Shown here: piece by piece, positions 1 through 38,929 of the stretch | Layout of the letters: each line of letters begins with the position of its first letter | Position numbering within the stretch: position 1 is the stretch's first letter | Assembly: GCA_027014125.1 (NCBI GenBank) | Contig: JALWEI010000017.1 | Span: 1-38,929 of the forward strand | Direction: 5' to 3' | Source of the DNA: Acidilobaceae archaeon | GTDB lineage: Archaea > Thermoproteota > Thermoprotei_A > Sulfolobales > Acidilobaceae | Length of the DNA stretch: 38,929 bases | Notes under the pieces: model-generated | What the model was told of the DNA's origin: nothing | Database searches by the model: none | The model's input: only the letters and a program-made list of their open reading frames with translations | Position numbers and translations under genes: made by a program

Positions 1-2
1 CC

Positions 3-656
3 TCACCGCCTAGGAGGCTCCAGCACCAGCACGCTAGTCCTACTAGGCAGGCTAGACAGCTCAACCCTGCTAGACTCAGGCCTAACCCTCGGAGCCTTAA
101 CTATGTTGAGGAACCTATCCAAGGGATCCAGGGGCAGCGTGGAGCCGGGAATCCAATAGTGCATGGGGACCACAAGCCTAGGCCTAGCCTCCTCAACTAT
201 CCTCCAAGCCTCCTGGGCATCAATAGTATAAGTGCCGCCAACCGGGATCATGAGGACATCCACACCCCTAACCCACTCAAGGTCCTCACCCTCAAGCAGA
301 TGACCCAAATCCCCGAGGTGAACAAGGGTCAACCCCTCCACGCTTATCTTATACCCGACAACCTCGCCCCGAAGCCTGCCACGAGCCTTATCATGATAGA
401 AGCGGCGCCCCTCAACACTAAACGGTGGCAGGCTAAACCTGCCAACCCTCCACCTGACAACCCTAGACCCCGGGCCCGAGGCGACCTCGAAGGCATTATG
501 ATCGAAGTGGTTATGTGTCGAGAGCACGTAGTCAGCCGTAACCCTACAAGTCGGAAGGTTTATACTACCACCATCATGAGGATCAATCGCCATGAGCCTC
601 GAGGAGGAGCGAAGCAGGAAGTAAGAGTGGCCACACCACTCAAGCTCCACAGCCAT
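3..656 (-). CDS. Metallo-beta-lactamase-fold hydrolase (UPF0173/UlaG-like)
   Basis: The 217-residue protein has the metal-binding signature HNHFDH near residue 48, preceded by an N-terminal WCGHSYF segment and followed by HLGDLGH near residue 113 and MHYW near residue 165. These fit a dinuclear-zinc metallo-beta-lactamase fold of the compact UPF0173 type. The substrate cannot be read from sequence; such proteins hydrolyse ester, phosphodiester or lactone bonds in the cytoplasm. The ATG start lies just after a GGTGGTG ribosome-binding-like stretch. The gene is complete, with its stop three bases inside the window edge. It is divergent from pgk and shares its promoter region. Confidence 0.85.
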   Translation of the reverse strand: MAVELEWCGHSYFLLRSSSRLMAIDPHDGGSINLPTCRVTADYVLSTHNHFDHNAFEVASGPGSRVVRWRVGRFSLPPFSVEGRRFYHDKARGRLRGEVVGYKISVEGLTLVHLGDLGHLLEGEDLEWVRGVDVLMIPVGGTYTIDAQEAWRIVEEARPRLVVPMHYWIPGSTLPLDPLDRFLNIVKAPRVRPESSRVELSSLPSRTSVLVLEPPRR

Positions 657-689
657 GACCAGACACCACCATGACTATACCACCGGCAA

Positions 690-707
690 GGGGGTATATG
701 CTTAAAT
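690..707. promoter_or_regulatory. Shared divergent promoter, MBL protein / pgk
   Basis: A GTATATGCTTAAATT stretch reads as a TATA-like box on both strands. On the plus strand it predicts a transcript start near 730, thirteen bases before the proposed pgk start at 743. On the minus strand it predicts a start near 675, about 20 bases before the hydrolase ATG. This is inference from archaeal TATA-to-start spacing. Confidence 0.5.
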
Positions 708-742
708 TCCACCGCCCCCCAGCGCCTCCACAGGGAGCCTTA

Positions 743-1984
743 GTGACGTTTACCTACAACGGTAAGACAATCGCCTCCCTAGAGGACCTAGACATAAAGG
801 GGAAACGGGTCCTACTCAGGGTCGACATAAACTCTCCAATAGGAAGCGAGGGACTCCTAGACGATACAAGGCTCAGAATGCACGCCCCCACAATAAAGAG
901 GCTAACAGAGGAGGGGGCCGGGGTCGCCGTGATCAGCCACCAAGGCCGTCCCCTCGAAGACGACTTCACCAGGCTCAAGGCCCACGCCGAGAGGCTAGCC
1001 GAGATACTAGGCATGGAGGTGGAGTACGTACCCGACATAATAGGCCCCTACGCACTCAGAAGGATCAAGGAGCTCCAACCGGGAAGAGTAGTGATGCTAG
1101 ACAACACCAGGCTCCTCTCGGAAGACTATATACAGGCCAGCCCAGAGGCCCACGCATCCTCCATACTAGTAACAGAGCTCTCCCCCCACTTCAACTACTA
1201 CATAAACGACGCCTTCGCAGTCAGCCACAGGAGCCAGGCAAGCGTAGTAGGCTTCCCACTCAGGCTCCCCTCAGCCGGGGGCCCCCTAATGGAGAAGGAG
1301 GTAGAAGCACTATCACGGGTACTCCACGGCGGCGAGCGGCCGAAGACACTAGTCCTGGGAGGGGCAAAGCTAGGAGACGCGATCAAGCTCATAAAGAGCC
1401 TAGTAGAGACGGGGAGCGTGGATGAAATACTAACCACAGGCCTAGTCTCACTCCTCTTCCACCTAGCCATGGGCACCAGGCTCCCACCAGCAGTAGAGGC
1501 ACTCATAAGGGAGAAGGCCGGGGGAGAGGCCGTAGTAGAAGCCAGGAGACTAGCCGCAGCCGGGGCACCCATAAGGGTGCCCCTAGACTACATGGTAGAG
1601 GTAGACGGCGGAGTGGAGATACAGCCAGCCAAAACCCTGCGGGGCAGCCCCAAGGACATAGGGCCATCAACAATAGAATACTACAGGTACAAACTAGCCC
1701 GGTCCAGGGTAACAGTACTCAGGGGCCCGGCAGGCGTCATAGAAGACCCCCGCTTCAGGAGAGGCACGGAAGAGCTACTCAGAGCCGCCCTAGAATCAGG
1801 GGCCTACGTCATCCTAGGAGGAGGCCACTTCAACGCGATCCTATCCAGAATGCCCAGGAGCCTCGTAGAGAGGGTAGGGCACATAAGCAGCGGGGGCGGG
1901 GCAATGATATATTTCCTAACAAGGAAACCCCTACCCGGGCTCGAGGCCCTAGCAGAGTCCTACAAGAGGTTCTGGGGAGGGTGA
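743..1984 (+). CDS. pgk: Phosphoglycerate kinase
   Basis: Catalyses interconversion of 1,3-bisphosphoglycerate plus ADP with 3-phosphoglycerate plus ATP in central carbon metabolism. The protein opens with the family signature KGKRVLLRVDINSP and carries SHQGRP, FVGGAK-equivalent LGGAKLGD and a C-terminal LGGGHF nucleotide-binding loop, at the usual archaeal length (about 413 residues). The frame stays open upstream to an ATG at 671. I prefer the GTG at 743 because GGGAG lies six bases before it and the predicted transcript from the TATA box at about 700 would begin near 730. The stop is seven bases before gap, so the two glycolytic genes form an operon. Confidence 0.96.
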   Translation: MTFTYNGKTIASLEDLDIKGKRVLLRVDINSPIGSEGLLDDTRLRMHAPTIKRLTEEGAGVAVISHQGRPLEDDFTRLKAHAERLAEILGMEVEYVPDIIGPYALRRIKELQPGRVVMLDNTRLLSEDYIQASPEAHASSILVTELSPHFNYYINDAFAVSHRSQASVVGFPLRLPSAGGPLMEKEVEALSRVLHGGERPKTLVLGGAKLGDAIKLIKSLVETGSVDEILTTGLVSLLFHLAMGTRLPPAVEALIREKAGGEAVVEARRLAAAGAPIRVPLDYMVEVDGGVEIQPAKTLRGSPKDIGPSTIEYYRYKLARSRVTVLRGPAGVIEDPRFRRGTEELLRAALESGAYVILGGGHFNAILSRMPRSLVERVGHISSGGGAMIYFLTRKPLPGLEALAESYKRFWGG

Positions 1985-1991
1985 CACAGGG

Positions 1992-3020
1992 TTGAGCGTG
2001 AAGGTGGGGATAAACGGGCTCGGAACCATAGGCAGGAGGGTCGCACGCGCTATAACACTCCAAAGCGACATGAAGCTAGTAGGGGCAGTCAAGACAAGGC
2101 CAGACTACACAGCCCTCCAGGCAGCAGCCGCGGGTATACCACTCTACACCCCAAGCCAGGAGGAGGCGGAGGCCTTCGACAAGGCAGGTATAAGGGTTGA
2201 GGGGACCCTCCAGGACCTGCTAGCAAAGGTAGACGTGATCGTGGATGCAACCCCCGGAGGCGTGGGGGAGCGCTACAAGGGCATCTACGAGGAGGCCGGG
2301 GTAAGGCAGATCTTCCAGGGCGGCGAGAAGGCGAGGGTAGCAGAGGCGTCATTCAGCACGCTATGCAACTACAGCGAGGCACTAGGCCTCAAGAGCCTCA
2401 GGGTAGTCTCATGCAACACCACAGGCCTCCTAAGGCTGATATGCACACTCCACAGGAGCATGGGCGTCAAGAGGGTCCAGGCGGTCCTCATAAGGAGGGC
2501 AGCAGACCCAAGGGAGGTCAAGAAGGGCCCTATAAACTCGATAAACCTAAACCCACCCACAACACCCAGCCACCACGCACTAGACGTCAAGACAGTACTG
2601 CCATGGCTGGAGATAACGACCTCAGCAGTCGTAGTCCCAACCACGCTCATGCACGTCCACCACGTAACCCTCGAGCTCGAGAAGAGGGCAACGGTCAGGG
2701 ACGTCGTAGAGGCCCTAGCAGGGGCACCCAGGATAATGCTCATAGACACCGGGGTAACCGGTATAAGAGGCACCGCCCAGCTAATGGACGCAGCCCGCCA
2801 CGCGAGGCCGGCAGGAGACCTCCCAGAACTGGTAGTATTCGAGGACTCGATACACGTGGAGGAGAACCGGGTAACACTATTCCAGGCAGTACACCAGGAA
2901 TCAATAGTAGTCCCGGAGAACATAGACGCAATCAGGGCAGCAACCAGGCTAGTGGAGGACCCCTGGGAGGCCATCACTAGGACAGACGATAGTCTAGGCC
3001 TCACAAAGAGGCTATTCTAG
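1992..3020 (+). CDS. gap: Glyceraldehyde-3-phosphate dehydrogenase (archaeal, phosphorylating)
   Basis: Interconverts glyceraldehyde 3-phosphate and 1,3-bisphosphoglycerate with NAD(P), the step coupled to phosphoglycerate kinase. The N-terminal Rossmann motif VGINGLGTIGRRVA and the catalytic cysteine in VSCNTTGL (about residue 141) are clear. The 342-residue length fits the archaeal type II family. The start is TTG, with the GGGAGGGTGA at the end of pgk as ribosome-binding site. It is co-transcribed with pgk. In hyperthermophiles with a ferredoxin-dependent glycolytic bypass this enzyme works mainly in gluconeogenesis; which direction applies here is inference. Confidence 0.96.
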   Translation: MSVKVGINGLGTIGRRVARAITLQSDMKLVGAVKTRPDYTALQAAAAGIPLYTPSQEEAEAFDKAGIRVEGTLQDLLAKVDVIVDATPGGVGERYKGIYEEAGVRQIFQGGEKARVAEASFSTLCNYSEALGLKSLRVVSCNTTGLLRLICTLHRSMGVKRVQAVLIRRAADPREVKKGPINSINLNPPTTPSHHALDVKTVLPWLEITTSAVVVPTTLMHVHHVTLELEKRATVRDVVEALAGAPRIMLIDTGVTGIRGTAQLMDAARHARPAGDLPELVVFEDSIHVEENRVTLFQAVHQESIVVPENIDAIRAATRLVEDPWEAITRTDDSLGLTKRLF

Positions 3021-3082
3021 GCGCGCCCCCAACTCACGCATAAATAACTCGAAACCACACATGCCATACACGATGATGGGCC

Positions 3083-4300
3083 ATGGTAGACGGTACCAGG
3101 TTCTATGCTGACCGGATGAAGAACGTTAGGGCTAGCGACATAAGGGAGATACTAAAGCTGACAGAGGGGAGGGATGTAATAAGCCTAGCCGGGGGGCTCC
3201 CAGACCCCAGGGTATTCCCCCGCGAGGAGCTAATAGACATAATGAGGAGCATAGTAGAGGAGAGCCTAGAATCAGCCCTCCAATACTCCCCCACCAAGGG
3301 CGCCACCCCATTCAGGGAGACCCTGAGAGGATTCCTCCGGGACAACGGGGTGAGGGTGAGGAGCGGTGACGACATAATAGTAACCACGGGCAGCCAGCAG
3401 TCCCTATTCCTGGCCGCCCAAGTCCTAGTCAGCCCCGGCGACGTGGTCATAGTGGAGGAGCCAGGATACCTGGCCGCGATAAACGTGTTCAACTACGCCC
3501 AGGCCAAGATGGTCGGGGCCAGGGTGGACGAGCACGGCATGGACCCCGAGGTTGTGGAGGAGAAGGTAAAGAGGCTCCAGGGCGAGGGCAGGAGGGTCAA
3601 GCTAGTATACACCAACCCGACCAGCCAGAACCCAACCGGGTCCACGATGACCCTAGAGAGGAGGAAGCACCTCCTAGAGATAGCGTCACGCTACGACCTC
3701 CTAATAATAGAGGACGACCCCTACAGCTTCTTCACCTTCGAGGAGGACAAGCCTCCGTACCTGAAAACCCTAGACACGGAGGGCAGGGTCATATACACAA
3801 GCACCTTCAGCAAGATACTCATGCCCGGGGTCAGGCTAGGCTGGACCCTGGCCGACGAGTCCATAGTAGCAGGGATGGAGTCACTAAAACAAATGGTAGA
3901 CCTACACAGCGCAACGCTAAGCCAGTACATAGCAATGGAGTCGATAAAGAGGGGGATAGTGGCGAGCACAATAGACAGGGCCCGGGCCATATACAAGGAG
4001 AAGAGGGACGCCCTGATAGAGACACTAGAAGAGGAGCTAGCAGGGCTAGCCACGTGGACAAGGCCGATAGGAGGATTCTTCACAATGGTAGAGCTACACC
4101 CATCAATAAACGCCAGGAGCCTCCTAGTAGAGGCAATAGAGAAGAAGGGAGTGGCATTCGTACCAGGAGACAGCTTCTACGTGGAGGAGAAGAAGATGAA
4201 CACGATGAGGCTAAGCTACAGCTTCCCACCGGCAGAGGTAATCAGGGTAGGGGCACGCAGGCTAGCAGAGCTAGTAAAGGAGAAGACCCCAACCAGCTAG
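3083..4300 (+). CDS. PLP-dependent aminotransferase, fold type I (LysN/2-aminoadipate type)
   Basis: A 405-residue class I/II aminotransferase. Visible features are the N-terminal SLAGGLPDP segment, the TTGSQQSL phosphate-binding turn, NPTSQNPTG, the EDDPY aspartate that holds the pyridine nitrogen, and the Schiff-base lysine in TFSKILMPGVRLGW (about K244). The closest recognisable group is archaeal 2-aminoadipate/aromatic/branched-chain aminotransferases, including LysN. With lysW and a lysX/argX-type ligase elsewhere in the window, a role in lysine or arginine synthesis by the carrier-protein route is possible, but aromatic or multisubstrate activity cannot be excluded. A TATA-like ATAAATAA lies near 3039-3046. 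Confidence 0.88.
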   Translation: MVDGTRFYADRMKNVRASDIREILKLTEGRDVISLAGGLPDPRVFPREELIDIMRSIVEESLESALQYSPTKGATPFRETLRGFLRDNGVRVRSGDDIIVTTGSQQSLFLAAQVLVSPGDVVIVEEPGYLAAINVFNYAQAKMVGARVDEHGMDPEVVEEKVKRLQGEGRRVKLVYTNPTSQNPTGSTMTLERRKHLLEIASRYDLLIIEDDPYSFFTFEEDKPPYLKTLDTEGRVIYTSTFSKILMPGVRLGWTLADESIVAGMESLKQMVDLHSATLSQYIAMESIKRGIVASTIDRARAIYKEKRDALIETLEEELAGLATWTRPIGGFFTMVELHPSINARSLLVEAIEKKGVAFVPGDSFYVEEKKMNTMRLSYSFPPAEVIRVGARRLAELVKEKTPTS

Positions 4301-4346
4301 CACGGCGGCCCCTGACCCCCTTATAACACCTGCCCTGCATTAAATC

Positions 4347-4736
4347 ATGGGACCGGTGCCTAGCAAAGTGGCCAGATTCCTCCACAACCTCAGCAAGGAT
4401 GCGAGGCGCAGGATAATAGAGGTAATGCTATACGCCCGGAGCCAGAGGAGCCTAGCAGAAGAGCTAGGCATAACCCCAGCAGCAGTAAACAAGTACCTTA
4501 CAGGCAAGACCCACCCCAGCGACCGGGTCATGGAGAGGATCCTAGAGATCGCCTCCAGCGAGGAGGCACTATTGATCTCAAAGATCATAGCCGAGGACCT
4601 AGCCAAGAGCATGGAAGAATACCTAGCATGGGCAGCAGACAGGCGGGCCCTACACCCAGACTCGCTCAGGACACTAGAGCAAACCATAAACAGGGCCAGG
4701 CTACTCTCCCTCGCCGGCAGGATGACGATCACCTAG
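4347..4736 (+). CDS. Helix-turn-helix DNA-binding protein (XRE-like)
   Basis: A 129-residue protein with a helix-turn-helix at about residues 33-58 (SLAEELGITPAAVNKYLTG) followed by a helical C-terminal part. A CTTATAAC box lies about 25 bases before the ATG, so the message is probably leaderless. The target is unknown. The end overlaps the convergent gene at 4701-5096 by 36 bases. The HTH resembles those in archaeal regulators and the N-terminal domains of crenarchaeal integrases, but no catalytic domain follows. Confidence 0.7.
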   Translation: MGPVPSKVARFLHNLSKDARRRIIEVMLYARSQRSLAEELGITPAAVNKYLTGKTHPSDRVMERILEIASSEEALLISKIIAEDLAKSMEEYLAWAADRRALHPDSLRTLEQTINRARLLSLAGRMTIT

Positions 4737-5096
4737 CCCCCTAAGCCTCAGGAAGCCCCAGTGCTCGGCAGCCTCCACAAGCCACGAGGCAAGTAGCCTC
4801 GCAATAAGCCTCCTAGCATCCTCATCCCCCACCGGGGCCCCGTACATCCTATAAGCCTCAGCCGCAACCCCGGGATCAACCCTCTCCAGCATAACCTCCT
4901 CCAGCCTATCCAGCAGATCCCCAAGCCTGCCAGCCTCCCTGGCCAGCCTAGAGGCTAGCCTATAATCCTCCTCCCTAAGCATAGCCCTCTCCACGAGATC
5001 CTCCCTACCAGCCCTCCGGGCAGCCTCCCAGTAGAGGAACAAAGGCTCATAGTCACCAGCGATCCTACCACTAGCAAACGGCGGCCTCCTACGCAT
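4701..5096 (-). CDS. Conserved-looking hypothetical protein
   Basis: A 131-residue, Arg/Glu/Leu-rich, predicted all-helical protein with no membrane segment or family motif that I recognise. Codon use matches the neighbouring core genes, which supports it being real. Its 3' end overlaps the convergent HTH gene by 36 bases. A TTTAAA lies directly against the ATG, too close to serve as the TATA box for this start, so a TTG near codon 19 is an alternative start. Confidence 0.55.
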   Translation of the reverse strand: MRRRPPFASGRIAGDYEPLFLYWEAARRAGREDLVERAMLREEDYRLASRLAREAGRLGDLLDRLEEVMLERVDPGVAAEAYRMYGAPVGDEDARRLIARLLASWLVEAAEHWGFLRLRGLGDRHPAGEGE

Positions 5097-5168
5097 TTAA
5101 ACACACCAGCCACTACACCATACCAGGCCACACCGGGGATAAAACGCCAGTGGAGGTAGATCCAGGGC

Positions 5169-5804
5169 GTGGATGTATTCGTACTCGACACCACAGCCAT
5201 CACAGAGGCTAGGATAAGGGCAACACTAGGCCTACAAACCATAGAAGAGGTGGTAAGACACGTAACCCCACTACTCAGAGACGCCCGCATAAAGGCAGGA
5301 GCCCGCTTCTACATGACACCCACAACATGGAACGAGCTCAGGAGAAGCCTAGTAGGAAACAACGTACCACTAGACCTAATCCAGGAACTAGCAACATGGA
5401 TCACAGTGAAAGCGCCCGACAAGCTCTCTCTAAAAATACCGGCAGCAATATTCTCAGAATACGTAGCAGACGTCAGGAGAAGACTCTACAAGGGACTAAG
5501 AGTAGCAGAATACGCAGCCAGAAGAGCGGCAAGAGACTGCGCAGGAGCCGGGAACGACTGCCTCAACAACATAATAAGAGACGTGAGAGACAAGTACAGG
5601 GAAGCAACAAGAAAAGGACTAGTAGACAGCATAGAAGACCTAGACACAATACTACTAGCCCTAGAACTAAAAGCAATAGTAGTAGCAAGCGACGAAGGCA
5701 TAACGAAACTAGCCCAACAACTAGGAGTAATACACATAGACCCCACAGACTTCATACAAGCACTTACAAGAATAGTAAAAGCCTTCACACAGGAAACAAA
5801 ATAA
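5169..5804 (+). CDS. HARP, RNA-free ribonuclease P (UPF0278, PIN-like)
   Basis: The 211-residue protein matches the Homolog of Aquifex RNase P family, formerly UPF0278 or RNA ligase partner. It begins MDVFVLDTT, then has FYMTPTTWNELRR, a central helical protrusion with LRVAEYAARRAARD, and the acidic C-terminal PIN motif DSIEDLD (about residues 153-159) with ASDEG near 176. HARP trims the 5' leader of pre-tRNA without an RNA subunit. The GTG start is supported by GGAGGT ten bases upstream and by the match of its first residues to the family. It sits 31 bases before a tRNA-Thr gene. Most archaea with HARP also keep RNA-based RNase P, so it may be accessory here. Confidence 0.9.
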   Translation: MDVFVLDTTAITEARIRATLGLQTIEEVVRHVTPLLRDARIKAGARFYMTPTTWNELRRSLVGNNVPLDLIQELATWITVKAPDKLSLKIPAAIFSEYVADVRRRLYKGLRVAEYAARRAARDCAGAGNDCLNNIIRDVRDKYREATRKGLVDSIEDLDTILLALELKAIVVASDEGITKLAQQLGVIHIDPTDFIQALTRIVKAFTQETK

Positions 5805-5835
5805 ACCCAACCCAGAGACAACGACAAACCAGGGA

Positions 5836-5947
5836 GCCGCCGTAGCTCAGCGGCAGAGCGCCGGCCTCGTACGGGCACCAGGCACACCGAAGCCGGCGCA
5901 CCCGAGAAAGCCGGTGGTCGCGGGTTCGAATCCCGCCGGCGGCTCCA
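5836..5947 (+). tRNA. tRNA-Thr (CGT), intron-containing
   Basis: The acceptor GCCGCCG pairs with CGGCGGC, followed by discriminator T and an encoded CCA. The D stem is GCTC/GAGC, the T arm is GCGGG-TTCGAAT-CCCGC, and the anticodon stem CCGGC pairs with GCCGG across an intron. The loop reads CT-CGT-A, then the intron, then A, giving anticodon CGT (threonine). Discriminator U fits archaeal tRNA-Thr. Confidence 0.95.
5872..5908 (+). other. 37-nt tRNA-Thr intron with bulge-helix-bulge
   Basis: The intron lies at the canonical 37/38 position. CTCG of the exon (5866-5869) pairs with CGAG of the intron (5903-5906), forming the 4-bp central helix. The two 3-nt bulges are TA/C on the 5' side and AA/A on the 3' side, the standard substrate of the archaeal splicing endonuclease. 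Confidence 0.9.
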
Positions 5948-5989
5948 ACACATAAAGCCCCCATCAATATATACTATCAGCCAGATAGG

Positions 5990-7297
5990 GTGCAAAAAGT
6001 GAGGGTAACAGTAGCAAACTTTAAGTCAATATCAGAACTAGACATGAAGCTAGAAGACCTGACAATACTAATAGGACCCCCCTCCAGCGGTAAAAGCAAT
6101 ATTCTAGAGGCACTAGCGACTATGGGATATACAATAAAAACATTAATAGATCCCTATATAGAAGGATATAGTATAAAAGATAAAATATATATAGGAAATA
6201 TAAATAAATATATAAGAGGAGTAGTATGCAGAGATTTAATCAATAAGTTTTATGGAAGAAATAGTGCGGTTATAGAAGTAGATTATAATATATCCAGAGT
6301 AGTGTGTGGTGACGATCCAAATGTAGTACAGATATCACTCGCGTTGCAGGACTCCATATTACATAAAATAAAGGCAAGAATAGCGAGGCCGGATTTAGCA
6401 GCAAAACTAGACTTAGAGAATGTTGGAACTAGTGATATAAATAGTGAGAGATCAATTATATCATTAATATTATCATTATTATTGAATCTAGATAATATTA
6501 GTGTAATAACAGATCCATTTAAAGTAGAAGAGTCTAAGGTAGTTAGAATACCGCCTGGAAGAATTTCGGTAGTAGTTCCTAGACTATATGGTTTTGATAG
6601 GCTTCATGCTATCAATAATATTATAAGGGGAAAGACGGGGGCATTGTATCCAGTTAGTTATTTGGAAGAAAGTGCATTAAACTTATCAAGAATACTATAC
6701 GTAAATACAGGTATTCAAGAAGATATAAATACAATTCTAGAAGACTTTAGTGGAGTCAGAGTGATGCCGCTAAGTGATGGCAGACTAGCGTTTATTGACA
6801 GGAATAAGGAGGTGGGTCCAACAAGTATTAGCGATACGGTATTAAGGATGCTCTATGGATACACTGCACTGTTAGCCTCTAAACCAAAAACAATCACAAT
6901 CGAAAAAATAATGGCCCTTGATGAAAATGAAAAGACGCAGGTCCCGATCACACTAGAAATCGTACCGTTGATCATGCTTGAAGAGCCCGAGGCCCACATG
7001 TACCCGGCCGCGTTCTATAATTTAGCAGAGGCGGTAGCAGAGTCTATATCAATAGGCAACAAGGTAATGATAACTACACACAGTGGAAGATTAGCGCAAA
7101 TATTATGGGATCATATACTTAAGAAGCGTTATAGGGCCATAGTATATTATGTGCATCGTGGAGAAGACGGTAATACACGCGCCTACAAGGTTAACATGAA
7201 ATTACTAGCCGAATATATAGAAGATCTAGATTTAATTGTAAACGAACCACCCGATAAAATAGATCAGATGCTAAAAGATGGTATACTAGTAAGCTAG
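5990..7297 (+). CDS. AAA/ABC-type ATPase (OLD/RecF-like), candidate defence ATPase
   Basis: A 435-residue ATPase. It begins with the typical VTVANFKSISELD strand, followed by a Walker A loop GPPSSGKS at residues 29-36. Near residue 325 are a Walker B stretch with LIMLEEPEAHMYP and then the switch MITTHSGRL. This order is that of overcoming-lysogenization-defect and related SMC/RecF-like ATPases. No Toprim domain is fused at the C-terminus. Base composition is far more AT-rich than the flanking core genes, with ATA/TTA codons, so it was probably acquired. A TATATAC box about 20 bases upstream of the GTG suggests a leaderless message. It forms a pair with the next gene, between two tRNA genes. 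Confidence 0.8.
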   Translation: MQKVRVTVANFKSISELDMKLEDLTILIGPPSSGKSNILEALATMGYTIKTLIDPYIEGYSIKDKIYIGNINKYIRGVVCRDLINKFYGRNSAVIEVDYNISRVVCGDDPNVVQISLALQDSILHKIKARIARPDLAAKLDLENVGTSDINSERSIISLILSLLLNLDNISVITDPFKVEESKVVRIPPGRISVVVPRLYGFDRLHAINNIIRGKTGALYPVSYLEESALNLSRILYVNTGIQEDINTILEDFSGVRVMPLSDGRLAFIDRNKEVGPTSISDTVLRMLYGYTALLASKPKTITIEKIMALDENEKTQVPITLEIVPLIMLEEPEAHMYPAAFYNLAEAVAESISIGNKVMITTHSGRLAQILWDHILKKRYRAIVYYVHRGEDGNTRAYKVNMKLLAEYIEDLDLIVNEPPDKIDQMLKDGILVS

Positions 7298-7335
7298 TAA
7301 ACGTGTATACTATTATACTGTTACAGGTGGATACT

Positions 7336-7923
7336 ATGGACTTTAAGGAAAGGCCCATATACTATGCTGAATGCTGGCTAAACTATACTCTACTATACCT
7401 ACTTATGAAGGTACATTTAGGAGTACAAAGAAAACCCAGCCACTGTAGTGGCATGACGGAGTGCCTTAGAACCGCAAAGAGAGTAATTGAGAAATATAGT
7501 AGTAATAACTCTACAAAGATACTATTAATAGATCAGGAGGAAGCGGAAGAACATAGAATAATGTTATCATCATTTATCAATAAATTTAAATGTAGTAATT
7601 CTTGCAATAAAAAATCAAACAAAAATTATAATAAATATATTAGGATTTATAAGTGTGATGGAGGTTTAATTATTATAACTTTAAAAGGGCCGCCTGAAGA
7701 CGCTATCCTTCCTAATCTAGATCCAGAGATAAAATCTGCGTTGAAGAACCCTGATTCAAAAAAGAAATTCAAACAAAGTAAGTTACGTAGGAGTGTTGGC
7801 TTAATCGAATCCATGTTACTCAGAGAAGGGTTTGATTGTAGGGGGTTTAGTGACGTTGTATATAGGGGGCTTTGCCTGTTATACAAGGAGATTGAGAGGG
7901 TCGTTAGTGGTTGTATTGGTTAG
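7336..7923 (+). CDS. Small partner of the OLD-like ATPase, possibly Toprim-like
   Basis: The protein is about 195 residues, AT-rich like the ATPase before it, and ends three bases from the 3' end of the convergent tRNA-His. The frame is open from 7303. I choose the ATG at 7336 because AGGTGG lies five bases upstream. I see an early glutamate in YYAECWLN, a strand followed by acids in KILLIDQEE, and GPPEDAIL after a predicted strand. This order (Glu, then D-x-E, then E-D) weakly resembles compact Toprim domains such as DUF3226 or OLD nucleases. It is suggestive only; the protein has no motif I can assign with certainty. The middle is rich in Asn, Lys and Cys. Confidence 0.6.
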   Translation: MDFKERPIYYAECWLNYTLLYLLMKVHLGVQRKPSHCSGMTECLRTAKRVIEKYSSNNSTKILLIDQEEAEEHRIMLSSFINKFKCSNSCNKKSNKNYNKYIRIYKCDGGLIIITLKGPPEDAILPNLDPEIKSALKNPDSKKKFKQSKLRRSVGLIESMLLREGFDCRGFSDVVYRGLCLLYKEIERVVSGCIG

Positions 7924-7925
7924 TG

Positions 7926-8004
7926 TGGGGCCCGGGCCGGGATTTGAACCCGGGACCTCCGGATCCACAGTCCGGCGCTCTAACCAGGCTGAGCTACCCG
8001 GGCC
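7926..8004 (-). tRNA. tRNA-His (GTG)
   Basis: On the minus strand the acceptor GCCCGGG pairs with CCCGGGC, with an extra encoded G at position -1 as expected for tRNA-His, discriminator C, and encoded CCA. The anticodon loop CTGTGGA between CCGGA and TCCGG gives GTG. The T arm is CCGGG-TTCAAAT-CCCGG. There is no intron. Confidence 0.96.
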
Positions 8005-8115
8005 ATGCCTGGTCGCCAGGGTAGATCCTCATCGCCCCTCACTGGGGGCTCGTGGGCCGGGCCCCAGCACCGTTAGGAGGGCTTGGGTCTGGGTGGGTTT
8101 TTATTGTTGTTGGTG
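8005..8115 (-). other. Structured spacer between rps27e and tRNA-His
   Basis: This 111-bp gap is GC-rich and contains two hairpin-forming stretches on the minus strand: CTGGGG pairing with CCCCAG around 8041-8068, and CCTGG-CGA-CCAGG at 8007-8019. An AATAAAAACC near 8096-8105 could be a TATA box, which would give tRNA-His a leader of about 70 nt. A GATGAGG resembles a box C, but no box D is present, so I do not call a C/D RNA. Confidence 0.3.
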
Positions 8116-8334
8116 CTAGGCTAGGATCCTCTCGATCTTCCCGAGTATCTGGGCCTTGCCGCCGGTTGGCTTGACTAGGAGCTCGCCGCAGGATAGGCAC
8201 CTTGCCGGGAAGGTAGAGTGGCTGAACACCACCTGCCTGTGGCCGCAGTTGGGGCATGTTACCAGTATGAACCTGCTCCTGGGCTGGGGTATTAGGATCT
8301 TCCTCCTCCTGCCTCCGGCCTGGGGCATGCTCAT
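8116..8334 (-). CDS. rps27e: Ribosomal protein eS27 (S27e)
   Basis: A 72-residue small-subunit protein with the zinc-finger pattern CPNCGH (residues about 28-33) and CLSCGE (about 47-52), typical of archaeal and eukaryal eS27. It lies eight bases after rpl44e on the same strand; the eL44-eS27 pair is a common archaeal operon. Confidence 0.95.
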   Translation of the reverse strand: MSMPQAGGRRRKILIPQPRSRFILVTCPNCGHRQVVFSHSTFPARCLSCGELLVKPTGGKAQILGKIERILA

Positions 8335-8342
8335 CCCCTAGC

Positions 8343-8630
8343 TCACCTCGCCGCCTCTACCAGTTCTATCTTCTTGAGCCTTATACCTAGTATGTGCCTC
8401 TTATACCCGCAGGTCCTGCACTGTATCTTCAGCACCACCTTCTTGGTCACCTTGGCGTACCTCTTCTGCTCCGGCCTCCTCTTGCTACCGTAACCCTCCT
8501 GCTTCCTCTCATACCTCCTCTGGCCCTCCGACATGCTCCTCCTCTGCCCGTGCTTATACACCTGCACGCTGTGCAGCGTGTGGGTGTTGCACCTGGGGCA
8601 GTACGTCCTGATCGCCTTTGGGAACTTCAA
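8343..8630 (-). CDS. rpl44e: Ribosomal protein eL44 (L44e)
   Basis: A 95-residue large-subunit protein with YCPRCNTHTLH near the N-terminus and CRTCGYKRH near residue 76, the four cysteines of the eL44 zinc site, plus the basic GQRRYERKQ segment. The start is TTG. Just upstream a 10-bp unit GGGGGTTGAA occurs twice in tandem, so the first copy gives the ribosome-binding G-run and a second potential TTG. It is the first gene of the eL44-eS27 operon. Confidence 0.94.
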   Translation of the reverse strand: MKFPKAIRTYCPRCNTHTLHSVQVYKHGQRRSMSEGQRRYERKQEGYGSKRRPEQKRYAKVTKKVVLKIQCRTCGYKRHILGIRLKKIELVEAAR

Positions 8631-8671
8631 CCCCCTTCAACCCCCAGTCGGGTGTATGCACTCGTAGGGAT

Positions 8672-8679
8672 CTTATAAC
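8672..8679. promoter_or_regulatory. Palindromic TATA box shared by rpl44e and tmcA
   Basis: TTATAA at 8673-8678 is self-complementary. On the minus strand it predicts a start near 8648, 18 bases before rpl44e. On the plus strand it predicts a start near 8702, just before the proposed CTG start of tmcA at 8715. No other TATA-like box lies in this 85-bp gap. Confidence 0.5.
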
Positions 8680-8714
8680 ACTTCCGCCCCAGCCATACAC
8701 CCAGGTGGAGCAGG

Positions 8715-10850
8715 CTGGAGGACGCCCATAGGGTCCTAGAGAGGGCCAGGGAGACGGGGTACAGGGCCCTCCTGGCGCTGAACGGAGACAGGATAAGGCT
8801 AGTGGAGATGGCTGCAAGCGTTGCGGGGGGAGACTGCGTACTAGTAGGGGATAAGCCAGCCCGGCGGGGATTGTGTAGGCTAGAGCTGCCGCCAGCCCGC
8901 TACCAGGAGCTGCTAGGCGGAGAATACGGCGCCGCCTTGGTGTCGATGGAGAGCATGGTCAGGCCCAGCATACTAGCGGCTGCGGGTGAAGCGGTAAGGA
9001 GCGGAGGCTTCCTAGCCATAGTAGGGGGCCCCTGGGAATCCTGGACCCCGGGCCCGCGGGAGGGCGGTAGGGGCCTCTACAAGGAGTACCTAGCCAACGC
9101 CATACCCAGGGCTAGGCTCCACGTGTGGATAGACAAGGGCACGACCAGGAGCATGGAGGCTAGGGTATCAAAGCCGCCTCCCAGAACGGGGCCGGGAGGC
9201 TACAAGCCGCGGGGAGACATGCCCAAGAAGCTACTGGCAGAGACGGCGACACTGGACCAGGCGAAGGCGCTGGATAGGATAGCAGGATTCCTCAGGGGAG
9301 GGGAGAGGAGCCTCCTCCTCCGGGGAGACAGGGGCAGGGGGAAGAGCTACGTGGTAGGCCTAGCCCTAGCCTACGCCATATGGAGGAGGCACGCTGGCAG
9401 GGTTGTAGTCGTTGGCCCCACGCCCAGGAGCGTGGCCAGCCTCATGAAGGGCCTAACCAGGGGGCTGGAGGCCCTAGGCGTCAAGGCCAGGATCGTTAGG
9501 GCCAGCAACGGCCTGGTCGTGAGGGTGAGCGGGCCCTGGTTCAGGGTAAGCTATGAAACCCCAGAATCAGCCGAGCCCTCACCCATACTAGTAGTAGACG
9601 AGGCCGCAGCGGTCGGCGTGGCCAGGGTCAGGAGGCTCTCGTGGAGGAGCGGCAAGACGATAGTATCAACCACGATACACGGCTACGAGGGCTCCGGCAG
9701 GGTCTTCGCATCACTAATCGAGGGACAACTACCAAAACCCCTAGCCACAGTAACCCTCGGGGAGCCGATAAGGTATCCGCCCGGGGACCCTCTGGAGGAG
9801 TGGATATACGAGACATTCCTACTCAAGGCAGAACCCCCAAGCCACAGCCCCCTGGACCCGGGTGGGGCTAGGTATAGAGTAGTAGACAGGCGGGAGCTGG
9901 CAAAGCCAGGCGGATACCTGGAGTGGATAATGGGAATACTAACCCAGGCCCACTACAGGAGCACGCCCGACAACCTGCTCCTCCTACTAGAGGGCGACCA
10001 CGAGGTACACGTGCTAGAGGCTGGGGGAGTGCCCGTGGCAGTAGCCGAGACAGTTAGAGAGGGGCCAAAAGCACCGAGGGAAGCTAGGATAGCATGGGAG
10101 AAGCTAATCCTCTACTCCAGCCCCCGACACACCCTAGAGACGATGAGGATCTCGAGGATAGCGGTAACACCAAGCCTCCAAGGGAGGGGCCTCGGCTCCA
10201 CACTACTCTCCAAGGTAGAAGAGGCAGCCAGGGAGCAGGGGCTCGACGCGGTCACTACAATATACTCGAGGCACGACGTGCTACGGTTCTGGCTTAAGAA
10301 CGGGTACACCGTGGTCTACATAAGCCCCAGGTACAACAAGGTTACCGGGGAGAAGAACATAGCAATGGCAAAACCCCTCACACCCCCAGGTATGGAGACG
10401 GTAAACGAGGCCTCATGCGCAATGAAGGAGAGGCTACTTGAGGTAGCCCAGAGCATATACAGGGACCTGGCAGCAGAGAAAATACTAGAAATGCTCCAAG
10501 CCTGGCACCCATGCGACTACAACGAATGCATAAGCCCCAGGCAGGCCCGAAGACTCAAACTCTACCAACAGGGAAGCCTAGACCTAGAGCAGGCAATAGA
10601 CCCTATAGTAAAGGCCCTCAGGAGGCACTACATGGAGAACAAGCCAAGAGGCGGGCTAGGAGACCTACTAGCCATAGCCAGGGTGATCCAGGGAAAACCA
10701 TGGGACGAGGCGGCGGGGATAGCGGGGCTAGGCATCGAGGAAGCAGCTAGGATACTAGACGAGGCGTTGAGGGCGATACTACCTCCTACACCACGAGACA
10801 ATGGCACTAGCAATGATACCGGGAATATCCAGGCCACTGGCCCTAGCTAG
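8715..10850 (+). CDS. tmcA: tRNA(Met) cytidine acetyltransferase
   Basis: Makes N4-acetylcytidine in RNA using acetyl-CoA and ATP (Kre33/NAT10 family). The order is an N-terminal DUF1726 part, an RNA-helicase-like module with GDRGRGKS (about residue 204) and LVVDEAAAV, then a GNAT domain with QGRGLGS (about residue 490), and a C-terminal helical part. The first conventional start in frame is GTG 8802, but that removes about 29 residues that align with the DUF1726 start (LERARETGYRALLAL). The frame is open back to a TAA at 8676 with no ATG, GTG or TTG. CTG at 8715 follows AGGTG by seven bases and is my preferred start. The 3' end overlaps the next, convergent gene by 72 bases. Confidence 0.9.
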   Translation: MEDAHRVLERARETGYRALLALNGDRIRLVEMAASVAGGDCVLVGDKPARRGLCRLELPPARYQELLGGEYGAALVSMESMVRPSILAAAGEAVRSGGFLAIVGGPWESWTPGPREGGRGLYKEYLANAIPRARLHVWIDKGTTRSMEARVSKPPPRTGPGGYKPRGDMPKKLLAETATLDQAKALDRIAGFLRGGERSLLLRGDRGRGKSYVVGLALAYAIWRRHAGRVVVVGPTPRSVASLMKGLTRGLEALGVKARIVRASNGLVVRVSGPWFRVSYETPESAEPSPILVVDEAAAVGVARVRRLSWRSGKTIVSTTIHGYEGSGRVFASLIEGQLPKPLATVTLGEPIRYPPGDPLEEWIYETFLLKAEPPSHSPLDPGGARYRVVDRRELAKPGGYLEWIMGILTQAHYRSTPDNLLLLLEGDHEVHVLEAGGVPVAVAETVREGPKAPREARIAWEKLILYSSPRHTLETMRISRIAVTPSLQGRGLGSTLLSKVEEAAREQGLDAVTTIYSRHDVLRFWLKNGYTVVYISPRYNKVTGEKNIAMAKPLTPPGMETVNEASCAMKERLLEVAQSIYRDLAAEKILEMLQAWHPCDYNECISPRQARRLKLYQQGSLDLEQAIDPIVKALRRHYMENKPRGGLGDLLAIARVIQGKPWDEAAGIAGLGIEEAARILDEALRAILPPTPRDNGTSNDTGNIQATGPS

Positions 10851-11606
10851 CCCCCTAAACTCGGGCACCCCGTTAACCTCGTTAACGACCATACCACCAC
10901 TACCAGGAAGTATATCCACACTCACCACGCCGCCCCCAACAGCATCACCAGCCCTGGCAGCGAGCTCGGCAGCCTCCCCACCGCTAAAGGGCTCCACGCC
11001 AGCGCCACGGGCAACATTAGACCTCCACTCGCCCCGAGGCGCCCTCCTCACCATACACGCAGGCACCTCTCCAAAGACGTAGAGGCACCTAACATCAACC
11101 CCCACAGGCTCCACAACCTCCTGGACAATATGCACCTGGAGCTGCGGACTAGGGATCATGTCCCTATGCTCCACTATATCCCTGTGCGCACCCGGATCCC
11201 GGACCAGCGACACCAGGCGCCCCCAGCTACCTATCGGAGGCTTATCGACCAGGGGATACCCAATAGCCTCCCCCGCGGCCAGTGCAGCCTCGCCGGTTAG
11301 AGCGATCATGCTCCTAGGGACCGGTATACCCCTCCCAGATAGGAGTAGGAGTGTCTCCACCTTGTCCCCGGCGGCCCTTATAACCTCGGGCCTATTAACA
11401 GTGGTGGAGCCCGTGGAGGAGTAGTAGAGAGACGTGTAGTATGCCCTATACATGGAGACGGGCCTGACAAGCACGCACCCAGGGCTACCCGAGAGGGGCT
11501 GGCGGGCCACGTTTAGCATTGAAACCCGGGCCCCGGCCTCCCTGAGGCCCCGGGCCAGCTCCTTCTCCTCCCACCTAGGATGATCGTAGGCTAGGAGTAC
11601 CTCCAA
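10779..11606 (-). CDS. lysX: ATP-grasp ligase, LysX/ArgX/RimK type
   Basis: A 275-residue ATP-grasp enzyme. I see VDKPPIGSWGRLV (nucleotide-binding loop, about residue 125), a VDVRCLYVFG strand, and metal/substrate loop VNEVNGVPEFRG near residue 245, which resembles LysX/ArgX. These ligate alpha-aminoadipate or glutamate to the C-terminal glutamate of the carrier LysW in lysine or arginine synthesis. Support comes from a lysW gene at 16806. The gene starts with TTG inside the end of carB (16-bp overlap), so carA-carB-lysX/argX is one operon; carbamoyl phosphate supply favours the arginine (ArgX) role. The substrate is not decidable from sequence alone. Confidence 0.82.
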   Translation of the reverse strand: MEVLLAYDHPRWEEKELARGLREAGARVSMLNVARQPLSGSPGCVLVRPVSMYRAYYTSLYYSSTGSTTVNRPEVIRAAGDKVETLLLLSGRGIPVPRSMIALTGEAALAAGEAIGYPLVDKPPIGSWGRLVSLVRDPGAHRDIVEHRDMIPSPQLQVHIVQEVVEPVGVDVRCLYVFGEVPACMVRRAPRGEWRSNVARGAGVEPFSGGEAAELAARAGDAVGGGVVSVDILPGSGGMVVNEVNGVPEFRGLARASGLDIPGIIASAIVSWCRR

Positions 11607-14600
11607 GCCTCCTCAACCCTCCCACTGTACTCGTCCAGCGTCGCGACACTCATAGAGGCGATGTCAACCCTCGAGAGCGCCTCAGCAAGCATACGGGCGA
11701 GCCTATGGTTCAACACCAGGCTTGCCCCAAGATCGGCGGCCGCCCTCCTAACACTATAATCAGCATCAGGCGCATAGCCAGTGGTTGCAACTAGGCCTAT
11801 TACACCCCTCCTTATAAGCTCCACCGCCTCCCCCCTACTCAGCGTGGCGCCCCAGGATCCCATGCCCTCTAGGGTATACACGTTATACCCGGCCCCAGCC
11901 AGGAGCCTGGCGGCAACAGCAAGGTCCTCCATGCCCTCGCCCGTGGGGGTGTACACCAGCACTCCGCCGCCCTCCGGAAGCCTGTTGCCATGCACGCTAA
12001 GCCAGCTCTTGAGCAGGGCCTCCCACAGGCTCCAGCCTAGGGCGGCAACCTCGCCAGTGCTCCTCATCTCCGGCCCGAGGCCTGGGTATGCACCCTTGAT
12101 CCTGGGCCACGAGAACTGGGGGCTCTTCACCCCCCAAGCCCTGGGCCTGAGGAGGATAGACTCGCCAAGACCCCTGATCCTACCAGCGAGCGACGCCTCG
12201 GCTGCCGCCTTCATCAGGTTGTACCCTGTGACCTTGCTGGTGAAGGGCATAGACCTGCTGGCCCTCAGGTTTACCTCTATAAGGTAAACCCTGCCCTGGG
12301 ATGCGACTAGCTGTATGTTGAAGGGGCCCCTTACACCTAGCTCGCTGTTAACTGCATCGGCAACCCTAGCTGCTGCCCTAACCTCGGCCTCGCCGAGGCT
12401 ATAGTGGGGTAGCACCATGGTGGAGTCCCCGCTGTGGACTCCAGGAGGCTCTACATGCTCTATCAGGGCCCCGACCCACCTCGATCCGTCCCCGGCAGCA
12501 TCGAGGTCGACCTCCACCCCGTCGATAAGCTTGGAGACCACCACGCTAGCCCTACTGCTCCTAGCGGCCGCCTCGTAGGCGCTCCTAAGCTCCTCGGGGC
12601 TCCTCGCGATCCTGATACTCGTCCCGCTGAGCACGTAGCTCGGCCTAACTATGACTGGGTACCCTACGGACTCGGCGAAGTTGAGGGCCTCCCCTAGGCT
12701 GGTGGCCTCCACCCATGGCGGCTGCTCCACCCCAGCGTCCTCCAGGAGCTCGTGGATCCTTGCCCTATCCTCGGCGACATCCACACTCCTCCCCGGGGTT
12801 CCTATCAGGGCTATGCCCTCCCTCTCCAGCTGGCCAGCTATGTTGTTGGAGAGCTGCCCCCCGAGGAAGGCTACGACTCCTAGAGGCCTCGTTATCCTAA
12901 CCGCCTCCTTCACCATCTCCACGCTGATCTCGTCGAAGAGAAGGTTCCCGCTCACATCCCAGTCGGTCGAGACGGTCTCAGGATTATAGTTCAGTATTAT
13001 CGGAGTGTACCCTAGCCTCCTCGCCTCGTCGCTATAGGAAACCACGCCCCAGTCGAACTCGACGGAGACGCCAATCCTGAAGACCCCCGCACCTAGGACT
13101 AGGATCCTCCTCTCCCCGATATCCCACTCGTCGTCCTCGAAGGCCGAGTAGGTGAGGTACCTGTAGTTGCTAACAGCATCCCACTCTCCTGCTAGCGTGT
13201 CTATCAGCTTAGACCTAGCAACTACACCGGCAGACTGTCTAGCCTCCTCCACCTCCCCGCGGCTTGCTCCTGTTAGAAGTGCGATCTGCTCGTCGCTGAA
13301 CCCAAGCCTCTTGGCCTCTGCTAGAAGGTCCTCGCGGAGGCCATGCCTCCTTAGGGCTTCAGCGACCTCAACGATCCTCTTTATCTGTAGTAGGAAGAAC
13401 CTGTCAACACCTGTGGTTCTGTATAGCTCCTCGATGCTTGCCCCCAGCCTTAGCGCCTTCGCCACGTGGAGGGGCCAGTAGGGCCTCCTCTCCTTCAACC
13501 TCTCCATTACAGCCTCCAGCGGCTCATCCTCAAGGTAGTACTTGCCCGTCAGGCCCTCCTCCCCTATGGAGATCATCCTCACCGACTTCTGTAACGCCTC
13601 TGCGAGGCTCCTGCCTATGGCCATCGCCTCCCCTATACTCTTCATCTCCGAGTCCAGGGACTGTATGGCGCCCTCGAACTTGTCCAGGTCCCACCTGGGG
13701 GCCTTCACCACTACATAGTCGAGGCTGGGCTCGAAGCAGGCGCAGGTCCTGCCTGTTATGCTGTTGATGACCTCGTCCAGCTTGTAGCCGAGGGCTAGCT
13801 TAGTTGCTATATAAGCTAGGGGATACCCCGTAGCCTTGCTGGCCAGGGCGCTGCTCCTACTCATCCTAGGGTTAACCTCGATCACGTAGTACTCGCCCCT
13901 AACCTCGGGGTTCTGGGCGAGCTGTACGTTACCCTCCCCGACCATCCATATTGCACTGGCGACGTTGAAGGAGGCTCTCCTGAGTAGCTGGTACTCGTAG
14001 TCGCTCAGCGTCTGGCATGGCGCCACCACGAAGGAGTCCCCAGTGTGGACTCCCATAGGGTCTAGGTTCTCCAGGCATGCGACCGCGGCCATGTTGCCCC
14101 CGGAGTCCCTGACTACCTCGTATTCTACCTCCTTCCAGTGGTAGAGGTACTTCTCAACCAGCACCTCCCTGGTCTCGCTCTGGGCCAGAGCCCTTGCTAT
14201 CCACCTCTCTAGCTCCCCCCTGCTCCACGCTATGAAGCTACCCCCACCGCCCAGGTTGAAGCTTACCCTAGCTATCACCGGGTACCCTATACCCTCGGCA
14301 GCCTCCAGAGCCTCGTCGACGCTATTGACTGGCATGCTGGGCGGTATCGGAACCCCGGCCTCCCTCATGGCCTCCCTGAAGAGCCTCCTCGAGAGGGCCC
14401 TCTTTACACCCTCTATAGGCGTGCCTAGGACCTTAACCCCATACCTGCCCAGGACGCCGGAGTCGTGGAGCCTCACCCCAAGGCTAAGAGCAGTCTGGCC
14501 GCCGAAGCCTATCATAACGGCGTCTGGCCTCTCCCTCTCGATAACCCTCTCAACGTACCAGGCCCTTAGGGGGCCCAGGTAGACCCTATCTGCTATCCTG

Positions 14601-14764
14601 CTGCTAGTCTGTATCGTTGCAACATTCGGGTTCACTAGTATAGTCTCGATGCCCTCCTCCCTAAGCGCCTTCAGGGCCTGGCTGCCACTATAATCGAACT
14701 CCGCGGCCTCGGCTATCTTAATGGCCCCGCTACCCAGGACGAGAACCTTGCCAGGAGCCTCCAT
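11591..14764 (-). CDS. carB: Carbamoyl-phosphate synthase large subunit
   Basis: Makes carbamoyl phosphate from bicarbonate, ammonia and two ATP, for arginine and pyrimidine synthesis. The 1057-residue length is normal. Two ATP-grasp halves are visible, each opening with a VLGxG motif (VLVLGSGAIKIAEAAEFDYSG; ILVLGAGVFRIGVSVEFDW). Each half also has an ENxDPMGVHTGDS-type or EPPGVHSGDS segment and an IEVNxRxSRSS-type metal loop. The C-terminal part is the MGS-like regulatory domain. The start ATG is two bases after the carA stop, and the end overlaps the ATP-grasp gene. Confidence 0.97.
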   Translation of the reverse strand: MEAPGKVLVLGSGAIKIAEAAEFDYSGSQALKALREEGIETILVNPNVATIQTSSRIADRVYLGPLRAWYVERVIERERPDAVMIGFGGQTALSLGVRLHDSGVLGRYGVKVLGTPIEGVKRALSRRLFREAMREAGVPIPPSMPVNSVDEALEAAEGIGYPVIARVSFNLGGGGSFIAWSRGELERWIARALAQSETREVLVEKYLYHWKEVEYEVVRDSGGNMAAVACLENLDPMGVHTGDSFVVAPCQTLSDYEYQLLRRASFNVASAIWMVGEGNVQLAQNPEVRGEYYVIEVNPRMSRSSALASKATGYPLAYIATKLALGYKLDEVINSITGRTCACFEPSLDYVVVKAPRWDLDKFEGAIQSLDSEMKSIGEAMAIGRSLAEALQKSVRMISIGEEGLTGKYYLEDEPLEAVMERLKERRPYWPLHVAKALRLGASIEELYRTTGVDRFFLLQIKRIVEVAEALRRHGLREDLLAEAKRLGFSDEQIALLTGASRGEVEEARQSAGVVARSKLIDTLAGEWDAVSNYRYLTYSAFEDDEWDIGERRILVLGAGVFRIGVSVEFDWGVVSYSDEARRLGYTPIILNYNPETVSTDWDVSGNLLFDEISVEMVKEAVRITRPLGVVAFLGGQLSNNIAGQLEREGIALIGTPGRSVDVAEDRARIHELLEDAGVEQPPWVEATSLGEALNFAESVGYPVIVRPSYVLSGTSIRIARSPEELRSAYEAAARSSRASVVVSKLIDGVEVDLDAAGDGSRWVGALIEHVEPPGVHSGDSTMVLPHYSLGEAEVRAAARVADAVNSELGVRGPFNIQLVASQGRVYLIEVNLRASRSMPFTSKVTGYNLMKAAAEASLAGRIRGLGESILLRPRAWGVKSPQFSWPRIKGAYPGLGPEMRSTGEVAALGWSLWEALLKSWLSVHGNRLPEGGGVLVYTPTGEGMEDLAVAARLLAGAGYNVYTLEGMGSWGATLSRGEAVELIRRGVIGLVATTGYAPDADYSVRRAAADLGASLVLNHRLARMLAEALSRVDIASMSVATLDEYSGRVEEAWRYS

Positions 14765-14766
14765 GT

Positions 14767-15936
14767 CTAGACCCCCTCAACCATCGAGGCGAACCTGTGG
14801 AATATCCAGGAGGAGTCCCAGGGCCCCGGACCGGCTTCTGGGTGGAACTGGGTGGCCATGACGGGGGCGCCCCTCATCTTGACCCCCTCCAGAGTGTTGT
14901 CATCAGGGTTCAGCATCCAGGGCTTCAGGTCGGCCTCCTCTAGGCTATCCTGGTCCACGGCGTAGCCGTGGTTATGAGTGGTTATGTAGCACCTACCCGT
15001 CTCGAGGTCCTTAACCGGCTTGTTGACGCCCCTATGCCCGAACTTCATCTTATAAACCCTAGCGCCGAGGCCTAGGGCTAGTAGCTGCATGCCGAGGCAT
15101 ATCCCAAGAACGGGCTTCCCACTGGTGGCCACCTCAGCGGCTATCCTGGATTGTCTGGCTAGGAGCCTGGGGTTACCGGGGCCACTACCGAGCACGACGC
15201 CGTCGAAGCCGTCGAGTAGCTCGTCGGCGCTACTGTTGCAGGGCATCCTGACAACCTCCAGCCCCGCCCTCAGGAGGCTCCTCACAATCCCATGCTTCAC
15301 CCCACAGTCGAGGAGCGAGACCCTGCCCCTAGCCGTTCCCCCAGGCTTGTAGGCCAGAGGGGCCTTGGGGCTTGCTATTGCAGTATAGTCTATATCATCA
15401 TACCTGGGGCTACTCCTGAGCCTCCTCCACAGCTCCTCCCACCCCGGCGGCTCCCTGGAGACGCTTACCACCGCCTGCATGACCCCCCTGGTCCTAACCT
15501 TCTTCACGAGCCACCTAGTATCGAGCCTATACGCCCCAGGGACACCGCTGGACTCGAGCCACTCCCCCAGGCTCTGCACCGCCTCGGGGTGACTGTACTC
15601 GGGGTACTCGGAGACTAGAAGGCCCCAGACCTTGACGCTCTCCGACTCCATGTTTAGGGAGAGCCCGTTCTCGACCCTAACCCTGGGCACCCCATAGTTC
15701 CCCACCATTGGATGGGTTATGACTAGGATCTGGCCCATGTAGCTCGGGTCGGTGAGGCTCTCCGGGTACCCCGTCATGGCGGTGGTGAACACAAGCTCCC
15801 CCGTAACCGTAGCCTCGGCGCCGAAGCCGCAGGCCTCCACAGCAGTGCCGTCCTCTAGGAGGATCCTGGCCTTGGAGGTGCAGGCTAGCAGGGGGAGGCT
15901 CACTGGCTCCACGCCGAGCTCCACAGTGTTACTCAT
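14767..15936 (-). CDS. carA: Carbamoyl-phosphate synthase small (glutaminase) subunit
   Basis: Hydrolyses glutamine and feeds ammonia to CarB. The N-terminal CarA domain has LEDGTAVEACGFG and TAMTGYPESLTDPSY. The class I glutaminase domain has the nucleophile in LGICLGMQLLALG (about C280) and the catalytic His-Glu in TQFHPEAGPGP near the C-terminus. The annotated ATG adds about 19 residues before CTSKARILLEDG; a later start is possible. A TTTAAT box at about 15973-15979 lies at the right distance for a transcript beginning near 15949. Confidence 0.96.
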   Translation of the reverse strand: MSNTVELGVEPVSLPLLACTSKARILLEDGTAVEACGFGAEATVTGELVFTTAMTGYPESLTDPSYMGQILVITHPMVGNYGVPRVRVENGLSLNMESESVKVWGLLVSEYPEYSHPEAVQSLGEWLESSGVPGAYRLDTRWLVKKVRTRGVMQAVVSVSREPPGWEELWRRLRSSPRYDDIDYTAIASPKAPLAYKPGGTARGRVSLLDCGVKHGIVRSLLRAGLEVVRMPCNSSADELLDGFDGVVLGSGPGNPRLLARQSRIAAEVATSGKPVLGICLGMQLLALGLGARVYKMKFGHRGVNKPVKDLETGRCYITTHNHGYAVDQDSLEEADLKPWMLNPDDNTLEGVKMRGAPVMATQFHPEAGPGPWDSSWIFHRFASMVEGV

Positions 15937-16045
15937 CTGTAACCCAGCGTCACTGGTCGAGGAGGACTCGGCTATTAAATGAATGCGTGACCCACGTAAC
16001 TTATTAGCTTGAGGCTGCTACTACCAGGAGTGGTATAGTTAGGCC
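15937..16045. promoter_or_regulatory. Divergent promoter region, carA operon / ACT regulator
   Basis: The region holds a minus-strand TTTAAT box near 15975 for carA and a plus-strand CTTATTAGC near 16000-16008 that fits the ACT-domain gene. The two boxes lie about 25 bp apart, so one regulator bound between them could control both. I see no clear palindrome. Confidence 0.4.
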
Positions 16046-16750
16046 TTGTACAAGGGCAAGGGCATCTCGGAGGCGGTTAGGAAGATAATAGACTCTGACC
16101 CCTGCATGCAGGAGGCACTGGCAGCCAGGGTTATAAGCTACAGCGAGCTGGCCAGGAGGATCCACCCGATGGTGGAGAGGCTAATAGGAGACCAGGTCTC
16201 CGTCAACTCGATAAAGATAGCGCTGACCCGGTACACGCCGCCGCAGAGCAGGGGCAGGGCGCCCAGGAGGAGGGTGCTGGACCTCCTGGCTAGGTCCTCG
16301 CTAGAGCTTAGGAGCAGCGTGGCGGTGGTAACAGCATACAGGGACAAGTTCAGGCAGGTTCTAAAGGCGCTCCTAGAGATAGAGTCGAAGGCTAGGCTGC
16401 TCCTGGTGCTCCAGAGCATAAACACGTTCACCCTCATCATAGACGAGGAGCACCTAGACACGATAGTAGAGATGCTGGGTGACAGCGTGGTGGAGACCTA
16501 CAGGGGCCAGGCGGCAGTTATAATAGTCAGCCCAGAGGACCTGGTGAGGGTCCCAGGCTTTGTCGCACACGTGACCAGCCTGATAGCGTCGGAGGGGATA
16601 AACATAACACAGATCGAGTCCAGCTACACCGATACAATACTAGTACTAGATAAGGACGATGCCATGAGGGCGTTCGACATACTCAACAAGGCGATAGAGA
16701 TAGCCAAGCAGCAGCTCGGCATAACAAGCCAGCCAACAGGGCAGGGATAG
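16046..16750 (+). CDS. ACT-domain regulatory protein with N-terminal helical/HTH-like region
   Basis: A 234-residue protein. The N-terminal 75 residues are helical and HTH-like (YSELARRIHPMVERL); this is followed by a basic linker (SRGRAPRRR), a strand-rich middle, and a C-terminal ACT-like domain (residues about 165-225, VPGFVAHVTSLIASEGINITQIES). ACT domains bind amino acids. This layout matches archaeal predicted regulators of amino-acid metabolism. It is divergent from carA-carB-lysX and precedes lysW, so sensing of arginine or lysine is a reasonable guess. The start is TTG. Confidence 0.75.
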   Translation: MYKGKGISEAVRKIIDSDPCMQEALAARVISYSELARRIHPMVERLIGDQVSVNSIKIALTRYTPPQSRGRAPRRRVLDLLARSSLELRSSVAVVTAYRDKFRQVLKALLEIESKARLLLVLQSINTFTLIIDEEHLDTIVEMLGDSVVETYRGQAAVIIVSPEDLVRVPGFVAHVTSLIASEGINITQIESSYTDTILVLDKDDAMRAFDILNKAIEIAKQQLGITSQPTGQG

Positions 16751-16805
16751 ACCCAGTGTAACAGTATAGATAACTAGTGTAACGCTCCTAGCACCCCCTC
16801 CAGGG

Positions 16806-17003
16806 GTGAACACTGGAATGATGAAGGCCTCAAAGCTAAAGCTAAAATGCCCGGTCTGCGGCCTCCCCGTAGAGCTGCCCGGAGACGTTATGGACGGGGA
16901 GCTGGTAGAGCACGACTGTGGAGCAACGCTAGAGGTAAAGGTCAAGGATGGAGAGGTAGAGCTAGTAGAGTTCGAGGGCTCAATGGAGGACTGGGGAGAG
17001 TAG
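16806..17003 (+). CDS. lysW: Amino-group carrier protein LysW
   Basis: A small acidic carrier ending in EDWGE, the diagnostic LysW C-terminus whose last glutamate is ligated to alpha-aminoadipate or glutamate by LysX/ArgX. The N-terminal zinc pair CPVCG is present. The second pair, usually C-x2-C, reads EHDCG, so one cysteine is replaced, with the neighbouring His a possible ligand. Start choice is open: GTG at 16806, or ATG at 16818 or 16821, which would leave 60 or 61 residues. The other biosynthetic enzymes are outside the window, apart from the possible aminotransferase at 3083. Confidence 0.9.
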   Translation: MNTGMMKASKLKLKCPVCGLPVELPGDVMDGELVEHDCGATLEVKVKDGEVELVEFEGSMEDWGE

Positions 17004-17059
17004 CAAGTACCCCACTATAAAACCCCAGTCCGCCTCAACACCACCCAGGGTGTCTAGGG

Positions 17060-17428
17060 GTGGCAATGGTACGTTTCTCCAGGCTAAAGGTCATACCAGA
17101 GGGAGGAGCCCGAGTTAAGGTTATAGATGGAGTCCCAATCATGGTGGCAAGATACAATGGCGAGCTAAGAGCATACATAGCAGTATGCCCACACAAAGGC
17201 TACGTCATGTGCGAGAGGAGTATTAACGGGGGGAAGCTGGTCTGCCCAGGACACGGCGAGGTATTCGACTTCTCCACGGGAGAGCCAAGCAGGGGAAAAG
17301 CCAAGGAGCCACTACCCAGGCTTCACCTAGAGGTGAGGGAGGAGGAAAGGGGAAGCGAGGTCTGGGTGGAGCTACCAGGAGACGAGCACAGGGAGTGGAT
17401 AAGAAGGGTATCAAAGCCAATACACTAG
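17060..17428 (+). CDS. Rieske [2Fe-2S] domain protein
   Basis: A 122-residue soluble protein with the two Rieske ligand motifs CPHKG (about residue 43) and CPGHGEVFD (about residue 60), the C-x-H and C-x2-H pairs that bind the cluster. There is no transmembrane anchor or catalytic domain, so it is a Rieske-type ferredoxin acting as an electron carrier. It starts at GTG 17060 or ATG 17066. A CTATAAAAC box near 17014 fits. The next gene starts 11 bases after its stop, so the two may work together. Confidence 0.88.
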   Translation: MAMVRFSRLKVIPEGGARVKVIDGVPIMVARYNGELRAYIAVCPHKGYVMCERSINGGKLVCPGHGEVFDFSTGEPSRGKAKEPLPRLHLEVREEERGSEVWVELPGDEHREWIRRVSKPIH

Positions 17429-17439
17429 GAGGACCACAA

Positions 17440-18936
17440 ATGATAGCCACTAGGCTGCTAGAGGCGCTAGGCACAGCGACATTCCAGCCAGGATACGGGC
17501 CCGAGTGGGGCAGCGGCGGCGTCTACGGGCTCAAGTACCACAAGGGAGTCCTATACTTCACCCTAGCATTCGAGGCCAAGGCATACTTCATACACAGCAA
17601 GCTACAGGAGGCTAGGGAGTACGACTACAACCTCCTAGGAGAGGAGACAAGCGGTGGAGACACCTACAACGCATCAACAGCAGTAGACGACACGATCTTC
17701 TTCGGAGGATGGGCACACGCACCCCCAGCAATAAAACAGGAGGGCAGGAGGAGGGAGCTAGACTTCACAAACAAGTACAGCCACATACATGCCTACAACA
17801 TCAAGGAGGACAAGGTAACCCTGCTATGGAAAGAATCAATACATCACCCCCGGCACTGGGCAGGAGAAGTCAGCGAGCTCATATACGACCCGCTCAAGGA
17901 CGTGTTATACGCAGCCAGAGGCGATGGACACGACAGGCTGGGAATATACGAGGTAGACATGAAGGGCAAAGCACTACAGGCCAGCCCAAACCCGGTACTC
18001 AAGGGCGCGGCCCACCTCGACCATGCATGCTTCACCCTCCACGGGCCCGGAGAATGGAAGCCATTCAGAGGATACACATGCATAGAGATGGGCACGGGCA
18101 AAACCCTCACGACAATCATAGACCCAGCCAAGGCACCTAGCCCAGACGGGGAGGGAGTAGAGAAGCCTAGAGTAGGAAGCGTGGTCTCAGCATACACAAG
18201 GCTATACACGACGGCCAGGGGAGGAGTATTCCTAGGAGACCCGGTAGGCGGGGATGATATCATATTCTACAGGATACTAGACTTCTACCCAAGCCACTAC
18301 GGCCCCCTACGGGTCAACACGGTAACCCCACTGGCAGCCCCACTCACGGTATGGAACAACATGAGCCACGCAACACTAGTGGGGACAGACGAGCTGGCGA
18401 GCGACGTGCAGGCAGAGTCGAGGAGGATCCTAGCCCCCTCCCTCCTACTGTCACTAGAAGGCCCACACCCTAGGATAGTAGCCCCCCTAGGGGTAAGGGC
18501 CACCAGCCTAGAAAGCCTAGGAGACTCGGTGGTTATAGGCTACAGCACAAGCCCCAACCTTGAGAGGTACGACTCTACGAGGCTAGACGCTGGCACCCGG
18601 GGCCTAGCGGCTATACCGCTAGACACAATAGCGACAGCCCGGGGGGTAGGAGTCGTGCTGAGGCCCCCTCCCGCTGCCACCCTAGAGGGCAGAGTATTTG
18701 GGGGCATACCGCTGGCAGGCTACAAGAATCCAAAAGCCCACTTCAGGTCTGGGAGCGGTGCGAGACTTAGGGTCTACACCTATAACCTAGGAGATCCCCC
18801 GGGAGGAGCCGAGGTTGACGACTACACCCTGCCCCCGGGCAGGAGCTCCCTAGACTTGTCAGGGCACGGGTGGGGGATAGTATCGTTCAAGGTCCTCAAG
18901 GGGAGGCTTGACAAGGCGGTCTTCACCCTCGACTAG
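17440..18936 (+). CDS. DUF2139-like archaeal protein, predicted beta-propeller-like
   Basis: A 498-residue protein that I associate, without certainty, with the crenarchaeal family DUF2139. It has no signal peptide and consists mostly of short strands and aromatic repeats (GVYGLKYHKGVLYF, TIFFGGWAH, VLYAARGDGHDRLGIYEVD), as in propeller folds. The function is unknown. The frame extends upstream into the Rieske gene, but ATG 17440 has GGAGG seven bases before it, so I choose it. The two genes are transcriptionally linked, which suggests a redox context. The end overlaps the convergent membrane-protein gene by 14 bases. Confidence 0.7.
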   Translation: MIATRLLEALGTATFQPGYGPEWGSGGVYGLKYHKGVLYFTLAFEAKAYFIHSKLQEAREYDYNLLGEETSGGDTYNASTAVDDTIFFGGWAHAPPAIKQEGRRRELDFTNKYSHIHAYNIKEDKVTLLWKESIHHPRHWAGEVSELIYDPLKDVLYAARGDGHDRLGIYEVDMKGKALQASPNPVLKGAAHLDHACFTLHGPGEWKPFRGYTCIEMGTGKTLTTIIDPAKAPSPDGEGVEKPRVGSVVSAYTRLYTTARGGVFLGDPVGGDDIIFYRILDFYPSHYGPLRVNTVTPLAAPLTVWNNMSHATLVGTDELASDVQAESRRILAPSLLLSLEGPHPRIVAPLGVRATSLESLGDSVVIGYSTSPNLERYDSTRLDAGTRGLAAIPLDTIATARGVGVVLRPPPAATLEGRVFGGIPLAGYKNPKAHFRSGSGARLRVYTYNLGDPPGGAEVDDYTLPPGRSSLDLSGHGWGIVSFKVLKGRLDKAVFTLD

Positions 18937-19453
18937 AGAGCTCCCGGTAGACCTGTATGAGGCCCGCGGTCTTCACCAGGTTGCCTATGAAGGGTATGAT
19001 CGCTAGCCTGTGGTCGACTACAGCTAGGGGTAGGGATAGTATGAATAGGAGCATGCCCCCTATGAAGGCGTTAACCCCCCGGTTTACATGCTCCTCCAGG
19101 TCCCTCTTCAGCCTAACCCCCAGAACCAGCTCTCCATAGTAGGCTACAACGATCAGCCAAGCCCCAAGGTACGGCCTGCCAAGAGCGCCAATGGCAACGC
19201 CAAGACCAGCGATCACGGCCCCAGCGAGGCCAGCGACCCTCACAACTGGCCTAGAATACCTAGTGGCCCTGACCAGCCTAGTATAGACGAACCCAGCGAT
19301 AACGAGTAGGGCTGCCAAGCCGGGCAGCGTATAGGGGGTGAAGAGGGAGTCGAGCCCCCACAGCATGACTACGAATAGAATAACCTCTATGATAATGGCA
19401 GCCAGTATGCTCCCAGCCATAGCAGAGGCCAGGAGCCTCCTCTCGGTAGCCAC
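18923..19453 (-). CDS. Small integral membrane protein
   Basis: A 176-residue protein with about five hydrophobic helices (residues about 10-35, 42-60, 70-90, 95-112, 128-145 and a weaker last segment). I do not recognise the family. The GTG start is about 25 bases after a TATTTTATAG box at 19474-19483, so the message is probably leaderless. The conserved-looking polar loop is ADxxR-free, and no transporter signature is seen. Confidence 0.65.
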   Translation of the reverse strand: MATERRLLASAMAGSILAAIIIEVILFVVMLWGLDSLFTPYTLPGLAALLVIAGFVYTRLVRATRYSRPVVRVAGLAGAVIAGLGVAIGALGRPYLGAWLIVVAYYGELVLGVRLKRDLEEHVNRGVNAFIGGMLLFILSLPLAVVDHRLAIIPFIGNLVKTAGLIQVYRELSSRG

Positions 19454-19543
19454 AGCCAGACACCATTACACACTATAAAATACATATGCACAGGCTAAAT
19501 AAGACAGTACATGCCCCCGAGCCACGCTACAGCCAGGCTAGGA

Positions 19544-20587
19544 CTACTGGGACTCCTCCGCCAGGTAGTCGCCATACAACACAGTGGCGAGAGCAATGAG
19601 GGCGGAAGAGGCTGCATACTCGGTGGACAACGTTATCCCCGGGGCCAGGTCCACCACAAGGTCCGCAAACCTATAGACACCCGGGGGTATACCCTCCCTG
19701 CTCCCGAAGAGCAGGTTAACCCTCCTCCTACCCTTGACCAGCCTCCAGAGATCCTCCCTTAGCTTTGACACCGGCTCCCCCTCGGGCTCGAACACTATTA
19801 TGGGCTCCCCCCTCCTATCCCTGACTAGCTGGTGTAGGTCCTGAACCCTAACGGGGACCCTCCACGGCCTCCGGCTATAGCTCTTCTCCTGTATCCTGTA
19901 CCTCGACTCTATACCCTCGAATATCCCCTGGAGGAAGTGGAGCAGCTGGTCCCCCTCCACCACGCCAGCCGGGGCGACCACCAGCTCGCCAACCTCGAAG
20001 TTCTGCACCTCCCTGCCGATCCTAACCCCCATGTTACGGCACGCATCCAAGGGGCCTAGGTAGGGCATCTGAACTATGGAGAACCTCCTGAAGAAGCGGT
20101 GCAGGGGCGCCTTTCCGGGGCCGTGCTTCCTCCACTCCATGCTCCCCGGGTACACGCTTATCAGAGCCTCATCCTGGAGTATCTCAACGGCCACCACCTT
20201 ATCCGGCCTACTTAGGTTGACGCATGCCCCCGTAGCCCTCTTGACCGCGTCTCCCACTGCAACGTTGACATCGATACTAGTGAAGCTATGCCTCCCCCTC
20301 CTAACAGTCCTTACCGCGAAGCACTCGCTACTCGAGATCCTGCCCCTGACAGCCTCCACAGCGGCCCTTTGAAGGTCCTCAAGTGTAGCCTTCGCCCTGG
20401 CATGGACTACGAGGACCTTATCAGCCTCGGGGACCCTCTCGAGGATGATCTTGTCTTCGCCGCCGCGACACCCGCTAACAAGAACTAGCCCCTTGAAGCC
20501 CTTGGGGGAGGGGGTAGCCTCTAGCCAGGGCGCCTCCTCTACTATCCGGGAGGCGGCTACCCTCTCCATGCCGAGGGCCGTCTTCAC
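19544..20587 (-). CDS. THUMP domain-containing SPOUT RNA methyltransferase
   Basis: A 347-residue protein. Residues about 1-150 form a THUMP-like RNA-binding domain (COG1818 type, with VNLSRPDKVVAVEIL). The C-terminal part (EPIIVFEPEGEPVSKLREDL, LLFGSREGIPPGVY, VVDLAPGITLSTEYAASSALIALATVL) has the pattern of a SPOUT knot that binds S-adenosylmethionine. A modification of tRNA or rRNA is expected; the target is unknown. The GTG start has no good ribosome-binding site. A CTG at 20603-20605, seven bases after AGGTGA, would add LEPCIL and may be the real start. It follows eS1 on the same strand. Confidence 0.82.
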   Translation of the reverse strand: MKTALGMERVAASRIVEEAPWLEATPSPKGFKGLVLVSGCRGGEDKIILERVPEADKVLVVHARAKATLEDLQRAAVEAVRGRISSSECFAVRTVRRGRHSFTSIDVNVAVGDAVKRATGACVNLSRPDKVVAVEILQDEALISVYPGSMEWRKHGPGKAPLHRFFRRFSIVQMPYLGPLDACRNMGVRIGREVQNFEVGELVVAPAGVVEGDQLLHFLQGIFEGIESRYRIQEKSYSRRPWRVPVRVQDLHQLVRDRRGEPIIVFEPEGEPVSKLREDLWRLVKGRRRVNLLFGSREGIPPGVYRFADLVVDLAPGITLSTEYAASSALIALATVLYGDYLAEESQ

Positions 20588-20612
20588 GAGTATGCAGGGC
20601 TCCAGCCTAGCT

Positions 20613-21278
20613 TCACCTTGCCTTTAACTGGAGCGGGGAGACCACGACTGCCTTCTGCGGCCCCTCGGGGCCGGGCACCCATAGTAGCTTCGACTTCGCT
20701 ATCTCCACCTTCCTTATGGCGTAGATCTTCCTAGCCGCCTCCTCCACCTCCAGCGCTAGGCTGCCCTCCTGGTCGCTGAAGACCATGGCTTGTATGAGCT
20801 CGTCTAGAGTGCTGTTCCTGGCCCTGTTCTCGATGATCTCCTGCATCCTCTTCCTAATCAGCTTTTTCTGGCTAGTCTTGCACCTGTACCGGGTGAATAC
20901 GACGGCGGTGATCCTGAGCCCGTAGCCGTCCTTAGTCCACACGTCGAATATGCCCGTGATCTTGCTGCTCTTCCTCCTGGTCAGGCTCCTCAGGTAGTCG
21001 CGCAGGAGCTCGTGGCCCTTGAACCTGGTGTAGGCGGTGTCGCCCTCAACCTTTACTATCTGGAAGTATAGTTTTATGTGGACGTGGGCGAAGTCCCCTG
21101 TTATGTCGAATAGGGTGGTCTCCATCACCCTGCCTATCAGCTTATCCGGGTCATCGGCGGGTGTTGTGCCGAGGGGTGCGTTGCCAAACACCTCGGGGGC
21201 CACCACAGTGTACCACTTCTTCTGCCTCCAAGTGTCTGCTGATACGCCCCTAACCCTTCTCCTCCTAGCCAATCCCAT
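20613..21278 (-). CDS. rps3ae: Ribosomal protein eS1 (S3Ae)
   Basis: A 221-residue small-subunit protein with the family pattern WRQKKWYTVVAPEVFG, TLFDITGDF, VEGDTAYTRFKGHEL and the basic SQKKLIRKRM. Length is normal. The order Cdc45/RecJ-like, pcc1, rps3ae on one strand is a known archaeal neighbourhood. Confidence 0.96.
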   Translation of the reverse strand: MGLARRRRVRGVSADTWRQKKWYTVVAPEVFGNAPLGTTPADDPDKLIGRVMETTLFDITGDFAHVHIKLYFQIVKVEGDTAYTRFKGHELLRDYLRSLTRRKSSKITGIFDVWTKDGYGLRITAVVFTRYRCKTSQKKLIRKRMQEIIENRARNSTLDELIQAMVFSDQEGSLALEVEEAARKIYAIRKVEIAKSKLLWVPGPEGPQKAVVVSPLQLKAR

Positions 21279-21325
21279 CTAACCCTCCAAACCCCGGGCT
21301 AGGCGCCCTTTAGGCTTAAAAACGG

Positions 21326-21580
21326 TTAGCCGGAGGCTCTTAGAGCCGACTCAGCTGCCTGGAGCGCCTGGAGGAGGTCATCCACTGTATTCCTAAGCGT
21401 TAGAAGCCCCCGGGGGCCCCGGCACTCCACCTCGACGATGCACTCAAGTACACCGTCACCAGTACACACCACTGATACCCCAGGGGGAGCCCTCGCATTA
21501 TCAGGCTCCAGGGCCTTAGCCAGATCCCCTGGGTGCTCTACGCTAGCCCTGATAACCGCTCTACACGCCCTCCCCTCCAT
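21326..21580 (-). CDS. KEOPS complex subunit Pcc1
   Basis: An 84-residue protein fitting Pcc1, the dimerising KEOPS subunit needed for threonylcarbamoyl-adenosine formation on tRNA. It has the N-terminal strand, the LEPDN segment and the C-terminal helix LLTLRNTVDDLLQALQAAE. The first 20 bases overlap the end of the upstream DHH-like gene. The gene context with rps3ae supports the call. Confidence 0.85.
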   Translation of the reverse strand: MEGRACRAVIRASVEHPGDLAKALEPDNARAPPGVSVVCTGDGVLECIVEVECRGPRGLLTLRNTVDDLLQALQAAESALRASG

Positions 21581-22811
21581 CGTTAAACACCAGCCACAGG
21601 CCCTCTAGCCTAGCCAGTTTATTGTCAACCAGCTTCCTAGCAACACCCGGCTGGGCGGCCTCGGCCTGGACTACTGATGCCCTCAAACCACCATCCTCCA
21701 CGAGCACTATAGAGTCGCCCTCCACCCTGCCCAGGGCCTCGAGAGCCCTCCAGGCTGATAGGGGGCTCGATGATAGGCTTTGGGGGAGCCTGTAGGTTCT
21801 CAGCCATGGGACCACCTTCACCCTAACAGGGGGGCCCTCCTCAAGTCCCCTGACAAGGCTCCTGCACTGCGAGACTAGGAGAGACTCAGCTATCGGGTAC
21901 TCAAGCTCCATATCGAGTATGGAGCCAGCCAGCGCGCCCAGCCCCCCGGCCTCCGCTGCCACTGCTAGGGCGTCGGAGGCCATTCTAAGGTCCTCAACCA
22001 GCGGGTCACCAGACACTATGACGCCTCCAAGGATCCTAGACGCCTCCACGCCCCCATGCCTTGCCAGGGCCTCTAGGAGAGTGGAGGCCAGCTTCTCCAC
22101 CTCCCCGGGCTCTAGCGTGGATAGGCTCCTCTCAGGGTCAAGGCCTGCCCCGGATATGAGGTCCCTAGCCGCCTCCGGCCTCCCTGAGACCCCGTGCATG
22201 TAGGGGTTGCAGGTGGAGGATAGGCTCCTCCACGCAGGCCACTTGTGGGGCTTATACGCCTTCACCCCGGTATACATGTCTAGCCCCGCCTGGTCTGCTA
22301 GGACCTCGAGCAGGGCCCTATCAACCCCGTGGAACCTGCCAGCCTGATCTACATACCGTGTATGGTACGACGCGGCTAGCAGGGGGAGGAGGTCGCGGGG
22401 CGGTAGCTTGTGCTCTGCCAAGGCCAGGCCCACGGCGGAGGATACGCTACCCTCAACCTCCAGGTACACGGCGCCCGGGGGCGGGCTCCCCTTAACCTGG
22501 CCGCTGGCCAGGGCTAGGAGAGCGTCATCCACATCCCAGCTCTTCAGGCTTAGATGGTTGAATCCCAGGAGGAGGGTGGGGCCCATGCCAGCCCGGGGGC
22601 TGGTGCTAACAGCTAGTACAGCATGGACCCCCAGGCTCCTAGCCGCCTTGTAGACGACAGCACCCGCTATCATGGGATCCATCGAGGGGTATACCTGTAT
22701 CCTCAGCATCCCACGCCTAGACCCGGCCTCGAGGAGCCTGGATAGGTTCCTCGAGGCAAGCTCCACACCCCTGTCGAGGTCCTCGCCAGCCTCAATCCTA
22801 GCCTTAAGCAA
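21561..22811 (-). CDS. Cdc45/RecJ-like protein with degraded DHH site
   Basis: A 416-residue DHH-superfamily relative in the usual archaeal slot next to pcc1 and rps3ae. The motif that would bind metal is lost: the region aligned with DADGIxSA reads SMDPMIAGAVVYKAA, and LLGFNHLSLKSWD replaces the DHH triad. An inactive RecJ homologue of this sort (RecJdbh/Cdc45) associates with GINS and MCM in Sulfolobus, so a structural role at the replicative helicase is the best guess. The start TTG has a G-run upstream and a minus-strand CATATTATCC box about 40 bases before. Confidence 0.65.
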   Translation of the reverse strand: MLKARIEAGEDLDRGVELASRNLSRLLEAGSRRGMLRIQVYPSMDPMIAGAVVYKAARSLGVHAVLAVSTSPRAGMGPTLLLGFNHLSLKSWDVDDALLALASGQVKGSPPPGAVYLEVEGSVSSAVGLALAEHKLPPRDLLPLLAASYHTRYVDQAGRFHGVDRALLEVLADQAGLDMYTGVKAYKPHKWPAWRSLSSTCNPYMHGVSGRPEAARDLISGAGLDPERSLSTLEPGEVEKLASTLLEALARHGGVEASRILGGVIVSGDPLVEDLRMASDALAVAAEAGGLGALAGSILDMELEYPIAESLLVSQCRSLVRGLEEGPPVRVKVVPWLRTYRLPQSLSSSPLSAWRALEALGRVEGDSIVLVEDGGLRASVVQAEAAQPGVARKLVDNKLARLEGLWLVFNDGGEGV

Positions 22812-22949
22812 GATGCAGGGCCCCCAGCCTGGATCTAGAGGCCTGATAGGATAATATGCCGTCGAGTCTAGAGTCTATGCTTATATTCCCTCCAGGGCGC
22901 CAGGGGCATACACGAAGGCTCCCCGGGCAAGGCTGGGAGCGAGAGGGGG

Positions 22950-23180
22950 TTGGCGTTGAGTGGGAACACGCTGAAGATGCTTAGCGAGTACCTAGACACC
23001 TCGGTGCTAGTCAAGCTCAAGGGCGGCAGGAGCCTGAAGGGCACCCTGAAGAGCTACGATCAGCACCTAAACCTAATACTAAAGGACGCCGAGGAGCTGG
23101 ACAGCGAGGGCAACTCCCGGCCAGTAGGGACAGTGCTAATAAGAGGAGACAACGTAGTTATGATGAGCCCGGCCAAGTAG
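22950..23180 (+). CDS. Sm-like archaeal RNA-binding protein (LSm)
   Basis: A 76-residue protein with the Sm1 motif (VLVKLKGGRSLKGTLKSYDQHLN) and the Sm2 motif ending in VLIRGDNVVMMSP. It forms a heptameric ring that binds U-rich RNA. The TTG start follows GAGAGGGGG. It lies 13 bases before rpl37e, the conserved archaeal LSm-eL37 pair. Confidence 0.95.
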   Translation: MALSGNTLKMLSEYLDTSVLVKLKGGRSLKGTLKSYDQHLNLILKDAEELDSEGNSRPVGTVLIRGDNVVMMSPAK

Positions 23181-23193
23181 GAGGTGGCCATGA

Positions 23194-23382
23194 ATGGGTA
23201 AGGGTACGCCAAGCTTCGGCAAGCACGGGAGGAGCAAGACCCACATAGTATGCAGGAGGTGCGGCAGGAGGAGCTTCAACGTGGCAAAGGGCTACTGCGC
23301 CGCCTGCGGGTTCGGGAGGAGCAGGAGGATGAGGAGGTATAGCTGGCAGAATAAGAAGTACAACAGGGTAAGAATAGTCTAG
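23194..23382 (+). CDS. rpl37e: Ribosomal protein eL37 (L37e)
   Basis: A 62-residue basic protein starting [11 protein letters not shown] with [10 protein letters not shown] and [10 protein letters not shown], the four cysteines of the eL37 zinc site. GGAGGTGG lies six bases before the ATG. An out-of-frame ATG four bases upstream opens a three-codon frame that stops at once. Confidence 0.96.
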
Positions 23383-23392
23383 GGGTGGCCAA

Positions 23393-24520
23393 GTGGCAGA
23401 GGCTAGATGGGAGGAGAACCTAGGCAAACTCCTAGACAAGGCCGAGGAGAGGGGCATAGAAACCATAATCCTAGGATCCAAGGCCAACATAAGATACACC
23501 ACAGGCATACAGGAGCCCACAGGCATAGCAGTAGCCAGCAGGAACTGCGGATACACACTCATCACACCCCTACTAGACTACCACAGGATAGCATCCCAAG
23601 CCCCAAGCTACGTGGAGGTAAAGGCGGCATACAGGAGGAGCGACGAGGCTCTGGAGGCAGACATACCCCAGGGGGATCTAATACACGACACCCCGACAAA
23701 GGCAGCCATAGAAATAGCTAGAACCTGCGGCGGCAAGACCGCGGGGGACCTCTCAGCACAACCATACCCACAGGCGCGAGCCCTAGCAGAGGCTGGAGTA
23801 GAGGACATAACCAGCCTAATCAACAGGGCACGGGCAATCAAGTCCAGCTGGGAGGTAGAGCTGATGACAGAAGCCGCCTTCAAGGCAGAGGAGATCCTCG
23901 GGAAAGCAATAAACATGCTGGAAGAGGGGGTCACAGAGGCGGGTGTGGCTGGGGAGATCATAAGGCTCTCCATGGAGGCGGCGGAGGGCACCTCCTTCCC
24001 ACCCATAGTAGCCTTTTACTCCAACACGGCCTACCCCCACCACGTACCTGGCCCCACGAGGCTGGGGGTAGACGGGCCGGTACTCATAGACATGGGGGTA
24101 GCGCACGCCGGCTACATGAGTGACATAACCAGGACCCTCCACAAGGGCTCCCCAGGACAGGGCTTCAAAAAGCTGCTGGAGGCAGTCGCTGAGGCCCAGG
24201 CAGCGGCGATAGACAGGGTAGCCCCTGGAGCCGAGGCGTGGGAGCCCGACAAGGAGGCACGCCTAATCCTATCCCGGCACGGGGTTGCAAGGCACTTCAT
24301 CCACGGCCTGGGACACGGGGTCGGGGTTGAGATACACGAGGAGCCCTACCTGAGGCCGGGCTCTAGGACTCTGCTCGAGCCAGGGATGGTGGTTACCGTG
24401 GAGCCAGGAGTGTACCTGCCAGGCCTGTACGGGGTGAGGATCGAGGACATGGTCCTAGTGACTAGAGGTGGTAGGAGGCTCATCACCAGGTTCGCCAGGA
24501 TCCTGGGAGACATAGCCTAA
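23393..24520 (+). CDS. M24 family Xaa-Pro aminopeptidase
   Basis: A 375-residue pita-bread metallopeptidase. The N-terminal creatinase-like domain (about 1-130) is followed by the M24 domain with metal ligands in [18 protein letters not shown] (two Asp), [13 protein letters not shown] (His), VVTVEPGVY (Glu) and RIEDMVLV (Glu). It removes an N-terminal residue before proline. AGGGGTGG lies just before the GTG start. It is 10 bases after rpl37e, in the LSm-eL37 operon. Confidence 0.93.
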
Positions 24521-24625
24521 ACCGAAAAGCTTATAAAGACTACCAGTCCTAGGTAGTGATGGGGATTTAAGGGTATCGCCTGCCCAGGGCGGGCAAACCC
24601 TTTATAATAACGGGGTGTAGTCTCG
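24521..24625 (+). other. Intergenic region with two hairpins before tfb
   Basis: A CTTATAAAGAC TATA-like box (about 24530) is followed by ACTACC-N7-GGTAGT, then by a GC-rich hairpin of GCCTGCCC and GGGCGGGC with one base between. A second TATA box TTTATAATAA (24600-24609) is the likely promoter of tfb. The first box would start a short transcript across the hairpins. No tRNA, C/D or H/ACA signature is complete. Confidence 0.35.
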
Positions 24626-25546
24626 GTGGCCGAGGATAGGGAGCGGGAGCCCACGTGTCCTCCCGACAAGATCATATACGACCCCGAGAGGGGCGTACGC
24701 ATCTGCGAGCTGACAGGGGAAGTCATAGAAGAGGGGGTAATAGGCGACGAGGCAGAGTGGAGGGCCTACACCCCCGAAGAGAAGAGTAGGAGGACAAGGG
24801 TAGGAGGCCCAGTATCCTGGGCCAAACCCCACATGGGCATAGACGCCTACATAGGCACCTTCCGCAGGGGCGGAGGCCAGAAGATCAAGGGAGTAACCCG
24901 GAGGATCGAGGCCCTCCGAGTCCAGAGAGGCTACAGGATGGGCCGCACCCTAGGAAGCCTCGAGAAGAACATAAACCAGGCAATGCAGCTCATAGACGAG
25001 ATCACGGCGAAGCTAAGCCTCCCCTCCACAGTAAAGGAGGAGGCGGCAAAGCTATACAGGGAAGCAGCCCACAAGGGCCTAACACGGGGTAGGAGCATAG
25101 AGAGCATGGTAGCAGCGGTGATATACGCAGCATGCAGGAGCCACCAGGTACCCTGCACACTAGACGAGCTCGCAGGCTTCATAAAGATGAAGGAGGCAGA
25201 GGCCAAGAGGGAGGTAGCAAGGAACTACAGGCTACTAGTCAGGGACCTAGAGATAAAGATACCAGTAATAGAGCCCGAGAGGTTCGTCTACAGGATCGCC
25301 AGCGCCCTCAACCTACCAGACCCCGTAGTAGTAGAGGCGATCAAGATAGTGAAGGAGGCCAGGAAGAAGGGGCTCACAGCCGGGAAGGACCCCAGCGGCC
25401 TCGCAGCCGCGGCGGTATACCTAGCGGCGCTGAAGCATGGGCTCAGGAAGACCCAGAAGGAGGTAGCCAGCGTAGCTGGCGTGACCGAGGTCACGGTCAG
25501 AAATAGGTATAAGGAGATAGCAGAGGCGATCCAGGGGGCAGTCTAG
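24626..25546 (+). CDS. tfb: Transcription initiation factor B
   Basis: A 306-residue archaeal TFIIB homologue that joins the TATA-binding protein and RNA polymerase. The B-reader/linker motif (WRAYTPEEKSRRTRVGGP) and two cyclin folds (residues about 110-205 and 210-305, with AAHKGLTRGRSIES and KKGLTAGKDPSGLA) are clear. The N-terminal zinc ribbon keeps only C11 and C27; the partners are D14 and T30 (CPPD, CELT), as in Sulfolobus TFB1. The GTG start is about 25 bases after a TTTATAA box, so the message is leaderless. Confidence 0.96.
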   Translation: MAEDREREPTCPPDKIIYDPERGVRICELTGEVIEEGVIGDEAEWRAYTPEEKSRRTRVGGPVSWAKPHMGIDAYIGTFRRGGGQKIKGVTRRIEALRVQRGYRMGRTLGSLEKNINQAMQLIDEITAKLSLPSTVKEEAAKLYREAAHKGLTRGRSIESMVAAVIYAACRSHQVPCTLDELAGFIKMKEAEAKREVARNYRLLVRDLEIKIPVIEPERFVYRIASALNLPDPVVVEAIKIVKEARKKGLTAGKDPSGLAAAAVYLAALKHGLRKTQKEVASVAGVTEVTVRNRYKEIAEAIQGAV

Positions 25547-25550
25547 CCCT

Positions 25551-27431
25551 CTACCCCCTTAACCCCACTATTTTATCCAGGGCCTCCACGGTGAATCCTA
25601 GCCCTAGCTTCTCCAGAGTGCTCCTCCTAGGCACGCCACGCTCATCCCAACCGCGGAGGTCGTAGTAGTGGTTCAACAGCTCGTTGTACTTGTCCAGGTC
25701 CAGCCTTGCCCCTGCCAGCGGGCCCTTGGTCAGCGGGTGCTTGAACCACCTGGCCGGGGGCATGTCCATCTCCCTGCTCCACCCGCCGTACTCCCTGATC
25801 CAGAGGGCCCTAACCAGAGCGTACACCCTATCCGCGAGCCTATAGAGGTCCTCCCATGTGTACGAGACCCCGGTGGCGTACGTCAGTATCTTGGGGTAGT
25901 ACTCAAGGTTCAGGCCGACCTCTACCCATGGGAAGCGGCATGCAACGAAGCTCTCGAATAGGCCGCCCCTTATCCTCTGCAACTCTATGACCTTCGCAGC
26001 CTTATCGCGGGAGTAGGAGAACCTATCAGTGGCGACCTCCCAGCTTATAACCCAAGCATCCTTATGGTGCGCCCCTATGGGGCTCGTCCCGTAGGCAAGC
26101 GCCATCCCGGGGGCCGCGTGGCAGTCGTACGCGCTAACCTCCAGGCCCTTCACGTGTATGGCGTAGTCGCAGCTCCCCTTCCCGGTCTTGGTGCAGGCCT
26201 CCCTAACGCCTCCAGCCAGCAGGTCCCCTAGGCCCGTCTCCCTATACGCTATCTCGCCGACGAGCTCCCTGAACCTCTTATAGTCGCCCCACTCCACCTT
26301 CTCCTCTATATGCCCGAGCTCGCTGGCCTCAGCGGCCCACGCCATCACGCTCCCCAGGCTTATCGTATCGAGGCCCAGCATGTCGGCCATCCTATTCAGC
26401 ACAGCCACCTTCCTCAGGTCCCCTAGGCCCAGGTTGCTCCCTAGCATAGCGACGTTCTCATAGTCGAGCTCGCTGATCTCGCCCTCCTCGTCCCTGATCA
26501 TGTTGCCACACGTCATATTACACTTGGGGCACCCCCTCTGGCCGATCTTCAGCTCCTCCATCCTGAAGCCGCCGATACCCTGGTACTCGTCGAAAACTCC
26601 CTCCCTGAAGTTGTACGCCGGCAGGACCCCAGCCTCCTGGGCCCACTCCACAGTCATCATAGTGCCCTGCCGCATCCAGAACTTGTAGTTCTTCGCCCTA
26701 ACCACCTCCATGTAGGCCTTCGACCCCTCCTCCTTGACCTTCTTCGGGTCGTGGAGGTTGAATCCCCGCGTGCCCCTGAAGACGACGGCCTTAAGCTTCT
26801 TGGAGCCCATAACCGCGCCCAGCCCCGGCCTGCCGCCGCTCCTACCCTCCTGGCTTATCACGGTAGCGAACTTGACCAGCCTCTCGCCGGCAGGCCCGAT
26901 CTCGACTATGCCCGCATCCTTCCCATACCTCTCCCTGAGCCTCCTCTCCGTCTCGAACGTGTCGAGGCCCCAAAGGTCCTCGGCATCCTCAAGGGAGACC
27001 TTCCCATCCTCTATATAAGCCACCACCGGCCTCCTAGAGGCCCCCTGGAAGACGACCGCGTCGAACCCAGTCTTCCTCAGCTCTACAGCGGCCCAGGTCC
27101 CTATATTGCCGTCGCCATAACCCCCGGTTAGAGGGCTCTTTGCAGCTACAATCATCTTGCCGCTACTAGGCAAGGTGACCCCCGTCAGGGGGCCCACAGC
27201 CATTATCAGCAGGTTCTCCGGGCCCAGGGGATCGGCTCCTACGGGTAGGTGCTCCCACAGAATCCGGGCGGCGAGGCCCCTGCCTCCCAGGAAGTCGAGG
27301 GCCCACTCCTTGGGATACTCGACCTCCCTAGACTCCCCCGTGGATAGGTTTATCCATAGGATCCTGCCGTGCCAGCCCTTCAACCCTATATGCACCCCCA
27401 GGGTAGGCTCTATCCAGCTAACATGCTCCAT
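25551..27431 (-). CDS. aor: Tungsten-dependent aldehyde ferredoxin oxidoreductase
   Basis: A 626-residue AOR/FOR-family enzyme that oxidises aldehydes to acids with ferredoxin as acceptor, using a tungstopterin and a [4Fe-4S] cluster. Cluster ligands are C301, C304 and C308 (CPKCNMTC) and C498 (VACRFPW), matching the AOR pattern. N-terminal signatures (GGRGLAARIL, LPSSGKMIVAAKSP, GTWAAVELRKTGFD) fit the pterin-binding domain. The ATG is about 25 bases after ATAAAAC, so leaderless. The divergent moaD and the nearby moaA give pterin cofactor context. Which aldehyde is unknown. Confidence 0.95.
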   Translation of the reverse strand: MEHVSWIEPTLGVHIGLKGWHGRILWINLSTGESREVEYPKEWALDFLGGRGLAARILWEHLPVGADPLGPENLLIMAVGPLTGVTLPSSGKMIVAAKSPLTGGYGDGNIGTWAAVELRKTGFDAVVFQGASRRPVVAYIEDGKVSLEDAEDLWGLDTFETERRLRERYGKDAGIVEIGPAGERLVKFATVISQEGRSGGRPGLGAVMGSKKLKAVVFRGTRGFNLHDPKKVKEEGSKAYMEVVRAKNYKFWMRQGTMMTVEWAQEAGVLPAYNFREGVFDEYQGIGGFRMEELKIGQRGCPKCNMTCGNMIRDEEGEISELDYENVAMLGSNLGLGDLRKVAVLNRMADMLGLDTISLGSVMAWAAEASELGHIEEKVEWGDYKRFRELVGEIAYRETGLGDLLAGGVREACTKTGKGSCDYAIHVKGLEVSAYDCHAAPGMALAYGTSPIGAHHKDAWVISWEVATDRFSYSRDKAAKVIELQRIRGGLFESFVACRFPWVEVGLNLEYYPKILTYATGVSYTWEDLYRLADRVYALVRALWIREYGGWSREMDMPPARWFKHPLTKGPLAGARLDLDKYNELLNHYYDLRGWDERGVPRRSTLEKLGLGFTVEALDKIVGLRG

Positions 27432-27449
27432 AATAGTAGGGCTACATGC

Positions 27450-27462
27450 TTAGTTTTATGTA
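27450..27462. promoter_or_regulatory. Overlapping divergent TATA boxes, aor / moaD
   Basis: A single AGTTTTATGTATG stretch serves as CATAAAACT on the minus strand for aor (start at 27431) and as TTTTATGTA on the plus strand for moaD (start at 27487). The 55-bp gap leaves no room for separate promoters, and both messages would be leaderless. Binding of TBP in one direction would compete with the other. Confidence 0.45.
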
Positions 27463-27486
27463 TGTAGCCCCTCTCCCTACATACTG

Positions 27487-27744
27487 TTGGTGGTTGTGGT
27501 GGGCAAGGCTAGGGTTAGGTACTTCGGCTTCCTGGCCGGGGAGATGGGTAGGGAGGTAGAGGTTGAGGTTGGGGACGGGGCTAGGGTTGAGGATGTTGTT
27601 AGGCTACCCGAGGGTATGAGCCTGGACGACGTGGTGGTCCTGGTTAACGGGGTTGCGGCGAAAAAGGGCCAGTTGGTGAGGCCGGGGGATGTTGTCTCGG
27701 TTATGCCCCACATCAGCGGGGGCACTCGAGGTCTCCCGGCATAG
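27487..27744 (+). CDS. moaD: MoaD/ThiS-family sulfur carrier
   Basis: An 85-residue ubiquitin-fold protein with VRYFGFLAGEMGREVEVEV, VVVLVNGVAAKKGQ and LVRPGDVVSVMPHISGG, the signature of MoaD. MoaD donates sulfur to cyclic pyranopterin during molybdo/tungstopterin synthesis through a terminal Gly-Gly. Here Gly78-Gly79 is followed by six more residues (TRGLPA), so the tail must be removed or the protein works otherwise. The TTG start is uncertain; a GTG one codon on is also possible. The last 32 bases overlap the convergent gene. It probably serves AOR. Confidence 0.85.
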   Translation: MVVVVGKARVRYFGFLAGEMGREVEVEVGDGARVEDVVRLPEGMSLDDVVVLVNGVAAKKGQLVRPGDVVSVMPHISGGTRGLPA

Positions 27745-28729
27745 ATAGTATCTTCTTCGAGAGCTTCTCCTCCTTGCCCTTATCCACCTCGTAGTAGTAG
27801 TACATGGTGTCAATGTTGCCTCCCAGCTTCTTGACTATCCTCAGCGTGCTGGAGATCATATCGCCCTCGCCAGTTATGCTCACCACCACCCTCTCCCTAC
27901 CGGTCACGGGGTCGGGTGACACGGTTGCGAAGACCACGGGGGGTAGCACTGGCAGGGCGTAGGATAGCCTCAGCGGCTCCGGCGTCGAGACGACTGCTAG
28001 CACATGGTTCTTCCCGAAGTACGGGGCGTACCTTAGCCTGTAGCCTAGTATCACCCTCCTACTCCACATGTTGTAGTACTTCCTCTGCGCCTTGGGGGTC
28101 TCGATCCCCAGCTCCCTCGCTATCGCCGCCATGCTCTTTATAGAGTCCTCGTCGGCCTCGTCGAGTATAGCTAGTAGGACCTTGTCCAGCGGGTAGCGGC
28201 GGCCCCATATCCTAGGGGGCCCCTCCTGGTATATCTCCGTGGCTATCTTTGTCATCTTCTCCTCGGTCTCCTCGCTGATCTCTGAGACGGGCTTCAGGTC
28301 CAGGAAGGGTATAGATGCGAGGGCCGGCCTAGAGCCCCACAGGATCCTGTTCAGGTAGTACTCGACATTCTCCCTGGAGAGCTTGTCTATAACCTCGTTC
28401 ATGCAAACCAGGGGCATGTAGTACATCTTGAGCTCCTTGCCGTCCAGGGTCTTGGCAGACATCTTCATAGGCAGGTCCAGGTCCACGGTGTCGCCGATAG
28501 TGATCAGCATGTTTATCCCGATCCTCTCGTAGTTCAGGGATATGCCGAACCTGAAACCATAGCTCAGGGCCCTCTGAACAAGCTTATAGAGGTTCCTCTC
28601 GCCAGTGCCAATGTATCTGGCGTACCACCTTATCGCTGGTGATGCCTCATCATCCTCTGTTGATCTCCGCGTAAGCGCCTCGATTGTTTGAGCTACTCTA
28701 TAATCCAGGATATCCCTCCTCCTCGGCAT
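27713..28729 (-). CDS. Lrp/AsnC-like winged-helix protein
   Basis: A 338-residue protein I do not recognise as a named family. Residues about 180-235 (YPLDKVLLAILDEADEDSIKSMAAIARELGIETP...GYRLRY) look like an Lrp/AsnC-type winged helix, and the C-terminal part (VVVSITGEGDMISSTLRIVKKLGGNIDTMYYYY) like a ligand-binding alpha-beta domain. The N-terminal 170 residues are alpha/beta with no clear motif. It is probably a transcription regulator, and two palindromes lie just upstream of it. The end overlaps moaD by 32 bases on the opposite strand. Confidence 0.55.
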   Translation of the reverse strand: MPRRRDILDYRVAQTIEALTRRSTEDDEASPAIRWYARYIGTGERNLYKLVQRALSYGFRFGISLNYERIGINMLITIGDTVDLDLPMKMSAKTLDGKELKMYYMPLVCMNEVIDKLSRENVEYYLNRILWGSRPALASIPFLDLKPVSEISEETEEKMTKIATEIYQEGPPRIWGRRYPLDKVLLAILDEADEDSIKSMAAIARELGIETPKAQRKYYNMWSRRVILGYRLRYAPYFGKNHVLAVVSTPEPLRLSYALPVLPPVVFATVSPDPVTGRERVVVSITGEGDMISSTLRIVKKLGGNIDTMYYYYEVDKGKEEKLSKKILSMPGDLECPR

Positions 28730-28771
28730 CTCATGTGCACCCTGATTCTACCTAGAAGTATTAACAGTTAG

Positions 28772-28796
28772 AGATTATAATCTTTATCGTAACGAT
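28772..28796. promoter_or_regulatory. Paired palindromes before the Lrp-like gene
   Basis: AGATTATAATCT (28772-28783) is a perfect 12-bp palindrome enclosing TTATAA, and ATCGT-A-ACGAT (28786-28796) lies three bases on. They are 43-67 bp upstream of the ATG, where the promoter is expected. They would suit autoregulation by a dimeric regulator; this is inference. Confidence 0.4.
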
Positions 28797-28933
28797 GTTA
28801 TGAGCCGGGGCATGATGCATAATACCGGGCTAGACTAGTTCCATGTCAATAGTTCCAAGACAGCGGTGAATAAATATTTATACAAGACACGAGGCTAGAT
28901 ATATACGTTGCCGGTCGTGTACACGGTGGGAGA

Positions 28934-28962
28934 CGCACAGGCGACTGTGCGCGAGGATTTAA
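28934..28962 (+). promoter_or_regulatory. Hairpin operator and TATA box of ctaB
   Basis: CGCACAG-GCGA-CTGTGCG (28934-28951) is a perfect 7-bp inverted repeat, followed at 28955 by GATTTAAG, a TATA-like box about 25 bp before the GTG at 28985. The repeat sits where an operator or BRE-covering site would act. A second AT-rich palindrome, ATAAATATTTAT, is at 28870-28881. Confidence 0.4.
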
Positions 28963-28984
28963 GCCTTACAAGAATATAGAATCC

Positions 28985-29878
28985 GTGCAGTGGGATAAAG
29001 GTATGCGGGATAAGTTGAAGGCGATAATAGAGCTGACAAAACCCAGGCAACTAATACTACTACTCGTAACCATGTACGGAGCATACTTCGCCGCCGGCGG
29101 AGGGCTAGACCCCAAAACACTCGCACTCCTAACAGTAGCAGGCTTCGGTGGGGTAGGGGGTGTCACAGCCCTAAACATGTACCTAGAGGCAGACCTAGAC
29201 TCCAGGATGAATAGGACCAAGAAGAGGCCACTACCCAGCAACAGGCTAACAATGGAGGAGGCGTTCATATCAATAATAGTGATGATCCTGGCAGGGGTGA
29301 TGGCTGCACTCCTCATAAACGTGTACGTAGCCGTGGCACTCCTCGCCGGGCTCTACTTCGACATAATAACCTACACAGAGCTCACAAAGAGGAGGAGCAT
29401 AGCAAACCTAATACTAGGAAGCGTTGCAGGCTCAATGCCAGCCCTAGGCGGCTGGGCGGCAGCGGCTGGCGGCTTCACGCCGGGAGGCATAATACTTGCA
29501 GGGATAGTATTCGTGTGGCAGCCCCTCCACGTCTCAGCACTAGCCTACTACTTCCTAGACGACTACCTCAAAGCCGGGGTGCCCGTGCTCCCAGCCATGG
29601 TCAAGCCCAGGACCTTCGCCATACTAGTCAGCGCCTCGATAGCACTCCTGCCAGTCCTGGCATGGCTCTTCGTCGCGGTAGAGGGCTACGGAGTAGCAGC
29701 GGCCGTGGTGACCACGCTAATGAGTATACACGCAATCATAAAGATACTCAGGTTCGCCGAGAGCCCCAGGAGGGAGGCGGCGCTGGGCATGATCAAGTAC
29801 GCCAGCCCCCTAGTGGCGGTAGCATTCGTACTCCTACCCATAGAACAAGCAATACAAACCGTAACACTACTAGGGTGA
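28985..29878 (+). CDS. ctaB: Heme O synthase (protoheme IX farnesyltransferase)
   Basis: A 297-residue UbiA-type prenyltransferase with about eight or nine membrane helices. The first prenyl-diphosphate motif (NMYLEADLDSRMNRTKKRPLP) and the second region (YTELTKRRSIANLILGSVAG, then GGWAAAAGGFTP) follow the CtaB pattern. It transfers farnesyl diphosphate to heme b to make heme O, the precursor of oxidase hemes. The GTG start fits the TATA box; the ATG at 29003 is an alternative. It indicates a heme-copper oxidase in this organism. It is followed at once by a second membrane gene. Confidence 0.9.
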   Translation: MQWDKGMRDKLKAIIELTKPRQLILLLVTMYGAYFAAGGGLDPKTLALLTVAGFGGVGGVTALNMYLEADLDSRMNRTKKRPLPSNRLTMEEAFISIIVMILAGVMAALLINVYVAVALLAGLYFDIITYTELTKRRSIANLILGSVAGSMPALGGWAAAAGGFTPGGIILAGIVFVWQPLHVSALAYYFLDDYLKAGVPVLPAMVKPRTFAILVSASIALLPVLAWLFVAVEGYGVAAAVVTTLMSIHAIIKILRFAESPRREAALGMIKYASPLVAVAFVLLPIEQAIQTVTLLG

Positions 29879-29883
29879 CCACC

Positions 29884-30456
29884 ATGGCATGCACAGGACA
29901 AAGGATGATGGCATGCATCGGAATAGCGGTGGCAGGCCTACCAGCACTAGCCAGCCTACTACACGGAGCCCCCAGCCTAGCCCTAGCGGCAGGCCTCCTA
30001 GCCCTAACACTCCCAGCCCTAGGAGGCCAGGCATGGATCCTGGCATCACTCCTCCCAATACTACCAGCAACAGCAGCCCTACTAGCCCCAGGCCTAGCCC
30101 AGCCCCTAGCAGCACTGGCAGTAGCAGGCCAGGCCTCCTATACACTAGCAAGGACAAGGAGGCTACACTCCCTAGCAATGCTAGCCGCACTAGCGCCAAT
30201 AGCCACGGGAGGCATAGAGGCGGTGCTAGCAGCGGTGCTAACCACAACCCTAGGCATGGTAGCATCAACCAGGATAGTAGAGGAGAGCGGGTGCCCCTTC
30301 AAGTCCGAGAACAGGCTCATACAGGCGGGAGCACTAGTCTCCGGGGCCGGGCTACTAGCCTCTGTAGTAGCAGGGTGGAACAGCTACGTGGCTACCCTCT
30401 GGCTACTTGGACTCCTTCTTCTAGAAGCCGGCGTCTTAGCTCCCCAAGGATCCTAG
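29884..30456 (+). CDS. Ala/Leu-rich multi-pass membrane protein
   Basis: A 190-residue protein with about six or seven hydrophobic helices rich in Ala, Leu and Gly and a short polar loop ESGCPFKSENRL. The ATG is preceded by GGTGA, four bases after the ctaB stop, so the two are co-transcribed. No conserved heme-ligand pattern is clear, and I cannot name the family. The upstream part of the same open frame (29515-29883) is a shadow of ctaB and is left out. The end overlaps moaA by 65 bases on the opposite strand. Confidence 0.6.
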   Translation: MACTGQRMMACIGIAVAGLPALASLLHGAPSLALAAGLLALTLPALGGQAWILASLLPILPATAALLAPGLAQPLAALAVAGQASYTLARTRRLHSLAMLAALAPIATGGIEAVLAAVLTTTLGMVASTRIVEESGCPFKSENRLIQAGALVSGAGLLASVVAGWNSYVATLWLLGLLLLEAGVLAPQGS

Positions 30457-31513
30457 CCCTCATACTCCTCTTAGGCAGCCCCAGCCTGCTCGAGCCGCGG
30501 GCTGGGAACCACGAGTCGCTCCTCCTAGCCAGCCAGAAGGGCCTCCTCAACTCGTTAACCTCCAAGAGGGCCTCAGCTGCTGCTAGCACCTTCTCCTCCC
30601 ACGTCTCTGCACCCCGTATCCGGGGGAGCATATGGATCCTCCTCCCCCTCCAGTTGAGGCAGGGGCTTAGGTGGCCGGTGGCGCTAACCCTTATCCTAGT
30701 GCACCCAGCGCAGAATATAGGGTTCCCGTGTGGCCTCACAACCTCCACCCTAACACCGTTGGGGAGCGTATACACGGGCCTGTTGTGGAGCCCCCTATAC
30801 TCCACCCTGGCCCCCCGCCTAACAAGCTCCTCCTCAACCCTGGAGAGGGGGTAGAAGTACTGCTTGAAGAACCGGGCCCCCAACCCCACGGGGTGCAGCT
30901 CTATAAGCTGGAGCACCGCCTCATACCTGGCAGCCAGGTCGGCCAGGCTCCAAACCTCATCCTCATTGACCCCACGAAGCAGGACCATGTTGACCTTGAG
31001 CCTCAACCCCGCATCATAGGCCGCCTTGAAGCCCCTCAAAGCCCTATCAAGCCCGTCAACCCCCGTTATGAACTTATACCTCCCCCGATGCAGGCTATGG
31101 ATCGAGATGTTAGCCCTGGCCAGCCCTGCCTCCACCAGCCGGTGGGCATACACGTTCATAAGGTAACCGTTACTAGTCATAGACACGTCACTACCAGGAG
31201 CATTAGAGCTAATCTCGCCCACAACCTCCACGATATCCCTCCTAATCAGCGGCTCCCCGCCAGTAATCTTAAAGCTGGACACGCCAAGCAGCCAGGCAGC
31301 CCTGGCTACCACGCCATACTCCTCGGGAACCATGACCGGGGGCAGCTGGCCAGGCCTCAAAGGCCTACCAACAGGATCACCCTCGATATGGCAGAAGATA
31401 CACCTAAAATTACACTCATTGGTAACGCTAACACGAAGATTACGGAACGGCCTCCCATAGGCATCTACAACAGCAGGAGCCCCAGGCAACCCCCACACCA
31501 CAACATCAACCAA
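30392..31513 (-). CDS. moaA: GTP 3',8-cyclase (radical SAM)
   Basis: First enzyme of molybdo/tungstopterin synthesis, turning GTP into 3',8-cyclo-GTP. Radical SAM ligands are C34, C38 and C41 (CNFRCIFC), with SAM-binding KITGGEP. The C-terminal cluster (CAGCTRIRV...GHLSPC) binds GTP. The open frame extends to 31597, but this would cover the first part of tRNA-Arg. A minus-strand TTTATG box near 31535 predicts a start at about 31510, so I choose TTG 31513. The C-terminal tail after the second cluster is long and the family's terminal Gly-Gly is absent. It supplies the pterin for AOR. Confidence 0.9.
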   Translation of the reverse strand: MVDVVVWGLPGAPAVVDAYGRPFRNLRVSVTNECNFRCIFCHIEGDPVGRPLRPGQLPPVMVPEEYGVVARAAWLLGVSSFKITGGEPLIRRDIVEVVGEISSNAPGSDVSMTSNGYLMNVYAHRLVEAGLARANISIHSLHRGRYKFITGVDGLDRALRGFKAAYDAGLRLKVNMVLLRGVNEDEVWSLADLAARYEAVLQLIELHPVGLGARFFKQYFYPLSRVEEELVRRGARVEYRGLHNRPVYTLPNGVRVEVVRPHGNPIFCAGCTRIRVSATGHLSPCLNWRGRRIHMLPRIRGAETWEEKVLAAAEALLEVNELRRPFWLARRSDSWFPARGSSRLGLPKRSMRARILGELRRRLLEEGVQVARG

Positions 31514-31573
31514 ACAATACACTAGGAGAGCATAAATTAATTCAGTATATAACACGAGTGGGAACCACAGAGA

Positions 31574-31652
31574 GGGCCCGTAGCCTAGCCAGGACAAGGG
31601 CGCCGGCCTTCGGAGCCGGAGGTCCCGGGTTCAAATCCCGGCGGGCCCGCCA
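31574..31652 (+). tRNA. tRNA-Arg (TCG), anchor of the toxin-antitoxin island
   Basis: The acceptor GGGCCCG pairs with CGGGCCC, with discriminator G and encoded CCA. The anticodon stem CCGGC/GCCGG has loop CTTCGGA, giving TCG (arginine). The T arm is CCGGG-TTCAAAT-CCCGG. There is no intron. AGTATATAAC at 31543-31552 lies about 22 bases upstream as TATA box. Copies of the stretch from the anticodon loop to the 3' end recur five times downstream. Confidence 0.96.
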
Positions 31653-31797
31653 CCAGACACATCCTAGTAATCATAAAAACAGATTGGAATATCTCGGCAA
31701 TTGGAACCAAAACTCGACTAAGGCTTGCTCAGTCCCGATAATCACGGTGTATAATCACACGCCTGCGGCATCGAGTCCGCTTGGCGGCAGGGGGCTT
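31653..31797. repeat. Conserved spacer copy 1 (between tRNA-Arg and vapC1)
   Basis: This 145-bp non-coding stretch aligns along its whole length with 32652-32800 and partly with 34552-34698. Shared blocks are TAGTAATCAT (31663), GCTCAGTCCCG (31727), GTGTATAATCACAC (31747) and GGGGGCTTCTAGGGTATAAC at the vapC end. No gene is seen. Confidence 0.7.
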
Positions 31798-32247
31798 CTA
31801 GGGTATAACCTTCAGCCATGGTATCCTCTTGAAGTCCTCGTCGAAAGTGAGGATAGTGTCTATACCATAGTGTCTGGCTGTTATTGTTATTAAAGCGTCT
31901 CCTGGAAGAAGGTTGTAATTTCTCATGATTTCTAGAAGCTCCCCTAGGCTACCTTTATCTTCTAAGACGATTATTCCCAGTTCTTCTATGAGTTCTTCAA
32001 CGTCGCTCATCGCATTAGCAAATTCTTTAACGCCATGCTTTCTTATATATTCCCGTAGCTGGTCTAGCCTCCTGATATTGAGCCTCCTAAATGCATCGAG
32101 TCTTATGAGGGTGAATATTATCTCGTCGATAACTCTAAGCGATACTGCAAAGTCTTTTTCCTCGACTAGTACTTGCTTCACCTTGGAAGCGTAAGGCTCA
32201 ATGCGATGGAGATAGTACACAATGGCATTAGTGTCTAGCAGTATCAC
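31798..32247 (-). CDS. vapC: VapC toxin 1 (PIN-domain ribonuclease)
   Basis: A 149-residue PIN-domain toxin with the acid residues in LLDTNAIVYYLH (D5), a central glutamate in VIDEIIF, PGDALI (near residue 117) and FDEDFKRIPW near the C-terminus. VapC toxins cleave tRNA or rRNA and are held by VapB. The GTG start overlaps the vapB1 stop in a GTGA. The last 17 or so residues are nearly identical to those of units 2 and 4. Confidence 0.88.
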   Translation of the reverse strand: MILLDTNAIVYYLHRIEPYASKVKQVLVEEKDFAVSLRVIDEIIFTLIRLDAFRRLNIRRLDQLREYIRKHGVKEFANAMSDVEELIEELGIIVLEDKGSLGELLEIMRNYNLLPGDALITITARHYGIDTILTFDEDFKRIPWLKVIP

Positions 32248-32447
32248 TGGGCCTCGGCCTCCAACATGAATTCGTCTAGAAGCTCTTTTGGCGCACTACC
32301 ACGTTTCCCATAGAACTTTTCGACGATTTTCTTTCTATCCTCAAAGCTCTCTATCCTAACTAAGACTTCCTCTCCCTCTTTTAGTTTAACAGGCTCTAGA
32401 AGCCTTAACGCTCCCTTCTCATACTTTGCCCTAACTACCTTGGGCAC
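32244..32447 (-). CDS. vapB: VapB antitoxin 1 (DUF104/AF2212-like)
   Basis: A 67-residue antitoxin with the DUF104 opening PKVVRAKYEKGALRLLEPVKLKEGEEV and an acidic C-terminal helix that neutralises the toxin. The GTG start is preceded by GGGGGTG. It overlaps vapC1 by four bases. The ACTAAATAAG at about 32463-32472 and the 57-bp block beyond it form its promoter side. Confidence 0.85.
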   Translation of the reverse strand: MPKVVRAKYEKGALRLLEPVKLKEGEEVLVRIESFEDRKKIVEKFYGKRGSAPKELLDEFMLEAEAQ

Positions 32448-32478
32448 TCGAGCACCCCCTATTCTTATTTAGTCCTCC

Positions 32479-32535
32479 AGCCAATTAGCCTTTCCGCTGG
32501 ATGTTTCAGAGTATCTTCTCTAATGTCCAGTATAG
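32479..32535. repeat. 57-bp leader repeat, copy 1 (identical to unit 3)
   Basis: Every base matches 34420-34476. It starts AGCCAATTAGCC and ends GTCCAGTATAG. It lies 31 bp upstream of vapB1 and 32 bp upstream of vapB3, so it probably carries regulatory sites for antitoxin expression. Confidence 0.9.
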
Positions 32536-32554
32536 ATAACCGTTTGTGAAGAGT

Positions 32555-32583
32555 GTTTCCAAACTATGGTTTCTCTTGGAAAC
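32555..32583. promoter_or_regulatory. Inverted repeat GTTTCCA-N15-TGGAAAC
   Basis: A 7-bp inverted repeat directly before the TTTATAAG at 32588-32595. Similar repeats occur at the same place in units 2 and 4, which argues for a conserved operator or RNA hairpin. Confidence 0.5.
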
Positions 32584-32599
32584 GTGGTTTATAAGTCTC

Positions 32600-32651
32600 G
32601 GGTCTTCGGAGCCGGAGGCTCGCGGGGTTCAAACTCGCGGCGGGTTCGCCA
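32600..32651 (+). repeat. tRNA-Arg 3'-half copy 2
   Basis: It runs from the anticodon loop (CTTCGGAGCCGGAGG) to CGCCA. The T arm still pairs (GCGGG/CTCGC) around TTCAAA, with base changes on both sides. There is no 5' half. TTTATAAG lies about 5 bases upstream. Confidence 0.85.
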
Positions 32652-32800
32652 CCAGGCACCACCCAGTAATCATTAATCCTAGCGTCGAATGTATCAGCGG
32701 CTGGTGCTGAAAACTCGGCTGAGACTCGCTCAGTCCCGTTAATAATTGATGTATAATCACACACCTATGGTATTGAGACCACTTGACAGCGGGGGGGCTT
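32652..32800. repeat. Conserved spacer copy 2 (before vapC2)
   Basis: It aligns with 31653-31797 throughout: CAGTAATCAT, CTCGCTCAGTCCCG, GATGTATAATCACACAC and GGGGGGGCTTCTAGGGTAT. No gene is seen. Confidence 0.7.
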
Positions 32801-33247
32801 CTAGGGTATAACCTTCAGCCATGGTATCTTCTTGAAGTCTTCGTCGAATGTTGCTAGCTCTCCTATGCCGTAGTGCTTGCAGGTTAATGCTATTTGAGCA
32901 TCGTTTGGCGCTAGTCTATAAGCCTTGATTGTCTTGACAAGTTCGTCTGGGTCTTGGTAATCTCTTAGTATGGCTACCTTGAAGTCCTTGATGAAGCCGT
33001 CCACCTTCTCTATGGCCTCCTCGGGGAATCCATGCTTGGCTACGTGTTTCCGGAATGAGTATTTACCCCTAACACCGTACTTTACCCGAGCAATCTTCGC
33101 ACCAGTAGTGTAGAGTAGCTCATTGTATACTATCATGGGTATGGCCATGCCTTCAATAATTGCTTCCCTGATAACCTTCTCTGAGGCGCTAGTTAGCTCG
33201 GTCTCAAAGAGGAAACTATAGATGATGTTCGTGTCTAGGCATATCAT
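32801..33247 (-). CDS. vapC: VapC toxin 2 (PIN-domain ribonuclease)
   Basis: A 148-residue PIN toxin with CLDTNIIYSFLF (D5), a central ELLYT glutamate, PNDAQI near residue 115 and the shared ending FDEDFKKIPWLKVIP. The middle differs strongly from VapC1, so the targets may differ. ATG overlaps the vapB2 stop as ATGA. Confidence 0.88.
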   Translation of the reverse strand: MICLDTNIIYSFLFETELTSASEKVIREAIIEGMAIPMIVYNELLYTTGAKIARVKYGVRGKYSFRKHVAKHGFPEEAIEKVDGFIKDFKVAILRDYQDPDELVKTIKAYRLAPNDAQIALTCKHYGIGELATFDEDFKKIPWLKVIP

Positions 33248-33447
33248 TGGGCCTGAGCCTCCTCCTCTAGCTCCCGGAGCTCCTCGATAGACGATTTCCC
33301 GAGAACACCCCTATACTTCTTGATTAACTCGTCTATATCCTCCTCCACTATAACCTTATACTCCTTGCCCTCCTCAAGGTTTATGCTATCCAAAGGCTTC
33401 AGCACACCCTTCTCATACCTAACACGTATGACTCTAGACAATTCCAT
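33244..33447 (-). CDS. vapB: VapB antitoxin 2 (DUF104-like)
   Basis: A 67-residue antitoxin (SRVIRVRYEKGVLKPLDSINLEEG) with an acidic C-terminus ending EELEEEAQAQ. The frame is open to 33477, but ATG 33447 follows GGTGGGG and gives the same length as vapB1, so I choose it. It overlaps vapC2 by four bases. Confidence 0.84.
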   Translation of the reverse strand: MELSRVIRVRYEKGVLKPLDSINLEEGKEYKVIVEEDIDELIKKYRGVLGKSSIEELRELEEEAQAQ

Positions 33448-33472
33448 CCCCACCCACACATTAGGTGCACGG

Positions 33473-33507
33473 GCCAATTAGCCTTTTCCCGCAGAGAGGT
33501 TTCCAGA
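33473..33507. repeat. 35-bp leader repeat, copy 2 (identical to unit 4)
   Basis: This stretch matches 35385-35419 at every base. It shares only the first 15 or so bases with the 57-bp block of units 1 and 3. It lies 25 bp upstream of vapB2. Confidence 0.85.
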
Positions 33508-33551
33508 TTATCCTCCTTGATATTCAATATGGATAATAGTTTGTGGAGAGT

Positions 33552-33580
33552 GTTTCCAGTTTATGGTTCCCTCTGGAAAC
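33552..33580. promoter_or_regulatory. Inverted repeat GTTTCCAG-N13-CTGGAAAC
   Basis: An 8-bp perfect inverted repeat at the same place as in unit 1, just before ATTTATATC (33581-33589). Confidence 0.55.
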
Positions 33581-33593
33581 ATTTATATCCTGG

Positions 33594-33643
33594 GCCTTCG
33601 GATCCATGGGGTTCCCGAGTTCAAACTCGCGGTGGGGCCACCA
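33594..33643 (+). repeat. tRNA-Arg 3'-half copy 3
   Basis: It begins GCCTTCGGATCC, keeps GAGTTCAAACTCG (T arm) and ends GGGCCACCA, but the stem after the anticodon loop is damaged (ATGGGG). ATTTATATC lies about 5 bases upstream. Confidence 0.8.
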
Positions 33644-33722
33644 TATCTTGTAGAGTAAAAGATGATGATTTTATAATATCTAAATAAGTTATTGTATTTG
33701 ATTTGAATTACTTAATTTCTTA
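33644..33722. other. Non-conserved AT-rich spacer before vapC3
   Basis: This 79-bp stretch lacks the blocks shared by the spacers of units 1, 2 and 4. It fits the idea that the whole segment through vapC3 has a different origin. Confidence 0.5.
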
Positions 33723-34184
33723 TTATGATAATTTATTTATTAATGTATTGTAATCTTTATTGTTCAATAAGTAGTAGGCTTCGACGCCGGATTTTGAAGC
33801 GTTATCTCTCATTGTTTTATCACTAGTTATTAATATCGCGTCTACATGCTTAGCTGCCGCTATATAATAAGCGTCGACCGCTCTACAGCCAGTAAGCAAT
33901 GCTGTTTCTGCCGCCTTATCATGAATGAGTTTCTCATCTATCACATTGATGTGCCCGAGTACTATGTTTAAAATGTCTAGAACGTTCTTAGGGTCGATTC
34001 TCCTCACAAGTACTGCACGGAGCTCCACCTCGAACATGAAGGGCTCGTAAACGGGCAGGCCAAGGTCGGATAGCCTGTCGAGAACCCCTCTTGCCCTTCT
34101 ATGTCTCTCCGGATTCCCCGGGAAGAGGAAGTAGTAGTCGGCAAAGACACTAGTGTCTACCACGACGGCATGAATAGGCCTCAA
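33723..34184 (-). CDS. vapC: VapC toxin 3 (different PIN subfamily)
   Basis: A 153-residue PIN-domain protein with VVVDTSVFADYY, a glutamate in MFEVELRAVLV, and CRAVDAYYIAAAKHVDAILITSDKTMRDNA, the classic PIN pattern. It shares neither the middle nor the conserved FDEDFKKIPW ending of units 1, 2 and 4. The TTG start is eight bases after the vapB3 stop, with GGAGGT upstream, rather than overlapping it. Confidence 0.85.
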   Translation of the reverse strand: MRPIHAVVVDTSVFADYYFLFPGNPERHRRARGVLDRLSDLGLPVYEPFMFEVELRAVLVRRIDPKNVLDILNIVLGHINVIDEKLIHDKAAETALLTGCRAVDAYYIAAAKHVDAILITSDKTMRDNASKSGVEAYYLLNNKDYNTLINKLS

Positions 34185-34192
34185 TTCACTAG

Positions 34193-34387
34193 CTACCTCC
34201 TCTCCTCTACAAACTCCTCAACCACATCTCGGTCAACCTGGAATCTGTACTTGCCAGCCTCCTCCCGAAATCCCCTAAAAGTCCTCTTGACCACAACTAT
34301 CTCAAACTCCTCTCCCTCACTAAACTCAACGTAATCAATAGGCCTAAATGCTCCCCCCTCGTATCTTACTCTAATTACCTTAGACAA
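34193..34387 (-). CDS. vapB: VapB antitoxin 3 (DUF104-like)
   Basis: A 64-residue antitoxin opening SKVIRVRYEGGAFRPIDYVEFSEGEE, clearly of the same family as 1 and 2, with its own C-terminus (VDRDVVEEFVEERR) for its own toxin. The start is TTG. The 57-bp leader repeat is 32 bases upstream. Confidence 0.83.
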   Translation of the reverse strand: MSKVIRVRYEGGAFRPIDYVEFSEGEEFEIVVVKRTFRGFREEAGKYRFQVDRDVVEEFVEERR

Positions 34388-34419
34388 CCCCCTGCACCCA
34401 TATCATGTATAGCTTCACT

Positions 34420-34476
34420 AGCCAATTAGCCTTTCCGCTGGATGTTTCAGAGTATCTTCTCTAATGTCCAGTATAG
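34420..34476. repeat. 57-bp leader repeat, copy 3 (identical to unit 1)
   Basis: It is identical to 32479-32535, 1,941 bp away, whereas the adjoining genes are strongly diverged. The sequence on both sides differs at once. Confidence 0.9.
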
Positions 34477-34500
34477 GGAACTTTGTTTTTATATATTCGA

Positions 34501-34551
34501 TCTTTGTAGCCACAGGGGTCCCGGGCCCTGAATCCCGACGAGCCCGCCGCA
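34501..34551 (+). repeat. tRNA-Arg 3'-half copy 4
   Basis: It reads CTTTGTAGCC in place of the anticodon loop, then GGTCCCGGG, CCCTGAATCCCG and GCCCGCC. The T loop TTCAAAT is changed to CCCTGAAT, as in copies 5 and 6. TTTTTATATATT lies just upstream. Confidence 0.75.
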
Positions 34552-34698
34552 TACTTCATTTTAGTAATAGGAAATTAAGGCATGAAATGTTTCGGCGGCA
34601 AAGACCGTAAAACGCTGCTAGGATTCCTTCATGGCTGATAATCACGGTGTATAATCGCACGTCTCTAGTATTAAAGCCCACACTGTACCGATGCGACT
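34552..34698. repeat. Conserved spacer copy 4 (before vapC4)
   Basis: It keeps TAGTAATAGG, GATAATCACGGTGTATAATC and CTCTAGGGTATAAC at the positions seen in spacers 1 and 2, with more divergence between them. No gene is seen. Confidence 0.6.
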
Positions 34699-35149
34699 CT
34701 AGGGTATAACCTTCAGCCATGGTATCTTCTTGAAGTCCTCGTCGAAAGTGAGGATGGTATTTATACCATAGTGCTTACAGGTTAGGGCTATTATAGCGTC
34801 GCCTGGAAGCAGGCGGTATTTAATCATTGTCTCATGTATTTCCTCTATAGTAGCCTTGTCCTGCAACGTTATTATATTATAATCAGATAGCAGGCGGCGT
34901 AGAGTTGCCAATTCATCCTTAACGTGCTCTAAGCCATGCTTTCTTATTAATTCTTTTACCTGGTATACACCTCTGGCTCTGTAATGCTTACCAAGATATA
35001 CCCTTACGAGAATATACGAGGTCTCCTCCATCGTTCTAAGACTAGTATAGACTTCATCACTGCTGGATAAGATATCAACAACTAGGTCTGACTTCGGCTT
35101 TACATCGTGGAGAAGATAGACCAGAGCGTTAGAGTCGACATATAATCAA
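34699..35149 (-). pseudogene. vapC4, frameshifted at its start
   Basis: From 35145 downward one frame encodes a whole PIN toxin (VDSNALVYLLHD, a central SLRTMEETSYIL, PGDAIIA, and the shared FDEDFKKIPWLKVIP), but this frame has no start codon before TGA. The expected TTG (35147-35149, overlapping the vapB stop as TTGA) is one base out of frame. The span from that TTG is 451 bp, against 450 bp for vapC1. A single inserted base in TTGATTATATGTC explains it. An ATG at 35031 could yield 110 residues lacking the first catalytic Asp. Confidence 0.75.
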
Positions 35150-35350
35150 AGGTGCTCGGCCTCCTCTATCGCCTCCTCAAGGAGCCTCGGGTCTACACGA
35201 CCCAAAGCGCCCCGATATTTTTCTAATATTCTTTTCCGCTCTTCAACATCGATTATCTTGACAAGAAGCTCCTTGTTCTCCTCCACGTCAAGAGGCTCCT
35301 CAGGCACCAGCACGCCATCCCTAAACCTTACTCTAATGACCCTTGGACAA
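35146..35350 (-). pseudogene. vapB4, frameshifted just after its start
   Basis: The frame reading VIRVRFRDGVLVPEEPLDVEE through EEAIEEAEHL is a complete DUF104-like antitoxin but has no start. The TTG at 35348-35350 reads TTG TCC AAG and then shifts, because AAGGGTC stands where unit 3 has AAGGTA. The span is 205 bp against 204 bp for vapB1 and vapB2. It is a one-base insertion in a G run. Confidence 0.75.
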
Positions 35351-35384
35351 CCCCATGCACCCGCCTAATCCTATAGGGCAACGA

Positions 35385-35514
35385 GCCAATTAGCCTTTTC
35401 CCGCAGAGAGGTTTCCAGAATTATCTTCCCTGAAACCTCTGTGATTATCATCCTTGAAACATGTTTCCAGTTGACGGTTTCCTACCAGGAACATAGTTAA
35501 TAAATCGGATCTCC
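35385..35514. promoter_or_regulatory. Leader of unit 4 with nested inverted repeats
   Basis: It starts with the 35-bp block identical to unit 2 (35385-35419). AGAGGTTTC (35407-35415) pairs with GAAACCTCT (35432-35440), and GAAACATGTTTC (35456-35467) is a perfect palindrome. The GTTTCC/GGAAAC core thus recurs several times, as in units 1 and 2. GTTAATAAATC lies before the next tRNA copy. Confidence 0.5.
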
Positions 35515-35563
35515 CGCCTTCGGAGCCGGAGGTGCCGGGTCCCTAATCCCGGCGGATCCGCCA
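35515..35563 (+). repeat. tRNA-Arg 3'-half copy 5
   Basis: This is the best-preserved copy on the anticodon side (GCCTTCGGAGCCGGAGG). The T stem CCGGG/CCCGG is intact but the loop reads TCCCTAAT. It ends GGATCCGCCA. Confidence 0.85.
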
Positions 35564-35811
35564 TATATAAATCCTCTTTTTAATACATTTTCCACTATTT
35601 TAAGGGAGTTATGTAGTGGCTCTTAATTTATTGGATATGTTATGTGTGATTGTTTGTGGTCAGAGGTTAATATTATTATTGATTATTAATTAGTTTATAT
35701 ATTAGGATTTTCCTAAATTCGGACTCCTAAACTTAGACATTGTTATAAACTAGTGATGTAGAATGCTAGTCAAAGTTCTCTATGTATTCATGTTCTATGA
35801 CTACAAGTAGC
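35564..35811. other. AT-rich non-coding stretch
   Basis: These 248 bp are AT-rich with short palindromic runs such as TTAATATTATTATTGATTATTAATTAG. I see no ORF, tRNA piece or shared island block in it. Confidence 0.5.
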
Positions 35812-36073
35812 TTAGTTTTGTATTTCATTCTTGGATGGTTTGTAGGAAATGTAGATTACTCCATACCTTATCAGAGATAAGAGACTTGGTGCTGTGAAAT
35901 CGGCGTCTCTTGTCAATATTGTTCTCTCAAGTTTGTTTGCTATATTGACTAACTCTCTATCACTAATACCCGGGATACCCAAGTCTTGTAAACGAGAAAC
36001 ATCTACACCATACCGGCCTAAGAAGGTTACCAGCTTTTTAGGATATATTTTCGTCAGCTAGGAGCCTCAGCAA
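35812..36073 (-). pseudogene. Broken DUF5615/Mut7-C-like toxin
   Basis: From a TTG at 36073, codons read MLRLLADENI, the DUF5615 opening, then reach a stop after one more codon. In another frame YPKKLVTFLGRYGVDVSRLQ, ILTRDADF and GVIYISYKPSKNE continue the family, ending early at a TAA. A small indel in ATATATCC near 36050 explains the shift. DUF5615 proteins are PIN-like toxins paired with DUF433 antitoxins, exactly the neighbour here. The toxin is frameshifted and cut short. Confidence 0.7.
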
Positions 36074-36260
36074 TAACTCTAACCCTCTTTAGCGTCTTAG
36101 ATGCAAACCTCAACGCTTCATATACGGCTTCCAACGGTATATCAAATTCCTCAGCAACCTCCTCGGGTTTCCAGCCAGTAGCAAGCATGTCTAGAGTATC
36201 ATCAACTGTTATACGAGTTCCTCTAATGGTTGGTCTGCCACCACGCCTACCCGGCACCAC
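36054..36260 (-). CDS. DUF433 antitoxin
   Basis: A 68-residue protein with GGRPTIRGTRITVDD, LDMLATGWKPEEVAEEFD and LEAVYEALRFA, the DUF433 signature of antitoxins with a degenerate helix-turn-helix. It starts at GTG 36260 or the next GTG. It overlaps the start of the broken toxin by 20 bases. It is intact although its toxin is not. Confidence 0.85.
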   Translation of the reverse strand: MVPGRRGGRPTIRGTRITVDDTLDMLATGWKPEEVAEEFDIPLEAVYEALRFASKTLKRVRVIAEAPS

Positions 36261-36433
36261 CTCGAGCCATATTGTATCCTGGTAGTATCACCATCCCCAC
36301 GGATACCTTCATGCCTCACCTTACCTAGAAGGTATCTCAGTGCTATATCTTTATCTTTCTAAGAATCCAAATAAACATATCAATGGAACTTTAATAGAAA
36401 AACAATCTCGATAAATGAATAAAGAATAGTCTT
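36261..36433. other. Intergenic region with hairpin
   Basis: GATACCTT (36302-36309) and AAGGTATC (36329-36336) form an 8-bp inverted repeat, and inside it TACCT-AGA-AGGTA offers a competing hairpin. The rest is AT-rich and presumably contains the DUF433 promoter. No gene is seen. Confidence 0.35.
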
Positions 36434-36958
36434 AGGGAGAAATACTACCAAATGAACTCCTAGCCCGCCTCGGTATAAAGAGTAGGGCTACACTAACAAA
36501 GTACTTGAAGTACGGGCGGAGGATACCAGACGAAGTCGTTGTCAGGATGCTTGAGAACTTAGAAGAGGGAGAGTTCTGGAGCCTACTAGGCGGACGGAGG
36601 AAGCTGGAGTCAATAGGCCTCATAGAGCTGATTCAGTTAATGCTGGCCAAGATAGTGCCATTAAGGATAACTAAAGATATGGACAAAAAGTACAGGAGGA
36701 AGCATGGGTTACTGGATCCTAGCGATATGCGTAAAATAGCTGAGCAATATGAAAAGCGTATTCTCCAAGCACCCGGAACTACTCGAAGGCGATAGTCCGG
36801 AGACTATTATGGCGTTTATACAGTTTAGGACAGGAGAGCTAAAAGTAAGTCATCGCCACTATGACAACCTGAGGAGAAAAGCCGACAAGCTATATCCGTA
36901 TTACCTGGAATACCTAGAGAACACAATATGGGCGGTAGCATGCAACGAGAACATATAG
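36434..36958 (+). pseudogene. Remnant of an archaeal tyrosine integrase
   Basis: From 36436 a startless frame reads GEILPNELLARLGIKSRATLTKYLKYGRRIPDE in pieces, which is like the N-terminal HTH of crenarchaeal integrases. It ends at 36795. In another frame (36749-36958) SKHPELLEGDSPETIMAF, RTGELKVSHRHYDNLRRKADKLYP and YYLEYL match the integrase C-terminus, with the nucleophile Tyr in RHYDNL. The central catalytic region (Arg, His-x-x-Arg) is missing. It looks like an inactivated integrase with an internal deletion, a natural source of the tRNA-Arg insertions. Confidence 0.6.
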
Positions 36959-37581
36959 TAGTTAGAGAGGCCAATAATGGAGACCTAGAGGGGCTCCTAG
37001 ACCTCTACACTGGATTCTACAGCGAGCTACGCTCACGTCAAGGCCTAAGGCCTCGTAGCAGAGAGGAGTATCGTAACGAAGTCGAGAGATACCTTTCGCG
37101 CGACAAGATATTCCTAGCCGAAACAGGTAGCGGTGAGGCGGTAGGCTTTATCCGAGTATCCACTCGCGAGGGCTGCTACTGGTTTGAGGAGCTCTACGTG
37201 AAACCCAGGCGCCGTGGGAGGGGTATTGGTAGGATGCTCGTGGAGAGGGCCGAGGAATACGTCAAGCGGCACGATCCCTACGTCTACATAATGGTTCTTC
37301 CTCAGGACCGGAGGGCCCTCGGCTTCTGGCTCCACATGGGCTATAGGCTCCTAAACACGATAGAACTAGCAAAGAACCTCGAAGGAGAAGAGGAGGAGAC
37401 ACGGCCATTGCCACTACTAAGCCACATACTAGAAATATACCGCTGGCCCAAAGAAGACTATACACCACTAGAAAAGAGATTCCTAGAGCTAGTAGAGGAG
37501 TTCCAGAGAAGAGGAGGGAGTGGAAAAGAACTACTGAAAGTATTAGTCTCAGCGCTAGAGAAACACCTCCCAAATACATAA
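36940..37581 (+). CDS. GNAT family N-acetyltransferase
   Basis: A protein of about 213 residues with the GNAT acetyl-CoA loop in ELYVKPRRRGRGIGRMLVERAEEY and LGFWLHMGYRLLNTIELAK. Residues about 150-213 are an extra helical tail. The ATG at 36940 is preferred; one at 36928 is also in frame. The first 19 bases overlap the integrase remnant. The substrate is unknown. Some toxin systems use GNAT toxins, but this longer protein with no obvious RHH antitoxin is not clearly one of them. Confidence 0.85.
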   Translation: MQREHIVVREANNGDLEGLLDLYTGFYSELRSRQGLRPRSREEYRNEVERYLSRDKIFLAETGSGEAVGFIRVSTREGCYWFEELYVKPRRRGRGIGRMLVERAEEYVKRHDPYVYIMVLPQDRRALGFWLHMGYRLLNTIELAKNLEGEEEETRPLPLLSHILEIYRWPKEDYTPLEKRFLELVEEFQRRGGSGKELLKVLVSALEKHLPNT

Positions 37582-37658
37582 AGAACAGTAGAGTTAAGGA
37601 AAAGAGATGTAACAATGCCTAAACGAGTGTAAAAGATGTGAACCTTCGCTATTAGGTA

Positions 37659-37826
37659 CTATAGCACTCCTTGTGCTCCGAATTCCTTGTATATTCTTCT
37701 ATGTCTAGTATAGTGCCTGGCTATGCTCCTCGGCAGGTTTCTGGGAAGTATTAGAAGACCTAATGGCTCAATGCCGAGAACTCTTCCTTTCGTGCAGCCA
37801 ATTATTTGTAGGATTGCAGGGACCCT
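37659..37826 (-). pseudogene. Possible short gene remnant
   Basis: A startless 55-codon frame reads GIEPLGLLILPRNLPRSIA and then RHYTRHRRIYKEFGAQGVL before a stop. The composition is protein-like, with basic and hydrophobic spacing. I cannot name it, and chance is possible. It lies antisense to the first half of the following ORF. Confidence 0.25.
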
Positions 37827-38026
37827 CTAGCATGTATACCAATTCTGTGGCCTGGAGGACCGTTCACCGCAAGACAGGAGGTGTAAGTATAGCCCGTATA
37901 GTTGTTGAGGTGCCTGAGGAAGTGGCTGCATCGCTGGAGAAAGAGCCCCTGCTAAGATTTGCTGTGGTCGATGCTGTGAAACTAGCTAAGATATTACAGA
38001 CAATAAATGAAAAAGAAAGTATGTAA
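37763..38026 (+). CDS. Antitoxin-like small protein
   Basis: Only the last 45 residues (IARIVVEVPEEVAASLEKEPLLRFAVVDAVKLAKIL) look like a protein family, a VapB-type antitoxin with a VEVPEE strand and a helical tail. The first 40 residues are antisense to a possible remnant and are doubtful. GGAGGTG at 37877-37883 stands before AGT ATA GCC, but no ATG, GTG or TTG follows in place, so the true start may have been lost or may be ATA. No toxin gene follows; the next 240 bp are AT-rich. Confidence 0.4.
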   Translation: MAQCRELFLSCSQLFVGLQGPSSMYTNSVAWRTVHRKTGGVSIARIVVEVPEEVAASLEKEPLLRFAVVDAVKLAKILQTINEKESM

Positions 38027-38267
38027 CACAATATTAGTTAATGGAAAGTTAGTTTCTCATTCTTATTCCACCACATAGTACAATAATAGTATAAAACATT
38101 ATTGCAACTTCCGATATTTAGGCTCAAACAAATATTATAGTGGTATCTAATCTTAACTTCATTAACTATTAGCCGTATAGTCTATAGTTATCCAAATACC
38201 AAATTGCAGTCTATAATTAATCTAATCTATTAGAATCTTAATTATAGAGCACTGACTCCTGGGCCAT
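38027..38267. other. AT-rich non-coding stretch before the last tRNA copy
   Basis: These 241 bp are AT-rich with many short ATTA runs. No ORF or island block is recognised in it, apart from the CCTTATAAG near 38270 that precedes the tRNA copy. Confidence 0.5.
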
Positions 38268-38282
38268 TCCCTTATAAGTGGC

Positions 38283-38338
38283 GGCCTTCGGAGCCACGGG
38301 ATCCCCCGGGCCCTAAATCCCGGGCAGGCCCGACACCA
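38283..38338 (+). repeat. tRNA-Arg 3'-half copy 6 (distal end of island)
   Basis: GGCCTTCGGAGCC is followed by CCCGGG, the altered loop CCCTAAAT, CCCGGG and GGCCCGACACCA. Insertions before and after the T arm distort it. CTTATAAG lies about 6 bases upstream. Confidence 0.8.
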
Positions 38339-38734
38339 GAACACCGAGACCACGAACTTTACACACCTACTAGCACCACAATGCAGACTAGCCAGACCCA
38401 GAGACAACCTGTAAGACACCCAGCACCACCCTCCACAGCTATCAAGATAAAAACATAGTTAGATAAAGCAATACATTCTCTTAGCCTAAGTTACTAGCTA
38501 AACTATGGAAACAATACTTTAAGCTCACCTAAAGACACAAAATATATAGAGGAAAAACGCCGCAATCAAAGAAAGCCACAGACCAACCCAAAACACATCC
38601 CATCACAAACCCCTCATCAGAACACACAACCCACTACACCCAAGAACCACCACCCAAAGAAACCACTATCAAAATAAACACAAAGCAATCCCTTAACAAT
38701 AAGAAAAAACATAACAAATAAAAATTACTAAAAA
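38339..38734. other. A/C-rich strand, non-coding
   Basis: In about 400 bp the plus strand is very poor in G and rich in A and C (for example AACCACCACCCAAAGAAACC), so the minus strand is G/T-rich. It lies downstream of the minus-strand gene at 38735. No ORF, tRNA or island block is seen. Confidence 0.5.
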
Positions 38735-38929
38735 TTAATTAAAAACAAAACGACGACACAACCAATAAACAAACTCACACTCAAAAACACCAGAACCACA
38801 TACCTCCTTGAAGAGTTCGGGCCTCTCTGTGGCGAGTTTTGTGAGGGGCCATGAGGCGTTGATGTTGTTTTTGAGTGCCTCTATTAAGGTGTCTATGTGG
38901 TATTCCTTGAAGAGTTCGGGCCTCTCTAT
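38735..38929 (-). CDS. 3' end of a gene encoding 33-residue repeats (HEAT-like), partial
   Basis: The minus frame from the window edge reads ERPELFKEYHIDTLIEALK, then NNINASWPLTKLATERPELFKE, and then a low-quality tail to TAA at 38735-38737. The ERPELFKE segment occurs twice, 33 residues apart. Repeats with an ERPEL turn followed by a helix LIEAL are like HEAT repeats in archaeal proteins. The start lies beyond the window. The last 20 or so residues (GVFECEFVYWLCRRFVFN) do not resemble the repeat and may be out of the original frame. Confidence 0.6.
   Translation of the reverse strand: MERPELFKEYHIDTLIEALKNNINASWPLTKLATERPELFKEVCGSGVFECEFVYWLCRRFVFN
38805..38927. repeat. 24-bp direct repeat, 99 bp apart
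   Basis: 38805-38828 and 38904-38927 are identical over 24 bases. The 99-bp offset equals 33 codons, so these are repeat units of the coding sequence and not a CRISPR. Confidence 0.85.

Follow-up and report, generated by a model that had tools for sequence, protein, structure and literature searches.

Split OLD-like systems have been characterised in bacteria. The one to which the locus described below comes closest is PARIS (AriA plus AriB, a class 4 OLD system), where an AAA_15/AAA_21 ABC ATPase is encoded beside a separate small effector gene. AriA keeps AriB inactive and activates it upon sensing a viral protein (PMC12409363), and the system is called from an AAA_15 match of at least 32 bits or an AAA_21 match of at least 27 bits, together with an adjacent DUF4435 match of at least 27 bits (PMC9122126). 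In OLD nucleases and in Gabija GajA an ATPase of the same superfamily is fused to a Toprim domain, and Gabija calls for the UvrD-like helicase GajB directly downstream. Two other kinds of pair, HEC-01 (an ATPase with a DUF4276-like protein) and an ATPase with a DUF3226-like protein, likewise set an OLD-like ATPase beside a small acidic partner. In archaea the role of OLD proteins was stated as unknown before the work on Cran1 (a 2025 paper, PMC12796447), a class 5 OLD protein of Thermoproteota with an OLD-type ATPase and a fused Toprim domain, which is conserved in Sulfolobales and apparently essential.

The cassette examined here has the look of an archaeal equivalent of PARIS and similar two-gene antiviral systems of bacteria. 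It lies on a 38.9-kb contig, analysed whole and called the window below, from an archaeal genome of 1.82 Mb. An earlier note on this DNA had placed an AT-rich ATPase gene and a small gene between tRNA-Thr and tRNA-His. Both frames are indeed open there, with 435 and 206 codons (Table 1), and the motifs that it had read from them (GPPSSGKS, EEPEAHMYP, ECW, IDQEE and PPEDAIL) are all present, the acids that it singled out being among the most conserved columns of the family alignment. GC content is 35.7% in the 1,934-bp two-gene stretch versus 55.8% in its flanks, approximately the lowest value for any stretch of equal length in the window.

Table 1. Coordinates of the cassette genes, the flanking tRNA genes and frameshifted relatives of the small gene
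Feature	Position	Strand	Remarks
tRNA-Thr(CGU), intron of about 37 nt	5836..5944	+	Rfam RF00005; left edge of the AT-rich island
OLD-like ABC ATPase (AAA_15/AAA_21)	5990..7297	+	435 aa from GTG 5990 or 432 aa from GTG 5999
Small acidic-site protein	7303..7923	+	206 aa from GTG 7303; likely start ATG 7336 (195 aa)
tRNA-His(GUG)	7926..8003	-	3' end abuts the small gene
Frameshifted small genes beside an open ATPase gene	L046:3914-4439, L067:4466-4944, L068:4289-4654

In the ATPase, Walker A (GPPSSGKS), Walker B (IMLEEPEAHMYP) and the H-loop (TTHSG) are all intact. Pfam gives AAA_15 at 58.2 bits and AAA_21 at 58 bits, both above the cut-off and both past the thresholds used for the PARIS ATPase. 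The best PADLOC matches are HEC-01A, AriA and NsnB, with the GajA and Old profiles matching as well; among PDB sequences the OLD structure 6p74 (E = 1e-11), GajA (E about 4e-4) and PtuA are matched. Pfam, PADLOC and PDB thus agree on the OLD-type ABC ATPase domain of the OLD family nucleases. The fused C-terminal Toprim domain is absent: the frame stops about 70 residues past the H-loop, roughly where the Toprim would begin in OLD nucleases and GajA, and unlike these fused proteins the cassette consists of two polypeptides, of which the second is only a candidate Toprim. Gabija's helicase is missing also, its place being taken by the 206-aa ORF and then tRNA-His, and no recurrent helicase was seen among the neighbours examined. 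Searching the viral collection returned one distant ATPase, in a 632-aa ORF of a viral contig.

Translation of the small gene probably starts at the ATG rather than at the upstream GTG, because its nearest homologues have 193-194 aa and because residues 1-14 of the 206-aa reading nearly all have very low model confidence. Its product had been described as outside any nameable family, and it has no match to a named family in Pfam, PADLOC, NCBIfam or PHROGs. Sequence searches of the PDB with the protein and its profiles gave chance matches only, and no homologues were found in phage, plasmid and viral collections. No DUF4435 appeared in its Pfam search or among the matches of 25 family members, and a search of 101 Thermoproteota genomes found the domain in none. 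The cassette would work most like PARIS but lacks the DUF4435 protein by which PARIS is recognised; it differs further in that no sequence link of the small protein to AriB was shown and no fusion form was seen.

Iterated searches led to a very divergent family of small proteins across Thermoproteota, in 34 genomes. The named relatives are metagenome-assembled genomes of Acidilobaceae and Desulfurococcales. Within the host family most members are long (about 185-215 aa); elsewhere short ones (about 140-170 aa) prevail. The motifs of the window protein are ECWLN (E23, N27), IDQE (D77, E79) and PPED (E132). Across an alignment of 25 proteins D77 and E79 never vary, and conservation amounts to at least 90% at E23, C24, N27 and G50; of the 23 rows long enough to include the third acid, in the E132 column (PPED or PNIEE), 22 have E there and one has D. 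Matches in three genomes (G006, G143 and G185) were set aside; judged by reading, their sequences resemble those of replication factor C, an RtcA-like protein and a methyltransferase, with no ATPase gene adjacent to any of them.

An ATPase gene lies directly upstream on the same strand in 32 of the 34 genomes with a family member (13, the window included, then 16 and 3 from successive surveys). One unpaired match (G073) is cut by a contig end and the other (G037) is a relic that stands without a partner, its frame broken and the E of motif I changed to K; among testable loci the ATPase is therefore present in 32 of 33, the exception being this relic. Intergenic gaps run from -35 to +78 nt (22 pairs measured). 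Within the 60 nearest genomes, matches to the ATPase and to the small protein fall in the same genomes. The one weak small-protein match without an ATPase in that set (G045) contains several stops and was taken as spurious. Pairwise divergence of the two proteins is correlated (rho 0.73, exceeded by 0 of 5000 permutations); shared descent adds to this value, which therefore indicates common travel rather than direct contact. The ATPase and the small protein are a conserved two-gene unit and not chance neighbours.

We compared the small protein with the Toprim pattern, a beta-alpha fold in which E follows strand 1 and DxD follows strand 3. For the window protein AF2 predicts (pLDDT 90, pTM 0.86) the topology b1(E23)-a1-b2-a2-b3(D77xE79)-a3-b4-b5-a(E132), such that E23 follows strand 1, D77xE79 ends strand 3 and E132 starts a later helix. 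In the model, motif order and placement of the acids would fit a Toprim, and E23 and D77 stand 54 residues apart, a spacing shared with the first OLD-Toprim sequence aligned. Deviations are the missing glycine of the 'EG' motif and ExxxN in place of ExxxD. Foldseek gave no significant match for the window model, OLD C-terminal regions standing at ranks 2, 4, 10, 13 and 15 (E 0.1-0.34, TM-score 0.31-0.36). For a short family member (AF2 pLDDT 93.6) the 50 best matches included no Toprim, and against BFVD nothing was significant. Comparison by hhalign with archaeal OLD-Toprims and with DUF3226-like and DUF4276-like neighbour proteins stayed below 1% probability; as a control, the OLD-Toprim profile picked up the DUF4276-like protein with 73% probability and, weakly, the DUF3226-like one. 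The small protein therefore shows no detectable profile similarity to the Toprim superfamily (OLD-Toprim, DUF3226, DUF4276), and the small proteins of HEC-01 and of the DUF3226-like pairs are not detectably homologous to it. Strand order and acid placement agree with a Toprim, one of the folds with which the earlier note had proposed a comparison, but significance was reached neither by Foldseek nor by hhalign. The identity of the small protein as a Toprim nuclease is not established.

We tentatively read the cassette as most likely a split PARIS/OLD-like antiviral system with an ATPase sensor and a small-protein effector, the two roles being assigned by analogy with PARIS. The ABC ATPase, of OLD/AriA type, would sense infection while holding the small protein, and would then allow its action as a metal-dependent effector. 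That effector is probably a nuclease, and E23, N27, D77, E79 and E132 may make up its site on a fold that is Rossmann-like and compatible with Toprim. A complex of the two proteins, the sensing step, binding of metal, cleavage of nucleic acid and a role against viruses are all inferred. Of the split OLD-like functions proposed in the earlier note, the conserved unit of ATPase and small protein and its defence-like behaviour stand, and the Toprim half does not yet; given its ATPase partner and its acidic residues, the best guess is still that the small protein works as in a split OLD.

Much of the same evidence bears on a reading that keeps the architecture and the defence role but makes the small protein a Rossmann-like effector of a new family outside the Toprims, either some other metal nuclease or a non-nuclease enzyme. 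It draws on the lack of significant Foldseek and profile matches despite two confident models, and on the failure of hhalign where known Toprim families find each other. Against it, the motif order, the E-to-DxE spacing and the glutamate at a helix start resemble those of OLD, DUF3226 and DUF4276 proteins, and established Toprim effectors may themselves be weakly detectable, AriB having been matched with E = 0.02 (PMC9122126). We hold this reading to be possible but somewhat doubtful; its wider form, a Thermoproteota-wide antiviral pair in which an OLD-type ATPase would control a new non-Toprim enzyme family marked by ECxxN, DxE and PxE, we hold to be rather unlikely.

A patchy distribution speaks for the split PARIS/OLD-like reading. 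Of 118 high-quality genomes in the order, 9 carry the cassette, and within the genus it was found in two of four (G000 and G003), with no match in G001 and G002, drafts that are only 78% and 90% complete. Several copies are decayed: in G011 the ATPase is frameshifted and the small gene has a stop, and in G156 both genes are broken. In three further genomes (G070, G282 and G394) a frameshift interrupts the small gene beside an open ATPase frame, and no locus was seen with the ATPase alone broken. Such frameshifts may be errors of the draft genomes, or else mark an effector that was costly to keep and was selectively lost. The second alternative would suit a selfish cassette of toxin-antitoxin type, in which the ATPase restrains a toxic small protein and there is no dedicated antiviral trigger. 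The cases are only three, however, from draft genomes with possible sequencing errors, and in PARIS deleting either gene is non-toxic, which excludes a toxin-antitoxin arrangement there (PMC9122126); we regard such a cassette as improbable here.

Genomic company is mixed. In G394 a second OLD-like pair, an AAA_15 ATPase with a DUF3226-like protein (L068:2441-4128), adjoins the cassette on the opposite strand, and in G070 a HEC-01A-like ATPase with a DUF4276-like small protein does so (L046:1569-3157). Near the cassette of G285 a HEPN domain is joined to a nucleotidyltransferase domain (L066:3339-4076). Most of the remaining neighbours examined have housekeeping functions and do not form defence islands. 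In 14 of 17 loci the pair has a lower GC content than the flanking DNA. Patchiness, decay, low GC and the second ATPase pairs at two loci fit a mobile defence cassette, as circumstantial evidence. The neighbours would also suit a chromosomal ATPase module with a housekeeping role, on the model of Cran1, an archaeal OLD ATPase-nuclease of cell-cycle progression that is undeletable and apparently not antiviral (PMC12796447). But Cran1 has its Toprim domain fused and is conserved across Sulfolobales, whereas the cassette is split, patchy even within one genus, rare in the order and decayed in several copies, and we consider a housekeeping role very unlikely. That two unrelated AT-rich genes became neighbours by chance, as the want of a named partner family for either might suggest, is refuted by the survey, with 32 adjacent occurrences across the phylum and correlated divergence, and keeps practically no probability.

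PARIS and related pairs already display the architecture of an OLD-like ATPase with a separate small effector. What appears to be new is the effector family, missing as it is from all four family libraries, and its archaeal range; no published description of the family was found in the part of the literature that was searched. With such an unclassified effector, an archaeal cassette would make it possible to ask directly, for example in Sulfolobales hosts, whether effectors gated by an ATPase protect archaea. The family alignment can serve as a model for annotating proteins now missed by Pfam, NCBIfam, PADLOC and PHROGs.

The position of the pair exactly between two tRNA genes is a local and not a general feature of the cassette; no tRNA neighbour reached the Rfam cut-off in 30 related loci. 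Rfam scores tRNA-Thr at 56.6 bits (cut-off 29), and the anticodon loop (CUCGU..) and the intron are legible in the Rfam alignment. The default scan of ARAGORN overlooked this gene, and its intron-aware run reported a tRNA-Ser. No att direct repeats of at least 14 bp were found within window positions 5801-8100, and no second copy of the tRNA-His 3' half was seen near the pair in the window. In G003, of the same genus, the 3' half of tRNA-His recurs as an exact 43-bp copy 58 bp past the stop of the related pair. Such a half-copy is the expected trace of an element integrating into tRNA-His. In the ancestor of the genus, therefore, the pair probably already adjoined the 3' end of tRNA-His, or else it came in via the tRNA-His site. 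Beyond the half-copy (L015:3709-3750 and onward) follow ORFs of unknown type, a probable integrated element at tRNA-His. On the other side of the cassette, a gene for a PIN_5 domain ribonuclease (window positions 5169-5804, Pfam E = 4e-66) stands just 5' of tRNA-Thr and is conserved in genomes of the same genus, and in G002 a subtilase-like gene follows the same tRNA-Thr.
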